Assembly (NCBI GenBank): GCA_009711805.1
Contig: VEMX01000026.1
Location: 1 to 60,184 of the forward strand
DNA: 60,184 nt
Direction of reading: 5' to 3'
Source of the DNA: Balneolaceae bacterium
Lineage (GTDB): Bacteria > Bacteroidota > Rhodothermia > Balneolales > Balneolaceae
The stretch's first letter is position 1; every line of letters starts with the position of its first letter. This document shows, piece after piece, positions 1 through 60,184 of the stretch. The notes below the pieces were generated by a model. The model was not told the DNA's origin and searched no databases. It worked only from the letters and a program-made list of their open reading frames with translations. The translations under genes and the position numbers were made by a program.

Positions 1-56
1 TTAATCGCGACATTTACCATATTATTTGCGTGAAGATCTATTCCTACATAGGTCAT
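1..56 (-). CDS. IS110-family transposase, N-terminal start (partial)
   Basis: Reading leftward from an ATG at 56, the sequence encodes MTYVGIDLHANNMVNVAI and runs off the window. The YVGIDLHxxN start is the first catalytic Asp region of the RuvC-like DEDD domain of IS110-family transposases. A strong AGGAGG ribosome binding site lies 6 bases upstream of the ATG. Only 18 codons are visible, so subgroup and integrity cannot be judged. It marks an insertion sequence lying at the left border of the window. Confidence 0.75.
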   Translation of the reverse strand, partial: MTYVGIDLHANNMVNVAI

Positions 57-236
57 GGGGTCCTCCTTAGTTAGTTATGGTTGATTACCACTAATCTAAG
101 TGAGGACTTCCTTTTTGGAAAGATCCCACGCATTCTCGAGGGGACGCACCTCGCCCTCTCTTGCCAATGTTTAGCTTTTTAGTTTTCCGTTCATTAGTTA
201 TCAACTTAACATAAGTCCGTGCATCCATTGTGTGCG

Positions 237-323
237 TTACTTGAAATTATTCGAATTGAGTTTCTTTTCTTCCTCCGTTAGCGGCATATACTGCTCAATA
301 AAATCAAATAGATAACTTTCCAT
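237..323 (-). pseudogene. Crp/Fnr-family regulator, N-terminal fragment
   Basis: A 28-codon ORF starts MESYLFDFIEQYMPLTEEEK and then ends at TAA. The pattern YxFxYIxxYxPLTEEE is how many Bacteroidota-type Crp/Fnr regulators begin, just before the cyclic-nucleotide-binding fold, which is absent here. I read it as the stump of a regulator gene destroyed by deletion or by the neighbouring IS110 insertion. The match is short, so it could be a coincidental small ORF. Confidence 0.4.
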
Positions 324-564
324 TTTTTAATTTCTGAGGTATTGATAAGTTATAATTTAGTAAGATGAGCTTAAGTTATTAAATATGTAAAACAGACAAT
401 TGGTTTAGTAATTTTTCATTGATGCTCACCAAGAAGTTATTTCCGCCTTATAACGACCCAGCGCATAACGGGTGCAAATTAGCGTCAATTCATTTCCAGT
501 TTATGAATTGGCACCGGGAAATAAAAACCGGCAACCAAGGACGAGGCGTATCTCATTGAAGCAC

Positions 565-723
565 TTATACAGGCATTTGTTTGTCCGGGAGGTCGAACCA
601 GCCAAACGGCCGTATCGAGGGTACATCTTCTGCGATAAAAGGATAAAGAGAGAACAGTAGAACGATAAGCCCCAAAAGTGGGATGCCCACAAAGACAAGT
701 GTGATCTTTCCTCGCTTTGTCAT
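565..723 (-). CDS. Small hypothetical membrane peptide
   Basis: A 52-codon ORF begins with a basic stretch (MTKRGK) followed by about 20 hydrophobic residues (ITLVFVGIPLLGLIVLLFSL) and a short polar tail. This is a plausible single-pass membrane peptide. There is no clear ribosome binding site and no recognised family. It sits in otherwise decayed DNA, so it may be a remnant of a longer protein. Confidence 0.25.
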   Translation of the reverse strand: MTKRGKITLVFVGIPLLGLIVLLFSLYPFIAEDVPSIRPFGWFDLPDKQMPV

Positions 724-985
724 GATCAAAATTATAATAGGGCAGAAATTTCAACATTGTAGATAGATCCATTACTCCGAAGTAGTAGCTGGTTTTGCAG
801 AAAGTAAAATGGCTGTATAACGGTTTGGGGCTTAACCGGCATGGCCATTACTGGCAGTTAATGTATTGTTGATCTTTATGTTTTAACATTATCTATTTTC
901 TTTATCATCGATATTTGCTCTTCGAATGTTCCGTCCGGCGGATAAAAGGCTAAGGAAGAGTATCATGCCGATGGTGAATATATAC

Positions 986-1014
986 AATAAAAAAAGCCCT
1001 CAAAGAGAGGGCTT
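986..1014 (-). terminator. Intrinsic terminator of the M61 peptidase gene
   Basis: A 7-bp stem (AGCCCTC 995-1001 with GAGGGCT 1007-1013) is followed, reading the minus strand, by seven T residues. It lies 23 bases after the peptidase stop codon. Confidence 0.85.
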
Positions 1015-1036
1015 GTACATTAGATTCAGATATAGA

Positions 1037-2917
1037 TTAGTCACCGAGCCAAGCATTGCGAAGCTTAATTTGTGCTTCAGTCACATCTTCCGCTTCTATC
1101 AGTTGTTGTTTCTTTATCATGGGAGTGCCAGCGGTGCCTGTCAGCTCTACTTCTTCTCCATTGCGGATAACGGTCATGCTAACTTCCTGTTCGGCTGCCC
1201 ATTGAAAAGATGGAATAATGAGTTCGCGGGCATTCTTAATGGTGTACTCCGTTCCGTTTACCACTTTTATAGTATCATCCGGTTGAACTCCTATTTCCTT
1301 CAGCGACGAATTCAGTTCTACATCCCGGAAAAAGAGAGTTCCTGTTGAAGGGTTTCCATCCAAAAGAGGAACTTGTCCATCCATAAAGAATGTGGTTTTC
1401 ACTTCGGCTTCTCCCATGGCAAGCCCCACTTTATCGAAAAAGGATCGATAGTCTATAGGAGTATTACCCTGAACATGTGTTTGCAGGAATTCCCCAACGG
1501 ACGGATAGGTCATTTGAGTGATTTCCTCAATCAGCTTATCATCTTCAAAAGGATTTTCAATACCATATTTAGTCGATAGCTCTTTCATCAGTGACAGCAT
1601 ACTGCGCTGGCCGTTGCTTTCTTCTCTCATCAGGATATCTATACACATTCCAATCAAGGCTCCTTTTTGATATACATTCAAATAGTTGGAAGCATAAGGC
1701 TCGTCCAGTATGTTTTCGCTCATTTTGGTGAAACTCATTTCATCATCCAAATTCATCGAGCTTTCAATCTTACCCTGAATTTTGCTATAAAATGCTTTCC
1801 GGGGCTGCAGGTCTTCATATACCTGGAAATGACTCGCAAAATATTCGGTCACTCCTTCATACATCCATAAATGCTTAGAGAAGGTAGGCGCATTATAATC
1901 GAAGTAATGTACATCTTCGGAATGAACACTCAGCGGAGTCACAATATGGAAAAACTCATGGGATACAACATCAACCATGGTTTGGGCCAGCTGTGGTGTT
2001 GGCATGGCTTCCGGTAATACCACAACAGTAGAAGTGTGATGTTCAAGAGCTCCATATCCTGACGGTTCACCCTCAGCCTGATCGGCCAGGTATAAATAAA
2101 TATCGTAGCGATTGGCTGTTTCCAGAGTGCCCAGGTACTCTTTCTGAGCATCCATCATTTTTGAAATAGTTTGCTGAATACTGGCGGCCGTATGGGTGCC
2201 ATTGGGTGAGTACACGCTCAGTACAATTTCAATATCTTCTACCTTAAATTCCGCAACATCCAACGCTCCGTAAAACATGGGGTTATCGGTGATATCGAAA
2301 TAACGATCGGCGTGGTATACATCGGTGACTGATTGTTCGTCTTCAGACAGGGTGCTGCTAACCGTTTCCAGCGCCGATGATTTTTTCATTCCCGCAGGGG
2401 CTATCACCTCCAAGCTATATTCATGATTCTGCAGAGATTCAAAATAGCCCACAAAACCGTGCAGGTTTAGAACAAAATTATCTTCTTCAATATTAGTACC
2501 CGAGGGAGAAAAAGGAGTGGGTTTATCGCCACTCTCTATGTCAAAGGTATCATTTACGTAATATCCCACTTTATCAAATTCCCGGGCAGCCGGTATAATC
2601 CAGGTGTTCGCTCCTTCTTGTATGGTTTCAATCTCCTCACCCGAATAATCGTAGGCCACAAGCCCTTCAGTAAAACTTCCAAAATCACTCACATCATACG
2701 TACCCTGCACTACTCTTGGCAGACGAAAAATAACCGAATCTTTGGTGAAAGCTCCGGGATCGATTTCAACCCATACACGGTCGTTGTCTACATCAACAAG
2801 ATCTACGTGTGCATTGATTGGTGTCTCCTGAGCATCTTTTTTAAGTACTTCCCCCGTTTTAGGTGAACATGCATATGTCATCGAAAGCACAAAAATTCCA
2901 AATAAATATTTCTTCAT
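1037..2917 (-). CDS. M61-family (glycyl aminopeptidase-like) lipoprotein with PDZ domain
   Basis: A 626-residue metallopeptidase. The N-terminus has a lipoprotein signal ending LSMTYAC (Cys17), so it is likely anchored in the periplasm or outer membrane. Residues about 35-230 form the beta-rich N-terminal M61 domain. The zinc site is HEFFH (His320, Glu321, His324) with the downstream glutamate in MYEGVTEYF (Glu354). A PDZ-like segment occupies roughly 510-600 (GVQPDDTIKVVNG). The length fits bacterial M61 enzymes, which release N-terminal residues, preferring Gly/Ala, from peptides. It is a single-gene unit with its own terminator; no link to the denitrification genes is evident. Confidence 0.88.
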   Translation of the reverse strand: MKKYLFGIFVLSMTYACSPKTGEVLKKDAQETPINAHVDLVDVDNDRVWVEIDPGAFTKDSVIFRLPRVVQGTYDVSDFGSFTEGLVAYDYSGEEIETIQEGANTWIIPAAREFDKVGYYVNDTFDIESGDKPTPFSPSGTNIEEDNFVLNLHGFVGYFESLQNHEYSLEVIAPAGMKKSSALETVSSTLSEDEQSVTDVYHADRYFDITDNPMFYGALDVAEFKVEDIEIVLSVYSPNGTHTAASIQQTISKMMDAQKEYLGTLETANRYDIYLYLADQAEGEPSGYGALEHHTSTVVVLPEAMPTPQLAQTMVDVVSHEFFHIVTPLSVHSEDVHYFDYNAPTFSKHLWMYEGVTEYFASHFQVYEDLQPRKAFYSKIQGKIESSMNLDDEMSFTKMSENILDEPYASNYLNVYQKGALIGMCIDILMREESNGQRSMLSLMKELSTKYGIENPFEDDKLIEEITQMTYPSVGEFLQTHVQGNTPIDYRSFFDKVGLAMGEAEVKTTFFMDGQVPLLDGNPSTGTLFFRDVELNSSLKEIGVQPDDTIKVVNGTEYTIKNARELIIPSFQWAAEQEVSMTVIRNGEEVELTGTAGTPMIKKQQLIEAEDVTEAQIKLRNAWLGD

Positions 2918-3156
2918 TAGTTGTTCAGTTTGTTTTAATTAAACTTCTTTTGCGAATCAAATTACGCTGATCATCCCTCTTAGTTTCGGGAAAAAGCAGC
3001 CATGATTTTATTTAGCCGGAAATTATGATAATCTACTCCCAAATTCTGTTAACCCTCTTTAATGAAGAACGGAGACTGGAGTTAGGGACGAGGAACCAGA
3101 GCCCGGGGACGGGAGATGGTGGTCCATCATTCCTCGTCCATCGTCCGTATTAATGC

Positions 3157-4416
3157 TTAGAAATTCGGAGTGATTACCAGCATAGCCCAGGCCCATTGCT
3201 GCAAGCCGTCGGCCTGTCTGTTTTGAACTGTTTCGAGGGTAGAGCTGCTAAACAATACAGAGTATCCTATTTTGAAAGTCACGTCTTTCTCTATCTTATA
3301 AGTGAAAGCTGCATCTATTTCAGAAGCCAGTGCTTTGTCCAGGGTTTCTCCTGCATTGGCCGGATCAGCCAGGGCATTGGCAGATGCAAAATTATGGTAG
3401 GCCACACTTACATTGGCATCTTCAGAAGTAGTAAAAACTGCTTTAAGATAAATATCCTGGAGCCCTCCGCTGAGAGCATCAACCGGTACATTTATAAAAT
3501 AATCCATGTTGCCATAGAACTTGTGGTTGGTGGCATAGAGGGTGCTGAACGCTCCCTGGGCAGGATTGCTGTCGCCAGCCTCACCTCCGGATAAATAGTC
3601 GATACCCCCACTCAGGGTTACATCTTCGAGTTTATAAGTTGCTCCCGCTGCAGCCATAAATGCTGAGATATCCGTGCGTGTAGCATCATCCCCGCTCTGC
3701 AGGTAAAATGTTCCTGAAAAGTCGAGCTCATCTGAAGCCTTGTAATTAACATGGGTTCCGTATGTATATCGATAGTTTACCTCATCTGCCCCACTCTGAA
3801 AACCATCTGTAAGAACAAGTGCGGAAAGGTCAACATCGCCAAAATCCTTATTCAACCACAAGTACGATAGCACTTTATAGTTATTAAGCGGATAGTTATT
3901 TCCCTGCAGGTTTTGCCCGGCCTGATTGTAGGCTGCACCTATATCCAGGCTAAAATCAGTATCTCCATTTCGGTATTTAAACCGAAGAGCATCGTGGCTT
4001 CGGGCCTGTTGTGCCCAGTTTACACTACCCAGCAGCCGTTGATCATCATAGATTAGTTCCTGGCGCCCTAATTGCAGTTGAGTCATTTCTGAAAGATTTA
4101 GCTGAGCCCATGCTTCATGGATATTCACATTAGGAGTATCTCCCAGCTGAGACACTTCTCCCCAGGTTCGCACATCCTGTGCCGATAGCTTAAAAGTATA
4201 AGCATCCGTTGTATAATGTAAGATAAGCCGTGTTCGTTGCGAGGTGAAAAAAGCCGGATCACTTTGAGAAGTATTCAAAATGCGATAGCCGTCTCTAAGT
4301 TCCGTTCTTGGCCGAAATTCGCCATTTACACTCAGCTGAGCACATGCAAGAATCGGTAATAGCATGAACATCGCTAAACTTAAAATCTTTTCTTTTGTTA
4401 TCGTTGATGAAAGCAT
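3157..4416 (-). CDS. Alginate-export-family outer-membrane porin
   Basis: A 419-residue protein with a cleavable signal (ending LACAQ) followed by amphipathic beta strands and a C-terminal aromatic residue (ITPNF), typical of an outer-membrane barrel. The segment GEFRPRTELRDGYR through LQLGRQELIYDDQRLLG is characteristic of the alginate_exp (AlgE-like) porin domain; in this lineage such porins are common and their solutes are mostly unknown. It follows the nirK operon on the same strand after a gap of about 120 bases. Members of this family often sit beside denitrification genes, so a role in anion or copper passage is possible but is inference. Confidence 0.8.
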   Translation of the reverse strand: MLSSTITKEKILSLAMFMLLPILACAQLSVNGEFRPRTELRDGYRILNTSQSDPAFFTSQRTRLILHYTTDAYTFKLSAQDVRTWGEVSQLGDTPNVNIHEAWAQLNLSEMTQLQLGRQELIYDDQRLLGSVNWAQQARSHDALRFKYRNGDTDFSLDIGAAYNQAGQNLQGNNYPLNNYKVLSYLWLNKDFGDVDLSALVLTDGFQSGADEVNYRYTYGTHVNYKASDELDFSGTFYLQSGDDATRTDISAFMAAAGATYKLEDVTLSGGIDYLSGGEAGDSNPAQGAFSTLYATNHKFYGNMDYFINVPVDALSGGLQDIYLKAVFTTSEDANVSVAYHNFASANALADPANAGETLDKALASEIDAAFTYKIEKDVTFKIGYSVLFSSSTLETVQNRQADGLQQWAWAMLVITPNF

Positions 4417-4534
4417 GGTTGTTTTCTTTTTTTGAATTTTACTTGTTAAAAATCGTGCATTCTGTTATTAACCAGTTTGTTGTGGCCGCTTATTTTGTTT
4501 TCCCAATTGTGGGTTTACTCCAGACGCCCCTTCC

Positions 4535-5026
4535 CTACCTGTTGTCACGTTGATCAGCATATTTCCGGCTTTCTTCTACCAGTGTCTGGACGATTTTCTC
4601 CGGCAAGCGGCTATTGTCATATTCCGGAAACAGTTCAACATCTCCGACAATAAGCCGGCCGGCATGCCCAAGGCGTTCATGCGGTATACAAAAGTAATCG
4701 TATACTCCGGCCTCCTTAATACGAAGTGTCCAGCTTTCCCCTTCGGTGAGCATACCTGAATCAAAAGAAACCGCTGACTCAGGCATTCGTAGTGGGCGTC
4801 GGTTATCGGGATGATAAGCTGTTACCGTATGCAGCCCTTCTATAATCACAAACCGGATGACATCTCCAACCTCCAATTGAAGCACCGCGGGCTCGAAGCG
4901 GGCATCCTCTGAAGTCCCCATTACTTTAACAGTCAGGGTATCAGCAGGCAAGATTCTTATTTCTGCGTTTACCTCTGCATAACTCATCCATAATATCAGG
5001 CATATTGAGAAGACTGCAGTTTTCAC
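4535..5026 (-). CDS. Periplasmic cupredoxin (plastocyanin/halocyanin-like)
   Basis: A 163-residue exported blue-copper-type protein. After a signal peptide the beta-sandwich runs from about residue 30 to 130. Type 1 copper ligands are recognisable: His66 (GLHTV), Cys113 and His116 in FCIPH. The residue eight after the cysteine, where pseudoazurin and halocyanin have the axial Met, is His121 (CIPHERLGHAG). The start overlaps the end of the SCO gene by 4 bases (ATGA), so translation is coupled within the nirK operon. It is a plausible electron donor to NirK, which accepts electrons from cupredoxins or cytochrome c. Confidence 0.82.
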   Translation of the reverse strand: MKTAVFSICLILWMSYAEVNAEIRILPADTLTVKVMGTSEDARFEPAVLQLEVGDVIRFVIIEGLHTVTAYHPDNRRPLRMPESAVSFDSGMLTEGESWTLRIKEAGVYDYFCIPHERLGHAGRLIVGDVELFPEYDNSRLPEKIVQTLVEESRKYADQRDNR

Positions 5027-5631
5027 TGTTCTACATTTTTGGTGAGCATCTGTTCTATGTGATGGGCTGCTTCTTCCATTGGCTGGTTCAAGCCTTCTAT
5101 CCGTTTGGCTATTTTACCTTCTGTATCGAGTACGCTTACCAGGTTTGAGTGCGCAAATTCTCCATCACTCTTTTTTGCATACTGAACCCCCAGCATCATG
5201 GCCAGGCTGCGCACATTGGTTGGTTCTGAAGTAGCAAAATGCCACCCATCTATATTCAGTTGTTCATATTCAGCATATGCTTTCAGCACTTCCGGGGTAT
5301 CGTTTTCGGTATCAAAACTCACTGCAAGTACTTTTACTGAAGGACGAAGGATTTCGTCTACGGCATTATAGAGACGCCAGGTATCGCGAATCAGAATAGG
5401 ACAAACCTGGGTGCAGTTTCCATAAAACATAACTACGATCACCGGCTGACCTTTAAAAGAACTGAGTTTTAAAGACTTGTTCCGTTGATCTGTAAAATCC
5501 GCATCCAGATGATACAGAGAGTGCCCGGAGATTTCGCCGGCTTTGAGAGTAGCATCTGCACCATGATTGTGCTGAGCATGCAGAGTAAACGAGCTTAAAA
5601 CAAAAATTGCTATCAAACTTAGTCTTTTCAT
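5023..5631 (-). CDS. SCO1/SenC-family copper chaperone
   Basis: Thioredoxin-fold copper-binding protein of 202 residues. I chose the ATG at 5631 because it overlaps the stop of the preceding gene (TGATG) and directly begins a signal peptide (MKRLSLIAIFVLSSFTLHAQ). The copper motif CxxxC is GNCTQVCP (Cys73, Cys77) and the third ligand is His161 (EFAHSN). SCO proteins deliver copper or reduce Cys pairs during assembly of CuA and related centres. Its place between nirV-like and cupredoxin genes suggests it serves NirK, the cupredoxin or the CuA site of NosZ. Confidence 0.88.
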   Translation of the reverse strand: MKRLSLIAIFVLSSFTLHAQHNHGADATLKAGEISGHSLYHLDADFTDQRNKSLKLSSFKGQPVIVVMFYGNCTQVCPILIRDTWRLYNAVDEILRPSVKVLAVSFDTENDTPEVLKAYAEYEQLNIDGWHFATSEPTNVRSLAMMLGVQYAKKSDGEFAHSNLVSVLDTEGKIAKRIEGLNQPMEEAAHHIEQMLTKNVEQ

Positions 5632-6443
5632 CACAGGCTGTTTTTTGTGGTGTCTTTGGTTTCTACGTCGTAAGCGCACCGGAACCCCAACATGCCGGTT
5701 GTACTTTCGGGGCTAAAACTCATCCTGGTAATGAACCTGATGGAAGCAGCATAACTGTAAATATTACCAAGTTTCTGCAATCTGCCTACCGTTCCGCAAT
5801 CCAGGGAGAGGTCGTTTGCGATGATGGGCTTAAAGTTCTCAACCCATTCCATCACCAACCCAAACTGATCTTTTACTCCATAGGCTGTTTCAATATCGGT
5901 GGAGCCTACCGCCCCTATAAAATTCGCATTTACCCTGGAATACCATCCTATCAGTTCTTTGCTAAACTCATTCATTTCTTCCGGGCTTTCAAATTTCAGA
6001 AGCTGGGCAGAGTATTCCCATTCGTTCAGGGTGGGAAGCCGGCCTCCGGCTGCACTGCAGTATGCATTAGCCGAATACCAGGAAATTCGTGTGACCGGAC
6101 GTTGGGCTCCTGTTTCTTCTATCCCGGGATCCAGGTCGGATTTCCAATGATCCAGGTAACTGTCGTTGGCAAAAATAGATGGGACTTCAGATCGTCTCCA
6201 CTCCTTATTCTCTGTTACAAAATCTACAAATTCTTCGTTGGTGACAGCTGTTACATCCAGGTAAAAAGCATCAACTTTATTGGGCTCTCCTTTTATTTCG
6301 GGAAGTACAGAATGAAAAGATCCCGCCGGAACAAATACCCTATCTGACTGAGCCCTTGATGGAATTGTTGTTGCCAACACCATCACCGCTAAGAGGTACT
6401 TCAGCCAGGGCTTCAAGGATATTATGTTCTTTTGGGATCTCAT
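5631..6443 (-). CDS. nirV: NirV-like formylglycine-generating-enzyme-family protein
   Basis: A 270-residue exported protein with an FGE-sulfatase (SUMF1) fold: VFVPAGSF at the N-terminus, VTNEEFVDFV, PVTRISWYSANAYCSAAGGRLPT in the middle and GFRCAYD at the end. SUMF1-type proteins called NirV occur directly beside nirK in many denitrifiers; their exact job in nitrite reductase maturation is unknown. It lies 48 bases after nirK and its stop overlaps the SCO start, so it is part of the same transcript. The catalytic cysteine pair of true formylglycine synthases is not evident, so sulfatase activation is unlikely. Confidence 0.8.
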   Translation of the reverse strand: MRSQKNIISLKPWLKYLLAVMVLATTIPSRAQSDRVFVPAGSFHSVLPEIKGEPNKVDAFYLDVTAVTNEEFVDFVTENKEWRRSEVPSIFANDSYLDHWKSDLDPGIEETGAQRPVTRISWYSANAYCSAAGGRLPTLNEWEYSAQLLKFESPEEMNEFSKELIGWYSRVNANFIGAVGSTDIETAYGVKDQFGLVMEWVENFKPIIANDLSLDCGTVGRLQKLGNIYSYAASIRFITRMSFSPESTTGMLGFRCAYDVETKDTTKNSL

Positions 6444-6491
6444 TCTGATCTGTTTTACTGCATTAAGAAATTATTCACTTAGTGAAGTAAT

Positions 6492-7625
6492 TTACTTCTT
6501 TCTTGGACCTGCCTTAAGTGTACCGGTCGCTCCTTTCTCAGCATCTACAAATTCATGGTCGATGAGGATGTATTTTCCTTCTTCAGGAACAATCATGTCT
6601 AATGTTGCGGAACCTGAGGATCCTACCAATACCGTTTGCATGCCACGCATTTCATTAAATGGGTGTCCTTCTTTCCAAACTCTGTCAAAGATACCGCCGA
6701 TTACGTGGAAACTGGAAGTACCGCTCGGACCATTGTTAGAGAAGTGGATACGGATTCTTTCGCCTTCGTTAGCTGTTAACGGATTATCGTGCATTACTGT
6801 TTGGTGACCGTTAAATACAACGTGAGAAGGATTGCGATTAGCTGCTGCGTCAAAATCGTACTGGTACAGTTCGCCGGGGCCTTTCTCAAGGTAGTACTCA
6901 GACTGAACTACAACATATTCTTTCGCTACTTCATCGTCTGTTGGATAACCATCTTTAGGAGATACCACTACAACTCCGTGTTGACCCATAGCTGTGTGCA
7001 TTAATACACTTGGAGTACCACAGTGGTAGATGTAACTGCCAGGGTAGTTCGCAATAAAATCGAATTTCACAGTTTGTCCGGGAGCAATCGTTCTCCACTT
7101 GTCATCTTTAGCTACGGTACCTGCGTGGAAATCCATAGAGTGAGGCATAGGCATTACAGCAGCTTTGTTTTTGCTGATATTATTAGCTGCTACTTGCTGC
7201 ATAAATGGAGCACCGCCTTTTGATGGTTCAGTAATGGTTACTTCTTCATCAGAACGGTTTTTCATGGTAAAAGTAATGCGATCGCCTTCTCTTACGTGAA
7301 GTACCGGACCGGGTACGGTTCCGCCAAATGTCCATGCATTATAACGAACACCTTCGGCTACTTCTATTTCCTGAACCATGATATCGATTCGTACTTCGTG
7401 ATGCTTGTTCCCTTCATAATCCAGGGGAGCAAGGTTTGGAAGCATAGTAACGTACTCACCCACTACAGGAGGGCCGTCGTAATCTTCAGTGAATACTTCT
7501 GCTTCGGGCATACCAAAAGTTTTACCATCCAGTTTGTATTCGGAACTTTGAGCAAATGAGGTACTCGCCAAACCGGCAAATAGCAACCCGAATATAAATG
7601 AGAGTGTTAGTTTTGAGACTTTCAT
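6492..7625 (-). CDS. nirK: Copper-containing nitrite reductase NirK (variant type 1 copper site)
   Basis: Reduces nitrite to nitric oxide in the periplasm. 377 residues with a signal peptide ending SFAQ and two cupredoxin domains. Type 1 copper ligands are His162, Cys202 and His210; type 2 ligands are His167, His201 and His307 (SSFHVIGG). The catalytic Asp is Asp165 (PHSMDFHAG) and the second catalytic His is probably His279. The Cys-x7-His spacing is that of the short-linker class II enzymes. The axial position, five residues after His210, is Gln215 rather than Met; a Met stands at 213. First gene of an operon with nirV-like, SCO and cupredoxin genes; an inverted repeat shared with the nos genes lies 27-44 bases upstream of the start. 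Confidence 0.93.
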   Translation of the reverse strand: MKVSKLTLSFIFGLLFAGLASTSFAQSSEYKLDGKTFGMPEAEVFTEDYDGPPVVGEYVTMLPNLAPLDYEGNKHHEVRIDIMVQEIEVAEGVRYNAWTFGGTVPGPVLHVREGDRITFTMKNRSDEEVTITEPSKGGAPFMQQVAANNISKNKAAVMPMPHSMDFHAGTVAKDDKWRTIAPGQTVKFDFIANYPGSYIYHCGTPSVLMHTAMGQHGVVVVSPKDGYPTDDEVAKEYVVVQSEYYLEKGPGELYQYDFDAAANRNPSHVVFNGHQTVMHDNPLTANEGERIRIHFSNNGPSGTSSFHVIGGIFDRVWKEGHPFNEMRGMQTVLVGSSGSATLDMIVPEEGKYILIDHEFVDAEKGATGTLKAGPRKK

Positions 7626-7651
7626 AAGATTGTATTTATGTATTGTAGTTT

Positions 7652-7669
7652 AAAGACTGTTTTGTCTTT
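7652..7669. promoter_or_regulatory. Putative NO-responsive operator upstream of nirK
   Basis: AAAGAC-N6-GTCTTT, a perfect inverted repeat, 27 bases upstream of the nirK start. Related repeats with the same arm and spacer lengths precede ric, the Rrf2 gene, the nos operon and the copper receptor operon. The regulator is inferred to be the Rrf2 protein of this window or an unseen Crp/Fnr-type factor. Confidence 0.65.
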
Positions 7670-8436
7670 TATTTTTCCGTTTAACGTTTCTGTCATAATA
7701 TTAATCACCAAATATGAACTTAAAATGAAGACGGGCATATTTAGATACTTCTTTTTTTATATTCATACTTATGGTTGGCAAAGAATACAGATTCTGACAT
7801 ATACAGTTACTGCATGTGTAAATGACCTCTTCCCTGTTATCAAATAAATTTCCATTTCCCTAACCCCTCGACGAAACAAACGAATTACAATCCATTTTAT
7901 ATTATGAAACTAAGCTAAGGGAGAGTTCATTCAGATTTATTTATCTGGATCCCTCGCACTATGATGGGCGGTTTATATATACACCGATCTCACTGTAACT
8001 AAAGGTGCGTAATACCTCCCACTGATCTTTTCAGTTTTGAGCAAAGCGGTGACTGAAAAGGTCCTGGACTTGCTACATTTTAATGGACACGGAGTTAAGG
8101 TATATTGTAGTCAAAGCAGAAAAGGATCCATGGATGGTCCGGCAAAAGTCCTCTCCTCCAGGAGAGGATTTCCCCATAAGGGGTGCCTTCGGCAAGGTAA
8201 GATGAGAATACACGACAATCTCAGCGTTCATGATAACTAACCATAGCAATTACTGTAATGCCCGTTGTTCAACATCCCGGACACAGATTAAGATCGCATG
8301 TTGACGGAAAGTCCTCCTCTTTCTTACACACCATCCTCCCTGCGTGCCGTAGACATCCCCACGGAGAATAGACGCCTCTTTACTTGATTAGCTTATATCA
8401 CTCAATCACAAACTTCCCATAATGAGGAAAACACCC
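7670..8436. other. Non-coding gap between nirK and nadA
   Basis: No convincing gene. It contains a REP-like palindrome (8150-8167) followed by a CCCCATAAGGGG...CTTCGG segment that recurs elsewhere in the window, plus the nirK promoter region. The remaining bases show no structure I can name. Confidence 0.6.
8150..8205. repeat. REP-like palindrome (CCTCTCCT/AGGAGAGG type)
   Basis: Arms CCTCTCCT and AGGAGAGG with a 2-base loop, followed by CCCC-ATAA-GGGG and CCTTCGGC. The palindrome recurs in inverted orientation near 41775-41795, where the flanking word AAATCC...GGACTT is also shared. Probably a dispersed intergenic repeat family. Confidence 0.6.
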
Positions 8437-9420
8437 TTACTTAATCGCCATTTTCTTTTCCTTGGGGGCCTCTCTCCCAATAGCCAGCATTCGTTCGATG
8501 GGCAGTTTGGCTTTTTGGGCCAGCTCTTCCGGTACTTTTACTTCATACTGGTTATACTGAAGAGCCTCGTGCAAATTCTCAAGAGTAATCATCTTCATAA
8601 ACTCACATACCGATTCCTCATTAGCAGCAATAAATGCTTTATCCGGATTGGCTTTCTGCATGCGATGAAGAATACCCGTTTCAGTAGCAACCACAAACTC
8701 CCGGGCGTCCGAATTGTTCACAAAATCAATCATCCCTCCTGTTGAATAGATGTGGGCGTCTTTACAATCATAGTAAACAGCCGACTTGAGCATGCACGAT
8801 GTTGAACAACCGCATTCAGGATGAATTAATATTTCTGCATTGGGATATTCTTCTTGTTTTTCCCCTAAATTCAAATCTCCTATTTTTTCGTGTACATGGC
8901 ATGCCCCGTCCCAGATATTCAGTTCCCTTCCGGTCATAATCTGGATATAAGTCCCCAGAAATTTATCAGGCAGAAATAGTATCTCCTTCTCTTCTGGTAT
9001 AGAGTTCACCACCTCCATCGCGTTAGAGGATGTACAACAGTAGTCGGTTTCAGCTTTCACTTCGGCAGTCGTATTTACATAAGAAACCACTACGGCACCG
9101 GGATGTTCAGACTTCCATTTTCGGAGCTGATCGGCGTTAATAGTATCGGCGAGAGAACAGCCAGCTTCGGTATCCGGAATCAGCACTTTCTTATCCGGTG
9201 AAATAATGGAAGCTGTTTCTGCCATAAAATGTACACCGCAGAATACAATTACTTCTGCATCTGTATGAGCAGCTTGTTGTGCCAAACCCAGCGAATCTCC
9301 TATATAATCAGCAATATCCTGGATTTCAGGAATCTGATAATTATGGGCCAGGATAACCGCATTTTTCTGTTTTCTGAGTTTGTTAATGCGTTGATTAAGT
9401 TCTGAAGTGCTTAAACTCAT
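8437..9420 (-). CDS. nadA: Quinolinate synthase NadA
   Basis: Condenses iminoaspartate with dihydroxyacetone phosphate to quinolinate, the second step of de novo NAD synthesis. 327 residues, the usual length. The N-terminal motif AVILAHNYQIPEIQDIADYIGDSL is diagnostic. The [4Fe-4S] cysteines are recognisable in VIVFCGVHF (Cys61), the TDYCCTSSN region and HPECGCSTSC. No nadB or nadC lies alongside. It is on the same strand as the regulator and hemerythrin genes upstream, after a 138-base gap, but functional linkage is not obvious apart from NO sensitivity of its iron-sulfur cluster. Confidence 0.95.
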   Translation of the reverse strand: MSLSTSELNQRINKLRKQKNAVILAHNYQIPEIQDIADYIGDSLGLAQQAAHTDAEVIVFCGVHFMAETASIISPDKKVLIPDTEAGCSLADTINADQLRKWKSEHPGAVVVSYVNTTAEVKAETDYCCTSSNAMEVVNSIPEEKEILFLPDKFLGTYIQIMTGRELNIWDGACHVHEKIGDLNLGEKQEEYPNAEILIHPECGCSTSCMLKSAVYYDCKDAHIYSTGGMIDFVNNSDAREFVVATETGILHRMQKANPDKAFIAANEESVCEFMKMITLENLHEALQYNQYEVKVPEELAQKAKLPIERMLAIGREAPKEKKMAIK

Positions 9421-9558
9421 GGGCGAATGTATTACTGTTTAAATTTTTAGAAAGCTTTTCAAAACCCTCTTATGTTATTAATTGCAGTAGCAGGGCCGAA
9501 TCTACATCTAAAGCGCCCCAAATACTGATCTCTTATTATTCTATACTGTACACCTGGC

Positions 9559-10182
9559 TTACCCAATACAATAGGTGCAGGAAAAATCACCTTTGCGAAT
9601 GTGAGAAGTCCGGTCAACATTTTTACCAAACACTTTAGTGTAAAATTCTTTCTCCAGTCTGCACGGTGAATTCGTCACCTTAATAACTTCTCTGAATGGA
9701 CAATTACACTCTTTCACCGTCAACTTTTCTGTCTGAGGGTCAATCTCGTATTCGGGCATAAAACCTTCCTCATCCAGCATATCCTTTAGTACGTCTGCTT
9801 TTTCTTCCTCTGTTTGAACATGTGAGGTTTCCATCATTAATTCCAGCTTCTTATACCGGCGATCCCAGAATTTTTCAAAAAAAGTTTCTAACAGTTCCTC
9901 CTCCTCTTCTGCCTGCAAAAACCGGATAAGCTCTCTCATGAGCTGAGGTTCGTACGAAGGATACAGCCCATTGCCTTTTGTAGTGAGTTTAAATTGCAAA
10001 CTGGGGCGACCTCTTCCCGAGCGATCATAACTACGCTCCACATAATTATCCCTTTCCAGCTGGGTAAGATGTTCCCGTACCGTAGTTTTGGCCATATCGG
10101 TGAGAGCTACCAATCCATCAATATTGGTTTGGCCCTGCTGTTTTATAAGATCCAGCAGCTTTTTCTTTGAAGCAGTAATCAT
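9559..10182 (-). CDS. Winged-helix regulator with C-terminal cysteine cluster (SufR-like)
   Basis: 207 residues. The N-terminal 70 residues form an ArsR/DeoR-type winged helix (LVALTDMAKTTVREHLTQLE, then a RSGRGRPSLQFKLT wing). The C-terminus carries Cys159, Cys161, Cys174, Cys202 and Cys205, arranged like the Fe-S binding tail of SufR-type repressors. It probably senses iron-sulfur status, oxygen or NO. Its start overlaps the stop of the hemerythrin-like gene by 4 bases, so the two are translationally coupled, which suggests a common stress response. Confidence 0.75.
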   Translation of the reverse strand: MITASKKKLLDLIKQQGQTNIDGLVALTDMAKTTVREHLTQLERDNYVERSYDRSGRGRPSLQFKLTTKGNGLYPSYEPQLMRELIRFLQAEEEEELLETFFEKFWDRRYKKLELMMETSHVQTEEEKADVLKDMLDEEGFMPEYEIDPQTEKLTVKECNCPFREVIKVTNSPCRLEKEFYTKVFGKNVDRTSHIRKGDFSCTYCIG

Positions 10183-10931
10183 AAAGTTGCTGCCGAATTT
10201 AAGGAATGCAGTTTGCTCTTTAGTTTTTGAATCATGTATTGCTGTTCCAAAAAATGATGTTTCTCTATATCTTTATGCAGTTTTTCTAAGGTGCCATATA
10301 ACAATAAGACTGTAGAAGAAGCATGCTCAGGTGCTGTAAAGTGATTGCTCAGAGTATAAATACGGTGGCTCAAATACTCAATTTCATCCTGATCTTTTTG
10401 AATGAGCTGTACTTGCTTTCGCAATGCTTGTACCACTCCATCCTTGGGATCACCATTTTTTCGAAACAACTTCAATAAACAAGGGAAAAACTTTTCTTCT
10501 TCAAACTTAAGATGAAGCTCAAGCTTATCTTTTAGCTTTTTGAAATACCATCTTAATTGTTTTAAATTCAGATTGCCCTCTTCTCCATTGCATGCCCGGC
10601 GTTCATAATCACTTGCATCTTTGATCAACATTCGGGTGTAGTAATGATGTTCTTCTTCCAGGTATTTTATAATCAATTCAACCGACCAACAAAAAATACC
10701 GGAAGGACAATCGAATCGGGCTCCTTTTTTCAGGTGATCCAACTCTTGCTTTAAATCATATTCATCAACCTTTTCGGAAGAACATACTTCCATTAAGGTT
10801 TTATTTTCATTATCCCGGATAGGAAGCCCCAACCGTTTAAAAATCTCGGAAGCTCGCTGTTGTTCCAGCATCACTTCCGTAACGGTTTTGTTTAAAATAT
10901 CTGCCGGTTCTAACTCTGTGGATTCCATCAT
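10179..10931 (-). CDS. Hemerythrin-domain protein with degenerate RIC N-terminus
   Basis: About 250 residues from the ATG at 10931; a longer reading from 10979 is possible. The first 70 residues resemble the ScdA/DUF542 domain of iron-sulfur repair proteins (QRASEIFKRLGLPI) but lack the Cys-Cys pair seen in the RIC encoded at 18938-19633. The rest is a hemerythrin HHE four-helix bundle with iron-ligand patterns EEHHYYTRML, HLKFEEEKFFP and LHKDIEKHHFLEQ. Probably binds a di-iron centre that reacts with NO or oxygen. Overlaps the downstream regulator gene. Divergent from ctaA. Confidence 0.75.
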   Translation of the reverse strand: MMESTELEPADILNKTVTEVMLEQQRASEIFKRLGLPIRDNENKTLMEVCSSEKVDEYDLKQELDHLKKGARFDCPSGIFCWSVELIIKYLEEEHHYYTRMLIKDASDYERRACNGEEGNLNLKQLRWYFKKLKDKLELHLKFEEEKFFPCLLKLFRKNGDPKDGVVQALRKQVQLIQKDQDEIEYLSHRIYTLSNHFTAPEHASSTVLLLYGTLEKLHKDIEKHHFLEQQYMIQKLKSKLHSLNSAATL

Positions 10932-11172
10932 CTCATACTCAATAAATTGCAATTGATGGACCAATGATAGGCAAACCAATTTTTTTTATCAATAAAAACG
11001 GTTAAAAACGTTTTTAATATTGTATCTCAATAATAAGGCGCTTAATTTCAGAGCCATTATTCATCAGCAAAAAGGCATAGCCGTTGGTGATGATGCAAAA
11101 AAGAAGTGGCCAACACTATATCATGATCTACAATGTGGAGCCCTATATTTTCAGCAAAAATTATTTCACAGT

Positions 11173-12210
11173 ATGAATACCTCATATAACCGCCTGGTGT
11201 ATTATTGGCTTTGGTCGGGTGTGATTCTCATTGTATTAATGGCTGTTATCGGGGGAATTACACGCCTTACCGACTCGGGATTATCCATGAGCGACTGGAG
11301 TCTCATTATGGGAGCTATTCCTCCTCTTAATGAAGCTGAGTGGATGAAGGCATTTACACGCTACCAGGAATTCCCTCAATTTCAGCAGCAAAATTTTGAT
11401 ATGCAGCTGCATGAATTTAAAGGCATTTTCTACTGGGAATATTTCCACCGGCTTCTGGGGCGGTTAAACGGGCTCATCTTTTTGGTTCCATTTTTATATT
11501 TCTGGATAAAGGGGGCTTTTGATTCCAGCTTGTTAAAACGCATGTTTATTCTGTTGGGGCTTGGAGTTATGCAGGGAGCCATGGGGTGGATAATGGTTAA
11601 AAGCGGCTTGGTTGATGTACCCTATGTGAGCCACTATAGATTGGCATTACACTTAATACTGGCCATGGTCATTATAGGCTGTTGCCTGTGGTTTGCCCTC
11701 GATCTAAAATACGGTTTAGAACCTTCCCTTCAGGAGGCTGCTTCCTTTTCTATCAACAGCTGGCTTATTTGGATAGGGATACTATTCATTGCTCAAATAC
11801 TTTATGGGGCTTTCACAGCCGGGATGGATGCCGGTGTTATATACAATACTTTCCCACAAATGGGCGGCAAATGGATTCCTCCCTCCTTCAGCACCCTCGA
11901 TCCCTTTATCTTGAACCTGATTGAAAACCCGGGCACTATACAGTGGATGCACCGGCTCCTGGGAACTCTCTTATTAATAGCTGTGGGTATGTTCTGGATC
12001 AGAGGTGTAACCGGCAGCACCTCCAAACTGTTGCATGCCCTAAGTGGCATACTGCTATGCCTGATTGTACTTCAGTATGCCCTGGGCATCTATACCCTTT
12101 TACAAAGCGTTCCTGTATCTCTTGGGGTGTTCCACCAACTGGCAGCTATTATTTTCTGGATATGTTATCTCATCATTTTTAACCGGAGTGTTAAATCGGC
12201 TTCATATTAG
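11173..12210 (+). CDS. ctaA: Heme A synthase (COX15/CtaA family)
   Basis: Oxidises heme O to heme A for cytochrome aa3-type oxidases. The ATG at 11173 gives 345 residues and begins right at the first helix; an upstream in-frame ATG at 11020 would add a 51-residue non-homologous stretch. Eight membrane segments are visible. Conserved heme-ligand histidines occur in YFHRLLGR, VSHYRLALHL, QWMHRLLGT and GVFHQLAAI, with the GGITRLTDSGLSMSDW signature at the N-terminus. Monocistronic on the plus strand. Confidence 0.9.
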   Translation: MNTSYNRLVYYWLWSGVILIVLMAVIGGITRLTDSGLSMSDWSLIMGAIPPLNEAEWMKAFTRYQEFPQFQQQNFDMQLHEFKGIFYWEYFHRLLGRLNGLIFLVPFLYFWIKGAFDSSLLKRMFILLGLGVMQGAMGWIMVKSGLVDVPYVSHYRLALHLILAMVIIGCCLWFALDLKYGLEPSLQEAASFSINSWLIWIGILFIAQILYGAFTAGMDAGVIYNTFPQMGGKWIPPSFSTLDPFILNLIENPGTIQWMHRLLGTLLLIAVGMFWIRGVTGSTSKLLHALSGILLCLIVLQYALGIYTLLQSVPVSLGVFHQLAAIIFWICYLIIFNRSVKSASY

Positions 12211-12215
12211 CAGAA

Positions 12216-13673
12216 TTAGATCTCCGCTGAGTTTTTGATTGCACGAATATGCTTACTCAACTCCTCCAGGAAAAGATCAATTTGTTCCAGGTGGGACCTA
12301 ACCGAAAGCACTACAAAACGAAAACGGAATTCATCGTTAATACGAGTTGTAGATAAAAACACGGTACCCTTGTCCGTCATTCTTTTGTGCAATTCCTCAT
12401 TGAGAATATCCAGATCTGTTTCCTTATTTGCGGGCGCCCATCTGAATGTAAATACAGACAGTTCCGGCTCGTGTCCTACTTCTATCTCCGGCATCTCATC
12501 AAGCTTTTGCCAGGCATAGCGGGCCAGCAGCAGTTTCTCTTCCAGGGCACTTCTAAATGCTTTTACTCCATGAAGTTTTAACGGCATCCATAACCTTAAC
12601 CCCCGGAAGTGTTTACTCAGCTCCGGTGAAATATCAGCTGGTGAGTAGACCCCGGACTGGATTTTTGTATCCTGCATATAATTGGCTTCATACCGGTGAG
12701 CGCCAGCCAGTTTCTCTAAATTTTTAACCACTAATGCCCCCGACCCATATGGTAAAAACAGTCCTTTATGTGGATCCAGCACTACAGAGTCGGCCCGGGC
12801 TATGCCTTTCAGTTTTTCTTTGCCTTCATCAGTGAGAAGAAAGAATCCGCCATATGCAGCATCTATGTGATACCACACTTTATGCCGGGCAGCAATTTCC
12901 CCAATTTCTTCCAGCGGATCTATAGCGCCGGTATCGGTTGTGCCTCCCGATGCTACAACCATCCATGGGATCAATCCATTTTCTTTATCTTTCTGAATGG
13001 CTTGTTCAACTTCTTCACTCAGCATCCTGGAGTGTGAGTCAAGAGGTATATAGCGTTTTATACATTCCTGCATGCCCGCTATTGCCAGCCCCCGGTCTAC
13101 ACAATGATGTGCCTGTTCACTCAGATACACCACCGCCCTGGGATAATCTGCGGCTTTCAATCCGGCATCTTCCCGGGCTGTTACTACTGCCGTCAGGTTT
13201 GCAATGCTGCCCCCGGAAGACAGATATCCGCCTGCTTCCTCTCCAAATCCAATGAGTTCGGCCATCCAGTTAATGAGGCGGGTTTCGAGGGCTACTGCGC
13301 CGGGTGAAGAATAATACACTCCCGCATACCTGTTGGTGATAGCTGTGATATAATCTCCGAGAGCACTGGTAAACAATCCGCCGCCGGGGATATAGGCAAA
13401 ATGGGCACCGGAAGCGGGATTTAATCCCGGTGGCACTACCCGGTTTTCAATATCATAAATAAGCTGATCGGGGTTGCAAGGCTCTTCATCTATGGGATCT
13501 TCAAGAATACTGTTTACCGAATCATCGAAACGGGTATACGCTTTCTGTTCATAGATACTGTCGAGGAAACGACCGGTATAGTCAGTGGATTTGTTGAGAA
13601 GTTGTTTCTGTTCGTATGCATTGGGTTCAAGGGCCGCAGCTTTCTCAGCCAGCGCTTCCAGACGTTTCCTCAT
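12216..13673 (-). CDS. PLP-dependent group II decarboxylase
   Basis: 485 residues of the aromatic-amino-acid/glutamate decarboxylase family (fold type I). The PLP lysine is Lys303 in DPHKGL; the stacking His is in EQAHHC (189-190) and the pyridine-binding Asp is Asp271 in HIDAAYGG. The substrate cannot be read from sequence; tyrosine, DOPA, glutamate or other amino acids are possible. It converges with ctaA, their ends only 5 bases apart. Confidence 0.88.
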   Translation of the reverse strand: MRKRLEALAEKAAALEPNAYEQKQLLNKSTDYTGRFLDSIYEQKAYTRFDDSVNSILEDPIDEEPCNPDQLIYDIENRVVPPGLNPASGAHFAYIPGGGLFTSALGDYITAITNRYAGVYYSSPGAVALETRLINWMAELIGFGEEAGGYLSSGGSIANLTAVVTAREDAGLKAADYPRAVVYLSEQAHHCVDRGLAIAGMQECIKRYIPLDSHSRMLSEEVEQAIQKDKENGLIPWMVVASGGTTDTGAIDPLEEIGEIAARHKVWYHIDAAYGGFFLLTDEGKEKLKGIARADSVVLDPHKGLFLPYGSGALVVKNLEKLAGAHRYEANYMQDTKIQSGVYSPADISPELSKHFRGLRLWMPLKLHGVKAFRSALEEKLLLARYAWQKLDEMPEIEVGHEPELSVFTFRWAPANKETDLDILNEELHKRMTDKGTVFLSTTRINDEFRFRFVVLSVRSHLEQIDLFLEELSKHIRAIKNSAEI

Positions 13674-14173
13674 TTTGTAGTATCAGTATTGGTTGATTAG
13701 GTTCAATTGGCGTCTAAAATACGTAATCAATAGCAGAAAAAATTTCTCTGGCTACAGAATTAAATACTTTAACGTGGATGAGTGTGAATGGATCATCACT
13801 AAAATAGAAACTCGTTCATCGTGAGGGCTTAACCCCGACTCCACCCGAGACTATTGATTGCCGTCCCGCCGGGGCTGGGTTAGGTAGCAACAGGAAAAAA
13901 TTATCTAATTATTTCCCACTGCGAAGCAGTACAACTATGACCATCCCAACCAGCCAACCCCAAAGCGGGTTGAGCGAACACTCTACAAAGGCGTGCCAGA
14001 ATAGGCCTCTGTGGGGAATGTCTGCAGCAAATGGATTTTCAACACCTAAACACCTTGCTACACAGAGGATTACGAGACATAGTATAGATCCAGGTAATAA
14101 TTTCGATCAAGGCGGTCATCCAAATCCCGAACATTTCGGGGTGATGGATCTTCTCATGATGTGCCTCTGTATC

Positions 14174-14332
14174 CAATAAAAACTTCCATCCCCAAAACAC
14201 GGGTGGGCCAACCTTCGAACAAACACATAGCCTTTATCCCAATCCGGGCGAAGGTTTGTGCTTGATTGACTATTTACCCCGGACTTTGTCCGAGGCTGTT
14301 GCTGCCGTCCCCTTGGGACTGGATTCAGAAAG
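14174..14332. repeat. Composite intergenic repeat, copy A
   Basis: A hairpin with arms AACCTTCG and CGAAGGTT around a conserved loop (CATAGCCTTTATCCCAATCC), followed by a CCCCGGA-type REP. The same order recurs about 325 bases further on. Confidence 0.7.
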
Positions 14333-14498
14333 ATCCCCTTAACACGTTAACCCGTGAATACATGTAGACCGGTAGGCGCGCGCCATCGCATAGGCCCCGG
14401 TTAACGCTGACTGCTGAAGACGAACCGCTGGCACATAGAGTCCACAGAAGAGACACAGAGTTTCACAGAGGATTAAGGGATCTGTTTTTGGATCTGGA

Positions 14499-14650
14499 CA
14501 ATAAACTTCCATCCCTAAAACACGGGTGGGTCAACCTCCGAACAGGCGCATAGCCTTTATCCCAATCCGGACGGAGGTTTGTTGGGGGCGGCTCCTTCAC
14601 CCCGGATTATCATCCGGGGCTATTGATTGCCGTCCCGCCGGGACTTGGGA
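14499..14650. repeat. Composite intergenic repeat, copy B
   Basis: Second copy of the unit at 14174-14332. Its arms read AACCTCCG and CGGAGGTT, a paired change relative to copy A that keeps the stem intact, so the folded form appears to be selected or copied as a structure. Confidence 0.7.
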
Positions 14651-14773
14651 CCGATCTGGCATTTCATTATGAGCTCGGCCAACCCTGCCTGAATTGTAAT
14701 TTCGTTTTGTTATTGCCAATCCTGATGAATCCCAACACATCCACTCTATCTCCTAAACACAGTGGTACGTCTT

Positions 14774-15181
14774 CTACTTATTATAAGTAACAATCCGTTT
14801 CCAGTGCAGAAATACGAACAAGATTACTCCTCCCATCTCCAGGCACCGGCCCATCCAACTACCGGCAGAAGGCAAGACATCCAGTTGTGAAAGAGATACC
14901 ACTATAATTCCCGTATTCAGCACCCCTATCATAGCATAGGCCAGAATTGGATTTCCCCTGCCCTGCTTCCCAAAATAGCGGGGCAGAATCCAGTAAGCCA
15001 CCCCCAGGGTAAGCTGTACCACCCAGCCAATCAGCATAAATTCTATATGAACCGGAAGTACCGCCCAGAGTGGAGCATAAAAATTGAATGCTTTGTTCAG
15101 CAACAGCATTACCCCCATCGAGGCTCCCATCAACAAATAGGCCAACGATAGTTTCACCATTATCCTGGAAGGCAATGTCAT
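14774..15181 (-). CDS. Small four-helix membrane protein, heme-copper-oxidase-like motif
   Basis: 135 residues with four predicted membrane helices. The second helix region reads VHIEFMLIGWVVQLTLGVAYWILPR, a pattern (His, then M-x-x-G-W, then G-x-x-x-W-x-x-P) that recalls helix 2 of heme-copper oxidase or NO reductase subunit I, where the His binds low-spin heme. It is far too short for a complete oxidase. Start overlaps the stop of the preceding, similar gene by 4 bases. Probably forms a heterodimer with that protein. Function unknown. Confidence 0.6.
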   Translation of the reverse strand: MTLPSRIMVKLSLAYLLMGASMGVMLLLNKAFNFYAPLWAVLPVHIEFMLIGWVVQLTLGVAYWILPRYFGKQGRGNPILAYAMIGVLNTGIIVVSLSQLDVLPSAGSWMGRCLEMGGVILFVFLHWKRIVTYNK

Positions 15182-15621
15182 GACTTCCTCTTTGCTCTCT
15201 TTTTCTTAATCCGCTGCTTTTTAGACATGATACGGGGCCATATCTCGCGGATGTAGCTGAGTAAGGCCATAAACTGTAATACCGCCGAAATGGCCAGCGT
15301 TATTTTCCATCCCCAGGCTCCTGATACTTCCAGCATAGGTTCTGAGACAACCCTGAGTATCAAGCCAATATTCAATAAAAAGTACGTAATCCACGCCCAA
15401 CGCTGATTGTGGAATTTCTCGTCCTTAATACGCCCCGGAAACATCCAAAGAGATACCCCGATTATAACCTGGGTAATCCATCCCACCATGAGCATATGCC
15501 AAAACAATGGAACCAAGGCAGCCACTGTAAGAGCATCAATCTGTTGAATAATCCCCAGCAACAGCGATACCACAAAGAATATTAATCCGGTTTTAAGAAA
15601 TAAGCGGGTTATAAGAGGCAT
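15178..15621 (-). CDS. Small four-helix membrane protein, paralogue of the next gene
   Basis: 147 residues, four membrane helices and a very basic C-terminus (MSKKQRIKKKRAKRKS). It shares with its neighbour the motif FWHMLMVGWITQVIIGVSLWMFPG, so the two look like an ancient duplication. Overlaps the downstream gene (ATGA), and lies 42 bases after a larger membrane protein with a similar His motif. Likely one three-protein complex; heme binding is inferred from the motif only. Confidence 0.6.
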   Translation of the reverse strand: MPLITRLFLKTGLIFFVVSLLLGIIQQIDALTVAALVPLFWHMLMVGWITQVIIGVSLWMFPGRIKDEKFHNQRWAWITYFLLNIGLILRVVSEPMLEVSGAWGWKITLAISAVLQFMALLSYIREIWPRIMSKKQRIKKKRAKRKS

Positions 15622-15663
15622 ATTATAAAGATGTTATTGAATTCAGAACCATTACTTTATGGG

Positions 15664-16932
15664 TTATTCGGAAATACCTGCAACTTTGCCCGGAGGAAAT
15701 ACCTCATCTTTGTGTTTTTCTTTTGTTCGCAGGACTTTTATCCACAAAGCCGTTATGCTGACCACCGGCAGTATTGCAACAATGGCTACTACATTATAAA
15801 CCCATGGACAGGAAAGAGGGGCAGGCCATAAACGGCTAAGTAATACCAAGCTTAAAATCACCAGGAAAACTGAGCCAATAACCAAGTGTATATATATTCT
15901 CTCTATTCGAACATATTCATTTAAATACAAAATCATCGTTGTTGTTAAGGCACCCAACAAAAGTACATGCAGATACAATACACGTATACCGTGTGCCCAA
16001 ACCCATATTTCGGGAGAGGTGATAGAAGCTGTGAGCTGCATTATTCCTTTAACCAATAAATAAAACAGAGGCCACAACCACAGGGTCTTTGATGCCTTTC
16101 CCGATTGTATTACAGAATACACAAACAGTAAAATAGACTGAGATATAAGAAACCCACCAACCCGGGCAGACACTGAAAGTGGGATGCTGACTAAAGACTC
16201 TGACAACCCATACGGAAATGTAAGTGGTGCTCCAAAAGCGATAAGCCCCACCATTACGGTTGGTGAAATAACAAAATCTTCTTCCTCCATATTTAGTCCC
16301 CTGGCAAGTATACCCAGCAGCATAATAACTACCCACCCTTCCGTAAATGTTGACAGGAAAAAGTGAGTAAGAGCTTTACCAAACAGAGGCCCGCCAAAGC
16401 CTATGACTCCTGTAAATGCGATACCCCAAGCTCCCAGGGAACTTATAAACAGCATAGTAAGGGCGCCTTCAAACCATATACTGGGTTTAAAGTCGGGGGC
16501 TTTATATCGGTAGATAAGATAACCCGTCATAAACAGGTACCAGCCAATCATCACCATGCCCGAAAAAATAGCCGAAATGGGAATTAAGGAATCCCCCAAC
16601 TGTACCGGCTGGTATCCCCATCTCAGGAAGGCGGGGAAAGAAACTAAACCAAAAATAAGAATAACCCAGAATGAGATTCTCATCATCCTGTCATGAAACA
16701 GCGATGAATAACCCGGTACTATATTGTGCTTTATGAGGTATAAAGGAAGCAAGGAAGCCCATCCAAAAAACATAAGATGGGAATGCGCATGCCGCATATT
16801 CACCAGGTTCAGCTGATCCGGCAGCAGACCAATGAACCCCAGGCGGTACAAGAAGCCGGTAATCCCTGCCAGTATGAAGCAAAAAATGGCCCATTGCCAT
16901 ATGCTCGAATGTTTATTGAACATACTCCCCAT
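15664..16932 (-). CDS. Polytopic membrane protein with HAHSHLMFFGW motif
   Basis: 422 residues with about 12 predicted membrane helices. The second helix starts with RHAHSHLMFFGW (His48, His50, His52), matching the His-x(2-4)-M-x-x-G-W pattern in the two small proteins downstream and resembling the low-spin-heme helix of heme-copper oxidases or NO reductases. Further membrane histidines occur in ALTHFFLSTF and WAHGIRVLYLHVLLLGA. It is neither recognisable NorB (no Glu-rich catalytic helix that I can identify) nor NnrS (its usual motifs are absent). Located between the NO-defence genes and the two small homologues, it is a candidate for NO or heme handling; function unproven. Confidence 0.6.
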   Translation of the reverse strand: MGSMFNKHSSIWQWAIFCFILAGITGFLYRLGFIGLLPDQLNLVNMRHAHSHLMFFGWASLLPLYLIKHNIVPGYSSLFHDRMMRISFWVILIFGLVSFPAFLRWGYQPVQLGDSLIPISAIFSGMVMIGWYLFMTGYLIYRYKAPDFKPSIWFEGALTMLFISSLGAWGIAFTGVIGFGGPLFGKALTHFFLSTFTEGWVVIMLLGILARGLNMEEEDFVISPTVMVGLIAFGAPLTFPYGLSESLVSIPLSVSARVGGFLISQSILLFVYSVIQSGKASKTLWLWPLFYLLVKGIMQLTASITSPEIWVWAHGIRVLYLHVLLLGALTTTMILYLNEYVRIERIYIHLVIGSVFLVILSLVLLSRLWPAPLSCPWVYNVVAIVAILPVVSITALWIKVLRTKEKHKDEVFPPGKVAGISE

Positions 16933-16990
16933 AACAATTGCTTTACTCTCCTATGGATTATGTGATTATCATTTAATAATCAGACTGAAG

Positions 16991-18829
16991 TCAGGCCATT
17001 TCTTTTTCTTTGTGAGCTTCTACTTTGGCAAACAATGTTGCCAGTCGATTTTTTTGAACAGTAGCTGTTTCCTTTATCGACTGAAGATTTTCATCTTCAT
17101 AGGGTTTTTGTCCGGCTATTTTCAGGCAGTATTCTATTCCTTTTTCAAGGTTTTTTCGGAAACGGTTCAATGTTCGGAGATCTGCTTTCAGGTCTTCCGA
17201 TTGTTTAATCAGTTCTTCAAAATAATCCACATACATAACCATCTCTTTGGCAAACATATGGGGGCGTTCTTTCGGCACTAAAGATGAAGCTCTTCCATAA
17301 ATATGATCCACCATTTCCTGCAGGCTGTAGGTAGTATCGAACCAGGCTACATTGGGACCGGGACAAATAGCCTGGGGTGCGCGATGGGGTTTCAAAATTC
17401 CCAAAGTAATCAAAGCTCCATTGCCAAGATGCTCACACAAACATGCTTTATCGAGGACTTTTTCCCGCAGTTCATCTTTCTTTTCTTCCGAAATATCGCT
17501 GTGGTTAATCTGATCAATTTTTAACAGTTGGTACTGATTGGAAGCCGTACAAATAGGATTTTCTGTAAACTCCGTATTTGATTCCAAAAACCCTTTTGGA
17601 CATTGAGAGCCGGGCTTTCCCTTTTCAATTCGTTGCTTATGCCATTTATGTGATCCGGTTTTACGCACATTATTAAACGGTACGCCCAACGGGGATACCC
17701 CACTCAGGTACAGGTCTTCTTCTTTTGCCTCTTTCAGTAGATTCAATGTTTCCTCATCAACGGTAGTGGCTTCAGGAACCATCAAAAAAGGACTTCCCCA
17801 GCCAGTTGCATCCATTCCAAAATCCTGTAACAGTCTGCGGGCTTCTCCACTTGTTCCTATTCCTCCCTGCACCGTTATTCGCGGCTGCCCTACTTCCCAG
17901 TCACTGTTATATCCATGATCGGTATTCTCGCTGTAATAGCGCTCAATCAAAGGTTGGATGGAAGAGCTCAACATTTCTTTTTTCTCTTTAAACTCTTTGA
18001 GTAAGGATGGAAGAAGATATCCATCAGAAGCAAAAGCATGGCCGCCACAATTCAGTCCGGACTCCACTCGGTATTCAAACACTTCCAGTCCCTTTTTAGC
18101 AAGGTACTTGCCCTGAATTAAAGCCGAGCGAAAATCACTTACCTTCAGTATTATTTTTTTCTTGATGTTGCCTTTTACATCGCGGTAAAAATCTTCAAAC
18201 TCAGCCAGGTAGTTATACAATCGTGGGTTAAAGCCTGCCGATAAAATAAGACTGGAAGAAAGTTTACTGTTCGCAAATCCGCGCAACGCTGCACAACCAT
18301 CACTGAATTCGGAACTCATCGGCTGACCATTATTGGTATAGCTGAAGCCGTCAACTTTGGCCATGATATTTACATCAATAGAGCCTGTTTTCATTAATTC
18401 GTTTAGCTCTGAAACCAGCTTTTGCCTTGCATTTTCTATATTAACTGCCATCAAGTCCAGGTATTTTTTCTTGAGCTCGCTGGTGTCGGGCAGCATTTCA
18501 AAATATTTAGCTTTTTCATTCTTCTCGAAGAAAGGCTGCTTTTTAATCCCTTCAAATTTCTCCTGTACTACAGACTGTACCAGATCCAGGTAGGCGGTAA
18601 TTCGCTGAGCGCGCCCATCTTTGGCCTTGCGGGGAATATTTTTGTATGGCCGGTTGAATACACTGCTGTAGTGCTTGCGGATGCGTTCCACCAATAAGTC
18701 ATCAACAATTGATATAACCGAATTAATGCCATAGGGGGCTACCCTTATGGGCGAGTCGATTGAATGTCCGGTTCCCATTACTGGAATAGAAAATGTATGT
18801 AAAGAGTTCTGCATGAAATTAAATATCAT
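16991..18829 (-). CDS. Large conserved cysteine-containing protein, function unknown (possible TIM-barrel flavin/Fe-S enzyme)
   Basis: 612 residues (a start at Met6, 18814, is equally possible). No signal peptide or membrane helix, so cytoplasmic. The segment VQGGIGTSGEARRLLQDFGMDATGWGSPFL (about 320-349) is reminiscent of phosphate-binding loops of FMN TIM barrels such as nitronate monooxygenase. Cysteines at 261 (NCGGHAF), 410 (SQCPKG), 427, 463 and 465 (ACLCEHLGNG) and 489 (AICPGPN) could hold an iron-sulfur cluster. It lies between RIC and the HAHSH membrane proteins inside the denitrification block, so a role in NO or reactive-nitrogen metabolism is plausible. I do not recognise a characterised homologue. 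Confidence 0.6.
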   Translation of the reverse strand: MIFNFMQNSLHTFSIPVMGTGHSIDSPIRVAPYGINSVISIVDDLLVERIRKHYSSVFNRPYKNIPRKAKDGRAQRITAYLDLVQSVVQEKFEGIKKQPFFEKNEKAKYFEMLPDTSELKKKYLDLMAVNIENARQKLVSELNELMKTGSIDVNIMAKVDGFSYTNNGQPMSSEFSDGCAALRGFANSKLSSSLILSAGFNPRLYNYLAEFEDFYRDVKGNIKKKIILKVSDFRSALIQGKYLAKKGLEVFEYRVESGLNCGGHAFASDGYLLPSLLKEFKEKKEMLSSSIQPLIERYYSENTDHGYNSDWEVGQPRITVQGGIGTSGEARRLLQDFGMDATGWGSPFLMVPEATTVDEETLNLLKEAKEEDLYLSGVSPLGVPFNNVRKTGSHKWHKQRIEKGKPGSQCPKGFLESNTEFTENPICTASNQYQLLKIDQINHSDISEEKKDELREKVLDKACLCEHLGNGALITLGILKPHRAPQAICPGPNVAWFDTTYSLQEMVDHIYGRASSLVPKERPHMFAKEMVMYVDYFEELIKQSEDLKADLRTLNRFRKNLEKGIEYCLKIAGQKPYEDENLQSIKETATVQKNRLATLFAKVEAHKEKEMA

Positions 18830-18899
18830 TAAGCTTTAGCGGAGAAATGATGTGTCCCAAGCTACAATACACTATTTTTGTGAAGAGGTAATGAAGAGG

Positions 18900-18930
18900 G
18901 AAAAAAGGGTGATTTTTTATCACCCTTTTA
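18900..18930 (-). terminator. Intrinsic terminator after ric
   Basis: A 10-bp stem, AAAGGGTGAT pairing with ATCACCCTTT across a short T/A loop, followed on the minus strand by a T run. Lies 8 bases after the ric stop. Confidence 0.85.
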
Positions 18931-18937
18931 TTGAATA

Positions 18938-19633
18938 TCAGTTTAACCGTTGTTCGAGTTTAAGGGCCTTTGGAAACAGGATGTTGTTTTCCAGGTGCAC
19001 ATGCTTGTGCAGATCTTTTTGAAAACCTTCCAGGTTCTGGAATAACACCCGGTACGAGGCACACGCAGTAGATGGAGGGTTAAAACCATTTGTCAGCTGC
19101 TCAATCTCTGCCATTAAGGCGCCGGCTTTGTCATGTTCTTCTTCCAGCGCTTCGATGATAGCTTCTTTTACCCCTCCTGCTTTTTCCTGTTGTACTAATT
19201 CTTTAATCTGAGGGAATAATTCTTCTTCCTCTTTTAATAGGTGTCCGGTCATCTCTTCACTCAACAGTTGTACCTTCTGGAGTATATCAAGCAATTCGGG
19301 ATCTCTTTTGCCATGTACTCTGGCCACTTTTTCTGCATAAAAGCCTATTTCCGGAAGCATCTTTCGCACAAAGTTGTGATGGTTATTCACAATGTAATCT
19401 ACCAAAAAATCGGGCGACCAGTCTTTGTAATTATGATTGTCGCTTCCTGTTTCAGTTAAGGTTGAAAGATCTCTCATCACGGCCTCAAAATCGATGCTCT
19501 TTTTGCTGCATGCCTGCTCTAAAGGTACTTTTCCGCCGCAGCAAAAATCCAGTCCATAGGAACGGAATATTTGAGAAGCTCTGTAATCGTCTGCTACTAT
19601 TTCGCCTACTGTTTTTTGTGATAGTGTTTCCAT
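18938..19633 (-). CDS. ric: Iron-sulfur cluster repair di-iron protein RIC (ScdA/YtfE)
   Basis: 231 residues. Repairs iron-sulfur clusters damaged by nitric oxide or peroxide. The N-terminal ScdA domain has the Cys31-Cys32 pair in LDFCCGGK; the hemerythrin part supplies the di-iron ligands in NNHHNFVRKM, GHLLKEEEELFP, EEEHDKAG and LHKHVHLENNILFP. The length matches YtfE. An inverted repeat shared with nirK and nos genes lies 13-30 bases upstream, so it is probably NO-induced. It sits between the Rrf2 regulator and the unknown 612-residue protein. Confidence 0.93.
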   Translation of the reverse strand: METLSQKTVGEIVADDYRASQIFRSYGLDFCCGGKVPLEQACSKKSIDFEAVMRDLSTLTETGSDNHNYKDWSPDFLVDYIVNNHHNFVRKMLPEIGFYAEKVARVHGKRDPELLDILQKVQLLSEEMTGHLLKEEEELFPQIKELVQQEKAGGVKEAIIEALEEEHDKAGALMAEIEQLTNGFNPPSTACASYRVLFQNLEGFQKDLHKHVHLENNILFPKALKLEQRLN

Positions 19634-19645
19634 AATTCCAATATT

Positions 19646-19663
19646 TAAGAGTATTTTGTCTTT
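19646..19663. promoter_or_regulatory. Putative NO-responsive operator upstream of ric
   Basis: TAAGAG-N6-GTCTTT, same layout as the nirK and nos sites, ending 13 bases before the ric start codon. Confidence 0.6.
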
Positions 19664-19678
19664 TTTGTGATAAAAAAA

Positions 19679-20131
19679 TTATTGCCAGCTAAAATGTCCG
19701 TCTGGCGTAATTCTAAATTTATTGGCTTTTCCTTCTTTAGCCATTTCTTCGAGAGTGGTACGGGCTAACATATCTTTAATGCCTTCTCGCACCATTGCCC
19801 AGTTATTGTGAAGCGGGCATGGATCCGATGATCCGCAGCCCGGCAATCCCAGCGCACATTCTACAAAAAGGTCCGGACCATCAATAGCTATTACAACATC
19901 CAGCAAAGTAGCTTTACGCCCTTTGGCAGAAAGTCGTATTCCTCCATTGGGTCCTTTATAAGATTCCATGAGGTTGTCAGCCGTAAGATTTTGCAGAATC
20001 TTTGTGAGGAAATGAAATGAAATATCGAGCTCTTCGCTCACTTCACGGATAGAGTTATACTGCCCTCTATTGTGAGCTGCAAGGTAAAGACTTGCCCTTA
20101 TTCCATACACAGAAGATTTTGATAACAACAT
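19679..20131 (-). CDS. Rrf2-family regulator, NsrR-like
   Basis: 150 residues. N-terminal winged helix (SSVYGIRASLYLAAHNRG ... ISFHFLTKILQNL), dimer helix, and three cysteines, Cys92-x6-Cys99-x5-Cys105, which bind a [4Fe-4S] or [2Fe-2S] cluster in NsrR and IscR. Its neighbours (ric, nos) and the repeat in its own promoter support an NO-sensing repressor that autoregulates. IscR-type iron-sulfur sensing is the main alternative, but no isc or suf genes are present. Confidence 0.85.
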   Translation of the reverse strand: MLLSKSSVYGIRASLYLAAHNRGQYNSIREVSEELDISFHFLTKILQNLTADNLMESYKGPNGGIRLSAKGRKATLLDVVIAIDGPDLFVECALGLPGCGSSDPCPLHNNWAMVREGIKDMLARTTLEEMAKEGKANKFRITPDGHFSWQ

Positions 20132-20142
20132 ATAAAATTATT

Positions 20143-20160
20143 TAAGAGTTTAATGTCTTT
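20143..20160. promoter_or_regulatory. Putative autoregulatory operator of the Rrf2 gene
   Basis: TAAGAG-N6-GTCTTT, 12 bases upstream of the Rrf2 start codon; nearly the same sequence as the ric site. Confidence 0.6.
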
Positions 20161-20245
20161 AATATAACGCTTTCACAGCCGCATACATAATTCTACTTTT
20201 TCTGGTAATAGATTTTTACGAATCTTAGTCAGGCTGTAGTGAAGA

Positions 20246-21037
20246 TTAAAGATCCATCTTTTTAAACCTGCTGGTTCCTCTTAACAGAGGCACTAACGTC
20301 CAGCTAATTAAGCTTAAAGAGGCTACCACAATTCCCAGAGAGCTACCGAAGAATCGATTGAATACCGCTCCGGTATATCCCATCAAAGCTGAAATATCAA
20401 ATTCCAGTAACACGATAATACGGGCCAGGTCTATGGGGTTTAGCATACTCATAGCCAGCATGGGTTTCTCTATGGGGTAATCTCCCAGGATAAAAATGGC
20501 CAGCAATACCAGTCCATCGTATAAAATAGCCAGAAACAACCATCCTACCAGTGCAAAACCCAAGCCCTTAATGCGATCTTCGAAGTACTTGAGCCCAATC
20601 CAAAAACCGATACCCGTAAATAAAAAGGATAGTATAATACCCAGCACCAATATCATTAAAATTGAATGAACGGCCATGGAAAAGAGCATTCCACTGTAGA
20701 CCATGGGGACTGTTACGCCAAACGTAAAAGCCGCGGCCAGAGGGATAGCTAAGCCTCCATACAGCCCCCAGAATATCGTTTTCCGGTTTAAAGGTTGCAC
20801 AAGGAGCAACTTGGTAAACTCTCTGGATTGATACAGGTATAAACTCCCATATATCATCCCTACCAAAGGCACCAGTAACAACATGATATTTGAAATACTG
20901 AGCATTGCTTTTGGTCCGGCTCCCCCAAAACGAATCAAGGCATCAGATATAAGCCAGTAAATCAAAGCATATCCAATAATCCATTTTCCCCTGAATAAAT
21001 CTTTCCACTGATATTTTAATATTGTGAGCGTCTTCAT
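20246..21037 (-). CDS. nosY: NosY, ABC permease of the nitrous oxide reductase maturation system
   Basis: 263 residues, six membrane helices (ABC-2 type). With NosF and NosD it forms the NosDFY complex that supports assembly of the CuZ copper-sulfide cluster of NosZ. Identification rests on its position directly after nosF, with a 4-base overlap, and on the helix pattern. Last gene of the nos operon. Confidence 0.88.
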   Translation of the reverse strand: MKTLTILKYQWKDLFRGKWIIGYALIYWLISDALIRFGGAGPKAMLSISNIMLLLVPLVGMIYGSLYLYQSREFTKLLLVQPLNRKTIFWGLYGGLAIPLAAAFTFGVTVPMVYSGMLFSMAVHSILMILVLGIILSFLFTGIGFWIGLKYFEDRIKGLGFALVGWLFLAILYDGLVLLAIFILGDYPIEKPMLAMSMLNPIDLARIIVLLEFDISALMGYTGAVFNRFFGSSLGIVVASLSLISWTLVPLLRGTSRFKKMDL

Positions 21038-21744
21038 GCGGCCTCCTCCTCCATCAGTTTAGCTACGGCTCCTTCCAATCGCTGTTCTTTGTGTTTCTTA
21101 ATCAGAGCATCCATCGGCCCGTGATATTTTATTTTTCCTTCAACAATAAAAATCAGGTAATCGGCTAATTCTTCAATCTCGCTCATAATATGAGTGGTTA
21201 GCAGAATGGTTTTCCCTTCCTCTTTTTGATCTTTTACCAGTCGTTTGAATTGCACACTGGAACGAGGGTCCAAGCCTGCGGTGGGCTCATCAAAGATGAG
21301 GATATCGGGATTAAACATCATTGAGAGAACGGCTCCTACTTTCTGCCGATTTCCACCCGAGAGTGTACGCATCCGCTTGTTCAGTTCGGCTTCCAGGCCA
21401 AAGTGTTGAATCAACCGCTGCTCTACAGAGGGGATGTTTCCTCGAATTTCTTTTATAAAATTAAAGAGCTCATTTACCGTCATATTTTCGGGATAACGTG
21501 CTGTCTGAGGCATATATCCTATCTTATTCCGGTACTCCCAGTTTCCGCTTATTTCTATGCCGTCAACTAAAACTTCCCCTTCATCTGGTTTTACCAGTCC
21601 AAGTACGGTTTTAATGGTGGTGGTCTTTCCTGATCCATTGGGACCTACAATTCCGGTGGCCTGCCCTTTAGGCAATACCAGTTCCAGCTTGTCCAAGACA
21701 GTCTGCGAACCAAAGCTTTTACTCAATCCTTTTATTGTAATCAT
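21034..21744 (-). CDS. nosF: NosF, ATPase of the NosDFY complex
   Basis: 236-residue ABC ATPase: Walker A GPNGSGKTTT, Q-loop region GYMPQTARYPE, signature LSGGNRQKVG, Walker B ILIFDEPTAGLDP and the H-loop in LLTTHIMSE. Overlaps nosD upstream and nosY downstream by 4 bases each, giving tight translational coupling. It energises the maturation complex for the copper-sulfur site of NosZ. Confidence 0.93.
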   Translation of the reverse strand: MITIKGLSKSFGSQTVLDKLELVLPKGQATGIVGPNGSGKTTTIKTVLGLVKPDEGEVLVDGIEISGNWEYRNKIGYMPQTARYPENMTVNELFNFIKEIRGNIPSVEQRLIQHFGLEAELNKRMRTLSGGNRQKVGAVLSMMFNPDILIFDEPTAGLDPRSSVQFKRLVKDQKEEGKTILLTTHIMSEIEELADYLIFIVEGKIKYHGPMDALIKKHKEQRLEGAVAKLMEEEAA

Positions 21745-22979
21745 GGCGCTTGTGTCATTAGGGGTTTAGGGTCATATAATGTTTCCGGAGTTAGTACCGG
21801 CATAAATTTTTCTGCAGCATCCAGCATATCTATAAGCAGGCTTCGGAGTAACAACAATGATTGTGGCTGCCGTTCTACCAAGACACTGAACAACCGAACC
21901 GGGTGATGAGGCACGTCTCCTATTCCATCCCGATCCAGGTCGTACCCTTCGTAGGCGCTCCAGTAATTCCCGGTAAAAGTGTTGAAATTCTGCCGGCTGT
22001 TTGTGACCAGTTCAAAAGTATTGGCCACAAAACTATTCCCTGAAAATACGTTATCCGTAGAATTTGCCATCAGCTTAATGGCCCATCCGTTTTGTGAAAA
22101 AGTATTCCTTTTTACCGTGTTGCGGCTGGTTGCTTCTATATATAGTCCCACTGAATTATTGGCAAAGGTGTTGTCTTCAATTTTGCTCCTGTTAATCTCT
22201 TTCAGCAGCAAGCCATAAGCCGATGAGCCCCAGTTATCTTCAAAACTGTTTCCAATAATATTCACATTATTGGTATACATCACGGCTACTCCCCCGCCAT
22301 TGTCGCGGAAGGTGTTTCCTATGTAAGTGCAATTGTCGGAGTACATGAAGTGAATACCGTAGCGAATATTTTCCTCACTCACATTATTCCGGATAGTGGC
22401 GCCGTCCACAAATTCAAAATACAGTCCATCGCGGTGGCCTCTTACATAATTACCTTCAATATGAGCATCTTTACTATACCACAGGTGAATTCCATTCCCT
22501 GAAGAAGTCTCCCGTTCACCAGAGGCCGACAGGTAGTTGTTCCGAATACGCGTTCCCTCCGATTCTGCCACATAGATTCCGAAAAAATTATCAACCAGGC
22601 GTACATCTTCTATAAGGGTGTTCTTTGTTTGATCTACCAGTATACCTGCATAATCTTCCATAAAACTGGTACTGGCATGTTGTACCTCTATCCCTTTCAG
22701 CGTCACATCATCTGATGTTATAATGATAATAAATCCCTGGCGATCTCCATCTATTATGGGGTAATCTTCCCCAATAATAGTAAGGGGTTTGTTTACCTCA
22801 ATATCATGCTCTTTATATTTCCCTTTTTGAATGATCAAAGTATCGTAAGGAGCGGCCAGGTTTATTCCCTGCTGTATACTGTTGATCTCTCCATTAGGAG
22901 ATATTTCAACAAGCTGAGCCTGAACGGGCATGCTCATCAGGATACCCAGTATTGGCAATATGAATTTCAGGTATTTCAT
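21741..22979 (-). CDS. nosD: NosD, periplasmic beta-helix maturation factor
   Basis: 412 residues with a signal peptide ending PVQAQ and a right-handed parallel beta-helix of carbohydrate-binding/CASH repeats (many NNVSEENIRYGIHF, NTFRDNGGGV-like turns). NosD is the periplasmic subunit of NosDFY. Its C-terminus (HHPVRLFSVLVERQPQSLLLLRSLL) is the usual NosD ending. The gene starts 19 bases after nosL. Confidence 0.93.
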   Translation of the reverse strand: MKYLKFILPILGILMSMPVQAQLVEISPNGEINSIQQGINLAAPYDTLIIQKGKYKEHDIEVNKPLTIIGEDYPIIDGDRQGFIIIITSDDVTLKGIEVQHASTSFMEDYAGILVDQTKNTLIEDVRLVDNFFGIYVAESEGTRIRNNYLSASGERETSSGNGIHLWYSKDAHIEGNYVRGHRDGLYFEFVDGATIRNNVSEENIRYGIHFMYSDNCTYIGNTFRDNGGGVAVMYTNNVNIIGNSFEDNWGSSAYGLLLKEINRSKIEDNTFANNSVGLYIEATSRNTVKRNTFSQNGWAIKLMANSTDNVFSGNSFVANTFELVTNSRQNFNTFTGNYWSAYEGYDLDRDGIGDVPHHPVRLFSVLVERQPQSLLLLRSLLIDMLDAAEKFMPVLTPETLYDPKPLMTQAP

Positions 22980-22997
22980 AGCATTTCAATATCTCGG

Positions 22998-23468
22998 TTA
23001 GTGCCCTGAAGACCTGGTCTTCTTTAGCTTTATTGTTTTAACCTCGTTCCAGGAAAGCATTTTTCCCGGTTGGGCTTCCAGATGTTTCCTGGCGGCCTCG
23101 GTATTGGGCAGTGCCAGTAATGAGGCTCCCATAGGGCTGTTTATTTTTTCACTTTGTATAAACTGGGCCTGGGAAGCATCCAGCCAGTTTCCCGGATTAT
23201 TGAAATTGTTCACCCAGTACTTGGCACCTACAGTGTTTTCCCTATTGTTGTTTTGGTATTCAACCATGCATTCAATAGCGTCAAACTTAACGGCCTTTCC
23301 TTTTTCTGTAATCATCTGGGAAGCAAAACGGCCATCCGTAATCATCATTTTACAATGAGTGCATTCATCACTTGCATAATGAATTTCTACCGGTTCCTGG
23401 CTACAGGAAGCCAACAATAGACTGACCCCTATTACAGCAAAAACTTTATATATTGTTTGTGTATTCAT
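22998..23468 (-). CDS. nosL: NosL, copper-delivering lipoprotein
   Basis: 156 residues. Lipobox LLASC (Cys22) anchors it to a membrane. The copper(I) motif is ECTHCKMMITDGRFASQM, as in characterised NosL, which hands copper to the NosDFY/NosZ assembly path. Lies within the nos operon between a membrane protein gene and nosD. Confidence 0.92.
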   Translation of the reverse strand: MNTQTIYKVFAVIGVSLLLASCSQEPVEIHYASDECTHCKMMITDGRFASQMITEKGKAVKFDAIECMVEYQNNNRENTVGAKYWVNNFNNPGNWLDASQAQFIQSEKINSPMGASLLALPNTEAARKHLEAQPGKMLSWNEVKTIKLKKTRSSGH

Positions 23469-23535
23469 TTTTATTACCTCAATCCTTTAGTTACACAACG
23501 CTTACTATTACCTTGCCCTCTGCTATTTTACAAGC

Positions 23536-24108
23536 TCATTTCTCCTCTTTACTCTTCCACCATACCCATCCTGCTATACCCATGGATACAAGAGCAAAAT
23601 AAAATCCAATATGAGGCAGTGAGGTGGCATTAATATTCAATAACTGTTTACTGCCAATCAGGGGAGGCTGATAGGTCATCCCGGGCACTTTAATAGGAGC
23701 ATCGGGATTCAGGTTATGACCATAATCATATCCCCACAAATAAAAATCTACCAAACCTGCTATTGCCAACAGAACAAATAGGGCCAGCCAAAATAGTATT
23801 AGCTTCCGGCTGCCGGTGGCGGCAATAATCAATCCTGAAATAATAAAGAAGCCAAAGATATAAGGCATAATACTTAACTCTGGTATAGATGCCGGCTCAA
23901 TAGGCTTCATCCCTATGTAGTGGTTAAGCCCGTTTATATTTTTGAGATCCTGTGGACTCTTTCCTTCAATATTGTCGACCGTCACATTCATCCCTATTCC
24001 CTCCGGATATTGAGGTGCTTCCATACTAATGCTCCAAATAGGTACAAAATAAACACCTATCAAAAGCAGCGCTGCTACAGACATCCAACGTTTGTGTGAA
24101 GTTTTCAT
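23536..24108 (-). CDS. nos-operon integral membrane protein of unknown role
   Basis: 190 residues, four membrane helices, the first following a short basic N-terminus (MKTSHKRW). A polar, probably periplasmic loop (about 30-75) and a second one with GYDYGHNLNPDAPIKVPGMTY lie between helices. Genes for such proteins often occur between nosZ and nosL in clade II nos clusters. It may help copper delivery or electron transfer, but nothing in the sequence proves it. Confidence 0.7.
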   Translation of the reverse strand: MKTSHKRWMSVAALLLIGVYFVPIWSISMEAPQYPEGIGMNVTVDNIEGKSPQDLKNINGLNHYIGMKPIEPASIPELSIMPYIFGFFIISGLIIAATGSRKLILFWLALFVLLAIAGLVDFYLWGYDYGHNLNPDAPIKVPGMTYQPPLIGSKQLLNINATSLPHIGFYFALVSMGIAGWVWWKSKEEK

Positions 24109-24189
24109 GACTTCTTCTTCTCTTTATTTGATTAAAAAAATGGCAGGGGAGTTATCCACTCCCTCTACCATGGGATTGAGGTCAAATCA

Positions 24190-26163
24190 TCATTGACCAG
24201 TTCCGTATTTAAAGTCAACATTTGAGCTCTCAGGTGATACCCGTACGTATCCCTGCATTTCCTGGTGAAGAGCTGAACAGAAATCGGTGCAGTAGAATGG
24301 ATATACACCTACTTCCTTAGGTTCCCAGGTGAGTGTTAATGTTTCGCCCGGCATAATTAACAATTCAGCTGTATTTGCCCCTTTAATGGCAAAGCCGTGC
24401 GGTACATCCCAGTCTTGTTCAAGGTTGGTTACGTGGAAGTACACTTTGTCTCCCACTTTTATCCCTTCAATGTTATCTGGTGAAAAGTGACTACGGATCG
24501 TGGTCATATATACATGTACTTCTTTTCCGTCACGCTCAATGCGTGTTTGCTTCTCGCTTGTTGCTCTGTATGGGTGGCTGTTTTCTGCCAGGTCGTAAAA
24601 CCTTTTTTGTCTCTTGATTACTTTTTCAGCCGCTATACCCTGAGCATAGTGAGGTTCACCCTCTGTGGGGAAATCAAGCAGCAACTGCATTTTGTCTCCG
24701 GAAATATCAATCAGTTGGGCAGAGTGGAACATTTCAGGACCGGTGGGCAGATATCGGTCTTTGGTAATCTTGTTAAGAGCTACCAGGTATTTACCATCGG
24801 GTTTCTGGCTGTCGCCACCAGGGATCATAAGGTGACCCGGAGAGTAGTATGTGCCAATACGGTCTACCACTTCTGTTTTTTCAATATCCCACTTCACAAT
24901 CTCTGAAGAAATAAAAGCAGTGGTGTAGGCGTACCCTTTTCCATCAAACTCGGTGTGCAGGGGACCTAAACCTGGGTTTTCTACTTCGCCGTGAAGAATA
25001 GAATCGTACTTAAGTACTGGAATCCCCATTACTTCGCCTTCATAATTTTCACTGTCAATTGACTCTATCATTTTGGCAAAAGAGTGTACGGGAATTACTG
25101 TAGACAGCTTACCCCCCGCTACGATATATTTACCGGTAGGATCAACATCAACCCCGTGAGGAGATTTCGGAGTCGGCAAGAAATATACAAGTCCATCCAG
25201 TTTCCGCGGATCCAGAACCCGTACCTCTTCGATGACCTCAGTTTTTACAATACCGCCTTCATCATGATCTACATAATTGCGAACGTGCTTACCGGGAAGC
25301 ATTTCCCCTTTTCCTTCTTTCGCATATTCGGCAGCTTTTTCCCAGTTAATGGCCGCAATGAAATCCTTGTCATTTTTAGATGCATTGATTTCGAGAAGGG
25401 TATGAGCTTCTTCACTATTATAACTGGTAAAGAACGCCCATCCGTCAGAAGGACCTTTACCAGCATGCGATAAGTCATAATCAAACCCAGGCATCAGGAT
25501 CTGGAAATCTACATTCATTTTACCTTCGCCAGATACTTTGATAAAAGAAATGGTGCCTTTAAACGTCTCAGCATATGAATCAATGGCTGCATCCATGTTC
25601 TTCATATTCTCATCCATGGGGATACTAAAACGGGTTGCAGCAGAAACATACTCCGTATTGGGTGTTACAAAAGCTGAAGCATGGTTACCGGCTGAGTTGG
25701 GAATCTCGATGATTTCCTGTGTTCTGAACTCATCCAGGCCAATACGGGCTATACGCGGCGTGTTGTTTTCATTGATAAAAATCCACCGGCCATCCGTTTC
25801 ACCATTGGTTTGAGAAAGTTCGGGGTGGTGAGCATCTCCCCAGGGAACAAATCCATGGGAGGTATTCAACATATTCTTGGTTTCATCAGTGTAACCATAT
25901 CCATTTACAGCTGCCTGTGAAAATACTGGAACGGTAAATAAGTGTCGGCCAGAAGGTATTCCATAAATTCCAAGCTGCCCGTTATATCCTCCAGACATAA
26001 ATCCGTAGAATTCATCATATTCCCCTGGTGCTACATATACTTTTTGCGCAGCATCGGTGTTAGAACTAAAATCTCCCTGGCTACTACATCCATACAGCAT
26101 TACGCCAATCAATGTAATAACCGGCAGTATCCAGAACCGATGATTATGTGTTTGTTTCTTCAT
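24190..26163 (-). CDS. nosZ: Nitrous oxide reductase NosZ, clade II (Sec-exported, lipoprotein signal)
   Basis: Reduces N2O to N2 in the periplasm. 657 residues: seven-bladed propeller with CuZ histidines (GDAHHPELS, GNHASAF, SPHGVDVDP, GPLHTEFD) and a C-terminal cupredoxin domain carrying CuA. The CuA motif FYCTDFCSALHQEM has Cys-x3-Cys-x3-His-x2-Met, with a further His in DVPHGFAI. The N-terminus lacks a twin-arginine motif and instead ends in a lipobox (MLYGC, Cys26), typical of clade II Sec-type enzymes. Second gene of an operon beginning with a cytochrome c. Confidence 0.96.
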   Translation of the reverse strand: MKKQTHNHRFWILPVITLIGVMLYGCSSQGDFSSNTDAAQKVYVAPGEYDEFYGFMSGGYNGQLGIYGIPSGRHLFTVPVFSQAAVNGYGYTDETKNMLNTSHGFVPWGDAHHPELSQTNGETDGRWIFINENNTPRIARIGLDEFRTQEIIEIPNSAGNHASAFVTPNTEYVSAATRFSIPMDENMKNMDAAIDSYAETFKGTISFIKVSGEGKMNVDFQILMPGFDYDLSHAGKGPSDGWAFFTSYNSEEAHTLLEINASKNDKDFIAAINWEKAAEYAKEGKGEMLPGKHVRNYVDHDEGGIVKTEVIEEVRVLDPRKLDGLVYFLPTPKSPHGVDVDPTGKYIVAGGKLSTVIPVHSFAKMIESIDSENYEGEVMGIPVLKYDSILHGEVENPGLGPLHTEFDGKGYAYTTAFISSEIVKWDIEKTEVVDRIGTYYSPGHLMIPGGDSQKPDGKYLVALNKITKDRYLPTGPEMFHSAQLIDISGDKMQLLLDFPTEGEPHYAQGIAAEKVIKRQKRFYDLAENSHPYRATSEKQTRIERDGKEVHVYMTTIRSHFSPDNIEGIKVGDKVYFHVTNLEQDWDVPHGFAIKGANTAELLIMPGETLTLTWEPKEVGVYPFYCTDFCSALHQEMQGYVRVSPESSNVDFKYGTGQ

Positions 26164-26209
26164 TGTCTTCTTTTTGGTTTGATGTGGGTTAATTAGTAGA
26201 CTTAAGACA

Positions 26210-26680
26210 TTATTTTATATCTGAAGCCAAATATTCAGCGATCGCTCTAGCCTCGTCTTGTGACAGATTTTGATTAGGCATAGGAGTCATAAATTCCTGA
26301 AGCTTCTTTTTGGCCTCAGGATGTTTTTTAACCATACCGTCCGGATTTAAGATCATGTTCATTACATATGCAGGAGTTCGAAGCTCCAGAATATCTCCAA
26401 GAGCGGGACCTACATAGCGTTCATTCATTTTGTGGCAAGCCGAGCATTTTAACTCAAAAACCTCTGCCCCTTTCTGTGCTATCTCTGCGTCAATTTCACC
26501 GATTACAATTTCTTCAGTAACCGGCCCTATACCATTCTTAATTTCAAATTCAGACAAACCGCTTTCTGAAGTTGTTTTTGGTGATGATTTTGAGGCAGCA
26601 TCTCCCCCATTTCCACCGCAGCCGATAACCAGTACCGACACGGCAATCATGGTTGCAAATAGTAGTTGAATAGTTTTCAT
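26210..26680 (-). CDS. Monoheme c-type cytochrome lipoprotein
   Basis: 156 residues. Lipobox VLVIGC (Cys21), then a class I cytochrome c domain with CSACH (Cys79, Cys82, His83) and a likely axial Met in EFMTPMPNQ. First gene of the nos operon, 46 bases before nosZ. Probably the electron donor to the CuA site of NosZ, since clade II operons lack NosR and often carry cytochrome c genes. A shared inverted repeat lies 29-46 bases upstream. Confidence 0.9.
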   Translation of the reverse strand: MKTIQLLFATMIAVSVLVIGCGGNGGDAASKSSPKTTSESGLSEFEIKNGIGPVTEEIVIGEIDAEIAQKGAEVFELKCSACHKMNERYVGPALGDILELRTPAYVMNMILNPDGMVKKHPEAKKKLQEFMTPMPNQNLSQDEARAIAEYLASDIK

Positions 26681-26708
26681 GATGATTTGATCGTATTGCG
26701 AATTGTTT

Positions 26709-26726
26709 TAAGACAAATTTGTCTCT
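26709..26726. promoter_or_regulatory. Putative NO-responsive operator of the nos operon
   Basis: TAAGAC-N6-GTCTCT; the core AGACAAATTTGTCT is a perfect 14-base palindrome. Lies about 29 bases upstream of the cytochrome start. Confidence 0.65.
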
Positions 26727-27321
26727 TTTATGTGAATATTGTGTGAAGGAATAGTTTTTATGAAAAGAAAATTGGGAACAGGCTTGCATGCATCCAGGCA
26801 TTAATACATCAGCAAAAAAAACATGAATATGCTATGAATATACATCAACGCTGACCGCACCCATTGCTATAAACAAGGAGACTGCCACGGGCTGGTTCGC
26901 AAGACTCACCCATCCCTCGCAGATGGAGGCTTTTATTCTTTTCTCCCTCTGCTCTTAAAACAACGCGTCATTCAGCGAAGATCCCGTGGAGATGCCAAGG
27001 CAGATGAATCCTCTCATGTTCTGCCCCGATTTATATTTTACTCTACATGCGTTGAATATGATTTGGATTGAAATGTAAAAAGTCCTAAAGGGAATTCCCA
27101 ACGGGGGCGTTGGGAACGAGCTTAGAAAAGCAAACAGTAACTAACACATTAAGAACTGACGCCTTCATCTGTAATTGTTAAAAGGTGAAATGGGACTGAC
27201 TCTCTGAAATTAAATATTTATCTTTGAAGGCATAATGTCATGCAAAGAATTTCCAGATTGAAGTACTATGAGGTACAAATTTGAAATAGTTCAATATTCC
27301 TTCACATTAGCGGAGTAGTTT
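26727..27321. other. Divergent promoter region carrying a dispersed repeat
   Basis: Separates the nos operon from the copper receptor operon. About 26857-27060 is a divergent copy of the repeat found at 42001 and 46725 (starts AGACTGCCACGGGCTGG, contains ACAACGCGTCATTCAG and CCCCGATTT). Near 27094-27115 is a second palindrome, TTCCCAACG-N-CGTTGGGAA. No gene. Confidence 0.65.
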
Positions 27322-27339
27322 TAAGACAAATGACTCTTA
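27322..27339. promoter_or_regulatory. Putative NO-responsive operator overlapping the start of the copper receptor operon
   Basis: TAAGAC-N6-CTCTTA, the same family as the nirK and nos sites. Unlike the others it covers the predicted ATG at 27330, so either the transcript is leaderless or the true start is further downstream (Met16 at 27375). Confidence 0.55.
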
Positions 27340-27797
27340 AAAATACATATTATCGCATCGCTTCAATACTACTAATGGCAGTTATGATTTGGAACGTGGC
27401 CGGATGGCTGGGGATGGGATTGCTGGATATGCATGCTCATTCGCACGAAAAAGGCGAGCATTGTGAAGTTTCGTTTTGCTATTGTGAGATAGAAAATGGC
27501 AATAAGATTTGTACCTGCCACCACCCTGAACTTCATGCTCAACAAAACCAGGCACCAAATCATCCTGAGACGGAACCTGATACTTCGGAATCGGTACATC
27601 AATTTTGTCATTATACCCCTTCACACCCAAATCCGGAACAGAGCGAAGCACTGATAAGCTTTACTTCCTTTAATACCATATTACCGCCAGCACAAGTTGA
27701 GTATATGGTTTTCACTACTTCCGAATACCATAACGATATGGACAGCAGCCTCTTAACCGGCCATTTCATCGATCTCCTTCGCCCGCCCAGGAGATAG
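27330..27797 (+). CDS. Small His/Cys-rich exported or membrane-anchored protein
   Basis: 155 residues. A basic start and a hydrophobic helix (about 9-33) are followed by a probable metal-binding region: MHAHSHEKGEHCE, SFCYCE, KICTCHHPELHA, HQFCHYTPSH. Seven cysteines and more than a dozen histidines suggest copper or zinc binding. It opens the plus-strand operon with a Met/His-rich lipoprotein and an OprC-like receptor, so a role in copper capture for NirK and NosZ is likely. No named family recognised. Confidence 0.65.
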   Translation: MTLKNTYYRIASILLMAVMIWNVAGWLGMGLLDMHAHSHEKGEHCEVSFCYCEIENGNKICTCHHPELHAQQNQAPNHPETEPDTSESVHQFCHYTPSHPNPEQSEALISFTSFNTILPPAQVEYMVFTTSEYHNDMDSSLLTGHFIDLLRPPRR

Positions 27798-27860
27798 TTT
27801 TGTTTACCTCTTTATTTCTATAAAAACCCTTTTAAACAAAACTAAACCACTTTTACCACT

Positions 27861-28670
27861 ATGGAAAATCTATATCCATTTGGCCGTATTATGGCCATGG
27901 TAGCAGTCCTGTTTCTGGCAGCTACCGCTTGCGACACTAATGATTCTGACGATACTGATTTAGACCTGATGCCCGTCAACACAGTAACAACCGATGGCTA
28001 TACCCTTTCACTTTTTGCCGACCGAACACTGGAAACCGGTGTTAATACCCTTTACTGGACCGTTGAAAAAGGAGGAAATGATGTACCCATACAATCATTT
28101 TCGGTAATGCCCATGATGGACATGGGAGAAATGCAGCACTCTGCCCCCCATGATAGTCCGATACTCCACGAAGAAGATGACGACTATTACTATCACAAAA
28201 TGATATTTGTGATGCCATCAGGTGAGATGGGTAGTTGGGCACTTAACTTCGAAATCGAAACCAAGGATGGAAACAACATCACTGGTGAAATGCCCCTCGA
28301 GGTTGATGCTTCCTGGAGACTGACCAGTGTAAAAGACGCCAACGACAAAATATATTTCATCAGCTGGATGGATCCCTATAAACCTGTAAGCGGTAATAAT
28401 AAACTCAATTTTATGGTTCACACCCGCGAGAATATGATGTCGTTCCCGGCAGTAGACAATCTTGAGCTCATCATTTATCCGTACATGGATATGGGAGGCG
28501 GCCAGGGACATTCTACTGACTTTAATCACCCCACCGGACAGGGCAAAGGCCTTTATTCCGGCAGCATCAATTACAGCATGAGCGGGGTATGGACCACATC
28601 CGTACGCATAGTAGCAGACAACGACACCCTTCCCGAGGCAGTGTTCGAATACAGCGTTCAAGCTAAGTAA
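27861..28670 (+). CDS. Met/His-rich lipoprotein, probable copper-binding
   Basis: 269 residues with a lipobox (LAATAC). Two beta-sandwich-like halves resemble YtkA/FixH-type domains (about 40-140 and 150-265). A Met/His cluster MPMMDMGEMQHSAPHDS near 90-110, a second (YPYMDMGGGQGHS) near 210 and the acidic EEDDDYYYH loop would suit copper(I) binding. Lies 63 bases after the small His/Cys protein and 43 before the receptor gene. Inferred outer-membrane or periplasmic copper carrier. Confidence 0.65.
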   Translation: MENLYPFGRIMAMVAVLFLAATACDTNDSDDTDLDLMPVNTVTTDGYTLSLFADRTLETGVNTLYWTVEKGGNDVPIQSFSVMPMMDMGEMQHSAPHDSPILHEEDDDYYYHKMIFVMPSGEMGSWALNFEIETKDGNNITGEMPLEVDASWRLTSVKDANDKIYFISWMDPYKPVSGNNKLNFMVHTRENMMSFPAVDNLELIIYPYMDMGGGQGHSTDFNHPTGQGKGLYSGSINYSMSGVWTTSVRIVADNDTLPEAVFEYSVQAK

Positions 28671-28713
28671 AATTTCAATTGCCCCGGATTTCCGGGGCTA
28701 AAACCTCAGAATC

Positions 28714-30933
28714 ATGAGACATTTACTATTGCTTGCTGTAATAGCCTTGTGTTCAACAACCATGGTATTTGCACAGAGCAAGAGCATACAAGTGCTGGAC
28801 AAAAACAGTCGTGCCCCCGTCATCAATGCTCACATCCTTAATCAGGATGGGAAACCCATTACTGTAACTGACCTGGACGGCTTTTTTGAAATAGATACCA
28901 ACCGAAATACCATTATCCGGATTAGGTCAATGGGTTATCAAACCAAGAGTATTGTACTTGATGAAACCGGAGAGAACATCCTTCTGGAGCCTGCCGTCAT
29001 ACATATGAATACTGAGCTCCATATTAGCGGGAAGGAAGATCCCAGGAACGGAATTCACTCCTATCACAATCATAAAAAAGAAAGGAATATGGATCAGTTT
29101 CTCTCGAATATTGACGGGGTATCGATGGTACAGCGTGGTGCCTTTGCATGGGAACCGGTGATCCGCGGACAAGCCGACCAGCGCATGAACATGACCATTG
29201 ACGGCATGCAGGTATTCAAAGCCTGTGTGGATAAAATGGATCCCATCACTTCCTATGTTGAAACCACCAACCTGTCTAAATTACAGATAGACAAGAGCGG
29301 CGCCGGGGTAGCCCAAAACGGTAATGGTAACAGTTCCATCAACCTGGTTACCCAAAAAGCAGAACAGACTCCCCTTTCGCTTGATATGGAAAGCTCATTC
29401 CGTCTGCCTGACTATTACCAGAGATACAGTATAACCGGTAATGGCAGTGATCCGGAGCAAGTGCATGCTGTACGACTTTCGGCAACATATAAAAAGGCAG
29501 ATGAGATGCAGGCCGGAAACGCCCAAACCATCGAAAACACCCAGTTCGAAAAAATGAATTTAAACGTGAACTACCGGTATAACCTGCCTGCCGGGTCTTC
29601 GGTTGAGTTAAATTACATTACTGACAAGGCTTATGATGTAGGCTACCCGGCCCTGTTGATGGATGCCGCCAAAGCACTGGCAGATATTGGAAGCATCACG
29701 TATAACTTCGCTGATTCACCGGCTCCGGTTCGTCTCTCATCCGCCATGTTGTACGCTAATTCCATACGGCATAGCATGGAAGATTATAACCGTGATGTGG
29801 CCAATCGAAAAGTCATGCGAGGCATGAACATGCCTATGTTTGGCAAGACCACCACTTATGGCACCAAATTAGAGGGACACCTAAAAGTTGGCAATTCCCC
29901 TTTGAATTGGTTTATCGATGCTTTCACCTCAGAAGCTTTTGGTGATATGGAGATGCTCAGCATTGATCCTGATATTGAGGATATGCTCATCTATAACCTG
30001 GATGAAGTGCGCACCAATAAGATAGGAATTGGTGTTAAGCACCGCCTTGAACTTGCAGAACATGTATTACTCAGCTTTGAAGAGAGTGTGCGTTTTAAGA
30101 GTATGAAAACAACCAGTGCATCTTTTGCCTCTTTGTTTGAAGGGATGTACAACAGGAATATTAAAAGCCGGAACAGGTTTTTAATTGCCGGATCAGCCAA
30201 CCTGCTATGGTTGATAAATGATGCCTGGAGTATTACCGGTAGCACCGTTTATTCTGAGCGTATGGGTAACCACATGGAGCTGTTCGGGCATTATGTGTAT
30301 AACTACACCGATGGCTATTTCTATGATGGCAATCCCTGGCTGAAACCGGAACGCTCAATCAACCTTGATTTAAATACGACTTGGAAAACTGACCATCATT
30401 CCCTTTCTCTTTCTGTATTTGGGAAGCAATATTTCAATTACATCGATGGGATCGTAGCTGAGGATTTGAGCAATAGTAATTTCCAATTCAAAAAATACAT
30501 TAACTCGGGAGAGGCGATCATGCTGGGCAGTGAGCTCAGAACCATTAATAATATCCGGGGAGGTTTCCGGGTTGAGAACAGACTATCCTATCTCCACGGT
30601 CAAAACCAGACCCTCAATGATCCTCTGCCACTTATCCCTCCTTTAAAAGGTACCTCTATTCTGAGTTATTCCAACAACTCAACCACCCTTTCTGTGGATA
30701 TGAGATGGGCAGCCCGTCAACATCGTATTTCCAGGATATCTTCTAATGAAGATCACACTGAAGGATATGCTGTCTTAGACACCCGTATTGAACAGAGTAT
30801 TTGGCAAAACCAGCTTCAGCTTTCTCTGGAAGTATCCAACATCACCGATCGTTATTATCATACCCATACCAGTATTGGTAATATCCCGGAAGCGGGCATC
30901 AACTTTATGGCCGGGGTGAAATTGAATTTATAA
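28714..30933 (+). CDS. OprC/NosA-type TonB-dependent copper receptor
   Basis: 739 residues. Signal peptide ending VFAQ, a CarboxypepD_reg-like domain (about 22-95), plug domain with RGAFAWEPVIRGQ and a 22-strand barrel. The OprC copper site CxxxM-HxM is fully present: Cys171-VDK-Met175 and His353-S-Met355, 182 residues apart (180 in P. aeruginosa OprC). NosA/OprC receptors import copper needed by denitrification enzymes. Last gene of the operon under the shared NO-type operator. The N-terminal CarboxypepD domain is a Bacteroidota-style addition. Confidence 0.9.
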   Translation: MRHLLLLAVIALCSTTMVFAQSKSIQVLDKNSRAPVINAHILNQDGKPITVTDLDGFFEIDTNRNTIIRIRSMGYQTKSIVLDETGENILLEPAVIHMNTELHISGKEDPRNGIHSYHNHKKERNMDQFLSNIDGVSMVQRGAFAWEPVIRGQADQRMNMTIDGMQVFKACVDKMDPITSYVETTNLSKLQIDKSGAGVAQNGNGNSSINLVTQKAEQTPLSLDMESSFRLPDYYQRYSITGNGSDPEQVHAVRLSATYKKADEMQAGNAQTIENTQFEKMNLNVNYRYNLPAGSSVELNYITDKAYDVGYPALLMDAAKALADIGSITYNFADSPAPVRLSSAMLYANSIRHSMEDYNRDVANRKVMRGMNMPMFGKTTTYGTKLEGHLKVGNSPLNWFIDAFTSEAFGDMEMLSIDPDIEDMLIYNLDEVRTNKIGIGVKHRLELAEHVLLSFEESVRFKSMKTTSASFASLFEGMYNRNIKSRNRFLIAGSANLLWLINDAWSITGSTVYSERMGNHMELFGHYVYNYTDGYFYDGNPWLKPERSINLDLNTTWKTDHHSLSLSVFGKQYFNYIDGIVAEDLSNSNFQFKKYINSGEAIMLGSELRTINNIRGGFRVENRLSYLHGQNQTLNDPLPLIPPLKGTSILSYSNNSTTLSVDMRWAARQHRISRISSNEDHTEGYAVLDTRIEQSIWQNQLQLSLEVSNITDRYYHTHTSIGNIPEAGINFMAGVKLNL

Positions 30934-30994
30934 ATGGTTTTAGCTGGCTAAACCTCGTTGCGGATCTCCGGTGTGCAATATAGAAACATAATCC

Positions 30995-31085
30995 CGGCCC
31001 AACCTTCGAAAATGAACATAGGCTTTACCACCCGAGTTCTCGGGAGGGAAGGTGTGTTCTTATCAGGGTCTCCACCCCGGGATCA
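30995..31085. repeat. REP-like intergenic repeat
   Basis: Contains CCCAACCTTCG...GGGAAGGTG arms and the word CATAGGCTTTA also seen in the composite repeats at 14174 and 14499, plus CCCGAG/CTCGGG and a CCCCGGG box. It separates the convergent copper receptor and Trm112-like genes. Confidence 0.5.
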
Positions 31086-31094
31086 AGCCCCAAT

Positions 31095-31376
31095 CTACCC
31101 ATCAGCACTTTCTTCCAATAACAGGAATGGAGTTTTTCCTCCTTCAACAAGATCTACTCCCCACTTCTTTAGCATTGATTGTTCAAGTGATTCATCCCGG
31201 TATTCGTCGGGAATCAGGATAGGAATGCCATAGATAATGGGATAATAGCGCTGACACTCAGGACAACTTAGTAAGCCTTCCAATATTTCCCCTTCTCCGT
31301 CATCCGTAAAAATATTCGCTTCCAAATCGTGCTTGTCCATCGGACAGCATAGTTTTTCCAATAGTGTTTCAGTCAT
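31095..31376 (-). CDS. Trm112-like zinc-ribbon protein
   Basis: 93 residues. Two CxxC-type knuckles (LCCPMDK and SCPECQRYYPIIYGIPILIPDE) identify the Trm112/UPF0434 family. In eukaryotes and archaea Trm112 stabilises methyltransferase partners; here a methyltransferase is encoded three genes upstream in the same riboswitch-controlled operon, so partnership is plausible. Last gene of the TPP operon. Confidence 0.8.
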   Translation of the reverse strand: MTETLLEKLCCPMDKHDLEANIFTDDGEGEILEGLLSCPECQRYYPIIYGIPILIPDEYRDESLEQSMLKKWGVDLVEGGKTPFLLLEESADG

Positions 31377-31409
31377 CGTATGTTATTCTTCGTGCCGTTC
31401 AAAAATTAT

Positions 31410-32060
31410 TTAATGTTTTTCCAATTGTTCTCTGTATTGTTGAACCCGGGCTTTGGGATCTTCATCTTTCATGATACCCGAAATGACTGCTATTCCGTCA
31501 ATATCAAGGCCATTCAACTCTTTCATCCGCTCCGGGCTAATACCACCAGATACAAACAGCGGCATACCAGTAATTTCCCGTGCCTTGTGTACTGTTTTAG
31601 CTTCTACAATTTCACAGCTGTCTACAGAGGGCGATGGAAACATGGCACAGAAAGAGGCATAGTCAAAATTATGCTTGTCGGCCCATTTTATTACTTCCAG
31701 CTTGTTGCCACAGGTAATACCAGCTATAAAATCACGGCTGACTTCTTCTTTAATCTGATCGAATTGTTCTGGAATATGACCAAAATGAACACCGGCAAGC
31801 GGGGTTGTTTTCAGCATCTCCCAGACATCGTTGATTAAGACCGGTATTTCATAAGTCGATGCCATATCACAGATATAAGCCACAAATTGTTCTCTGTCAT
31901 ATTGCGCCATCCCTTCTGGCCAGTGATTCCAGACCTGCACTATACTTATTCCTCCTTTCAGGGCTTGTCTTACCTTATCCAAAAACTTTTTCTGCGCCAT
32001 ACAGGGATCCACCACCAGGCAGACTCCCTCCAGTTTTCCATGTATATTTTTTATTGCCAT
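31410..32060 (-). CDS. ThiE-like thiamine-phosphate synthase family protein
   Basis: 216-residue TIM barrel. Family landmarks: ISIVQVWNHW near 40 (VQLR/YRxK in classical ThiE), LINDVWEMLKTTPLAGVHFG near 95-115, and SGGISPERM plus DGIAVISGIM near the C-terminus for phosphate binding. The usual Arg/Lys of the first motif is replaced, so activity or substrate may differ. It overlaps the AIR-synthase-like gene by 10 bases and is governed by a TPP riboswitch, supporting a thiamine role. Confidence 0.8.
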   Translation of the reverse strand: MAIKNIHGKLEGVCLVVDPCMAQKKFLDKVRQALKGGISIVQVWNHWPEGMAQYDREQFVAYICDMASTYEIPVLINDVWEMLKTTPLAGVHFGHIPEQFDQIKEEVSRDFIAGITCGNKLEVIKWADKHNFDYASFCAMFPSPSVDSCEIVEAKTVHKAREITGMPLFVSGGISPERMKELNGLDIDGIAVISGIMKDEDPKARVQQYREQLEKH

Positions 32061-33115
32061 CCTTCCTCCATTGCTTTAAAAAAGGCTTTCCAGTATGGAT
32101 CTTCCCCATCGAACTCAAAAAGTTTTTCTTCACCATCTTCAACAAGAACCGAACCTTGTTCTTTTGGGACCAGCTCACCTACTACGGATGCAGCAATGTC
32201 TAATTCCTCAAGATGAGACTGCAGTCGGTTTTCACACCCTTGGCTCACTGCCATTATCATAGAACCTGCACCCACACAAAAGCGATGATCAATATCAAAA
32301 ACCTCACACACTTTGCGAGGTATTTCACTTGCGGGAAGTTGCTCATCAAATACTTTAAAACCACACCCCGAGGCTTCAGCCAGCTCAGCAATAGCGCCAA
32401 GAACTCCTCCTTCTGTTACATCATGCATCGCCATCAGCTCCTTATTGGGCTGCAATACTTCTGCAGCAGCAAGTGCTTCTGCCAGTGATGAGGTTCTGTA
32501 AAAGTTTTCCGTTGCTTGCCGCCAGACGGCTTCACCACATTTTTCACGTACCGTCTCGGGAAAACTCATTGCCAGTATAGATGAAGATACCAGCGCACTC
32601 TCTTTGGTTACCACCAGCTTATGCCCGGGGGCTCCACCATCTGCCGTTACAATATCATTGAGTGGAGCCTGTAAAAACATAGTTCCTCCCCCCGGCGTAG
32701 TAGATTGCTGTCCAGGCACTTGTGCTGTATGTCCACCGGTAATTGCAACTCCCAGTTTATCACAAAATTCATGAATGTAGCCCCAATACTCTTCAAATGC
32801 TTTCAACTCAAAATCAGGAGGTAAATTCAACACAAACTGTGCAAACTGGGGAGCAAATCCGGTGGTTGCCATGTCATTGGCAAGCAGGTGTACCGTCAGC
32901 CAGGCCGACTCTTTAAGCCCCAATGATGGAATCAATGAAACCGGATCACTTGAAGCAGCCAACCCCTGTCCGTTCCCGAGATCTATTACGGCTGTGTCCA
33001 CGCCATAAGCCGGACCCATTATCAGGCTGGAGCGCTGACGCCCGGTCTTCGGAGCCAACACCTTATGAAATAGATTACTGTTTATTTTTCCACTTTGATC
33101 TTTAAATGCACTCAT
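32051..33115 (-). CDS. AIR-synthase-superfamily protein (ThiL/HypE/SelD-like)
   Basis: About 354 residues from the ATG at 33115, chosen because it overlaps the methyltransferase stop (ATGA). The N-terminal half (GVDTAVIDLG, ANDMATTGFAPQF) and GGHTAQVPG are AIR-synthase ATP-binding features; MHDVTEGGVLGAIAELAEASG is the shared C-terminal motif. It is not canonical ThiL (no DDAA(V/L) signature I can find), yet operon context with ThiE and a TPP riboswitch points to an ATP-dependent step in thiamine metabolism. No hydrogenase genes nearby. Confidence 0.75.
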   Translation of the reverse strand: MSAFKDQSGKINSNLFHKVLAPKTGRQRSSLIMGPAYGVDTAVIDLGNGQGLAASSDPVSLIPSLGLKESAWLTVHLLANDMATTGFAPQFAQFVLNLPPDFELKAFEEYWGYIHEFCDKLGVAITGGHTAQVPGQQSTTPGGGTMFLQAPLNDIVTADGGAPGHKLVVTKESALVSSSILAMSFPETVREKCGEAVWRQATENFYRTSSLAEALAAAEVLQPNKELMAMHDVTEGGVLGAIAELAEASGCGFKVFDEQLPASEIPRKVCEVFDIDHRFCVGAGSMIMAVSQGCENRLQSHLEELDIAASVVGELVPKEQGSVLVEDGEEKLFEFDGEDPYWKAFFKAMEEGWQ

Positions 33116-33837
33116 TCTACATCCGTTAGTTTGACATGAAGTCCGAAAAAATCGCCCACAGGTAATCCCCATTGCTGCATGGGAAACCATTTGGGCAATC
33201 CCGTAGCCGTCCATTCGATCTTGTAGAGACGCCCCTCTAATGCTTTATGAATTGTAGCAATTAATTTTTTGGGAGTATAGAAATTGGCCGTCTCGTAATA
33301 GGGATTAAAATTGAATGTCTGCTGGATGCGACGGCGTACCACCTTGGGAGAGTTACGGTTCATAATCCCAAACACAATGCCATACTTACCCACCCGCACG
33401 GCTTCACGAATTACTTTGATGGGATCATCGTAGTAAGCGAAGGTGGCTACAAAAGCCAGGGCATCGAAGGTATTATCTTTAAAAGGCATGTGATGAGAAT
33501 CGGCCCATACCAAGTCCCCGTCAAATAAGCTGGATCCTTGTCCAAGCATAAAGGGTGAAATATCTGCGCCGGTGGCCTCAATACCAATTTCCTCCCACCA
33601 GCGGGTAAAACGTGTGGTTCCGCATCCGTATTCGAGTAATGTATTAACACGCTCATCTTTTTTTATCAGTTTGGCCAACACTTTTTTTTGCCAGATCTCG
33701 GCCCTTTTGTAGGGACCTTCATAATAATCTTCGTAGCAATCGGTATGCTCACGATTAAAAAACCATTCGTCGCGGTCTTGCCATTTTTCCAGCTTTTTAG
33801 TGGCTAAGCCGAATTGTTTTTTCTCAATATTGCTCAT
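33112..33837 (-). CDS. Class I SAM-dependent methyltransferase
   Basis: 241 residues. Motif I is LLEYGCGTTRFTRWW, motif II/post I is TGADISPFML, and motif IV lies in NTFDALAFVATFAYY. First gene of the TPP-riboswitch operon; a Trm112-like protein, a known methyltransferase stabiliser family, is encoded at its end. The substrate is not evident. Confidence 0.82.
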   Translation of the reverse strand: MSNIEKKQFGLATKKLEKWQDRDEWFFNREHTDCYEDYYEGPYKRAEIWQKKVLAKLIKKDERVNTLLEYGCGTTRFTRWWEEIGIEATGADISPFMLGQGSSLFDGDLVWADSHHMPFKDNTFDALAFVATFAYYDDPIKVIREAVRVGKYGIVFGIMNRNSPKVVRRRIQQTFNFNPYYETANFYTPKKLIATIHKALEGRLYKIEWTATGLPKWFPMQQWGLPVGDFFGLHVKLTDVE

Positions 33838-33917
33838 CGGTGATATAGGCTTCCTTTGTATTCGGGATAATATCAGGCGGGCAATCTACCGAACGCAAAC
33901 GCTTACGAATGCATTAA

Positions 33918-34008
33918 GACCGGGACTCCCTACGCTGGTATTATCCAGATCAGGTTAAAGGGTATCATCTCAGCCCAAAAACTCATCGCTCGGGCACCCC
34001 TGTGAAAA
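33918..34008 (-). promoter_or_regulatory. TPP (THI-box) riboswitch
   Basis: Reading the minus strand: ACAGGGGTGCCCG, then GGGCTGAGATGATACCC, then ACCTGATCTGGATAATACC and AGCGTAGGGA. These are all conserved thiamine pyrophosphate aptamer blocks in the correct order. It precedes the methyltransferase start by about 80 bases and should repress the four-gene operon when TPP is abundant. Confidence 0.95.
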
Positions 34009-34230
34009 TGAAGGTAAGGATTATTGAGGGAGTTATAAACCTAAAGCAACAGAAGTTGCAATCAGTTTGAAAGTGTTTTAAAGAGATCGTTTTTGGGTAC
34101 ATATTCAACTTCGAGAGCCCCAAGGTTTCATACATGGCTAAATCAACCATTTCTAACTAATAAGAAAACCTTGGAGGTCTTAATTCGGAATCTTGATTAG
34201 GGTCCGACAAATTTTTCACCTGTCACTCCC

Positions 34231-36180
34231 TCATCCACAACTGTCGCAGCAAGTGTGGGCTTCTTTTTCAGTTTCCTCCTGTGAATCCGTGAAGTTGAAT
34301 ATAGAAAAGAAGCCATCGCCGGAGTATTTACCTTGTATGCGTATGGCATTGACAATAGCGATGAGAGCCACTCCCACATCGGCAAAAATAGCCGCCCACA
34401 TATTGGCTAAACCAAAGGCAGCCAGAATCATGATGAATACTTTAATCCCAAGAGCAAAGCTTATGTTCTGCCATACAATACGGTGTGTATACCGGGAAAT
34501 ATCTATAGCTAATGAGATTTTTGAAGGCTGATCGGCTTGTATAACTACATCGGCAGTTTCTACCGTAGCGTCCGAACCAATACCCCCCATAGCTATACCC
34601 ACATCGGCCAGGGTAATCACCGGGGCATCATTTACTCCATCCCCCACAAAACCGATGATCTTTTCTTTCCCAATCGCCTCATTTACAATGCGATATTTGT
34701 CATCCGGAAGCAAACCGCCATGGGCTTCATCTACTCCCAGTGTATTTCCAATAAAGGAAACTACTTCCTGATTATCACCGGAAAGCATGACCAATTTTCC
34801 TACCCCCTGTCTTCGTAATTCTTTAATGGCAGATACACTATCCTCTTTGAGCTGATCAGAAATACTGACAGTCCCCGTGTGTTTCCCTTCAACAGAAAGA
34901 TATACCAAAGTATTGATAGCTGTATCGCCTGCATCCATCACCTCTATCTTATGATCTTCAAGAAGTTCCCTGTTTCCAACCAACACCTCTTTTTTGGCAA
35001 TCTGTCCGCTCAGCCCTTTTCCTGAAATTTCCTGCTGATTGTCCGCTTCATACCGATTCTGTCCATTGGCATACTTCAGAATTGCTTTTGCTATAGGATG
35101 GGTAGAATCCCGTTCCAGGGCGGCTACATAAGAGAGTACCTCATTTTCGTTCATTCCATTGTGCGCCATCACCTTTTGCACCTCAAATACTCCCTTTGTC
35201 ATAGTTCCTGTTTTATCCATATACAGGGTTTTCATCCGGCGAAGGCGATCCAGGAAATCGGAGCCTTTAAACAAGATGCCATTGCGGGAAGCAGCCCCTA
35301 TTCCTCCAAAGTACCCCAGGGGAACAGATATAACCAAGCCACATGGACAGGAGACAACCAAGAAGATTAATGCCCGATAAAACCAATCCTGAAACACATA
35401 ATTTTCAACAACCAGCCATGGGAGAAAGGTCACCCCTACTGCCAGCCATACCACTACCGGAGTGTACACCCTGGCCAATCGACTGATAAAACGCTGGGTT
35501 GGGGCTTTTCGCTTTGCTGCGTCCTGCACCATCTCTAAAATGCCGGATAGCTTAGTGTCTTCAAATGCTGCTGTTACCCGGATTCGAACCGGGCGATCTT
35601 CATTAATATACCCAGCCCATACCTCTCCGTTTTCCCGGATAGTAGCCGGTTTCGACTCTCCGGTCAGAGCTGATGTATTAAAAGAAGCCCGTTCTGAAAT
35701 CAGCACTCCATCCAGTGGTACCTTTTCTCCGGGGCGTACTTTGATGATTTCTTCCGTCTTTACCTCAGAAGGGTGTACTTCAATAGTGTCTCCATTCCTT
35801 TCGACCAAAGCTCGGTCTGGCTGCTCATCAATCAGTTTCTTGATGGAATGGCGAGCTCTGTGGACGGCTCCGTGCTGGGCGTATTCGCCAATCATATAGA
35901 ACAGCATCACGGCTACCCCTTCGGCATACTCCCCGATAGCAAAAGCCCCGATAGTAGCAATTCCCATCAGGAAGAATTCGCTGTACAGGTTTCCTTTTTT
36001 AAGTGATTGATAGGCTTTTATCCAAACGGGGCCTCCCACAGCCAGGTAAGAAATACCATAAAATACCAGATACACATACTGGCTGCCGGTAAAAGTCCAC
36101 ACATGCTCTACAAGAAGTGCCATTGTAAGTGCAATAGCACTGATTACCACTTCTTTATATTTTTTCAGGAATACCTTCAT
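34231..36180 (-). CDS. P1B-type metal ATPase, zinc/cadmium (ZntA/CadA) type
   Basis: 649 residues from the ATG at 36180; a TTG at 36231 would add 17. Transmembrane CPC motif in VVSCPCGLVISVPLGYFGG, phosphorylation site DKTGTMTKG, STHPIA (HP locus) and GDGVNDAPVITLADVGIAMG. The last helices contain LGIK and ADVGVALIAIVNAIR, the Lys and Asp typical of PIB-2 zinc/cadmium/lead pumps. It has no N-terminal metal-binding domain; instead the protein ends HTCCDSCG, a probable metal-binding tail. Exports toxic divalent metals from the cytoplasm. Confidence 0.9.
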   Translation of the reverse strand: MKVFLKKYKEVVISAIALTMALLVEHVWTFTGSQYVYLVFYGISYLAVGGPVWIKAYQSLKKGNLYSEFFLMGIATIGAFAIGEYAEGVAVMLFYMIGEYAQHGAVHRARHSIKKLIDEQPDRALVERNGDTIEVHPSEVKTEEIIKVRPGEKVPLDGVLISERASFNTSALTGESKPATIRENGEVWAGYINEDRPVRIRVTAAFEDTKLSGILEMVQDAAKRKAPTQRFISRLARVYTPVVVWLAVGVTFLPWLVVENYVFQDWFYRALIFLVVSCPCGLVISVPLGYFGGIGAASRNGILFKGSDFLDRLRRMKTLYMDKTGTMTKGVFEVQKVMAHNGMNENEVLSYVAALERDSTHPIAKAILKYANGQNRYEADNQQEISGKGLSGQIAKKEVLVGNRELLEDHKIEVMDAGDTAINTLVYLSVEGKHTGTVSISDQLKEDSVSAIKELRRQGVGKLVMLSGDNQEVVSFIGNTLGVDEAHGGLLPDDKYRIVNEAIGKEKIIGFVGDGVNDAPVITLADVGIAMGGIGSDATVETADVVIQADQPSKISLAIDISRYTHRIVWQNISFALGIKVFIMILAAFGLANMWAAIFADVGVALIAIVNAIRIQGKYSGDGFFSIFNFTDSQEETEKEAHTCCDSCG

Positions 36181-36231
36181 CTGACTGCAATGTTCATATC
36201 CAGTTGGCGTTATGCCGGATGGTTTTTTCAA

Positions 36232-36825
36232 AATTCACCCCCAAAGTAATGGGATTGACAATAAAGCAATTACACTTTTGTGTAAATATGATGCAGGATT
36301 TTGTAGGATTGGTTATATGGCGGAAGATCTCTTATGCAGACTAACGTCCTTTTTTGTGTAAAAAAAGATGGTACCTCTTTATTTGCTCTCAAATGAAGAT
36401 TCAGATCCGGAGCATTCGGGATCGACAGGGATAAAGAGGAGACTATTCGTTAAAAAAGCATCAGTCCATATTGATCTTTACACCATTTACACTATTCCCA
36501 TCGAGGTGATGTTAATAAGCCCCGGATGCAATCAGGGGTACAGAAACCACCGAAAGCGAACCTTCGCCCGGGAGGTGATAACCCATTCTTTCTTCCGAAG
36601 CATGGGCTATTGTTTTTTTGAAGTTGGATGCCGATATACTGTATGGGAGCAGATCATAAGAAGCTTCATCAGGAGTACCTTCTGAATGACCATTGCAGGG
36701 GAATAGAATATATCTGAGAATCCAATGCGTTGATTTAGGGGTATGCAAGCCAAAGAAGAGTCTCGCAAATCCCGATCATTCGGGGACAAGGAGGAGAGTA
36801 TTCTTCAAAATAAAAGATCTGGGCT
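36232..36825. other. Intergenic region with REP-like repeat
   Basis: No supported gene. Contains the palindrome CCCCGGATGCAATCAGGGG (36520-36538) followed by CCACCGAAAGCGAACCTTCG, closely matching the unit at 50663-50710. The rest is featureless. Confidence 0.6.
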
Positions 36826-37392
36826 TTATAGTTTATCAATGGAAATACGCTTGTTTTCCTTGATTTCTTTAAAGTGTGAAGGTGACAGCCCCGTCTCCTT
36901 TTTAAACTGGCGTGAGAAATGTTGCTGACTACTGTATCCCAGTTCATAGGCAATCTCGGTAAGGTTTTGCTCCCCATATACAATTAGTTCTTTGGCCCGT
37001 TCTATTTTTTGGAGGATGTAATATCGTTCAATCGATTTTCCTTCCACATTCGAAAATAGACGGCTAAGATATTGATAGTCTTTATTAATCTTCCCTGCAA
37101 GATAATCCGATAAGTTTCCCTTCAGTTCCTGGTCTGTCCGTATTAATTTTATAATGAGCTGTTTTACCTGTTCCACAATACGGCTGCCTTGGTCGTTAAT
37201 TAACTCGAAACCGTTGTTTCGTACTACATCCATCAGGCGACCGTATTCGGCATTGGAGAGCGGCTGCTCCAGGGTCAGTTCCCCAAGTTCAATCTTCCGA
37301 ATATCGAAATCAGCTTTCAATAGTTTTTCTTCCAATACCTCAGCACAGTGGCTGCATACCATATTTTTTATATAGAAGTGTTGTTCACCCAT
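36826..37392 (-). CDS. AraC-family regulator with N-terminal heavy-metal-associated-like domain
   Basis: 188 residues. The first about 70 residues resemble an HMA metal-binding fold with MVCSHC (Cys13, Cys16) as the binding loop; the last 100 form an AraC HTH pair (YLSRLFSNVEGKSIERYYILQKIERA ... TEIAYELGYSSQQHFSRQFKKETGLSPSHFK). It is a one-protein metal sensor and activator. Likely targets are the neighbouring ATPase gene or the thioredoxin and outer-membrane genes upstream. This fusion is recurrent in Bacteroidota but rarely studied. Confidence 0.85.
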   Translation of the reverse strand: MGEQHFYIKNMVCSHCAEVLEEKLLKADFDIRKIELGELTLEQPLSNAEYGRLMDVVRNNGFELINDQGSRIVEQVKQLIIKLIRTDQELKGNLSDYLAGKINKDYQYLSRLFSNVEGKSIERYYILQKIERAKELIVYGEQNLTEIAYELGYSSQQHFSRQFKKETGLSPSHFKEIKENKRISIDKL

Positions 37393-37633
37393 GGCTACTA
37401 ACTAACATCTGTTTATAATCCAACATTCATACATCCTGCGGTGTGTACCGAGGTGTTGACAGGGAAGATATCAAATAATGCGGAGGATGTTAGAGAAGTT
37501 GGGTAAGAATCTGCTTCGAAAGACGGGAGTGAAAGATGAGGGACGGGAAATGATATACGTGGTATTGAAATTCCAGCCCTCAAAACAAAGATAGGCAGAG
37601 TATGCATACTGAATAGTCGTCTTAATAGCACTG

Positions 37634-38152
37634 CTACTGTCTGCTATATTCTTCAAACGTTTTGTTTTCATAGGCATTAGTGTAGATGTATCGCAAAAGA
37701 GTCATCAATTCTTCTGTTTCCATATAACCGGGCTTATTCCCGATCACTTTCCCTTTTTCATCCAGGAAAATAAAGGTAGGGGTAGCATACATATTCATGT
37801 ACTTACTGAATGCCTTGAAACTCATTTCTTTTTGCTGATATGTCAGTTTTTGATCAGACTCAATGTCCATCCGTACTGGATAAAACTTTGTCCTCATTAT
37901 ATCCTGAACATCCTGATCAGGAAATACTTTTTTCTTCATTTTCTTACACACCGAGCACCAGTCCGCCTCCATAAACAGCATTACTTTCTTGTTATGGTCT
38001 TTAGCCAGCTCAATGGCATCATTAAATGAATACCATTCAATATCTTCTTTTTTGTAAGCTTGTTGTGCATATACAAACGCTGACCCCACCAGCATGTACA
38101 CAAAAATAATAGCTAAAAAAATGACTTGATGTCTGAGGGGATTTTTCATCAT
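37634..38152 (-). CDS. Exported thioredoxin-fold protein
   Basis: 172 residues. The ATG at 38152 is preferred because AGAAGG lies 6 bases upstream; an ATG at 38173 is also in frame. Signal peptide ending FVYAQ, then a DsbD-gamma/thioredoxin-like domain with ADWCSVCKKM (redox pair CSVC) and cis-proline ATPTF. Probably reduces or isomerises disulfides in the periplasm, perhaps of the CSCGG-bearing outer-membrane protein encoded just before it. Confidence 0.85.
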   Translation of the reverse strand: MMKNPLRHQVIFLAIIFVYMLVGSAFVYAQQAYKKEDIEWYSFNDAIELAKDHNKKVMLFMEADWCSVCKKMKKKVFPDQDVQDIMRTKFYPVRMDIESDQKLTYQQKEMSFKAFSKYMNMYATPTFIFLDEKGKVIGNKPGYMETEELMTLLRYIYTNAYENKTFEEYSRQ

Positions 38153-38176
38153 GTTGTACCTTCTTTCATTCATTTG

Positions 38177-39211
38177 TCAGTTCGATCCTGGGATCCCATA
38201 GCTAAAACCGCTGTCTGCTTTATCCAGGCTAAAGAATAAAGATCCGGAAATAATATATGCAGTGGTTGGTTGGGTTCCTTCCAGCTTTTGGTAAAACGGT
38301 ATTTCTGCATTAAGCTGTACATTCAGGCGATCAAACAACTGATAACCAATACCAGGCCTTAGACTGAGCCACTCGCCTCCGGTATTCGGCAGGTCGGTTC
38401 CATTTCTTTCGTCAGAAGTAGTATGCCGGTATTTCATCACGGCATTATATGACAACCGGCCCCAGATACCGCCTGCTGCACCCAGGCTGGTTACAAATTC
38501 GTTCCCAAATTTATAGTTATCGGATTCATTAAAACGTTCGTTTGTACCGGTAAACCGATAACTGCTATTCAAGTACACATTTACATTCGTTTCTCTTAGT
38601 ACCCTGGATATATATAGCCATCCTATTCCATCCCAGGCACCCGTTCCGGGCTGCATATCCGCATTTAAAGCCAGTCCATTGTTTGTAAGTGAAGTGGTCC
38701 CAAATGGGATTTTGGTACCAGCCCCTACACTTAACTGAAATGGATTCCATAGTGATTGATTCAGCAAGTTGTATTTCAGCAATACCAAACCATCCCCAAA
38801 ACCGCTGGTTTCCAGTGTTTCGGAACCGGATGGATTTAGTAGCCCTGAGGTTCTGCTTTTATTGATAAAACTGAAAGTGGAACTGAGGGTCAGATAATCT
38901 GTTATTCCATAATTTACTTCAAACAATGCCGTCGTAGAAGTTCTTTGCTGATTTCTGTCCTGAAGCTCCTCCGTTCCGGTATACAAATTGGATATATCAT
39001 TGTATTCCATGGTTAAACCAACGACAAGGTTACCCTCTGAAACCGTAGTCAACGACTGCGAACTAATAAGAGGAGCACCTCCACAACTACAGGTTTGAGC
39101 CGTTAATTGCACGGGAATTATAAGTAATACTATAACCGCAATTGGGAGAGAAAGAAATATGCTCTGCAAGCCTGTGGGTATTCTTAAATAATTATTCATG
39201 GCTGAAGACAT
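38177..39211 (-). CDS. Putative outer-membrane beta-barrel protein with CSCGG motif
   Basis: 344 residues with a signal peptide ending LTAQ followed at once by TCSCGGAPLISSQ, then amphipathic strands typical of transporter-type barrels (MetA-pathway/phenol family look). The N-terminal cysteine pair may bind metal or be the substrate of the thioredoxin-like protein encoded 24 bases downstream. With the HMA-AraC regulator and metal ATPase nearby, a role in metal export or sensing is plausible. Confidence 0.65.
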   Translation of the reverse strand: MSSAMNNYLRIPTGLQSIFLSLPIAVIVLLIIPVQLTAQTCSCGGAPLISSQSLTTVSEGNLVVGLTMEYNDISNLYTGTEELQDRNQQRTSTTALFEVNYGITDYLTLSSTFSFINKSRTSGLLNPSGSETLETSGFGDGLVLLKYNLLNQSLWNPFQLSVGAGTKIPFGTTSLTNNGLALNADMQPGTGAWDGIGWLYISRVLRETNVNVYLNSSYRFTGTNERFNESDNYKFGNEFVTSLGAAGGIWGRLSYNAVMKYRHTTSDERNGTDLPNTGGEWLSLRPGIGYQLFDRLNVQLNAEIPFYQKLEGTQPTTAYIISGSLFFSLDKADSGFSYGIPGSN

Positions 39212-39412
39212 CTGTTAACAATCTGCCTTTTGTTCTATACTGCGTTCAAATTCAAGGTGCTTCTCACATCAACAGACGGTTTACAAAACAAGAATCTTAC
39301 CAAATACCGCCAATTATTTTTTTCGTAAGATCCAATTTGCACATCACATCTGTATATATACATAGCCTGCGGCTTGAAAGTATTATAATCAACATCTGGA
39401 TATTGTGATATT

Positions 39413-40540
39413 ATGTATTTAAAACAAACTATTCTCCTGATTTCATGTTTACCATTAGTCATAAGTTGTGCACGATCAACTTCAACTGATAATGATAATG
39501 AACGAGAACCTGTAGAATCGGATTGGCTCATAGCTGACCATGAAGTAATAGATGGCGGCCCCGGAAAAGATGGCATCCCTTCTATTGATGACCCTGTATT
39601 TTCTCCTGCCCACACCGTTGATTATGTTCAGGATGAACGGCTCATTATAGGAGTTAAAATAGGAGATGAAATAAAAGCATACACTCACCAGGTGCTCGAC
39701 TGGCATGAAGTAGTAAATGATCATATGGGAAATTTTCATTACTCTCTTACCTATTGTCCGCTTACCGGAACAGGTATAGCCTGGGATCGAACAATAGATG
39801 GTAAAGTGACAGAGTTTGGTGTCTCAGGTTTGTTATACAGAAACAATCTGATTGCTTACGACCGTAATACCGAAACGAACTGGTCACAAATGCAAATCCG
39901 GGCCGTAAATGGGCCTCTTTCAGGGGAACGGCTCCCAACCTTTCATACCGTAGAAACAACCTGGGAAACATGGAAGGAAATGTATCCTAATTCCCAGGTT
40001 ATTACTACTAAAACCGGATATAGCCGCCCTTATAATGACTATGCCTATGGCAGATTATACCTCACCAATCACGACTATACTTTGTTTTCCATTAAGCATG
40101 AAAACGATCGCCTCCCCAACAAAACCCTGGTTCATGCTGCTCTTATCGGAGGAGAAGTTGCTTCGGACAAAGCGGATGTACGTGTATACCCTATCAATGA
40201 AATGAGTGATAGTATTCGGGTCATCAATGAGACTTACAGCAGCAAGAAACTTGTAGCAGCAGGAAGCGCCAGTGATCATTTTACGGTAAGCTTTTATCGA
40301 ACGCTGGATGATGGTACAATACTTCATTTTGAACCTATACAAGGAGGATTGCCCGTTATTATGAAAGATCAGGAAGGCAACAGCTGGAATATTTTCGGAG
40401 AAGCCGTTAACGGCCCCCGAACCGGAGAAAAGCTTAACTCTACCACATCCTATAATGGATATTGGTTTGCCATTGCAGACTTCTACCCCCTTGCATGTAT
40501 TCACCCCCAAGCCGAATGTACTGATCTTATTGACAAATAA
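39413..40540 (+). CDS. DUF3179-domain lipoprotein
   Basis: 375 residues with a lipobox (PLVISC). The domain shows GDEIKAYTHQVLDWHEVVND, YCPLTGTGIAWDR, GVSGLLYRNNLIAYDR and WSQMQIRAVNGP, diagnostic of DUF3179. Function unknown; the conserved Cys/His residues hint at a redox or metal role. Monocistronic. Confidence 0.88.
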   Translation: MYLKQTILLISCLPLVISCARSTSTDNDNEREPVESDWLIADHEVIDGGPGKDGIPSIDDPVFSPAHTVDYVQDERLIIGVKIGDEIKAYTHQVLDWHEVVNDHMGNFHYSLTYCPLTGTGIAWDRTIDGKVTEFGVSGLLYRNNLIAYDRNTETNWSQMQIRAVNGPLSGERLPTFHTVETTWETWKEMYPNSQVITTKTGYSRPYNDYAYGRLYLTNHDYTLFSIKHENDRLPNKTLVHAALIGGEVASDKADVRVYPINEMSDSIRVINETYSSKKLVAAGSASDHFTVSFYRTLDDGTILHFEPIQGGLPVIMKDQEGNSWNIFGEAVNGPRTGEKLNSTTSYNGYWFAIADFYPLACIHPQAECTDLIDK

Positions 40541-40897
40541 AAGTGTATGAATACCACTGTGCATGACCTTATTTTGATTCCTAAAAAGGATGTCAGTGCG
40601 GTCGTTGTCAGGCTCAGCCCGGATTATTCACCAAGAAATTTAATCGTACGCAAGGCGAAGTGGAAATGGGAACGGAAGGGTACTGTGGTACCCTGAGTAC
40701 CCCAATTTTCACTTGAACGCAGCGTACGGGGAAATTTCGCCGCCTAATCCGTACCTCAAAATTGGGTTATTACATAAAGCAATTCACCGATAATATATTC
40801 AAGTATATAGATCGCCATTTTGCATCCATTCGTGAATAATTCGGGTTAGCATTCTATTGGTTAACAGAACTATATCCATCAAATATGTATTATAGCT
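40541..40897. other. Intergenic region dominated by a long imperfect inverted repeat
   Basis: Apart from the hairpin at 40634-40740 and promoter DNA for the next gene, nothing is seen. Confidence 0.6.
40634..40740. repeat. Long imperfect inverted repeat (possible MITE or REP element)
   Basis: Arms of about 36 bases, 40634-40670 and 40700-40740, share GAAATTT, GTACGC/GCGTAC, AAGTG/CACTT and CCCA/TGGG in mirrored order. The centre contains GGGTAC-TGT-GGTACCC. The whole would fold into a long stem. No transposase. Confidence 0.65.
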
Positions 40898-41458
40898 ATG
40901 GCATTTATTGATATTATTGAACCAGAAGAAGCAACGGGAAAATTAAACGAAATTTACGAAGAGCTTACCAAATCACGAGGCAAGCTGGCTACCGTTCATA
41001 AGCTTCAAAGCCTGAATCCTGATACCATCGTTGCCCATATGGATTTATATATGTCCATCATGTTTAGTAAATCCCCTTTAAAACGGGCACAGCGAGAGAT
41101 GATAGCCGTGGTTGTGTCTGCCGCCAACAATTGTGACTACTGCCAGATGCATCACAGCGAAGCCCTGAACCACTACTGGAAAAATGACGACAAGGTGAAA
41201 ACCCTTCGTACCGATTTTCGTCAACTTGAACTCAGCACAACGGATCTGCAGCTTTGTAAATTAGCTGAGCAACTAACCCTGAAAGCCGATCAAATAGAGG
41301 AAGCTGTTCATATAGAACCTCTGAAAAAAGCCGGCCTATCTGACCGGGGCATACTGGATACCGTACTGGTGATAAGCTACTTTAATTTCGTAAACCGTAT
41401 GATTCTGGGCCTGGGCGTTGAAACCAACAAAGAAGAAATGCAGGGATATAAATATTGA
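40898..41458 (+). CDS. AhpD-like carboxymuconolactone-decarboxylase-family peroxidase-related protein
   Basis: 186 residues, all-helical AhpD fold. The catalytic motif is NNCDYCQMHHSEAL (Cys79, Cys82, His86), as in the uncharacterised peroxidase-related family. Likely an alkyl hydroperoxidase-type antioxidant. Single gene. Confidence 0.88.
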   Translation: MAFIDIIEPEEATGKLNEIYEELTKSRGKLATVHKLQSLNPDTIVAHMDLYMSIMFSKSPLKRAQREMIAVVVSAANNCDYCQMHHSEALNHYWKNDDKVKTLRTDFRQLELSTTDLQLCKLAEQLTLKADQIEEAVHIEPLKKAGLSDRGILDTVLVISYFNFVNRMILGLGVETNKEEMQGYKY

Positions 41459-41570
41459 CAGGCTTCCAGTCAGTATAGCAAAGAACCAACAGGTCCATAT
41501 AAAAAATATGAGCTAGTGTGTGTAATGAGGTCCCCATTTTCTGACCCCGTAGCCGAAATCACCTCTAAAG

Positions 41571-41684
41571 GGGTTGTCTTCGGCACGCGAGGAGCCCAAA
41601 TCTTAAATAAGACCCGGTTCGTTACCGACGCGGTGATCTTCCAAAATATGGTTGGGATATCCATCAACGTTGATCCTGTAAGTT
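41571..41684. repeat. 114-base direct repeat, copy 1
   Basis: Begins GTCTTCGGCACGCGAGGAGC and ends near CATCAACGTTGATCC. A second copy with few differences lies 303 bases downstream. Confidence 0.85.
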
Positions 41685-41873
41685 ACCGTAGCCCTCCGGG
41701 TCTTTTCGGTCTTGAGTGGAGAAGGTGCTTCAAGCTGTAATAGGATAATAGCTTTTATCTTTCACCTCACCTAAATCCTCTCCTGGAGGAGAGGACTTGC
41801 TGGGTAACCAATAGATTGTTTACTCACTGTTGAGGTTTTGGGGCTTATTGGAAAGCCCTCTTCTTTCCCCATG

Positions 41874-41987
41874 GGGATGTCTTCGGCACGCGAGGAGCCC
41901 AAATCTTAAATAAGACCCGGTTCGTTACCGACGCGGCGATCTCCCGAAATATGGTTGGGATATCCATCAACGCTGATCCCGTTAGTT
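41874..41987. repeat. 114-base direct repeat, copy 2
   Basis: Near-identical to 41571-41684 (for example CGACGCGGCGATC versus CGACGCGGTGATC). It abuts the start of the larger duplicated segment at 42001. Confidence 0.85.
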
Positions 41988-42000
41988 CCCACAGACAAAG

Positions 42001-42321
42001 AGACTGCCACGGGCTGGTTCGCCGGGCTCACGCAACCCTCGCAGAGGAAGGCTTTTTATTAATTTTCCCCTTTTGCCCTTTAAACAACGCGTCATTCAGA
42101 GGCGAATGCCGATGAATCTTCTTATGATCTACCCCGATTTGTATTCCTTTTTAGCCATATGGCCTTAACGTGGAGATGGGGCGTTTGTTATTTTTGCACG
42201 TAGAGTTGCTTTCCAAAAAAGCCCCTTCACTCTAAACAACCAAAAAAATATCAGGAATAATACAGAGCCAGGGAAAGCAGAATTAAGGTCAAAGCAGAAG
42301 CAAAGGTTCGTACACAGTTTA
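42001..42321. repeat. Segmental duplication, copy A
   Basis: Almost identical over about 320 bases to 46725-47043, from AGACTGCCACGGGCTGG to CAAAGGTTCGTA. It brings along the last codons of the DUF1772 gene. A more divergent third relative is at about 26857-27060. Confidence 0.9.
42251..42318 (-). pseudogene. 3' tail of a duplicated DUF1772 gene
   Basis: Translates to the end of the 46973-47458 protein (RTFASALTLILLSLALYYS then stop) with no start or upstream coding part. It is a fragment carried by the segmental duplication. Confidence 0.85.
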
Positions 42322-42423
42322 TACACTAAATCTAACGGAGCGGAAGGTCCTTAGAGGCATTCCCAACGGAGACCTTGGAACGAGCTTAAGTCATTACGCA
42401 ACCAGACTAAAATCAATCTGGTT

Positions 42424-43212
42424 TTAGCTTAGCAGAGCAGCACTAACCTGTTTAATAAATGTCTGCAGCCTCACTTTGGCATTGATTTGTAAATCATTGA
42501 TCGGAAATACAGCTCCCTTCCAGTTTTCGGATACTTCCCATCGTCCCCATTCCAATGCGGGAAGGTTTTTGTAATTAAAAGAGGTGCCATTCAAGCCATA
42601 TCCGGAATAGTATAAATATGCCTCATTCACCATAGGATCTTTCATAGCCAAGCCAAAACCAAGTCCCCGTTTGGTATTTGGTTCCACATAAATACCAGTG
42701 TCAAAATGATGCGGCCATATTCTGATTTCCCCGTCCGCCATTACATGGCTTTTCATCCACAGACAGGCATCATTCGCCAAACTTCTGATGGTTTCCCAAT
42801 CTCTAATTTCTTTGTCCGACCAAGATTTAAAGGGAGAATTAATGAAGTCATATTTCGGGATCTCATAATGCATTTTCTCCAGAAAGCCTACCTTCTTAAG
42901 TCCTGCTTCCGGCAAGAATTCCGCAATCTTTTCTTCCAGTTCATCATTAGTTCTATCCCTAACAGAGATTTCGAATACGCTTATTCTATTCTCGTTAATC
43001 AGCTGAAACTCAAAAGCTCCAACATGTAGCGCCAAACAGTATTGATGCTTTCCTGCCTCGGCCCACCGTCCGTACAAACGGCGGCTCAGTAAATCAAAAT
43101 AGAAATTTGTATGGCTGTCATCATCCCTTTTGGGAATAAACGTTCGGTTAAATTTTGCAATGATTTGCGACAATACATGTATTTCCCGATCGATTTTATT
43201 GTATGCCTGCAT
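42424..43212 (-). CDS. Uncharacterised protein, DUF5996-like
   Basis: 262 residues, soluble, no signal peptide. The C-terminal half has GEIRIWPHHFDTGIY and GLGFGLAMKDPMVNEAYLYYSGYG, which resemble the DUF5996 pattern. The start overlaps the end of the Rieske/glutamate-synthase-like gene by 17 bases, so the two are probably made together and may act in one pathway. Function unknown. Confidence 0.65.
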   Translation of the reverse strand: MQAYNKIDREIHVLSQIIAKFNRTFIPKRDDDSHTNFYFDLLSRRLYGRWAEAGKHQYCLALHVGAFEFQLINENRISVFEISVRDRTNDELEEKIAEFLPEAGLKKVGFLEKMHYEIPKYDFINSPFKSWSDKEIRDWETIRSLANDACLWMKSHVMADGEIRIWPHHFDTGIYVEPNTKRGLGFGLAMKDPMVNEAYLYYSGYGLNGTSFNYKNLPALEWGRWEVSENWKGAVFPINDLQINAKVRLQTFIKQVSAALLS

Positions 43213-44803
43213 AGGGTATCCCTGTTAGTCTGTAAATATTATAATCAATGGTAGAAAGATCGTTTTTGCTGAATTTGTTAATATGATTATGACCACATGC
43301 CCGGGCAACAACCTTGATGAGCTCATTGCTTGCCCTAAAGAAATTATTAAGCTGTTTTGCCGATGATTCTATAATCAGCCGACCTCTCAAACTTTCCTTC
43401 TGTGTGGCGATACCTACCGGACAGTTATTACTGTCACAGGCTCTCATCCCCAGGCAACCGATGGCTTGTATGGCAGAATTGGCAACCGCTATGGCATCGG
43501 CTCCCAACATCATGGCCTTTGCAAAATCCTCGGCAACACGAAGTCCACCAGTAATTATCAGTGTTACATCCTTCGCTCCTGCGTTGTCCAGATGTTTACG
43601 TGCACGGGCCAGTGCCGGAATAGTCGGCACGTTAATATGATCCCGCAAAATGCTCGGAGCAGATCCGGTTCCGCCTCCCCGACCATCTAAAATGATGTAA
43701 TCCACCCCAACTTCGAGGGCAAAATTGATATCGGCCTCAATATGACTGGCGGCAATTTTAAACCCGACCGGAATTCCACCGGTTTTCTCCCGTACCTGAT
43801 TTGCAAAATCTCTGAAATCCTTGGCCGTTTTTAAATCCGGAAATGCAGCAGGTGAAATAGCCGTTTCCCCCTCCTTCAACCCTCGGACTTCTGCAATTTC
43901 GTTGGTGACTTTATCCCCTGGCAGATGCCCGCCTGTTCCCGTCTTGGCTCCCTGCCCTCCTTTAAAGTGGAAAGCTTGTGCTTTTTGAACCTTATCCCAT
44001 GAAAAACCAAATTTCCCGGAAGCCAACTCATAGAAATAACGGGAACTGTTTTCCTGCTCTTCCGCCAACATACCGCCTTCACCACTGCAAATACCGGTAC
44101 CAGCCAATTCCGCTCCTTTTGAAAGGGCCACCTTAGCTTCTCTCGACAGTGCTCCAAAACTCATATCCGAAACAAATACAGGTAATTCCAATTCAAGGGG
44201 CTTTTTTGCTTTTGGGCCAATGATGGTTTTGGTTTCTACTTCTTCTTCATCCAACAGCGGACGAGTAGCAAGCTGCGCCGGCAGAAACTGAATATCCTCC
44301 CATTTCGGAAGTAAATTGCGGTCAACCCCCATAGCTGCAGAAGGTCCGTGATGTCCTACATTTTTTAAGCCGTTTTGAGCCAATTCTTTGATGTAGCCGG
44401 TATAAGGTTCGGTCTCTTCGGGATGAGTGTCTGCATATTGTCCCAGGTATTCATCCCGGTTAAAAGGCTGGGGATTTTTATTGACATATTCGTCAATTTC
44501 ATCTACATCAATCCAAACCCATCCTTCTTTTATTTCCGAATAAAATTTATGGAGGCGTTCTTCATTATTATATTCACTGACTCCGGTATCGTAGCGATAA
44601 TCCCAGCCGTGCACCCCGCAAATAAGATTTTCTCCTTCAATATGTCCATCTCCCATCAATGCCCCGCGATGCAGGCAGCGTCCATACAACACCGAGACTT
44701 TATCATCATAGCGGATGACCACCAAATCTAAACCATTAACCAGGAAATGTTCTGGGACGCGATCTTTGATATCATCCAATTCAACAAGTTTAATCATTTT
44801 CAT
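43196..44803 (-). CDS. Rieske [2Fe-2S] domain fused to a glutamate-synthase-type FMN barrel
   Basis: 535 residues. N-terminal Rieske domain with Cys43-x-His45 and Cys62-x2-His65 (CLHRG ... CGVHG). From about residue 110 a GltB-type FMN barrel: PVFVSDMSFGALSREAKVAL, GGQGAKTGTGGHLPG, YIILDGRGGGTGSAP, and the 3Fe-4S-type loop GMRACDSNNCPVGIATQ. The amidotransferase domain of GltB is missing, so ammonia-dependent glutamate synthesis or another FMN reaction is possible, with the Rieske centre as electron entry. Partner of the overlapping downstream gene. Confidence 0.88.
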   Translation of the reverse strand: MKMIKLVELDDIKDRVPEHFLVNGLDLVVIRYDDKVSVLYGRCLHRGALMGDGHIEGENLICGVHGWDYRYDTGVSEYNNEERLHKFYSEIKEGWVWIDVDEIDEYVNKNPQPFNRDEYLGQYADTHPEETEPYTGYIKELAQNGLKNVGHHGPSAAMGVDRNLLPKWEDIQFLPAQLATRPLLDEEEVETKTIIGPKAKKPLELELPVFVSDMSFGALSREAKVALSKGAELAGTGICSGEGGMLAEEQENSSRYFYELASGKFGFSWDKVQKAQAFHFKGGQGAKTGTGGHLPGDKVTNEIAEVRGLKEGETAISPAAFPDLKTAKDFRDFANQVREKTGGIPVGFKIAASHIEADINFALEVGVDYIILDGRGGGTGSAPSILRDHINVPTIPALARARKHLDNAGAKDVTLIITGGLRVAEDFAKAMMLGADAIAVANSAIQAIGCLGMRACDSNNCPVGIATQKESLRGRLIIESSAKQLNNFFRASNELIKVVARACGHNHINKFSKNDLSTIDYNIYRLTGIPYAGIQ

Positions 44804-45182
44804 GTACCCTCTTTTTATATGCTTGTAGTTAGGTATCTATTGAAAAGCTCCCGAATCCGGAATTACTTATCTCATTCTTATATCTTAGATATCTTATACC
44901 TCAAAATTCTTTCTAAGATTTTCTGAGTTCAGAAATAAATAAAGATATTATTCCGTCAACAAAAAAAGAACTGACCAGCATTCGCCAATCAATCCTTCAG
45001 TTTTTAAGCTTCCCAGACAGGGTTTGGCTACATCCTCCCGAGTATCAGTAAAGGGCCATTGGTGGGGTATTTTGGCTACGCATGATATTTGGGCCTTGGA
45101 AATATTTTTTCCCAGGATGGAAACTGAATACGGTTTTCATGCTGTTATGAATTATTTTGGGAAAAGATTAGCTTTATTAACT
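44804..45182. other. Divergent promoter region
   Basis: Between the Rieske/FMN gene and the SDR-like gene. AT-rich with TATCTTAGATATCTTATA-type partial palindromes near 44880-44897. An in-frame extension of the downstream gene to 45024 is possible but lacks homology. Confidence 0.5.
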
Positions 45183-46631
45183 ATGAGAGATTCCCAGTCC
45201 CAGACAACTACTAAAAAGATCCTCCTCACCGGAGCAACCGGATATATCGGAAAGCGGTTGCTCCCGAAGCTGCTCGAAGAAGATTGTATCGTTTATTGCT
45301 GCGTGCGAGACCGGGAACGCTTCGATATCTCCCCCTATGAATCCGATAGAATTGAAGTCATTGAAGCCGACTTTCTTAAACCCGAAACATTAGATTCCAT
45401 CCCCAGCGATTTAGATGCTGCTTATTACCTGATTCATTCCATGACCTCCTCAAAAGACTCATTCCAGGAGTTGGAAAGAGAATCCGCACTGAATTTCAGG
45501 GAAGCTCTTGCAAAAACATCTGTTGAACAGGTGATCTATCTTAGCGGGATTATCAATGATGAACACCTTTCCACCCATTTGCGGTCTCGGAAAGCGGTAG
45601 AAGAGATCCTGTCAGGTTCATCATTCCACCTTACAACCCTTCGCGCCGGGATCATTGTTGGTTCGGGAAGTGCCTCCTTTGAAATTATAAGGGATCTCGT
45701 AGAAAAGCTTCCGGTCATGATTGCCCCGAAATGGCTGAATACCCGTACACAACCCATTGCCATACGAAATGTAATCCAATTTCTGAGTGGTATTCTTCTG
45801 AAACGTTTTACCTATGATCAAAACTATGATATTGGCGGCCCCCAGGTAATGACCTACAAGGAAATGTTGAAAAACTTTAGCCGGGTACGCGGACTTAACA
45901 GGATCATCAAAACGGTGCCTTTATTGACGCCCAGACTTTCTTCTTACTGGCTCTATTTCATTACCTCAACATCCTACAACCTTGCCTCAAGCCTGGTAGA
46001 CAGCATGATGGTGGACGTGGTTTGCACCCCTAATGATCTACATGAACAACTGGGGATTGATCTGATCACCTATAAAGAGGCCATTAAGCTTGCTTTCGGG
46101 AAGATTGAACAGCAGGGTGTACCCTCAAGCTGGCTGGATGCCACATCCAGTAATAAACTTGACAGAGGGGTGACACAGTTAATCGAAGTACCCAGTTACG
46201 GCTGCTTCACAGATCGACGAACCGCCCCCATGAGAGACCTTCAGGAGACCCAGGAAAAAATATGGAACATAGGCGGCGATACTGGTTGGTACTATGCCGA
46301 TTGGCTCTGGAAACTAAGGGGATTTCTCGACAAGCTGGTGGGCGGAGTGGGCCTGAGACGGGGACGAAGGAGTTCGGAGATACTATCGGCTGGTGATGCC
46401 CTCGATTTTTGGCGGGTGTTGCATGCAGACAAAGAAGGCAGCCACCTGTTGCTTTATGCAGAAATGAAGCTTCCGGGAGAAGCATGGCTTGAGTTCAGAA
46501 TTGAAAAGGATACCCTTATTCAAACAGCCACATTCAGGCCGCTCGGGGTGGCCGGACGTCTATACTGGTACTCGGTTTTGCCATTTCACGGATTTATTTT
46601 TCAAGGTATGCTTAACAAGCTGACCGAGTGA
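45183..46631 (+). CDS. NAD(P)-binding SDR-family protein with C-terminal DUF2867
   Basis: 482 residues from the ATG at 45183, which begins about nine codons before the Rossmann motif KKILLTGATGYIGKRLL; upstream starts at 45147 or 45024 add unlikely sequence. The first 300 residues are an atypical/extended SDR domain (YLIHSM, VIYLSGI, LRAGIIVGSGS). The C-terminal part (DALDFWRVLHADKEGSHLLLYAEMKLPGEAWLEF) is DUF2867. Such fusions are common, possibly acting on quinones or lipids; function unproven. Confidence 0.85.
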   Translation: MRDSQSQTTTKKILLTGATGYIGKRLLPKLLEEDCIVYCCVRDRERFDISPYESDRIEVIEADFLKPETLDSIPSDLDAAYYLIHSMTSSKDSFQELERESALNFREALAKTSVEQVIYLSGIINDEHLSTHLRSRKAVEEILSGSSFHLTTLRAGIIVGSGSASFEIIRDLVEKLPVMIAPKWLNTRTQPIAIRNVIQFLSGILLKRFTYDQNYDIGGPQVMTYKEMLKNFSRVRGLNRIIKTVPLLTPRLSSYWLYFITSTSYNLASSLVDSMMVDVVCTPNDLHEQLGIDLITYKEAIKLAFGKIEQQGVPSSWLDATSSNKLDRGVTQLIEVPSYGCFTDRRTAPMRDLQETQEKIWNIGGDTGWYYADWLWKLRGFLDKLVGGVGLRRGRRSSEILSAGDALDFWRVLHADKEGSHLLLYAEMKLPGEAWLEFRIEKDTLIQTATFRPLGVAGRLYWYSVLPFHGFIFQGMLNKLTE

Positions 46632-46724
46632 GAGACAGCGGTATTTATGAGCATCTGTGACGATCTCCAGAAATATACTTAGGATTTACCTCAATGCTGA
46701 TTACACCCGTTGCCATGAACAAGG

Positions 46725-47043
46725 AGACTGCCACGGGCTGGCTCGCTGGGCTCACGCAACCCTCGCAGAGGGGGGCTTTTTATTAATTTTCCCCTTTGCC
46801 CTTTAAACAACGCGTCATTCAGAGGCGAAATGCCGATGAATCTTCTTATGATCTACCCCGATTTGTATTCCTTTTTAGCCATATGGCCTTAACATGGAGA
46901 TGGGGCGTTTGTTATTTTTGCACATAGAGATACCTTCGGAAAAGCCCCTTCACTCTGAACAATCAAAAAATATCAGGAATAATACAGGGCCAGGGAAAGC
47001 AGAATTAAGGTCAAAGCAGAAGCAAAGGTTCGTATCCAGTTTA
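46725..47043. repeat. Segmental duplication, copy B (parental)
   Basis: Matches copy A at 42001-42321. It includes the last 23 codons of the DUF1772 gene and the intergenic DNA that follows, which itself contains a TGGAGATGGGGCGTTTGTTATTTTTGC stretch in both copies. Confidence 0.9.
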
Positions 47044-47458
47044 GTGTATTCCAGCGTCCTTCAAAATTTGCCCTGAAAGATTGCATCTCCTCCTCCGGCA
47101 TAGAATCCACCTTTAGCTCCTCCAACTGGTTATTAAGCGGTACATTCCCCCCTATGGTTATCCCCATGATACCAAGCAGGTATACCGCAGTTGCAGAGAG
47201 AATTAGCCAGAATTGCAGCTTCGAATTGCCAAACCTGAGATAACTCAGCAAGGGAAGAAGCAAAGCAGTACCCATGAAAGGGATAAAAAAGACCGGGTTC
47301 AGAATGGCCCGGTTCATCGACTGAAAAGCCAGCAAAAAGCTTCGGCTATTAATCCTGGCCAAACCCGGTGTTACAGAAATGGACCAGGCATAGAACAGGC
47401 CCGCCATCAAGCCGGAAAACAGGATTGTGAGTAAGAGTAAAAGTTCATTGATTTCCAT
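46973..47458 (-). CDS. DUF1772-family membrane protein
   Basis: 161 residues from the ATG at 47458. Four membrane helices with GLFYAWSISVTPGLARI near the N-terminus and NVPLNNQL ... RWNTLNWIRTFAS near the C-terminus, which are DUF1772 (anthrone oxygenase-like) features. Function unknown in bacteria. Its 3' end was copied to 42251. Confidence 0.85.
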   Translation of the reverse strand: MEINELLLLLTILFSGLMAGLFYAWSISVTPGLARINSRSFLLAFQSMNRAILNPVFFIPFMGTALLLPLLSYLRFGNSKLQFWLILSATAVYLLGIMGITIGGNVPLNNQLEELKVDSMPEEEMQSFRANFEGRWNTLNWIRTFASALTLILLSLALYYS

Positions 47459-47702
47459 AGGTGTTTTATATTCTATGTGGTTCACACACAAATTATCTCA
47501 CTTGCTGTTTCCTGAAATGAATAAAACAATCAACGTTTGGCTGATTGCTTTTGGCTGACAGGAATAATACAGGATTCCAGAAGTCTTTTCATCTTGTTCT
47601 CGGGCAAAGCGTTGGAACAAGGATAAACACTTATAGAATTGTAAAGCAAGCACTGCCAGGAACTAATTATCTGTCTGTTACATAGTGGAAGCCGGAGCTT
47701 CT

Positions 47703-47878
47703 TCTGAGGGGATACCTTCGGAAGAACCTGTGTCCCAGCGATTAACCCTCCCTTGCCTTTCAAAATCGTTATACAAAAAAAGCCAACCCGTAGTAAACGA
47801 GTTGGCTTTTGCTCCCCGGGTAGGATTTCCCCATAGGGATTCCTTCGGAAGAACCTACGTCCCAATAGCCGTCGGGAT
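47703..47878. repeat. tRNA-Asn-derived mosaic fragments
   Basis: Two blocks contain pieces of the tRNA-Asn gene at 48228-48299. One (about 47718-47742) has GAACCTGTGTCCCAGCGATTAAC. The other (47811-47878) has the acceptor/T-arm (CTCCCCGGGTAGGATTT), GAACCTACG-CCCA and AACAGTCGCTTGCTCT, separated by CCCCATAGGG...CTTCGG and a second insert. Neither can fold as a tRNA. Confidence 0.7.
47775..47810 (-). terminator. Intrinsic terminator after the GIY-YIG gene
   Basis: Stem AGCCAAC (47781-47787) with GTTGGCT (47801-47807); T runs on both sides, so it may act in both directions. Confidence 0.75.
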
Positions 47879-47893
47879 AACAGTCGCTTGCTC

Positions 47894-48166
47894 TTATAAA
47901 TAATCTTCGATCTTAATCACTCCTTCGATCAATAACCGGAGCATCTTCTTGCTTTTCCACCCTTTTACTTTACGCTCGGCTGCCATCGCTTCAGGCATGG
48001 TCTCAAACGAAATCCGGTAAACGATTTCCCAGGGCTTGTACCGCTTTGTATATGCCTTCTTACTTTCATTGTTGTGAAACCAGCATCTGCGTTCCGGATC
48101 AGTTGAATATCCTATATAATAGGTTTCTCTAACCTCAGAGCGTAATATGTAGAGATAGTATTTCAC
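47894..48166 (-). CDS. GIY-YIG-domain protein (UPF0213-like)
   Basis: 90 residues using the GTG at 48166; upstream codons (to 48202) read through the tRNA terminator and lack homology. The start is KYYLYILRSEVRETYYIGYSTDPERRCWFHN, the compact GIY-YIG nuclease core (YILR ... YIGYS ... RxxxHN). Small stand-alone GIY-YIG proteins of this type are widespread; their biological role is unclear. Confidence 0.85.
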   Translation of the reverse strand: MKYYLYILRSEVRETYYIGYSTDPERRCWFHNNESKKAYTKRYKPWEIVYRISFETMPEAMAAERKVKGWKSKKMLRLLIEGVIKIEDYL

Positions 48167-48173
48167 CTGTAAA

Positions 48174-48211
48174 CCAAAAAAGGACTGACCAGCTATTGCC
48201 AATCAGTCCTT
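48174..48211 (-). terminator. Terminator downstream of tRNA-Asn
   Basis: Stem AAGGACTGA (48180-48188) with TCAGTCCTT (48203-48211), followed on the minus strand by a T run. Lies 17 bases after the tRNA 3' end. Confidence 0.8.
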
Positions 48212-48227
48212 CTTATATTTTTGAAAG

Positions 48228-48299
48228 CTCCCCGGGTAGGATTTGAACCTACGACCCAGCGATTAACAGTCGCTTGCTCTGCCCCTGAGCTACCGAGGA
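48228..48299 (-). tRNA. tRNA-Asn (GTT)
   Basis: 72 bases. Acceptor TCCTCGG pairs with CCGGGGA, D-arm GCTC-AGGGGCA-GAGC, anticodon loop CTGTTAA with GTT at 48265-48267, T-arm CCTAG-type stem with GGTTCAAATCC. CCA is not encoded. Followed by a terminator. Confidence 0.95.
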
Positions 48300-48377
48300 A
48301 TCTGTTCCTTCTTGGGATGTTCCCTTGAAGGGGCGACAAATATAACGACATTATCCTAACCGAGTCAACCTTTTTTT

Positions 48378-49112
48378 CTATTTTTTGTAGAAAACTTTTT
48401 TAAGGACTAACCCACAAGCCGGTGCGGTGTAAGTAGCAATATTTGAAGAAGGATATTTAAGGCCCCTCTCAAAATCTTCTTTCGATATTTTACCCTCTCC
48501 TACCCAAACCATTGTACCCACCAGGCGTCTCACCATGTTCCTCAGAAACCGGTTCGCTTTTACATGATAGATCATCACCTCATCGTTCTGTTCCCAATAC
48601 GATTCAGAAACCGTACAGAGTGTCGTCAGATTGTCTTCATTGTATTTTGAGAAACCGGAAAAGTCATGTTCTCCCCGCAGTAATCCTGCGCATACCTGCA
48701 TCTTCTCTACATCTACCGGGCGATGATATTGCCACGAATAACGTTCTCTTAGCGGCATTGACCGGTTCACAAAGGTATATTCATATTCCCGGGCTATACC
48801 ATCAAAACGCGCATGAAAATTATCGCTTACTTCTTCGCAAGCCACTACCTGCACCTGCCGGCCAATCATCTTATTCACCCCATTCAACAGTGTATCCAAA
48901 TCAATGTTTTTGGGGAAATCTACATGTGCCACCTGTCCCGATGCGTGTACACCGGCATCGGTTCGGCCCTGCCCCGCCAAGTCAATCTCCTGCTGGAGTT
49001 TCCTGGAAAAAGCATCTTCCAGCACTTGCTCTACCGTGAGGGCATCCGGCTGTATTTGCCATCCGGAAAAGTCGGTTCCGTCGTATTCAATGGTGAGTTT
49101 ATATCGGGGCAT
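48378..49112 (-). CDS. truA: tRNA pseudouridine(38-40) synthase TruA
   Basis: 244 residues. Makes pseudouridine at positions 38-40 of tRNA anticodon arms. YKLTIEYDGTDFSGWQIQP at the start and the catalytic Asp52 in GQGRTDAGVHA are diagnostic; the FLRNMVRRLVGTMVWVGEGK helix is the usual C-terminal motif. Confidence 0.96.
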   Translation of the reverse strand: MPRYKLTIEYDGTDFSGWQIQPDALTVEQVLEDAFSRKLQQEIDLAGQGRTDAGVHASGQVAHVDFPKNIDLDTLLNGVNKMIGRQVQVVACEEVSDNFHARFDGIAREYEYTFVNRSMPLRERYSWQYHRPVDVEKMQVCAGLLRGEHDFSGFSKYNEDNLTTLCTVSESYWEQNDEVMIYHVKANRFLRNMVRRLVGTMVWVGEGKISKEDFERGLKYPSSNIATYTAPACGLVLKKVFYKK

Positions 49113-49355
49113 ATAATCCGAGTTAGTTATTATGCCATAAGATAACAGTTGAGCTGATTACAAGGAAAGATGAATTGAGTATTTCAACTTTCGATTATCA
49201 ATTGGGAATATTTTGTTGCTTAATTTTATTTACACCTTTTCATTTTCCACTTCTGCCTTTCCCCTTATGCCCCAAATAACCAACTGTAATTCCCGGCTTT
49301 TTTTAGCATCTTACGGGAAACTCCTGATCTTAAGCACTTCTAAATTATTTTAATC

Positions 49356-50399
49356 ATGCGCATAGAATTAGATATTAAACTTGGCTTTAAAAATGTAATG
49401 ATTCGCCCCAAACGGTCTACCCTCAAATCCCGCTCGAATGTTTCCCTGGAACGTACCTTCAAATTCATGCATGCGCCCAAAAACTGGTCGGGCATACCCG
49501 TGATGGCGGCCAACATGGATACCACCGGTACTTTTGAGATGGCCCGGGCATTGAGCTCACACAAGATGTTTACTGCCATCCACAAGCATTATACCATTGA
49601 AGAATGGGCAACATTCCTGGAATCAATAAACGACGACCTCTATGAATATATCGCTGTGAGTACCGGTACCAGTAGTACCGACTGGGACAAGCTGAACACC
49701 ATCATCAACAAATTTCCAAAACTACGGTTTATCTGTATTGATGTAGCCAATGGTTACTCCGAACACTTTGTACACTTCGTAAAACAAACACGTGAGCAAT
49801 ACCCTGATAAAGTCATTATTGCAGGCAATGTGGTTACCGGCGAGATGGTAGAGGAGCTGTTGCTGGCCGGCGCCGATATCGTCAAGGTAGGTATTGGACC
49901 CGGATCGGTATGTACTACCCGGTTAAAGACGGGAGTGGGATTTCCACAGCTTTCCGCTATCATAGAATGCGCGGATGCCGCTCATGGCCTGGGCGGACAG
50001 ATCATCTCGGACGGCGGATGTAAATCACCGGGTGATGTAGCTAAGGCTTTTGGCGGCGGAGCTGATTTTGTGATGCTGGGCGGTATGTTTTCCGGTCACA
50101 ATGAAAGCGGGGGCGAACTGATTGAAGTAGACGGAGAGCAGTTTAAAAAATTCTATGGTATGAGCTCGGAGACGGCTATGGAGAAGTATGCCGGAGGAGT
50201 GGCGGAATACCGTGCATCAGAAGGTAAAACTGTGCAGGTTCCCTACAGAGGTCCGGTTGCTGATACCGTGCAGGATATACTTGGAGGGGTGCGTTCTGCC
50301 TGTACCTATGTTGGAGCCAAAAAACTTAAGGAACTTACCAAACGAACCACCTTCATCCGGGTGCAGGAACAACTGAACGAGATGTTTGAAGGAGATTAG
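49356..50399 (+). CDS. guaC: GMP reductase GuaC
   Basis: 347 residues, the length of E. coli GuaC. NADPH-dependent deamination of GMP to IMP in purine salvage. Catalytic Cys186 sits in [20 protein letters not shown], phosphate-binding loop in [31 protein letters not shown]. The lack of CBS domains and the N-terminal [17 protein letters not shown] distinguish it from IMP dehydrogenase. Single plus-strand gene. Confidence 0.95.
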
Positions 50400-50795
50400 G
50401 AAGTGTCTATTTGATTGTAGTTTGATATAGACGATGAACCATAGACCAACGTTCCTTGCTCCACTACATGAGGCTGTTACTTTGGGTGTGAAATTATCTG
50501 ATGCAAGGGTGAAGTATGATCGTGTGCCCCAGACATCCCCATGGGGAAGAATCTCAAATGGGCGGTATGTGAGAAGTGAATAATTCAATTAGGAATGCAT
50601 GCTCAGTTGTTGCTGGATTGACAGCCTTAATCAAACCCCGAATGGGGTTAAACCATGAATAACCCCGGATGTAATCCGGGGTGCGGAAGCCACCAAAGAC
50701 GAACCTTCGCTCGTTTACTGATCTTTACCTTAACAAGAAAGCATTTATGGTACGCGGCCAACATGTTCATACTGTGGCTGATTAAAAGGCATAAA
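50400..50795. other. Intergenic region with REP unit
   Basis: Convergent gap between guaC and the T9SS gene. CCCCGGAT-GTA-ATCCGGGG (50663-50681) followed by GCCACCAAAGACGAACCTTCG matches the repeat at 36520. A CATCCCCATGGGG word near 50529 recalls the repeat at 41869. No gene. Confidence 0.65.
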
Positions 50796-50826
50796 AAAAG
50801 CCATCATCCTTTTAAGATGATGGCTA
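50796..50826 (-). terminator. Terminator after the T9SS protein gene and small ORF
   Basis: Ten-bp stem AGCCATCATC/GATGATGGCT (50799-50808, 50816-50825) and a run of T residues on the minus strand. Confidence 0.9.
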
Positions 50827-50843
50827 AGGGTCAACCTGAAATA

Positions 50844-50948
50844 TCAGCGTTGATTAATAACACAATTACCGCTCACATAGTATCCATTTCGAAGCCTAAG
50901 CTCACCACATGAACATGTTGTAATTCCGTTAACACCACCCAAAATCAT
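50844..50948 (-). CDS. Possible small Cys-containing peptide
   Basis: A 34-codon ORF whose ATG overlaps the stop of the preceding gene (ATGA). It begins MILGGVNGITTCSCGE and carries three cysteines. The LGG followed by a Cys-containing tail resembles the end of the double-glycine leaders found at 55123-59187, but the leader helix is missing. It lies before a strong terminator. It may be a remnant or simply untranslated 3' DNA. Confidence 0.35.
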   Translation of the reverse strand: MILGGVNGITTCSCGELRLRNGYYVSGNCVINQR

Positions 50949-53209
50949 TTAATCAAAGTCATTCTCCGGGTAGATACATAGTCGGCTGCCCTGAGACGGT
51001 ATATATAAATCCCGCTCGACATATTGGAAGCATCAAAAGTTACGGTATATGTACCGGCCGACTTCTGTGCTCTCACAAGCGTCTTAATTTTCTTCCCCAC
51101 CACATTAAATACCTCTATGGTCACAAAACTTGCTTCAGGTATGGAATACCGAATATTGGTTGTGGGGTTGAATGGGTTGGGATAGTTATTATCCAACCGG
51201 TAATCGGAAGGCTTATCAGTTAGCGGGTCATCCTCAATGCTGGTAGCCACTCCTTTATCTTCTGCATAAAATGGCAATAACTGAACGTCTTCACCATTTA
51301 CCTGCATAACGCCTGACAAGCTAAAAGCTCCGGCAGGTTCTTCTGTACCATCCAGAGCCGTGCCTTTATTAATTTGTATCGCAAATGTATCCGAAATATG
51401 ATCCAGGTTACCTTGCACCAGCACAGTTACTGAAGTCTCACCCTCATCCAAGGCTGTTGTTGGCCAGGGTTGATCGTCAAGCAATGTTATATTTTCAAGT
51501 GTGACATAGGCACCGGTCAAATCAGAATCTGTGGACCACATATCAAGAGAGGTAATCAACACCGGATCAGGCAGTGTGTTTCCCTCTGACAATACCTCAG
51601 CCGTACTGTTACTAACTACCGATTCTCCATTGTCGGTGGAAGTTGTTCCCTGCACTTCTACTTCCATCCCAGACTCAAGCGCAGGAGCTGCATTTACTGC
51701 TTTTGCAGCACCAAGTTCAACCCTGATTCCAGATGTGCCGGCCTGTATATAATAGGCATTCTCGCCGCTTCCCAAGCCTGGAGAAGTAACAATACCTGTT
51801 ATCAATACCGGAGTACCGTCAGCCAGGTTCTTCACTTCGGTAATAGATACATCATCTTCCAGGTTCATCACGGTTATACTGGCGGTTGTCGTAGTGGTAT
51901 TTCCGGACACATCATCCGTAACACCTACAATAAGTTCGTATGATCCTGCATCCTCAAGAGTAGTAGGATAGCTCAACTCGCCTGTCTCAGCATTAATAGA
52001 AGCACCTGCCGGACCGCTCTCTATGCTAAATGAAGGCGTATCTTCTTCTTCATCTGTTGCCTCATAGGTAAACGTCAGCGTATCCCCTTCTACAATAGAG
52101 GTATCCGGCAGCGTAACTGTAAAACTGGGTGGCAGGTTGGCATCTTCTACAGTAAGTGTGGAAGAAGTTGTTATAGGAGTTTCAATATTGGAATCCGTAA
52201 CCGAAACCGTAATGTTATATGTGCCTGCCTGTTCGGGTCCCGGGGTGAAAGTAAACTCTCCTGTACTGCTGTTGACTGCAGCACCGGATGGCCCGTCAAC
52301 CAAACTGAATGTCAGTTCATCATCAGTATCTTCATCTGCAGCTGTATACATAAAACTAAGCTGTTCTCCTTCATCAATGGTAGTGTCGGGAAGAGTTTGC
52401 CCAAAAACGGGTGCCCTGTTTACATTTTCAACGGTTACGATAGTGGTATCTTTAACCGGCTCTGAGATCTTCCCATCCGTAATACCTATAACCACCATGT
52501 GGGTGCCTGCCTGGGTAAAATCAGGTGTAAAACTAAACTCACCGGAAGATCCACCAATCAATGCTCCTTCGGGGCCATCAACTATGCTGAATGCAACAAC
52601 ATCAGCACCATTAGGGTCGGTGGCCGCGTAGGTAAAATTTAGTTGTTGTCCCTCATCTATGGTGGTATCAGGAAGTGTGGTTTCGAAAGAAGGAGCTTCA
52701 TTTACCACCGCTACTTCAATCGCAATACTATGGGGCACTTCGGGTGTAATGGTTTGAGAATTATCACCCATTAAAATTTCGGTTACCTTAAGGCCGGAAG
52801 CATTTCCTCCCTGTCCTTTCAGCGTACCTGTAAAACTAAACAAGCTCCCTGCGCCGCTAATATCATTGGAGCTGGCAAAAGCTACTTTAATACGGTTATC
52901 ACTTGTCACGTTCTTGGTAATGGAGTTCACCAAATCCCCTCTTTCAATATCATCTTTTACAACAGAAATCAGGGAGGAATCGAATTCAATCTCAAAATCA
53001 AAGCTTGAAATATCTAATCCTGTGAGATCGCTGGTGGTTACTACCACTTCAACTGTATCTCCGGGATCTCCTGAAATATTACCTCCGAAGGAAAGCTCAA
53101 TTTGCGCCATGGCAACGGAGTTCATCATAAACAAACTCACAAAAAGGACGACTGATGTTAATATTTTTGTTGACAGAATTTTCATCAAGGCTCTTTTAAA
53201 CTGGTTCAT
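50945..53209 (-). CDS. T9SS-exported protein: cohesin domain, cadherin-like repeats, DUF5689-like region
   Basis: About 754 residues from the ATG at 53209 (Met29 of the long reading; 53185 also possible). Signal peptide ends SVAMAQ. A cohesin-like domain (LSFGGNISGDPGDTVEVVV ... AFASSNDISGAGSLFSFTG) spans about 10-160. Three Ig/cadherin-type repeats, each with LPDT(T/S)IxEGxxLxFxYxAxD, occupy about 170-450. A beta-rich region with ITGIVTSPGLGSGENAYYIQ follows. The end (NNYPNPFNPTTNIRYSIPE ... GIYIYRLRA) is a type IX secretion sorting domain. Surface or extracellular adhesion or matrix protein. Confidence 0.85.
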   Translation of the reverse strand: MNQFKRALMKILSTKILTSVVLFVSLFMMNSVAMAQIELSFGGNISGDPGDTVEVVVTTSDLTGLDISSFDFEIEFDSSLISVVKDDIERGDLVNSITKNVTSDNRIKVAFASSNDISGAGSLFSFTGTLKGQGGNASGLKVTEILMGDNSQTITPEVPHSIAIEVAVVNEAPSFETTLPDTTIDEGQQLNFTYAATDPNGADVVAFSIVDGPEGALIGGSSGEFSFTPDFTQAGTHMVVIGITDGKISEPVKDTTIVTVENVNRAPVFGQTLPDTTIDEGEQLSFMYTAADEDTDDELTFSLVDGPSGAAVNSSTGEFTFTPGPEQAGTYNITVSVTDSNIETPITTSSTLTVEDANLPPSFTVTLPDTSIVEGDTLTFTYEATDEEEDTPSFSIESGPAGASINAETGELSYPTTLEDAGSYELIVGVTDDVSGNTTTTTASITVMNLEDDVSITEVKNLADGTPVLITGIVTSPGLGSGENAYYIQAGTSGIRVELGAAKAVNAAPALESGMEVEVQGTTSTDNGESVVSNSTAEVLSEGNTLPDPVLITSLDMWSTDSDLTGAYVTLENITLLDDQPWPTTALDEGETSVTVLVQGNLDHISDTFAIQINKGTALDGTEEPAGAFSLSGVMQVNGEDVQLLPFYAEDKGVATSIEDDPLTDKPSDYRLDNNYPNPFNPTTNIRYSIPEASFVTIEVFNVVGKKIKTLVRAQKSAGTYTVTFDASNMSSGIYIYRLRAADYVSTRRMTLIK

Positions 53210-53661
53210 AGTATTTATAGCTGTTCGTTGGTGATAATATTTGGATAGATGAGTGTTAGACTTCTCAATAGTTACAATTCCATAAAAAGGCATTATTTCC
53301 GCTCATTTATGAAACCATTAAGTATCTCTACTAATTCATATACAGTATGATTGTTTCCAAATTCATTGAAATTAACTTGATCTGTATCTTTTTATTCTTT
53401 TGGCACTCATAAACTAAGAAAAATTTTATGAGCATAAACCTATGTGCAGGAATTCATCCTTAGATCAACCCACACATAATCCTAAGCGGAATACACCTCA
53501 GCAACCTCAGGGTCCTGGACAAGCTACTGAAGTTTCTGTAAATAAAGAAGGATGGAGCGACAAAAAATGACTTTTTATGTTTACCTTATTCAACACCAAA
53601 GGAAACATCCATTCCGGCCCGGAACATTTAAAAACGAAAAATATCCCTGCTCTGCTAATTC
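53210..53661. other. Intergenic region upstream of the T9SS gene
   Basis: Promoter DNA of the T9SS gene and sequence following the truncated C39 fragment. No further gene or leader-like sequence seen on either strand. Confidence 0.5.
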
Positions 53662-53838
53662 CTATGTTGCCCGCCGCCTCACTAATCCCCGGCTGTGATA
53701 CCCCTCCCGGTTAATCCCGCTTTTCCTGCGAAGCGACTCCAGTGAATACTTTCGCCCATGGTGTTTGGCCGCCATACGCAGGCAGGTGGGACCGCAATAT
53801 ATTTGGTCGTGTTGGCGGTAAGTTTTAAATAATGACAT
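53662..53838 (-). pseudogene. C39-peptidase ABC exporter, N-terminal fragment with frameshift (remnant 1)
   Basis: The ORF starts MSLFKTYRQHDQIYCGPTCL and continues RMAAKHHGRKYSLESLRRKS, the canonical start of a bacteriocin-type C39 peptidase (catalytic Cys15 in YCGPTC). After GINREG a one-base loss shifts the frame; the expected VSLLGISEAA can be read in the next frame. No ATP-binding or membrane domain follows. It lies 34 bases after the propeller-1 gene, showing the ancestral order peptide - propeller - exporter. Confidence 0.85.
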
Positions 53839-53872
53839 CTATCCGTTTAATTACACTCCATATTAATACAGC

Positions 53873-55066
53873 TCATTTGTCCCCTTCTTTAAAAGAAATG
53901 CGATACTTTACAATCCGGTCAATCCCTTCTTCGTAATCAGATTCATGCTCATAAAAGAAGCCATTCTTAATTTTAATCAGCGGTTGACCTGCTACATCAT
54001 TTTTATTCCGTTTTCCCGGCCAGGTAAATCTCGCACGGATTTTTCCTTCAGGAGTCAATACATACCATTGGTAGGTCGAATCGCTTTCGGTTATCGTCCC
54101 AACCCACAGTTGCTCCTTGTCATCAAGAACTATGGTATAAATAGCCGGCCAGTGAGTGGGATAGCCTTGTTCCTTTACATCTTTCAGTTCCCGTTTACTA
54201 AGTCCGGCATGGGTAATATTAAGAAGCGCATTTTGATAAGGAAATTGAATGCTATCCACAATACCCTCTTTATAATAAAGTTTGTATATGGTAAAATCCT
54301 TGGTCCAGTTGGTGTACATATATCCCGAATTGGAGACAGCTACCCTTGAAGCTGGGGTAAATGGTGCTGCAAATACGGACTTTGAATTTTCCCTGCTAAA
54401 GCCTTTTGGGTTATAGTATGATGGGGTTTGTAGCGAAGCCAGGTATGTAGAATCCAAAGCACCTTCCATATCCATGATATAATATCGTTTATAGGGGAAT
54501 TCGTTAAAATCATGCAGGTTCCTAACTTGCATAGATACCAGAAATGCATCTTCTGATATCAAGTAAAGCCCCTTCCCCCCCATCAGGTGTGTAAAACGGT
54601 CGGAAGTTTTGGCAGGATCTGTCTCAATATATTCATCCCAAATAAACTCCAGCGTATCCCCCGAATAAACTAATATTTTATTCAGCCGGGCATCCAGGGC
54701 ATATAAATTCGAATCAGCTATTACTAAAGAACTGACAGCCTCAAAATCACCGGGACCCCGGCCAAATCTGCCCAATTTCTTCAGAAACTTTCCCTCTCCG
54801 TTAAATACATAAATGCCCGGATCTCCCGGCACGGTACTTGATATATACATCCGGTCATTATCATCTACCTCGAAGGTAAATATACCCCCCGGCATAAAAA
54901 ACTCATCACTGTCTTCAAATACATGCACTTGTTCGAGGATAACCGTATCCACAATTTGTTCGACCAATACCGACTGGACATGACTCGTATCCTTCGTTTT
55001 TTCTGAATTACAGCTGATGGTGATTGACAGAAGCAATCCCAAAAAGAAAAATTTATATTTTAACAT
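53873..55066 (-). CDS. Six-bladed beta-propeller lipoprotein, propeller 1
   Basis: 397 residues. Lipobox LSITISC, then NHL/TolB-like blades with GKFLKKLGRFGRGPGDFEAV as the best-marked repeat. It resembles the BF3164/6-bladed propeller lipoproteins that accompany small secreted peptides in Bacteroidota. It follows peptide 1 after 56 bases containing a terminator-like hairpin, and is more diverged than propellers 2 to 4. Probably binds or senses the peptide at the cell surface; that role is inference. Confidence 0.8.
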   Translation of the reverse strand: MLKYKFFFLGLLLSITISCNSEKTKDTSHVQSVLVEQIVDTVILEQVHVFEDSDEFFMPGGIFTFEVDDNDRMYISSTVPGDPGIYVFNGEGKFLKKLGRFGRGPGDFEAVSSLVIADSNLYALDARLNKILVYSGDTLEFIWDEYIETDPAKTSDRFTHLMGGKGLYLISEDAFLVSMQVRNLHDFNEFPYKRYYIMDMEGALDSTYLASLQTPSYYNPKGFSRENSKSVFAAPFTPASRVAVSNSGYMYTNWTKDFTIYKLYYKEGIVDSIQFPYQNALLNITHAGLSKRELKDVKEQGYPTHWPAIYTIVLDDKEQLWVGTITESDSTYQWYVLTPEGKIRARFTWPGKRNKNDVAGQPLIKIKNGFFYEHESDYEEGIDRIVKYRISFKEGDK

Positions 55067-55070
55067 ATTT

Positions 55071-55106
55071 AAAAACAGCCAAGGATAAAGACTACCCTTG
55101 GCTTTT
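55071..55106 (-). terminator. Hairpin between peptide 1 and propeller 1
   Basis: GCCAAGG (55078-55084) pairs with CCTTGGC (55096-55102), followed on the minus strand by TGTTTTT just before the propeller ATG. A partial terminator here would make peptide mRNA exceed propeller mRNA. Confidence 0.75.
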
Positions 55107-55122
55107 AACTCTTAGGTTAAAT

Positions 55123-55338
55123 TTACTCAGGTTGAACACAGTGCGCTGCTCCCAAAAAACCTTCTTCACCACAACTGGCACAACAATATCCGGTTATGTC
55201 TGTATTAAGATGGTATTCTCTTAAAGCATTATCATATGGCACACCACAATGCCAGTGCCCCATATGATAAACGGCACATTCACCTCCACCTTTAATCGCC
55301 TTCATCTCATTCCGACTTAACAATTTAATCGCATTCAT
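55123..55338 (-). CDS. Double-glycine-leader Cys-rich peptide 1
   Basis: 71 residues. Leader MNAIKLLSRNEMKAIKGG (Gly17-Gly18) fits the LSxxEMxxIxGG consensus recognised by C39 peptidases. The predicted 53-residue core starts GECAVYHMGHWHCG and has six cysteines including a CC pair (GYCCASCG). An even cysteine count suggests disulfides. The start is preferred to an in-frame GTG at 55401 because the same ATG and leader occur in peptides 2 and 3. Pheromone, bacteriocin or RiPP-like function is possible; no modifying enzyme is visible. Confidence 0.85.
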   Translation of the reverse strand: MNAIKLLSRNEMKAIKGGGECAVYHMGHWHCGVPYDNALREYHLNTDITGYCCASCGEEGFLGAAHCVQPE

Positions 55339-55380
55339 AATTGTATCTATTTGATTGATTATTTCGCTTCTTGATTTACC

Positions 55381-55401
55381 GTGAGCAAGCGGTTGGCTCA
55401 C
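55381..55401 (-). promoter_or_regulatory. Conserved 5'-UTR hairpin upstream of peptide 1
   Basis: GTGAGC and GCTCAC form a 6-bp stem with a 9-base loop (CAACCGCTT), 43 bases before the start codon. The same element precedes peptides 2 and 3 at the same distance. Confidence 0.75.
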
Positions 55402-55601
55402 CTTCCGGTGCGGCTCTTTTTGCGGATCCCCTTCATATCTGTCCCTTCTTTAACCAGCGTAGTCAAAAAACGAACGGAAGGATACCCTTCCGGGATAGAT
55501 CTCCGGTAGCTGGAATCGTATTAAGTTGCCTCCAACAAAAACACATCTTAACTACGGAATTCTTACCCTCTGATGTTTATAATTAATAAGCACTAAGTCA
55601 A

Positions 55602-55632
55602 TACGTAATAACTACGTATTATTTTACGTAGT
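55602..55632. promoter_or_regulatory. Triple TACGTA operator upstream of peptide 1
   Basis: TACGTA at 55602, 55613 and 55625, spaced 11 and 12 bases, so on one helix face. The last two form a perfect inverted repeat ACTACGTA-N6-TACGTAGT. The array lies about 265 bases upstream of the peptide start, right after a LuxR-type remnant. Confidence 0.7.
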
Positions 55633-55633
55633 T

Positions 55634-55724
55634 CTAACAGTGCGATATCACTTTTTTAATCCTGTTGTACCCTTCCAACCTGAGTTCTTTTGTGATATGC
55701 TCGTGGTGCTTTTCGACCGTTCTG
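55634..55724 (-). pseudogene. LuxR-type HTH C-terminal remnant (copy 1)
   Basis: Translates to ARTVEKHHEHITKELRLEGY followed by NRIKKVISHC and stop, which matches the recognition helix and end of a LuxR/GerE HTH (SxRTVxxHxxNIxxKLxL). It is joined upstream to C39-derived sequence, so a deletion fused the two. Confidence 0.6.
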
Positions 55725-55800
55725 GCTGCCCCGCTAATGCCCAACAGCGATACTCACTCCCGGTTAATCTCGCTTTTCCTCTAATGCGACTCTATTAATA
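55725..55800 (-). pseudogene. C39-peptidase exporter remnant 2
   Basis: Directly after propeller 2: DNA matching the KSGINREG...LLGIS segment of remnant 1 but with frame errors and no start or catalytic Cys. It marks the former exporter gene of this cassette. Confidence 0.65.
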
Positions 55801-55807
55801 TTTCTGA

Positions 55808-57034
55808 TCATTCCTTCTCCGTCCATTCAATCCGATATTTAACCACATATTCCGTACCCGTTTCCTCATTCATCTTTTTGCTGTAGAGATAGTCGTTTTT
55901 GATATCAAAGATGGGTTGATCTCTGGGAAGAACTAACTTTGCCAGCAGTTCGCCTGAGGAGCTGAGGATCCACCATTCATAGCTATTACCTTCTATATCT
56001 GCAGGCAGTGCTACCCATATCCTGTTTTCATCATCGACCATTAACTTATCAAGTACCGGGTTTGTCGTCGGGAACTCTTTATCCATGTCATCAAAAGCCT
56101 TCTTTATATCATGCGCTTTGGGACTGAATAAGCTTGTTTTAGTATACTCATCAAGATCGAATGGTAAGCCTTTGATAGGATAATAAATAGCAGATTGATA
56201 TAACCCCTTGGCATCGTACTTCCTGATCAAAAAATCCTGGGTCCAGACCGAGTATAATGTATCTTCATCAGATAAAGCAGTAATGGTTTTTCCCATAAAT
56301 GTAAGAGGCATAGTGGGGCGCATCGATTGCCCAACATTAATCTTAAAACCCGCTGGAAAAACAAGAGGTTTAACATTTACCCTTTTCCCCTCACTGTCCA
56401 TCACTTGGTATTTAATTTCCAGTCTACCAAGCTTGGATTTTTTGTCAGAAAAAGTCATAAGATAATTTCCATCATTTCTTGGTTCAACATATCCAAACTT
56501 CAATCCTTCACTACTTTTCCATCGTTCAAAAAGCATTGAATGCATAAAGGAATAATCCTTCGTTGAATATTCATTCAGGCGTTGACTGGTGTAATCCAAA
56601 ATGAATACTTTCCCAGCTTTCGCTTGCATACCAACTATATGACCATACTCGCCAGGTCCTCTGCCTTGTCTGCCTAACTGAGTATGATAGCTTCCATCAG
56701 CATTATATACATAAAGAATCTGTTCATAGTTTGCGTCCGCATTCCAGAGAATGACCTTACCCTTATTATCTTCAACACAATCAAGAACTCTTATTACATA
56801 AGGTTCCCCAGTTTCTCCAAAAGTTTGTTCGGGAATAAGTTCTACGGAATAAGTGGGCTCTGCATCTCCCGGAAAAAGGGTTAGGTTTTCGATTGACTGA
56901 ATACGAGAGGGAATTTCATTGAGGATACGAATATGTGTAGCCTGTTCGGCTGATACAGCTTTTTCCGGTTTGGAATTTTTGGAACATTGAACAAAGAAAA
57001 GGGTTAACAGGATGCTTAGTAATAGTTTTTGCAT
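55808..57034 (-). CDS. Six-bladed beta-propeller lipoprotein, propeller 2
   Basis: About 408 residues from Met11 (57034). Lipobox TLFFVQC. Blade motif HTQLGRQGRGPGEYG near residue 130, and VDDENRIWVALP near 350. The last 30 residues (DYLYSKKMNEETGTEYVVKY onward) are nearly the same as in propellers 3 and 4, showing recent duplication. It follows peptide 2 after 188 bases that contain a long palindrome. Confidence 0.85.
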   Translation of the reverse strand: MQKLLLSILLTLFFVQCSKNSKPEKAVSAEQATHIRILNEIPSRIQSIENLTLFPGDAEPTYSVELIPEQTFGETGEPYVIRVLDCVEDNKGKVILWNADANYEQILYVYNADGSYHTQLGRQGRGPGEYGHIVGMQAKAGKVFILDYTSQRLNEYSTKDYSFMHSMLFERWKSSEGLKFGYVEPRNDGNYLMTFSDKKSKLGRLEIKYQVMDSEGKRVNVKPLVFPAGFKINVGQSMRPTMPLTFMGKTITALSDEDTLYSVWTQDFLIRKYDAKGLYQSAIYYPIKGLPFDLDEYTKTSLFSPKAHDIKKAFDDMDKEFPTTNPVLDKLMVDDENRIWVALPADIEGNSYEWWILSSSGELLAKLVLPRDQPIFDIKNDYLYSKKMNEETGTEYVVKYRIEWTEKE

Positions 57035-57160
57035 ATACGACTTGTGTTGCATTAATGGATGCATTGATTTAGTAAGTTTACATGGCTAATCTGATAAATA
57101 TGCGCATACTATTTTTTAAACCATAAACTCAACTCTATATGAAGCGCTAAAAGCACTGAG

Positions 57161-57194
57161 GATATAAGGGTATTAATATTAATACCCTTATATC
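57161..57194. repeat. 34-base perfect palindrome between peptide 2 and propeller 2
   Basis: Each 17-base half, beginning GATATAAGGGTATTAAT, mirrors the other exactly. In the transcript it forms a very stable hairpin between the peptide and propeller cistrons, the same place as the hairpin of cassette 1. It has no T run on the coding side, so it could protect or process the peptide mRNA rather than terminate. Confidence 0.85.
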
Positions 57195-57221
57195 ATTTTT
57201 TATCTATATATTATCAGATAT

Positions 57222-57446
57222 TTATGAATAATTTGTTCCACATCTGGCAATTACTCTTTTCCATGATTCACCTACCTCATTTGAACAGTCAATAGCATCT
57301 TGACCACTATAAAAAGCGGCACAATCCGCATACCAACAATTAAAAACAGCACTAGCGCCTGAACAACCACTATAGTTGCATTCAGATACCTGGCCCCCCA
57401 TTACATTTTTCATCTCAGTTCTACTTAACAATTTAATCGCATTCAT
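57222..57446 (-). CDS. Double-glycine-leader Cys-rich peptide 2
   Basis: 74 residues. Leader MNAIKLLSRTEMKNVMGG (Gly17-Gly18), then a core starting QVSECNYSGCSG with six cysteines and no similarity to core 1. It follows propeller 3 and a C39 remnant without the TACGTA operator, so it is probably transcribed from the peptide 3 promoter. Confidence 0.85.
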   Translation of the reverse strand: MNAIKLLSRTEMKNVMGGQVSECNYSGCSGASAVFNCWYADCAAFYSGQDAIDCSNEVGESWKRVIARCGTNYS

Positions 57447-57489
57447 AAATTTTATTTTTTTGATTGATTATGTCGCTTTTTGATTTACC

Positions 57490-57510
57490 GTGAGTAAGCG
57501 GTTGACTCAC
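57490..57510 (-). promoter_or_regulatory. Conserved 5'-UTR hairpin upstream of peptide 2
   Basis: GTGAGT and ACTCAC replace GTGAGC and GCTCAC of the other copies: a compensatory base-pair change that keeps the stem. Loop unchanged. 44 bases before the ATG. Confidence 0.8.
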
Positions 57511-57542
57511 TGTTCCGGTGTTGCTCTTCTTCCGGAGATCCG

Positions 57543-57630
57543 TTATATATGCTCCACCACCTCGCTAATCCCCAGCAGCGATATCCCCTCCCGGTTAATC
57601 CCGCTTTTCCTCTAATGCGACTCTATTAAT
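57543..57630 (-). pseudogene. C39-peptidase exporter remnant 3
   Basis: Encodes KSGINREGISLLGISEVVEHI then stop, a piece from the middle of the C39 domain, immediately after propeller 3. Upstream catalytic part missing. Confidence 0.75.
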
Positions 57631-57638
57631 ATTTCTGA

Positions 57639-58877
57639 TCATTCCTTCTCCGTCCATTCAATCCGATACTTAACCACATATTCCGTACCCGTTTCCTCAT
57701 TCATCTTTTTACTGTAGAGATAGTCGTTTTTGATGTCGTAAATTGGTTGATCTCGAGGAAGCAATAGTTTTGCCAGCAGTTCACCAGATGCTTTTAAAAT
57801 CCACCATTCGTAGGTTTCGTGTCGCCCATCTGTAGGTACCACCACCCAAATTCTGTTTTCATCGTCAACCATCATACCGGCTATGACAGGGTTCGTTTCC
57901 GGTAATTCTTCATCCATATCATCAAAAGCCCTCTCTACAACACGCGGATTATAACTTAATGGATCTGTTTTAGCATACGCATTGAGATCAAAAGGAGGAC
58001 CCTGGATAGGATAATAAATAGCAGATTGGTACACGCCTTGGGTATCATACTTCTTAATTAAAAAATCCCGGGTCCAAACTGAATATAGTTCATCTTTACC
58101 AGACACATCTATTATTGTAAATCCCATAAATGATAATGACATGGAGGGCCTCAATGGTTTATTAGGCACTCTGATCGAAGGGCTGGATGGGAATTGAAGA
58201 GGATCAAAACTTAACGCATTTCCTTTGGCGTCCATCAATAGATAAGTAACCATATTATTATCTGAGGATGGTTCATAGAATGAGACAATAAAATTGCCAT
58301 CATCTCTGGCCTTAATTGCTCCAAACTCCATCCCTCGTACAGCCTTATAATCTCTGACTTCCCATCGCTCAATCAAGGTCGACTGTTCAATAGAATAATC
58401 GCTTGTAGTGTATACATTTAAACGCATACTGGTAAAATCTGTGACAAATACTTTTCCAGCTTTAGTTTGTACATCAATTATCATCCCATACTCACCAGGT
58501 CCTTTGCCGGGACCACCTATCTGAGTATGATAGGTACCATCATTATCAAATACATATAGTCTGTTTATAAAAGGAAATTCACGGGAATCTAAATTACTAT
58601 CCCAAATAATTACTCTACCCTTATCATCAACGATACATCTATTAACTTTTGTTACATAAGGTTCATCAGTTTCGCCATAGGTTTGTTTGGGGATGAGGTC
58701 GATGGAATATTGGGGTTTGGAATCTCCTGGAAAAATAGTCAGGTTTTCAACTTCCTGAATGTGTTGAGGGATTTCATCGAGGATACGGATAGATTCCAGT
58801 TTTTGAGGTATGGAATTTTCAGAGCATTGAACAAGAAAAACCAAAATAATAAGGCATGTGAGAAATCTTAAAACCAT
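57639..58877 (-). CDS. Six-bladed beta-propeller lipoprotein, propeller 3
   Basis: About 412 residues from Met34 (58877), chosen because the lipoprotein signal MVLRFLTCLIILVFLVQC starts there and longer readings overlap peptide 3. Close relative of propeller 2 (HTQIGGPGKGPGEYG, VDDENRIWVVVP, same C-terminus). Follows peptide 3 by about 64 bases. Confidence 0.85.
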   Translation of the reverse strand: MVLRFLTCLIILVFLVQCSENSIPQKLESIRILDEIPQHIQEVENLTIFPGDSKPQYSIDLIPKQTYGETDEPYVTKVNRCIVDDKGRVIIWDSNLDSREFPFINRLYVFDNDGTYHTQIGGPGKGPGEYGMIIDVQTKAGKVFVTDFTSMRLNVYTTSDYSIEQSTLIERWEVRDYKAVRGMEFGAIKARDDGNFIVSFYEPSSDNNMVTYLLMDAKGNALSFDPLQFPSSPSIRVPNKPLRPSMSLSFMGFTIIDVSGKDELYSVWTRDFLIKKYDTQGVYQSAIYYPIQGPPFDLNAYAKTDPLSYNPRVVERAFDDMDEELPETNPVIAGMMVDDENRIWVVVPTDGRHETYEWWILKASGELLAKLLLPRDQPIYDIKNDYLYSKKMNEETGTEYVVKYRIEWTEKE

Positions 58878-58941
58878 TTCATTGGTATTAGTTAAGCAAT
58901 AAGACAAAGGAATATTGCTAATCCCCCTTTTAATTAAAACC

Positions 58942-59187
58942 CTAATCATAATTAACACACATAGGACTTGCTTCAATACCAGGACAAGTATATTTCATTG
59001 CAGTTCTTGCTTGCATGACACATTCAGCTACTTTTGTTCCATCAGCAAATGGATTAGCTGTACACAATTGTGCATAACATGCGGTAAGCGCTGAACATTG
59101 ACAAATATCATAACTTTCTTCACAAGAATTACTTCCAGCCTTAATATTTTTCATCTCACTTCTACTTAACAATTTAATCGAATTCAT
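58942..59187 (-). CDS. Double-glycine-type-leader Cys-rich peptide 3 (Ala-Gly site)
   Basis: 81 residues. Leader MNSIKLLSRSEMKNIKAG aligns with the others but ends Ala17-Gly18 rather than Gly-Gly, still acceptable to many C39 peptidases. The core starts SNSCEESYDICQC and has eight cysteines. Core sequence differs from peptides 1 and 2 while the leader is conserved. Confidence 0.82.
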   Translation of the reverse strand: MNSIKLLSRSEMKNIKAGSNSCEESYDICQCSALTACYAQLCTANPFADGTKVAECVMQARTAMKYTCPGIEASPMCVNYD

Positions 59188-59229
59188 AATTATATCTATT
59201 TAATTGATCATTACGCTTCTTGATTTACC

Positions 59230-59250
59230 GTGAGCAAGCGGTTGGCTCAC
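59230..59250 (-). promoter_or_regulatory. Conserved 5'-UTR hairpin upstream of peptide 3
   Basis: Same GTGAGC/GCTCAC stem and loop as at peptide 1, 43 bases before the ATG. Here the in-frame downstream codons contain TAA, so the element is not a coding leader. Confidence 0.75.
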
Positions 59251-59450
59251 TGTTCCGGTGCTGCTCTTTTTGCGGATCCCCTTCATATCTGTCCCTTCTT
59301 TAACCAGTGTAGTCAAAAAACGAACAGAAGGGTACCCTTCCGGGATAGATCTCCGGTAGCTGGAATCGTATTAAGTTGCCCCAACAAAAACACATCTTAA
59401 CTACGGAATTCTTACCCTCTGATGTTTATCATAAATAAGCACTAAATCAA

Positions 59451-59481
59451 TACGTAATAACTACGTATTATTTTACGTAGT
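59451..59481. promoter_or_regulatory. Triple TACGTA operator upstream of peptide 3
   Basis: TACGTA at 59451, 59462 and 59474, with the same 11- and 12-base spacing and the same ACTACGTA-N6-TACGTAGT core as at 55602. About 265 bases upstream of the peptide start. Confidence 0.7.
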
Positions 59482-59482
59482 T

Positions 59483-59570
59483 CTAACAGTGCGATATCAC
59501 CTTTTAGTTCTGTTGCACCCTTCAAGTCAAGTTCTTTGCGATATGCCCGCGGTGCTTTTAACAGTTCTGG
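59483..59570 (-). pseudogene. LuxR-type HTH C-terminal remnant (copy 2)
   Basis: Counterpart of 55634-55724 with frameshifts; across frames ARTVK and KNLDLKGATELK can be read, matching the end of a LuxR HTH. Joined to C39 sequence upstream as in copy 1. Confidence 0.55.
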
Positions 59571-59578
59571 CCGCCTCG

Positions 59579-59728
59579 CTAATCCTCGGAAACCCCTTCC
59601 CGGTTAATCCCGCTTTCCCTGCGAAGCAACTCCAGTAAATACTTTCGCCCATGATGTTTGGCCGGTATACGCAGGTAGGTGGGGCCGTAGTCCATTTGGT
59701 TGGGTTGGCCGTAAATCGTATCTAATTA
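59579..59728 (-). pseudogene. C39-peptidase exporter remnant 4, catalytic Cys changed to Tyr
   Basis: Reads QMDYGPTYLRIPAKHHGRKY then LLELLRRESGINREGVSED and stop. Against remnant 1 the catalytic Cys and the next conserved Cys are both Tyr (TGC to TAC), so it is inactive even before truncation. The start codon is also lost. Confidence 0.8.
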
Positions 59729-59818
59729 TGCTCGTGTAAAGTGGTTTCTTTTCAATATGTCACGGACTGTTTCAATGGGCTTGTCTTCGAATCTTCACAG
59801 AATCGAACAGAGCTTTAA

Positions 59819-60058
59819 TCATTCCTTTTCCGTTAATTCAATCCGGTATTTGACCACATACTCAGCACCTGTTTCTTCATTCGTTTTTTTACTATAGAGA
59901 TAGCCGTTTTTGATATCGTAAATAGGTTGATCTTCAGGAAGTACCAGCCTTGCAAGTAGTTCGCCTGATGGGTTAAGAATCCACCACTCATAGGTTTCGT
60001 TTTGTACATCCATTGGCACTGCCACCCACATCCTGTTTTCATCATCGACCATTAACCT
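59819..60058 (-). pseudogene. Beta-propeller lipoprotein 4, 3' part, interrupted by IS630
   Basis: About 77 C-terminal codons (MVDDENRMWVAVP ... GAEYVVKYRIELTEKE) remain, homologous to propellers 2 and 3. The coding sequence breaks exactly at the TA dinucleotide where the IS630 end begins. Confidence 0.88.
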
Positions 60059-60059
60059 A

Positions 60060-60184
60060 GTGTCATGTCAATCCTGAAAAGTCGGGTAAAGTCGGTGTAA
60101 TTTTATTCGGGCATCGTCTGTTGTGAATTGCCAATTGATTGTTTTGGATTTCTTGTTTCTGGCCTTTTCCCATGCCGTTGATTC
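60060..60184. mobile_element. IS630-family element, right-hand border (partial)
   Basis: Starts after the target TA at 60058-60059 with GTGTCATGTCAATCC and contains the end of the transposase gene. IS630/Tc1-type elements insert at and duplicate TA. Confidence 0.8.
60068..60184 (-). CDS. IS630-family transposase, C-terminal end (partial)
   Basis: 38 codons ending TINWQFTTDDARIKLHRLYP then TFQD and stop. The WxFTTxDARIKLxRLYP ending is characteristic of IS630-family transposases. The gene continues beyond the window. Confidence 0.85.
   Translation of the reverse strand, partial: ESTAWEKARNKKSKTINWQFTTDDARIKLHRLYPTFQD

Follow-up and report, generated by a model that had tools for sequence, protein, structure and literature searches.

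The window analysed here, a stretch of 60,184 nucleotides from a Balneolaceae genome, carries on its minus strand three consecutive genes for membrane proteins, which we designate TM422 (15664-16932; 422 aa, 12 transmembrane helices), S147 (15178-15621; 147 aa, four helices) and S135 (14774-15181; 135 aa, a four-helix paralogue of S147). As the first-pass annotation had described them, the reading frames overlap or nearly abut (42 bp between TM422 and S147, a 4-bp overlap between S147 and S135), and all three are conserved. The trio lies, on one strand and in an order repeated in relatives, behind a gene for an Rrf2-family regulator, presumed to be NsrR-like (19679-20131; TIGR00738 above cut-off, the NsrR model under its cut-off), ric, the first gene of the trio's run, which encodes a RIC/ScdA iron-sulfur cluster repair di-iron protein (18938-19633; TIGR03652 at 248 bits, cut-off 204.7), and the gene for a conserved 612-aa protein, U612 (16991-18829), without a Pfam or NCBIfam match. 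In several Balneolaceae U612 keeps this place, flanked by RIC and TM422. Also on the minus strand are nirK, encoding the copper nitrite reductase that is the source of NO (6492-7625; Cu-oxidase domains, TIGR02376 at 1.4e-57, under the curated cut-off), nosZ for a Sec-dependent clade II nitrous oxide reductase (24190-26163; TIGR04246, 933 bits), the accessory genes nosL, nosD, nosF and nosY (20246-23468; TIGR04247 for NosD), whose order is kept in relatives, and a cytochrome c gene heading the nos run (26210-26680; PF00034). A separate pair of genes near nadA (9559-10979) encodes a second hemerythrin/RIC-like protein together with a SufR-like regulator. We found no paper on TM422/S147/S135-type proteins in the literature and no TM422 match in a plasmid collection.

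AlphaFold2 models of TM422 and S147 (pLDDT 93.3 and 93.7, respectively) agree with the proposed 12-helix and four-helix topologies and with a motif in helix 2 (residues 43-58 of TM422, 36-60 of S147). The motif itself is present in all three proteins far above chance, but its form had been given wrongly as His-M-x-x-G-W; it reads H-x4-G-W in S147 and in TM422 (at H52), and H-x6-G-W in S135 and in TM422 (at H50). Structural alignment upheld the suspected relation to heme-copper oxidase (HCO) subunit I, which TM422 matches along its full length (395 residues, best Z 31.9, rmsd 3.2; Z 28.5-29.9 against NorB of cNOR), while the best match of S147 is the last four helices, i.e. the last third, of the same subunit (Z up to 14.5). 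This fold of TM422 rules out a transporter. Sequence searches support the relation for the four-helix proteins: their profile matched only CcoN of cbb3 oxidase among 177,635 PDB sequences (best E 4.6e-6), and S147 and S135 match PF00115 weakly (32.8 and 26.3 bits, both under the curated cut-off of 34.8), whereas a single-sequence search of the PDB with S147 gave no match. The TM422 profile likewise matched no PDB sequence, and TM422 does not match PF00115 and falls under every Pfam model; COX1 matches at E up to 0.1 were found for 52 of 53 four-helix relatives versus 7 of 68 TM422 relatives. Judged by predicted structures and sequence matches, TM422, S147 and S135 turn out to be putative stripped-down, split relatives of respiratory oxidases.

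The histidines that had been called heme-copper-like occupy positions matching the low-spin heme ligands of HCO subunit I. Of the TM422 histidines, H48, H50, H52 and H322 occur in every relative (68/68) and H190 in 57/68; apart from a partly conserved residue 314, there are no other conserved histidines. The TM2 low-spin heme histidine of CcoN (H59) aligns with H50, motif register places H322 at the TM10 position, and H50 and H322 would thereby fit a bis-His low-spin heme pair. Unlike in HCO subunit I, position 320, the place of the high-spin heme proximal histidine, holds Tyr in 61, Phe in 6 and Trp in 1 of the 68 relatives, and the same relatives have neither a conserved TM7 His pair nor a CuB/FeB His set. 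The four-helix proteins, separate thirds of an HCO subunit I, divide the ligand positions between them. With the Pro at the end of helix 2 as reference, position -22 is His and position -20 Glu in S135-type proteins (19/19), and S147-type proteins have His at -20 and none at -22 (29/29); in CcoN, the low-spin heme ligands lie at -22 on TM2 and -20 on TM10. H42 of S147 is at the TM10-type position, and the His of S135, with the Glu two residues on, is at the TM2-type position. From this pattern we infer that one heme may be shared across the S147/S135 interface, the TM2-type ligand coming from S135 and the TM10-type ligand from S147. Single four-helix relatives from other Bacteroidota have His at -22 in 5/5 cases and at -20 in 4/5. 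At three loci (L183, L188 and L189), a single four-helix protein with both histidines has as neighbours an HCO of 542-544 aa and a cupredoxin-like protein of 182 aa, the TM6 His apparently being replaced by Asp (GLDLIAD) in L183 and L189; at seven others (L182, L184-L187, L190, L193), a four-helix protein is the partner of a 12-helix protein of 421-422 aa that has PF00115-like parts, often beside DUF2249 proteins.

A precedent for four-helix membrane subunits with an interface heme is provided by styrene oxide isomerase (8pnu), whose trimer holds heme b at the subunit interfaces (PMC11374702). This enzyme catalyses a different reaction and has no sequence match to the four-helix proteins; S147 aligns with it at Z 9.5 over 124 residues. 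The likeness possibly reflects a distant link between styrene oxide isomerase and the HCO fold, but such a Z is common among helical bundles. The authors of the isomerase structure report no substantial DALI match. DUF2871 (PF11070) also comprises four-helix proteins and is matched by 5 of 53 S147/S135 relatives (best E 1.9e-5, 25.4 bits, under the cut-off of 27.4).

Upstream of several of these genes we found an operator-like palindrome of the pattern AAGACA-N6-TCTTAAA. On the minus strand, it occurs 11 bp before ric (AAGACAAAATACTCTTAAA, 19644-19662), before rrf2 (AAGACATTAAACTCTTAAA, 20141-20159) and, with one mismatch each, before the cytochrome c-nosZ run (26707-26725) and 25 bp before nirK (7650-7668); an exact copy on the plus strand (27323-27341) overlaps the start of a 155-aa reading frame at 27330. 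Four occurrences were observed in the window against 0.19 expected, a number reached in 0/100 shuffles (at most two mismatches to a slightly stricter form), and three of the four exact matches in the whole genome fall within the window. At one mismatch, the genome-wide count does not exceed the reversed-pattern control (18 versus 25); hence, what counts is where the copies lie and that they are conserved. Among relatives, the operator precedes Rrf2 in 35/53 cases (at most two mismatches) and RIC in 23/47, versus 35/1047 control genes, these counts not being independent, as some genomes are represented by loci from both genome collections. It also stands directly before TM422 at two loci (L080, L087) and before CtaA-TM422 at a third (L097). 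The candidate operator is predicted to link ric-U612-TM422-S147-S135 with nirK, nosZ and rrf2, and it recurs across Balneolaceae. The NO-handling context suggested earlier therefore stands: the trio shares an operon with RIC and the Rrf2 regulator, the palindrome is common to nirK and nosZ, and the association with NirK holds in 15/15 genomes. Near-exact palindrome copies were also noted before two related PLP-enzyme-like genes of the same genome (L221:1554-4465, contig C33), homologues of which lie near U612 and TM422 at L044, L074 and L082. Tandem TAGAC-N6-ATCTATTAA motifs between a second Rrf2 gene and the eNOR run (L067:10002-10360) are perhaps the operator of a second regulator.

Given these results, we consider it probable that the trio is an HCO-derived, NnrS-like membrane heme module that has lost its catalytic site, with NO protection as its most likely role. 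This reading builds on the fold, the conserved ligand positions, the conserved operon, the shared operator and the co-occurrence of the genes, all of which are observed. From these we infer heme binding, complex formation, a response of the regulator to NO and a protective function, as follows. The three proteins would be membrane b-type heme proteins descended from the HCO subunit I fold, controlled together with RIC, NirK and NosZ by an NO-responsive, NsrR-like Rrf2 regulator. TM422 would have kept the bis-His low-spin heme pair while losing the CuB/FeB ligands and the His of the high-spin heme, and S147 and S135 would probably pair around one shared heme. Acting at the membrane like NnrS, the trio may bind or buffer NO or pass electrons, and would thereby keep nitrosative damage to iron and Fe-S centres in check during NO production by NirK. 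NnrS belongs, with dnrN/ytfE (RIC), to the core NsrR regulon (PMC1274295) and is reported to protect the iron pool without direct NO removal (PMC9246220). Like TM422, it is a multi-helix membrane protein; it is found in NO regulons alongside RIC, as is predicted for TM422, and it has a TM2 His-x-His motif and a TM10 His-x4-Gly at similar positions. Some four-helix relatives weakly match its model (PF05940; best score 24.9 bits, under the cut-off of 28), but the model finds no match in the TM422 family, and the trio consists of one 12-helix and two four-helix proteins; thus, the analogy to NnrS rests on regulon and fold. A profile comparison with three NnrS proteins, sequences too few to decide, gave no significant relation. 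The Balneolaceae genomes hold no NnrS above the model cut-off.

The distribution of the genes bears on the best-surviving alternative, which is nevertheless unlikely, namely that the trio serves the assembly of NosZ or another terminal reductase, or its electron supply, and is no NO protein at all. Among 296 sampled genomes of the phylum, TM422 was found in 31, strong four-helix matches in 43 and NosZ in 99; TM422 and NosZ occur together in 25 of the 31 TM422 genomes (p 1.5e-8), related genomes not being independent, so that this and the other p-values serve as guides only. Moreover, the nos run often ends with TM422, after NosY-CtaA and beside HemN. However, six TM422 genomes in the family have no NosZ match, the four-helix pair is found in rrf2-ric operons devoid of nos genes (L166, L167, L170), and TM422 is absent from many NosZ genomes. 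Relatives of TM422 are also held by Chloroflexota, with both four-helix genes adjoining at one locus (L112) and one of them at two others (L108, L124). In Fodinibius/Aliifodinibius, TM422 is fused to or lies next to a cytochrome c'-like protein and a truncated hemoglobin. At L046:8750-10378 the hemoglobin is fused to TM422; at L045, L048, L075, L080 and L082 a free one, together with a cytochrome c'-like protein, separates TM422 from S147.

The first-pass annotation had also raised the possibility of an alternative NO-reducing complex, arguing that norB, norC and qNor are lacking. This is true of the window, but a search of the whole genome for an NO reductase found a candidate of the eNOR type on contig C28, which rules out a genome without any such enzyme. 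The HCO set of this genome comprises an aa3 oxidase, a cbb3 oxidase, the eNOR-like protein and a degenerate paralogue. In the eNOR (C28:37534-39258), GHMSQQ (His+4 = Gln) replaces the active-site Tyr, a substitution diagnostic of eNOR (PMC8756737), HH and HFH are present and all metal ligands are kept; a CuA subunit II, a 174-aa CoxB-like protein with CNEFCGIGHHMM, is encoded just upstream. The trio shares the HCO subunit I fold with eNOR, which adjoins TM422 in one genome (G085), but lacks both the full set of metal ligands and the CuA subunit. The degenerate paralogue, a 484-aa HCO subunit I without the CuB His pair, also lies just upstream of eNOR (L067:10357-11811, contig C28), and similar frames of 479-508 aa lie near eNOR in four other genomes (G270, G167, G296, G308). 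At L061:5989-10203, a CuA subunit, an eNOR subunit I and a 264-aa protein precede TM422 within a single run. eNOR-like proteins scoring at least 437 bits were found in 12/296 sampled genomes.

Without the CuB/FeB His pair and the His of the high-spin heme, the trio is unlikely to reduce NO in the manner of an HCO; on account of these missing ligands, and because the genome has its own eNOR, we reject a canonical NO reductase. What is left of the earlier proposal is an unusual NO reductase filling the step from NirK to NosZ, with a relocated metal site formed by H48/H52 of TM2 and H190/E198 of TM6, a low-spin heme in TM422, and S147/S135 as electron input sharing a heme. Room for such an activity comes from the 58 Balneolaceae genomes sampled, among which 15 good-quality ones carry a NirK ortholog. 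TM422 and the four-helix pair are present in 15/15 (Fisher 5.3e-5 and 1.2e-5), eNOR in only two (G000, the window's genome, and G061), and the other 13 have no eNOR, cNOR or qNOR, only aa3 plus cbb3 or Tyr-bearing ba3 oxidases (assigned from length and score, and at four loci from the active-site Tyr as well). These four loci (L255-L258) belong to HCOs of 561-570 aa from genera g7 and g8, which were considered as NO reductases but carry the oxygen-reductase Tyr (GHxxVY). NosZ is present in 7 of the 13, and the Balneolaceae sample holds no flavodiiron-length match, matches to ODP (PF19583) being open frames of about 58-282 aa, which we take as other metallo-beta-lactamases. In addition, three invariant TM2 histidines in TM422 exceed the need of one heme, and in G085 eNOR is directly followed by TM422. 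Against this stand, besides the eNOR of the window's own genome, the Tyr, Phe or Trp at the high-spin heme position and a TM7 without a His pair, the presence of TM422 alongside nos genes in three genomes without a NirK match (G123, G199, G115) and of the four-helix pair in one with neither NirK nor NosZ (G139), and the fact that it is not unusual to find nirK without nor (PMC8756737). We therefore rank an unusual NO reductase as less likely than NO protection, and regard it as rather improbable. Least probable of all is a heme-based membrane NO sensor signalling to RIC or the regulator. Such a sensor would be in keeping with the conserved heme-ligand positions, the place of the trio within a regulator-RIC operon and a role proposed for NnrS (as reported in PMC5710167), but all three proteins lack a signalling domain, and in some genomes TM422 and the small proteins are found apart, at different loci.

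These results assign hitherto unnamed membrane proteins to the heme-copper superfamily and to a predicted NO regulon. The apparent split of one heme site over two four-helix subunits bears on the origin of the three-part oxidase fold. An HCO-type NO reductase is lacking from most of the NirK-bearing Balneolaceae examined, several of which have NosZ; in these bacteria the trio, most likely a module for NO protection, is the constant companion of NirK.
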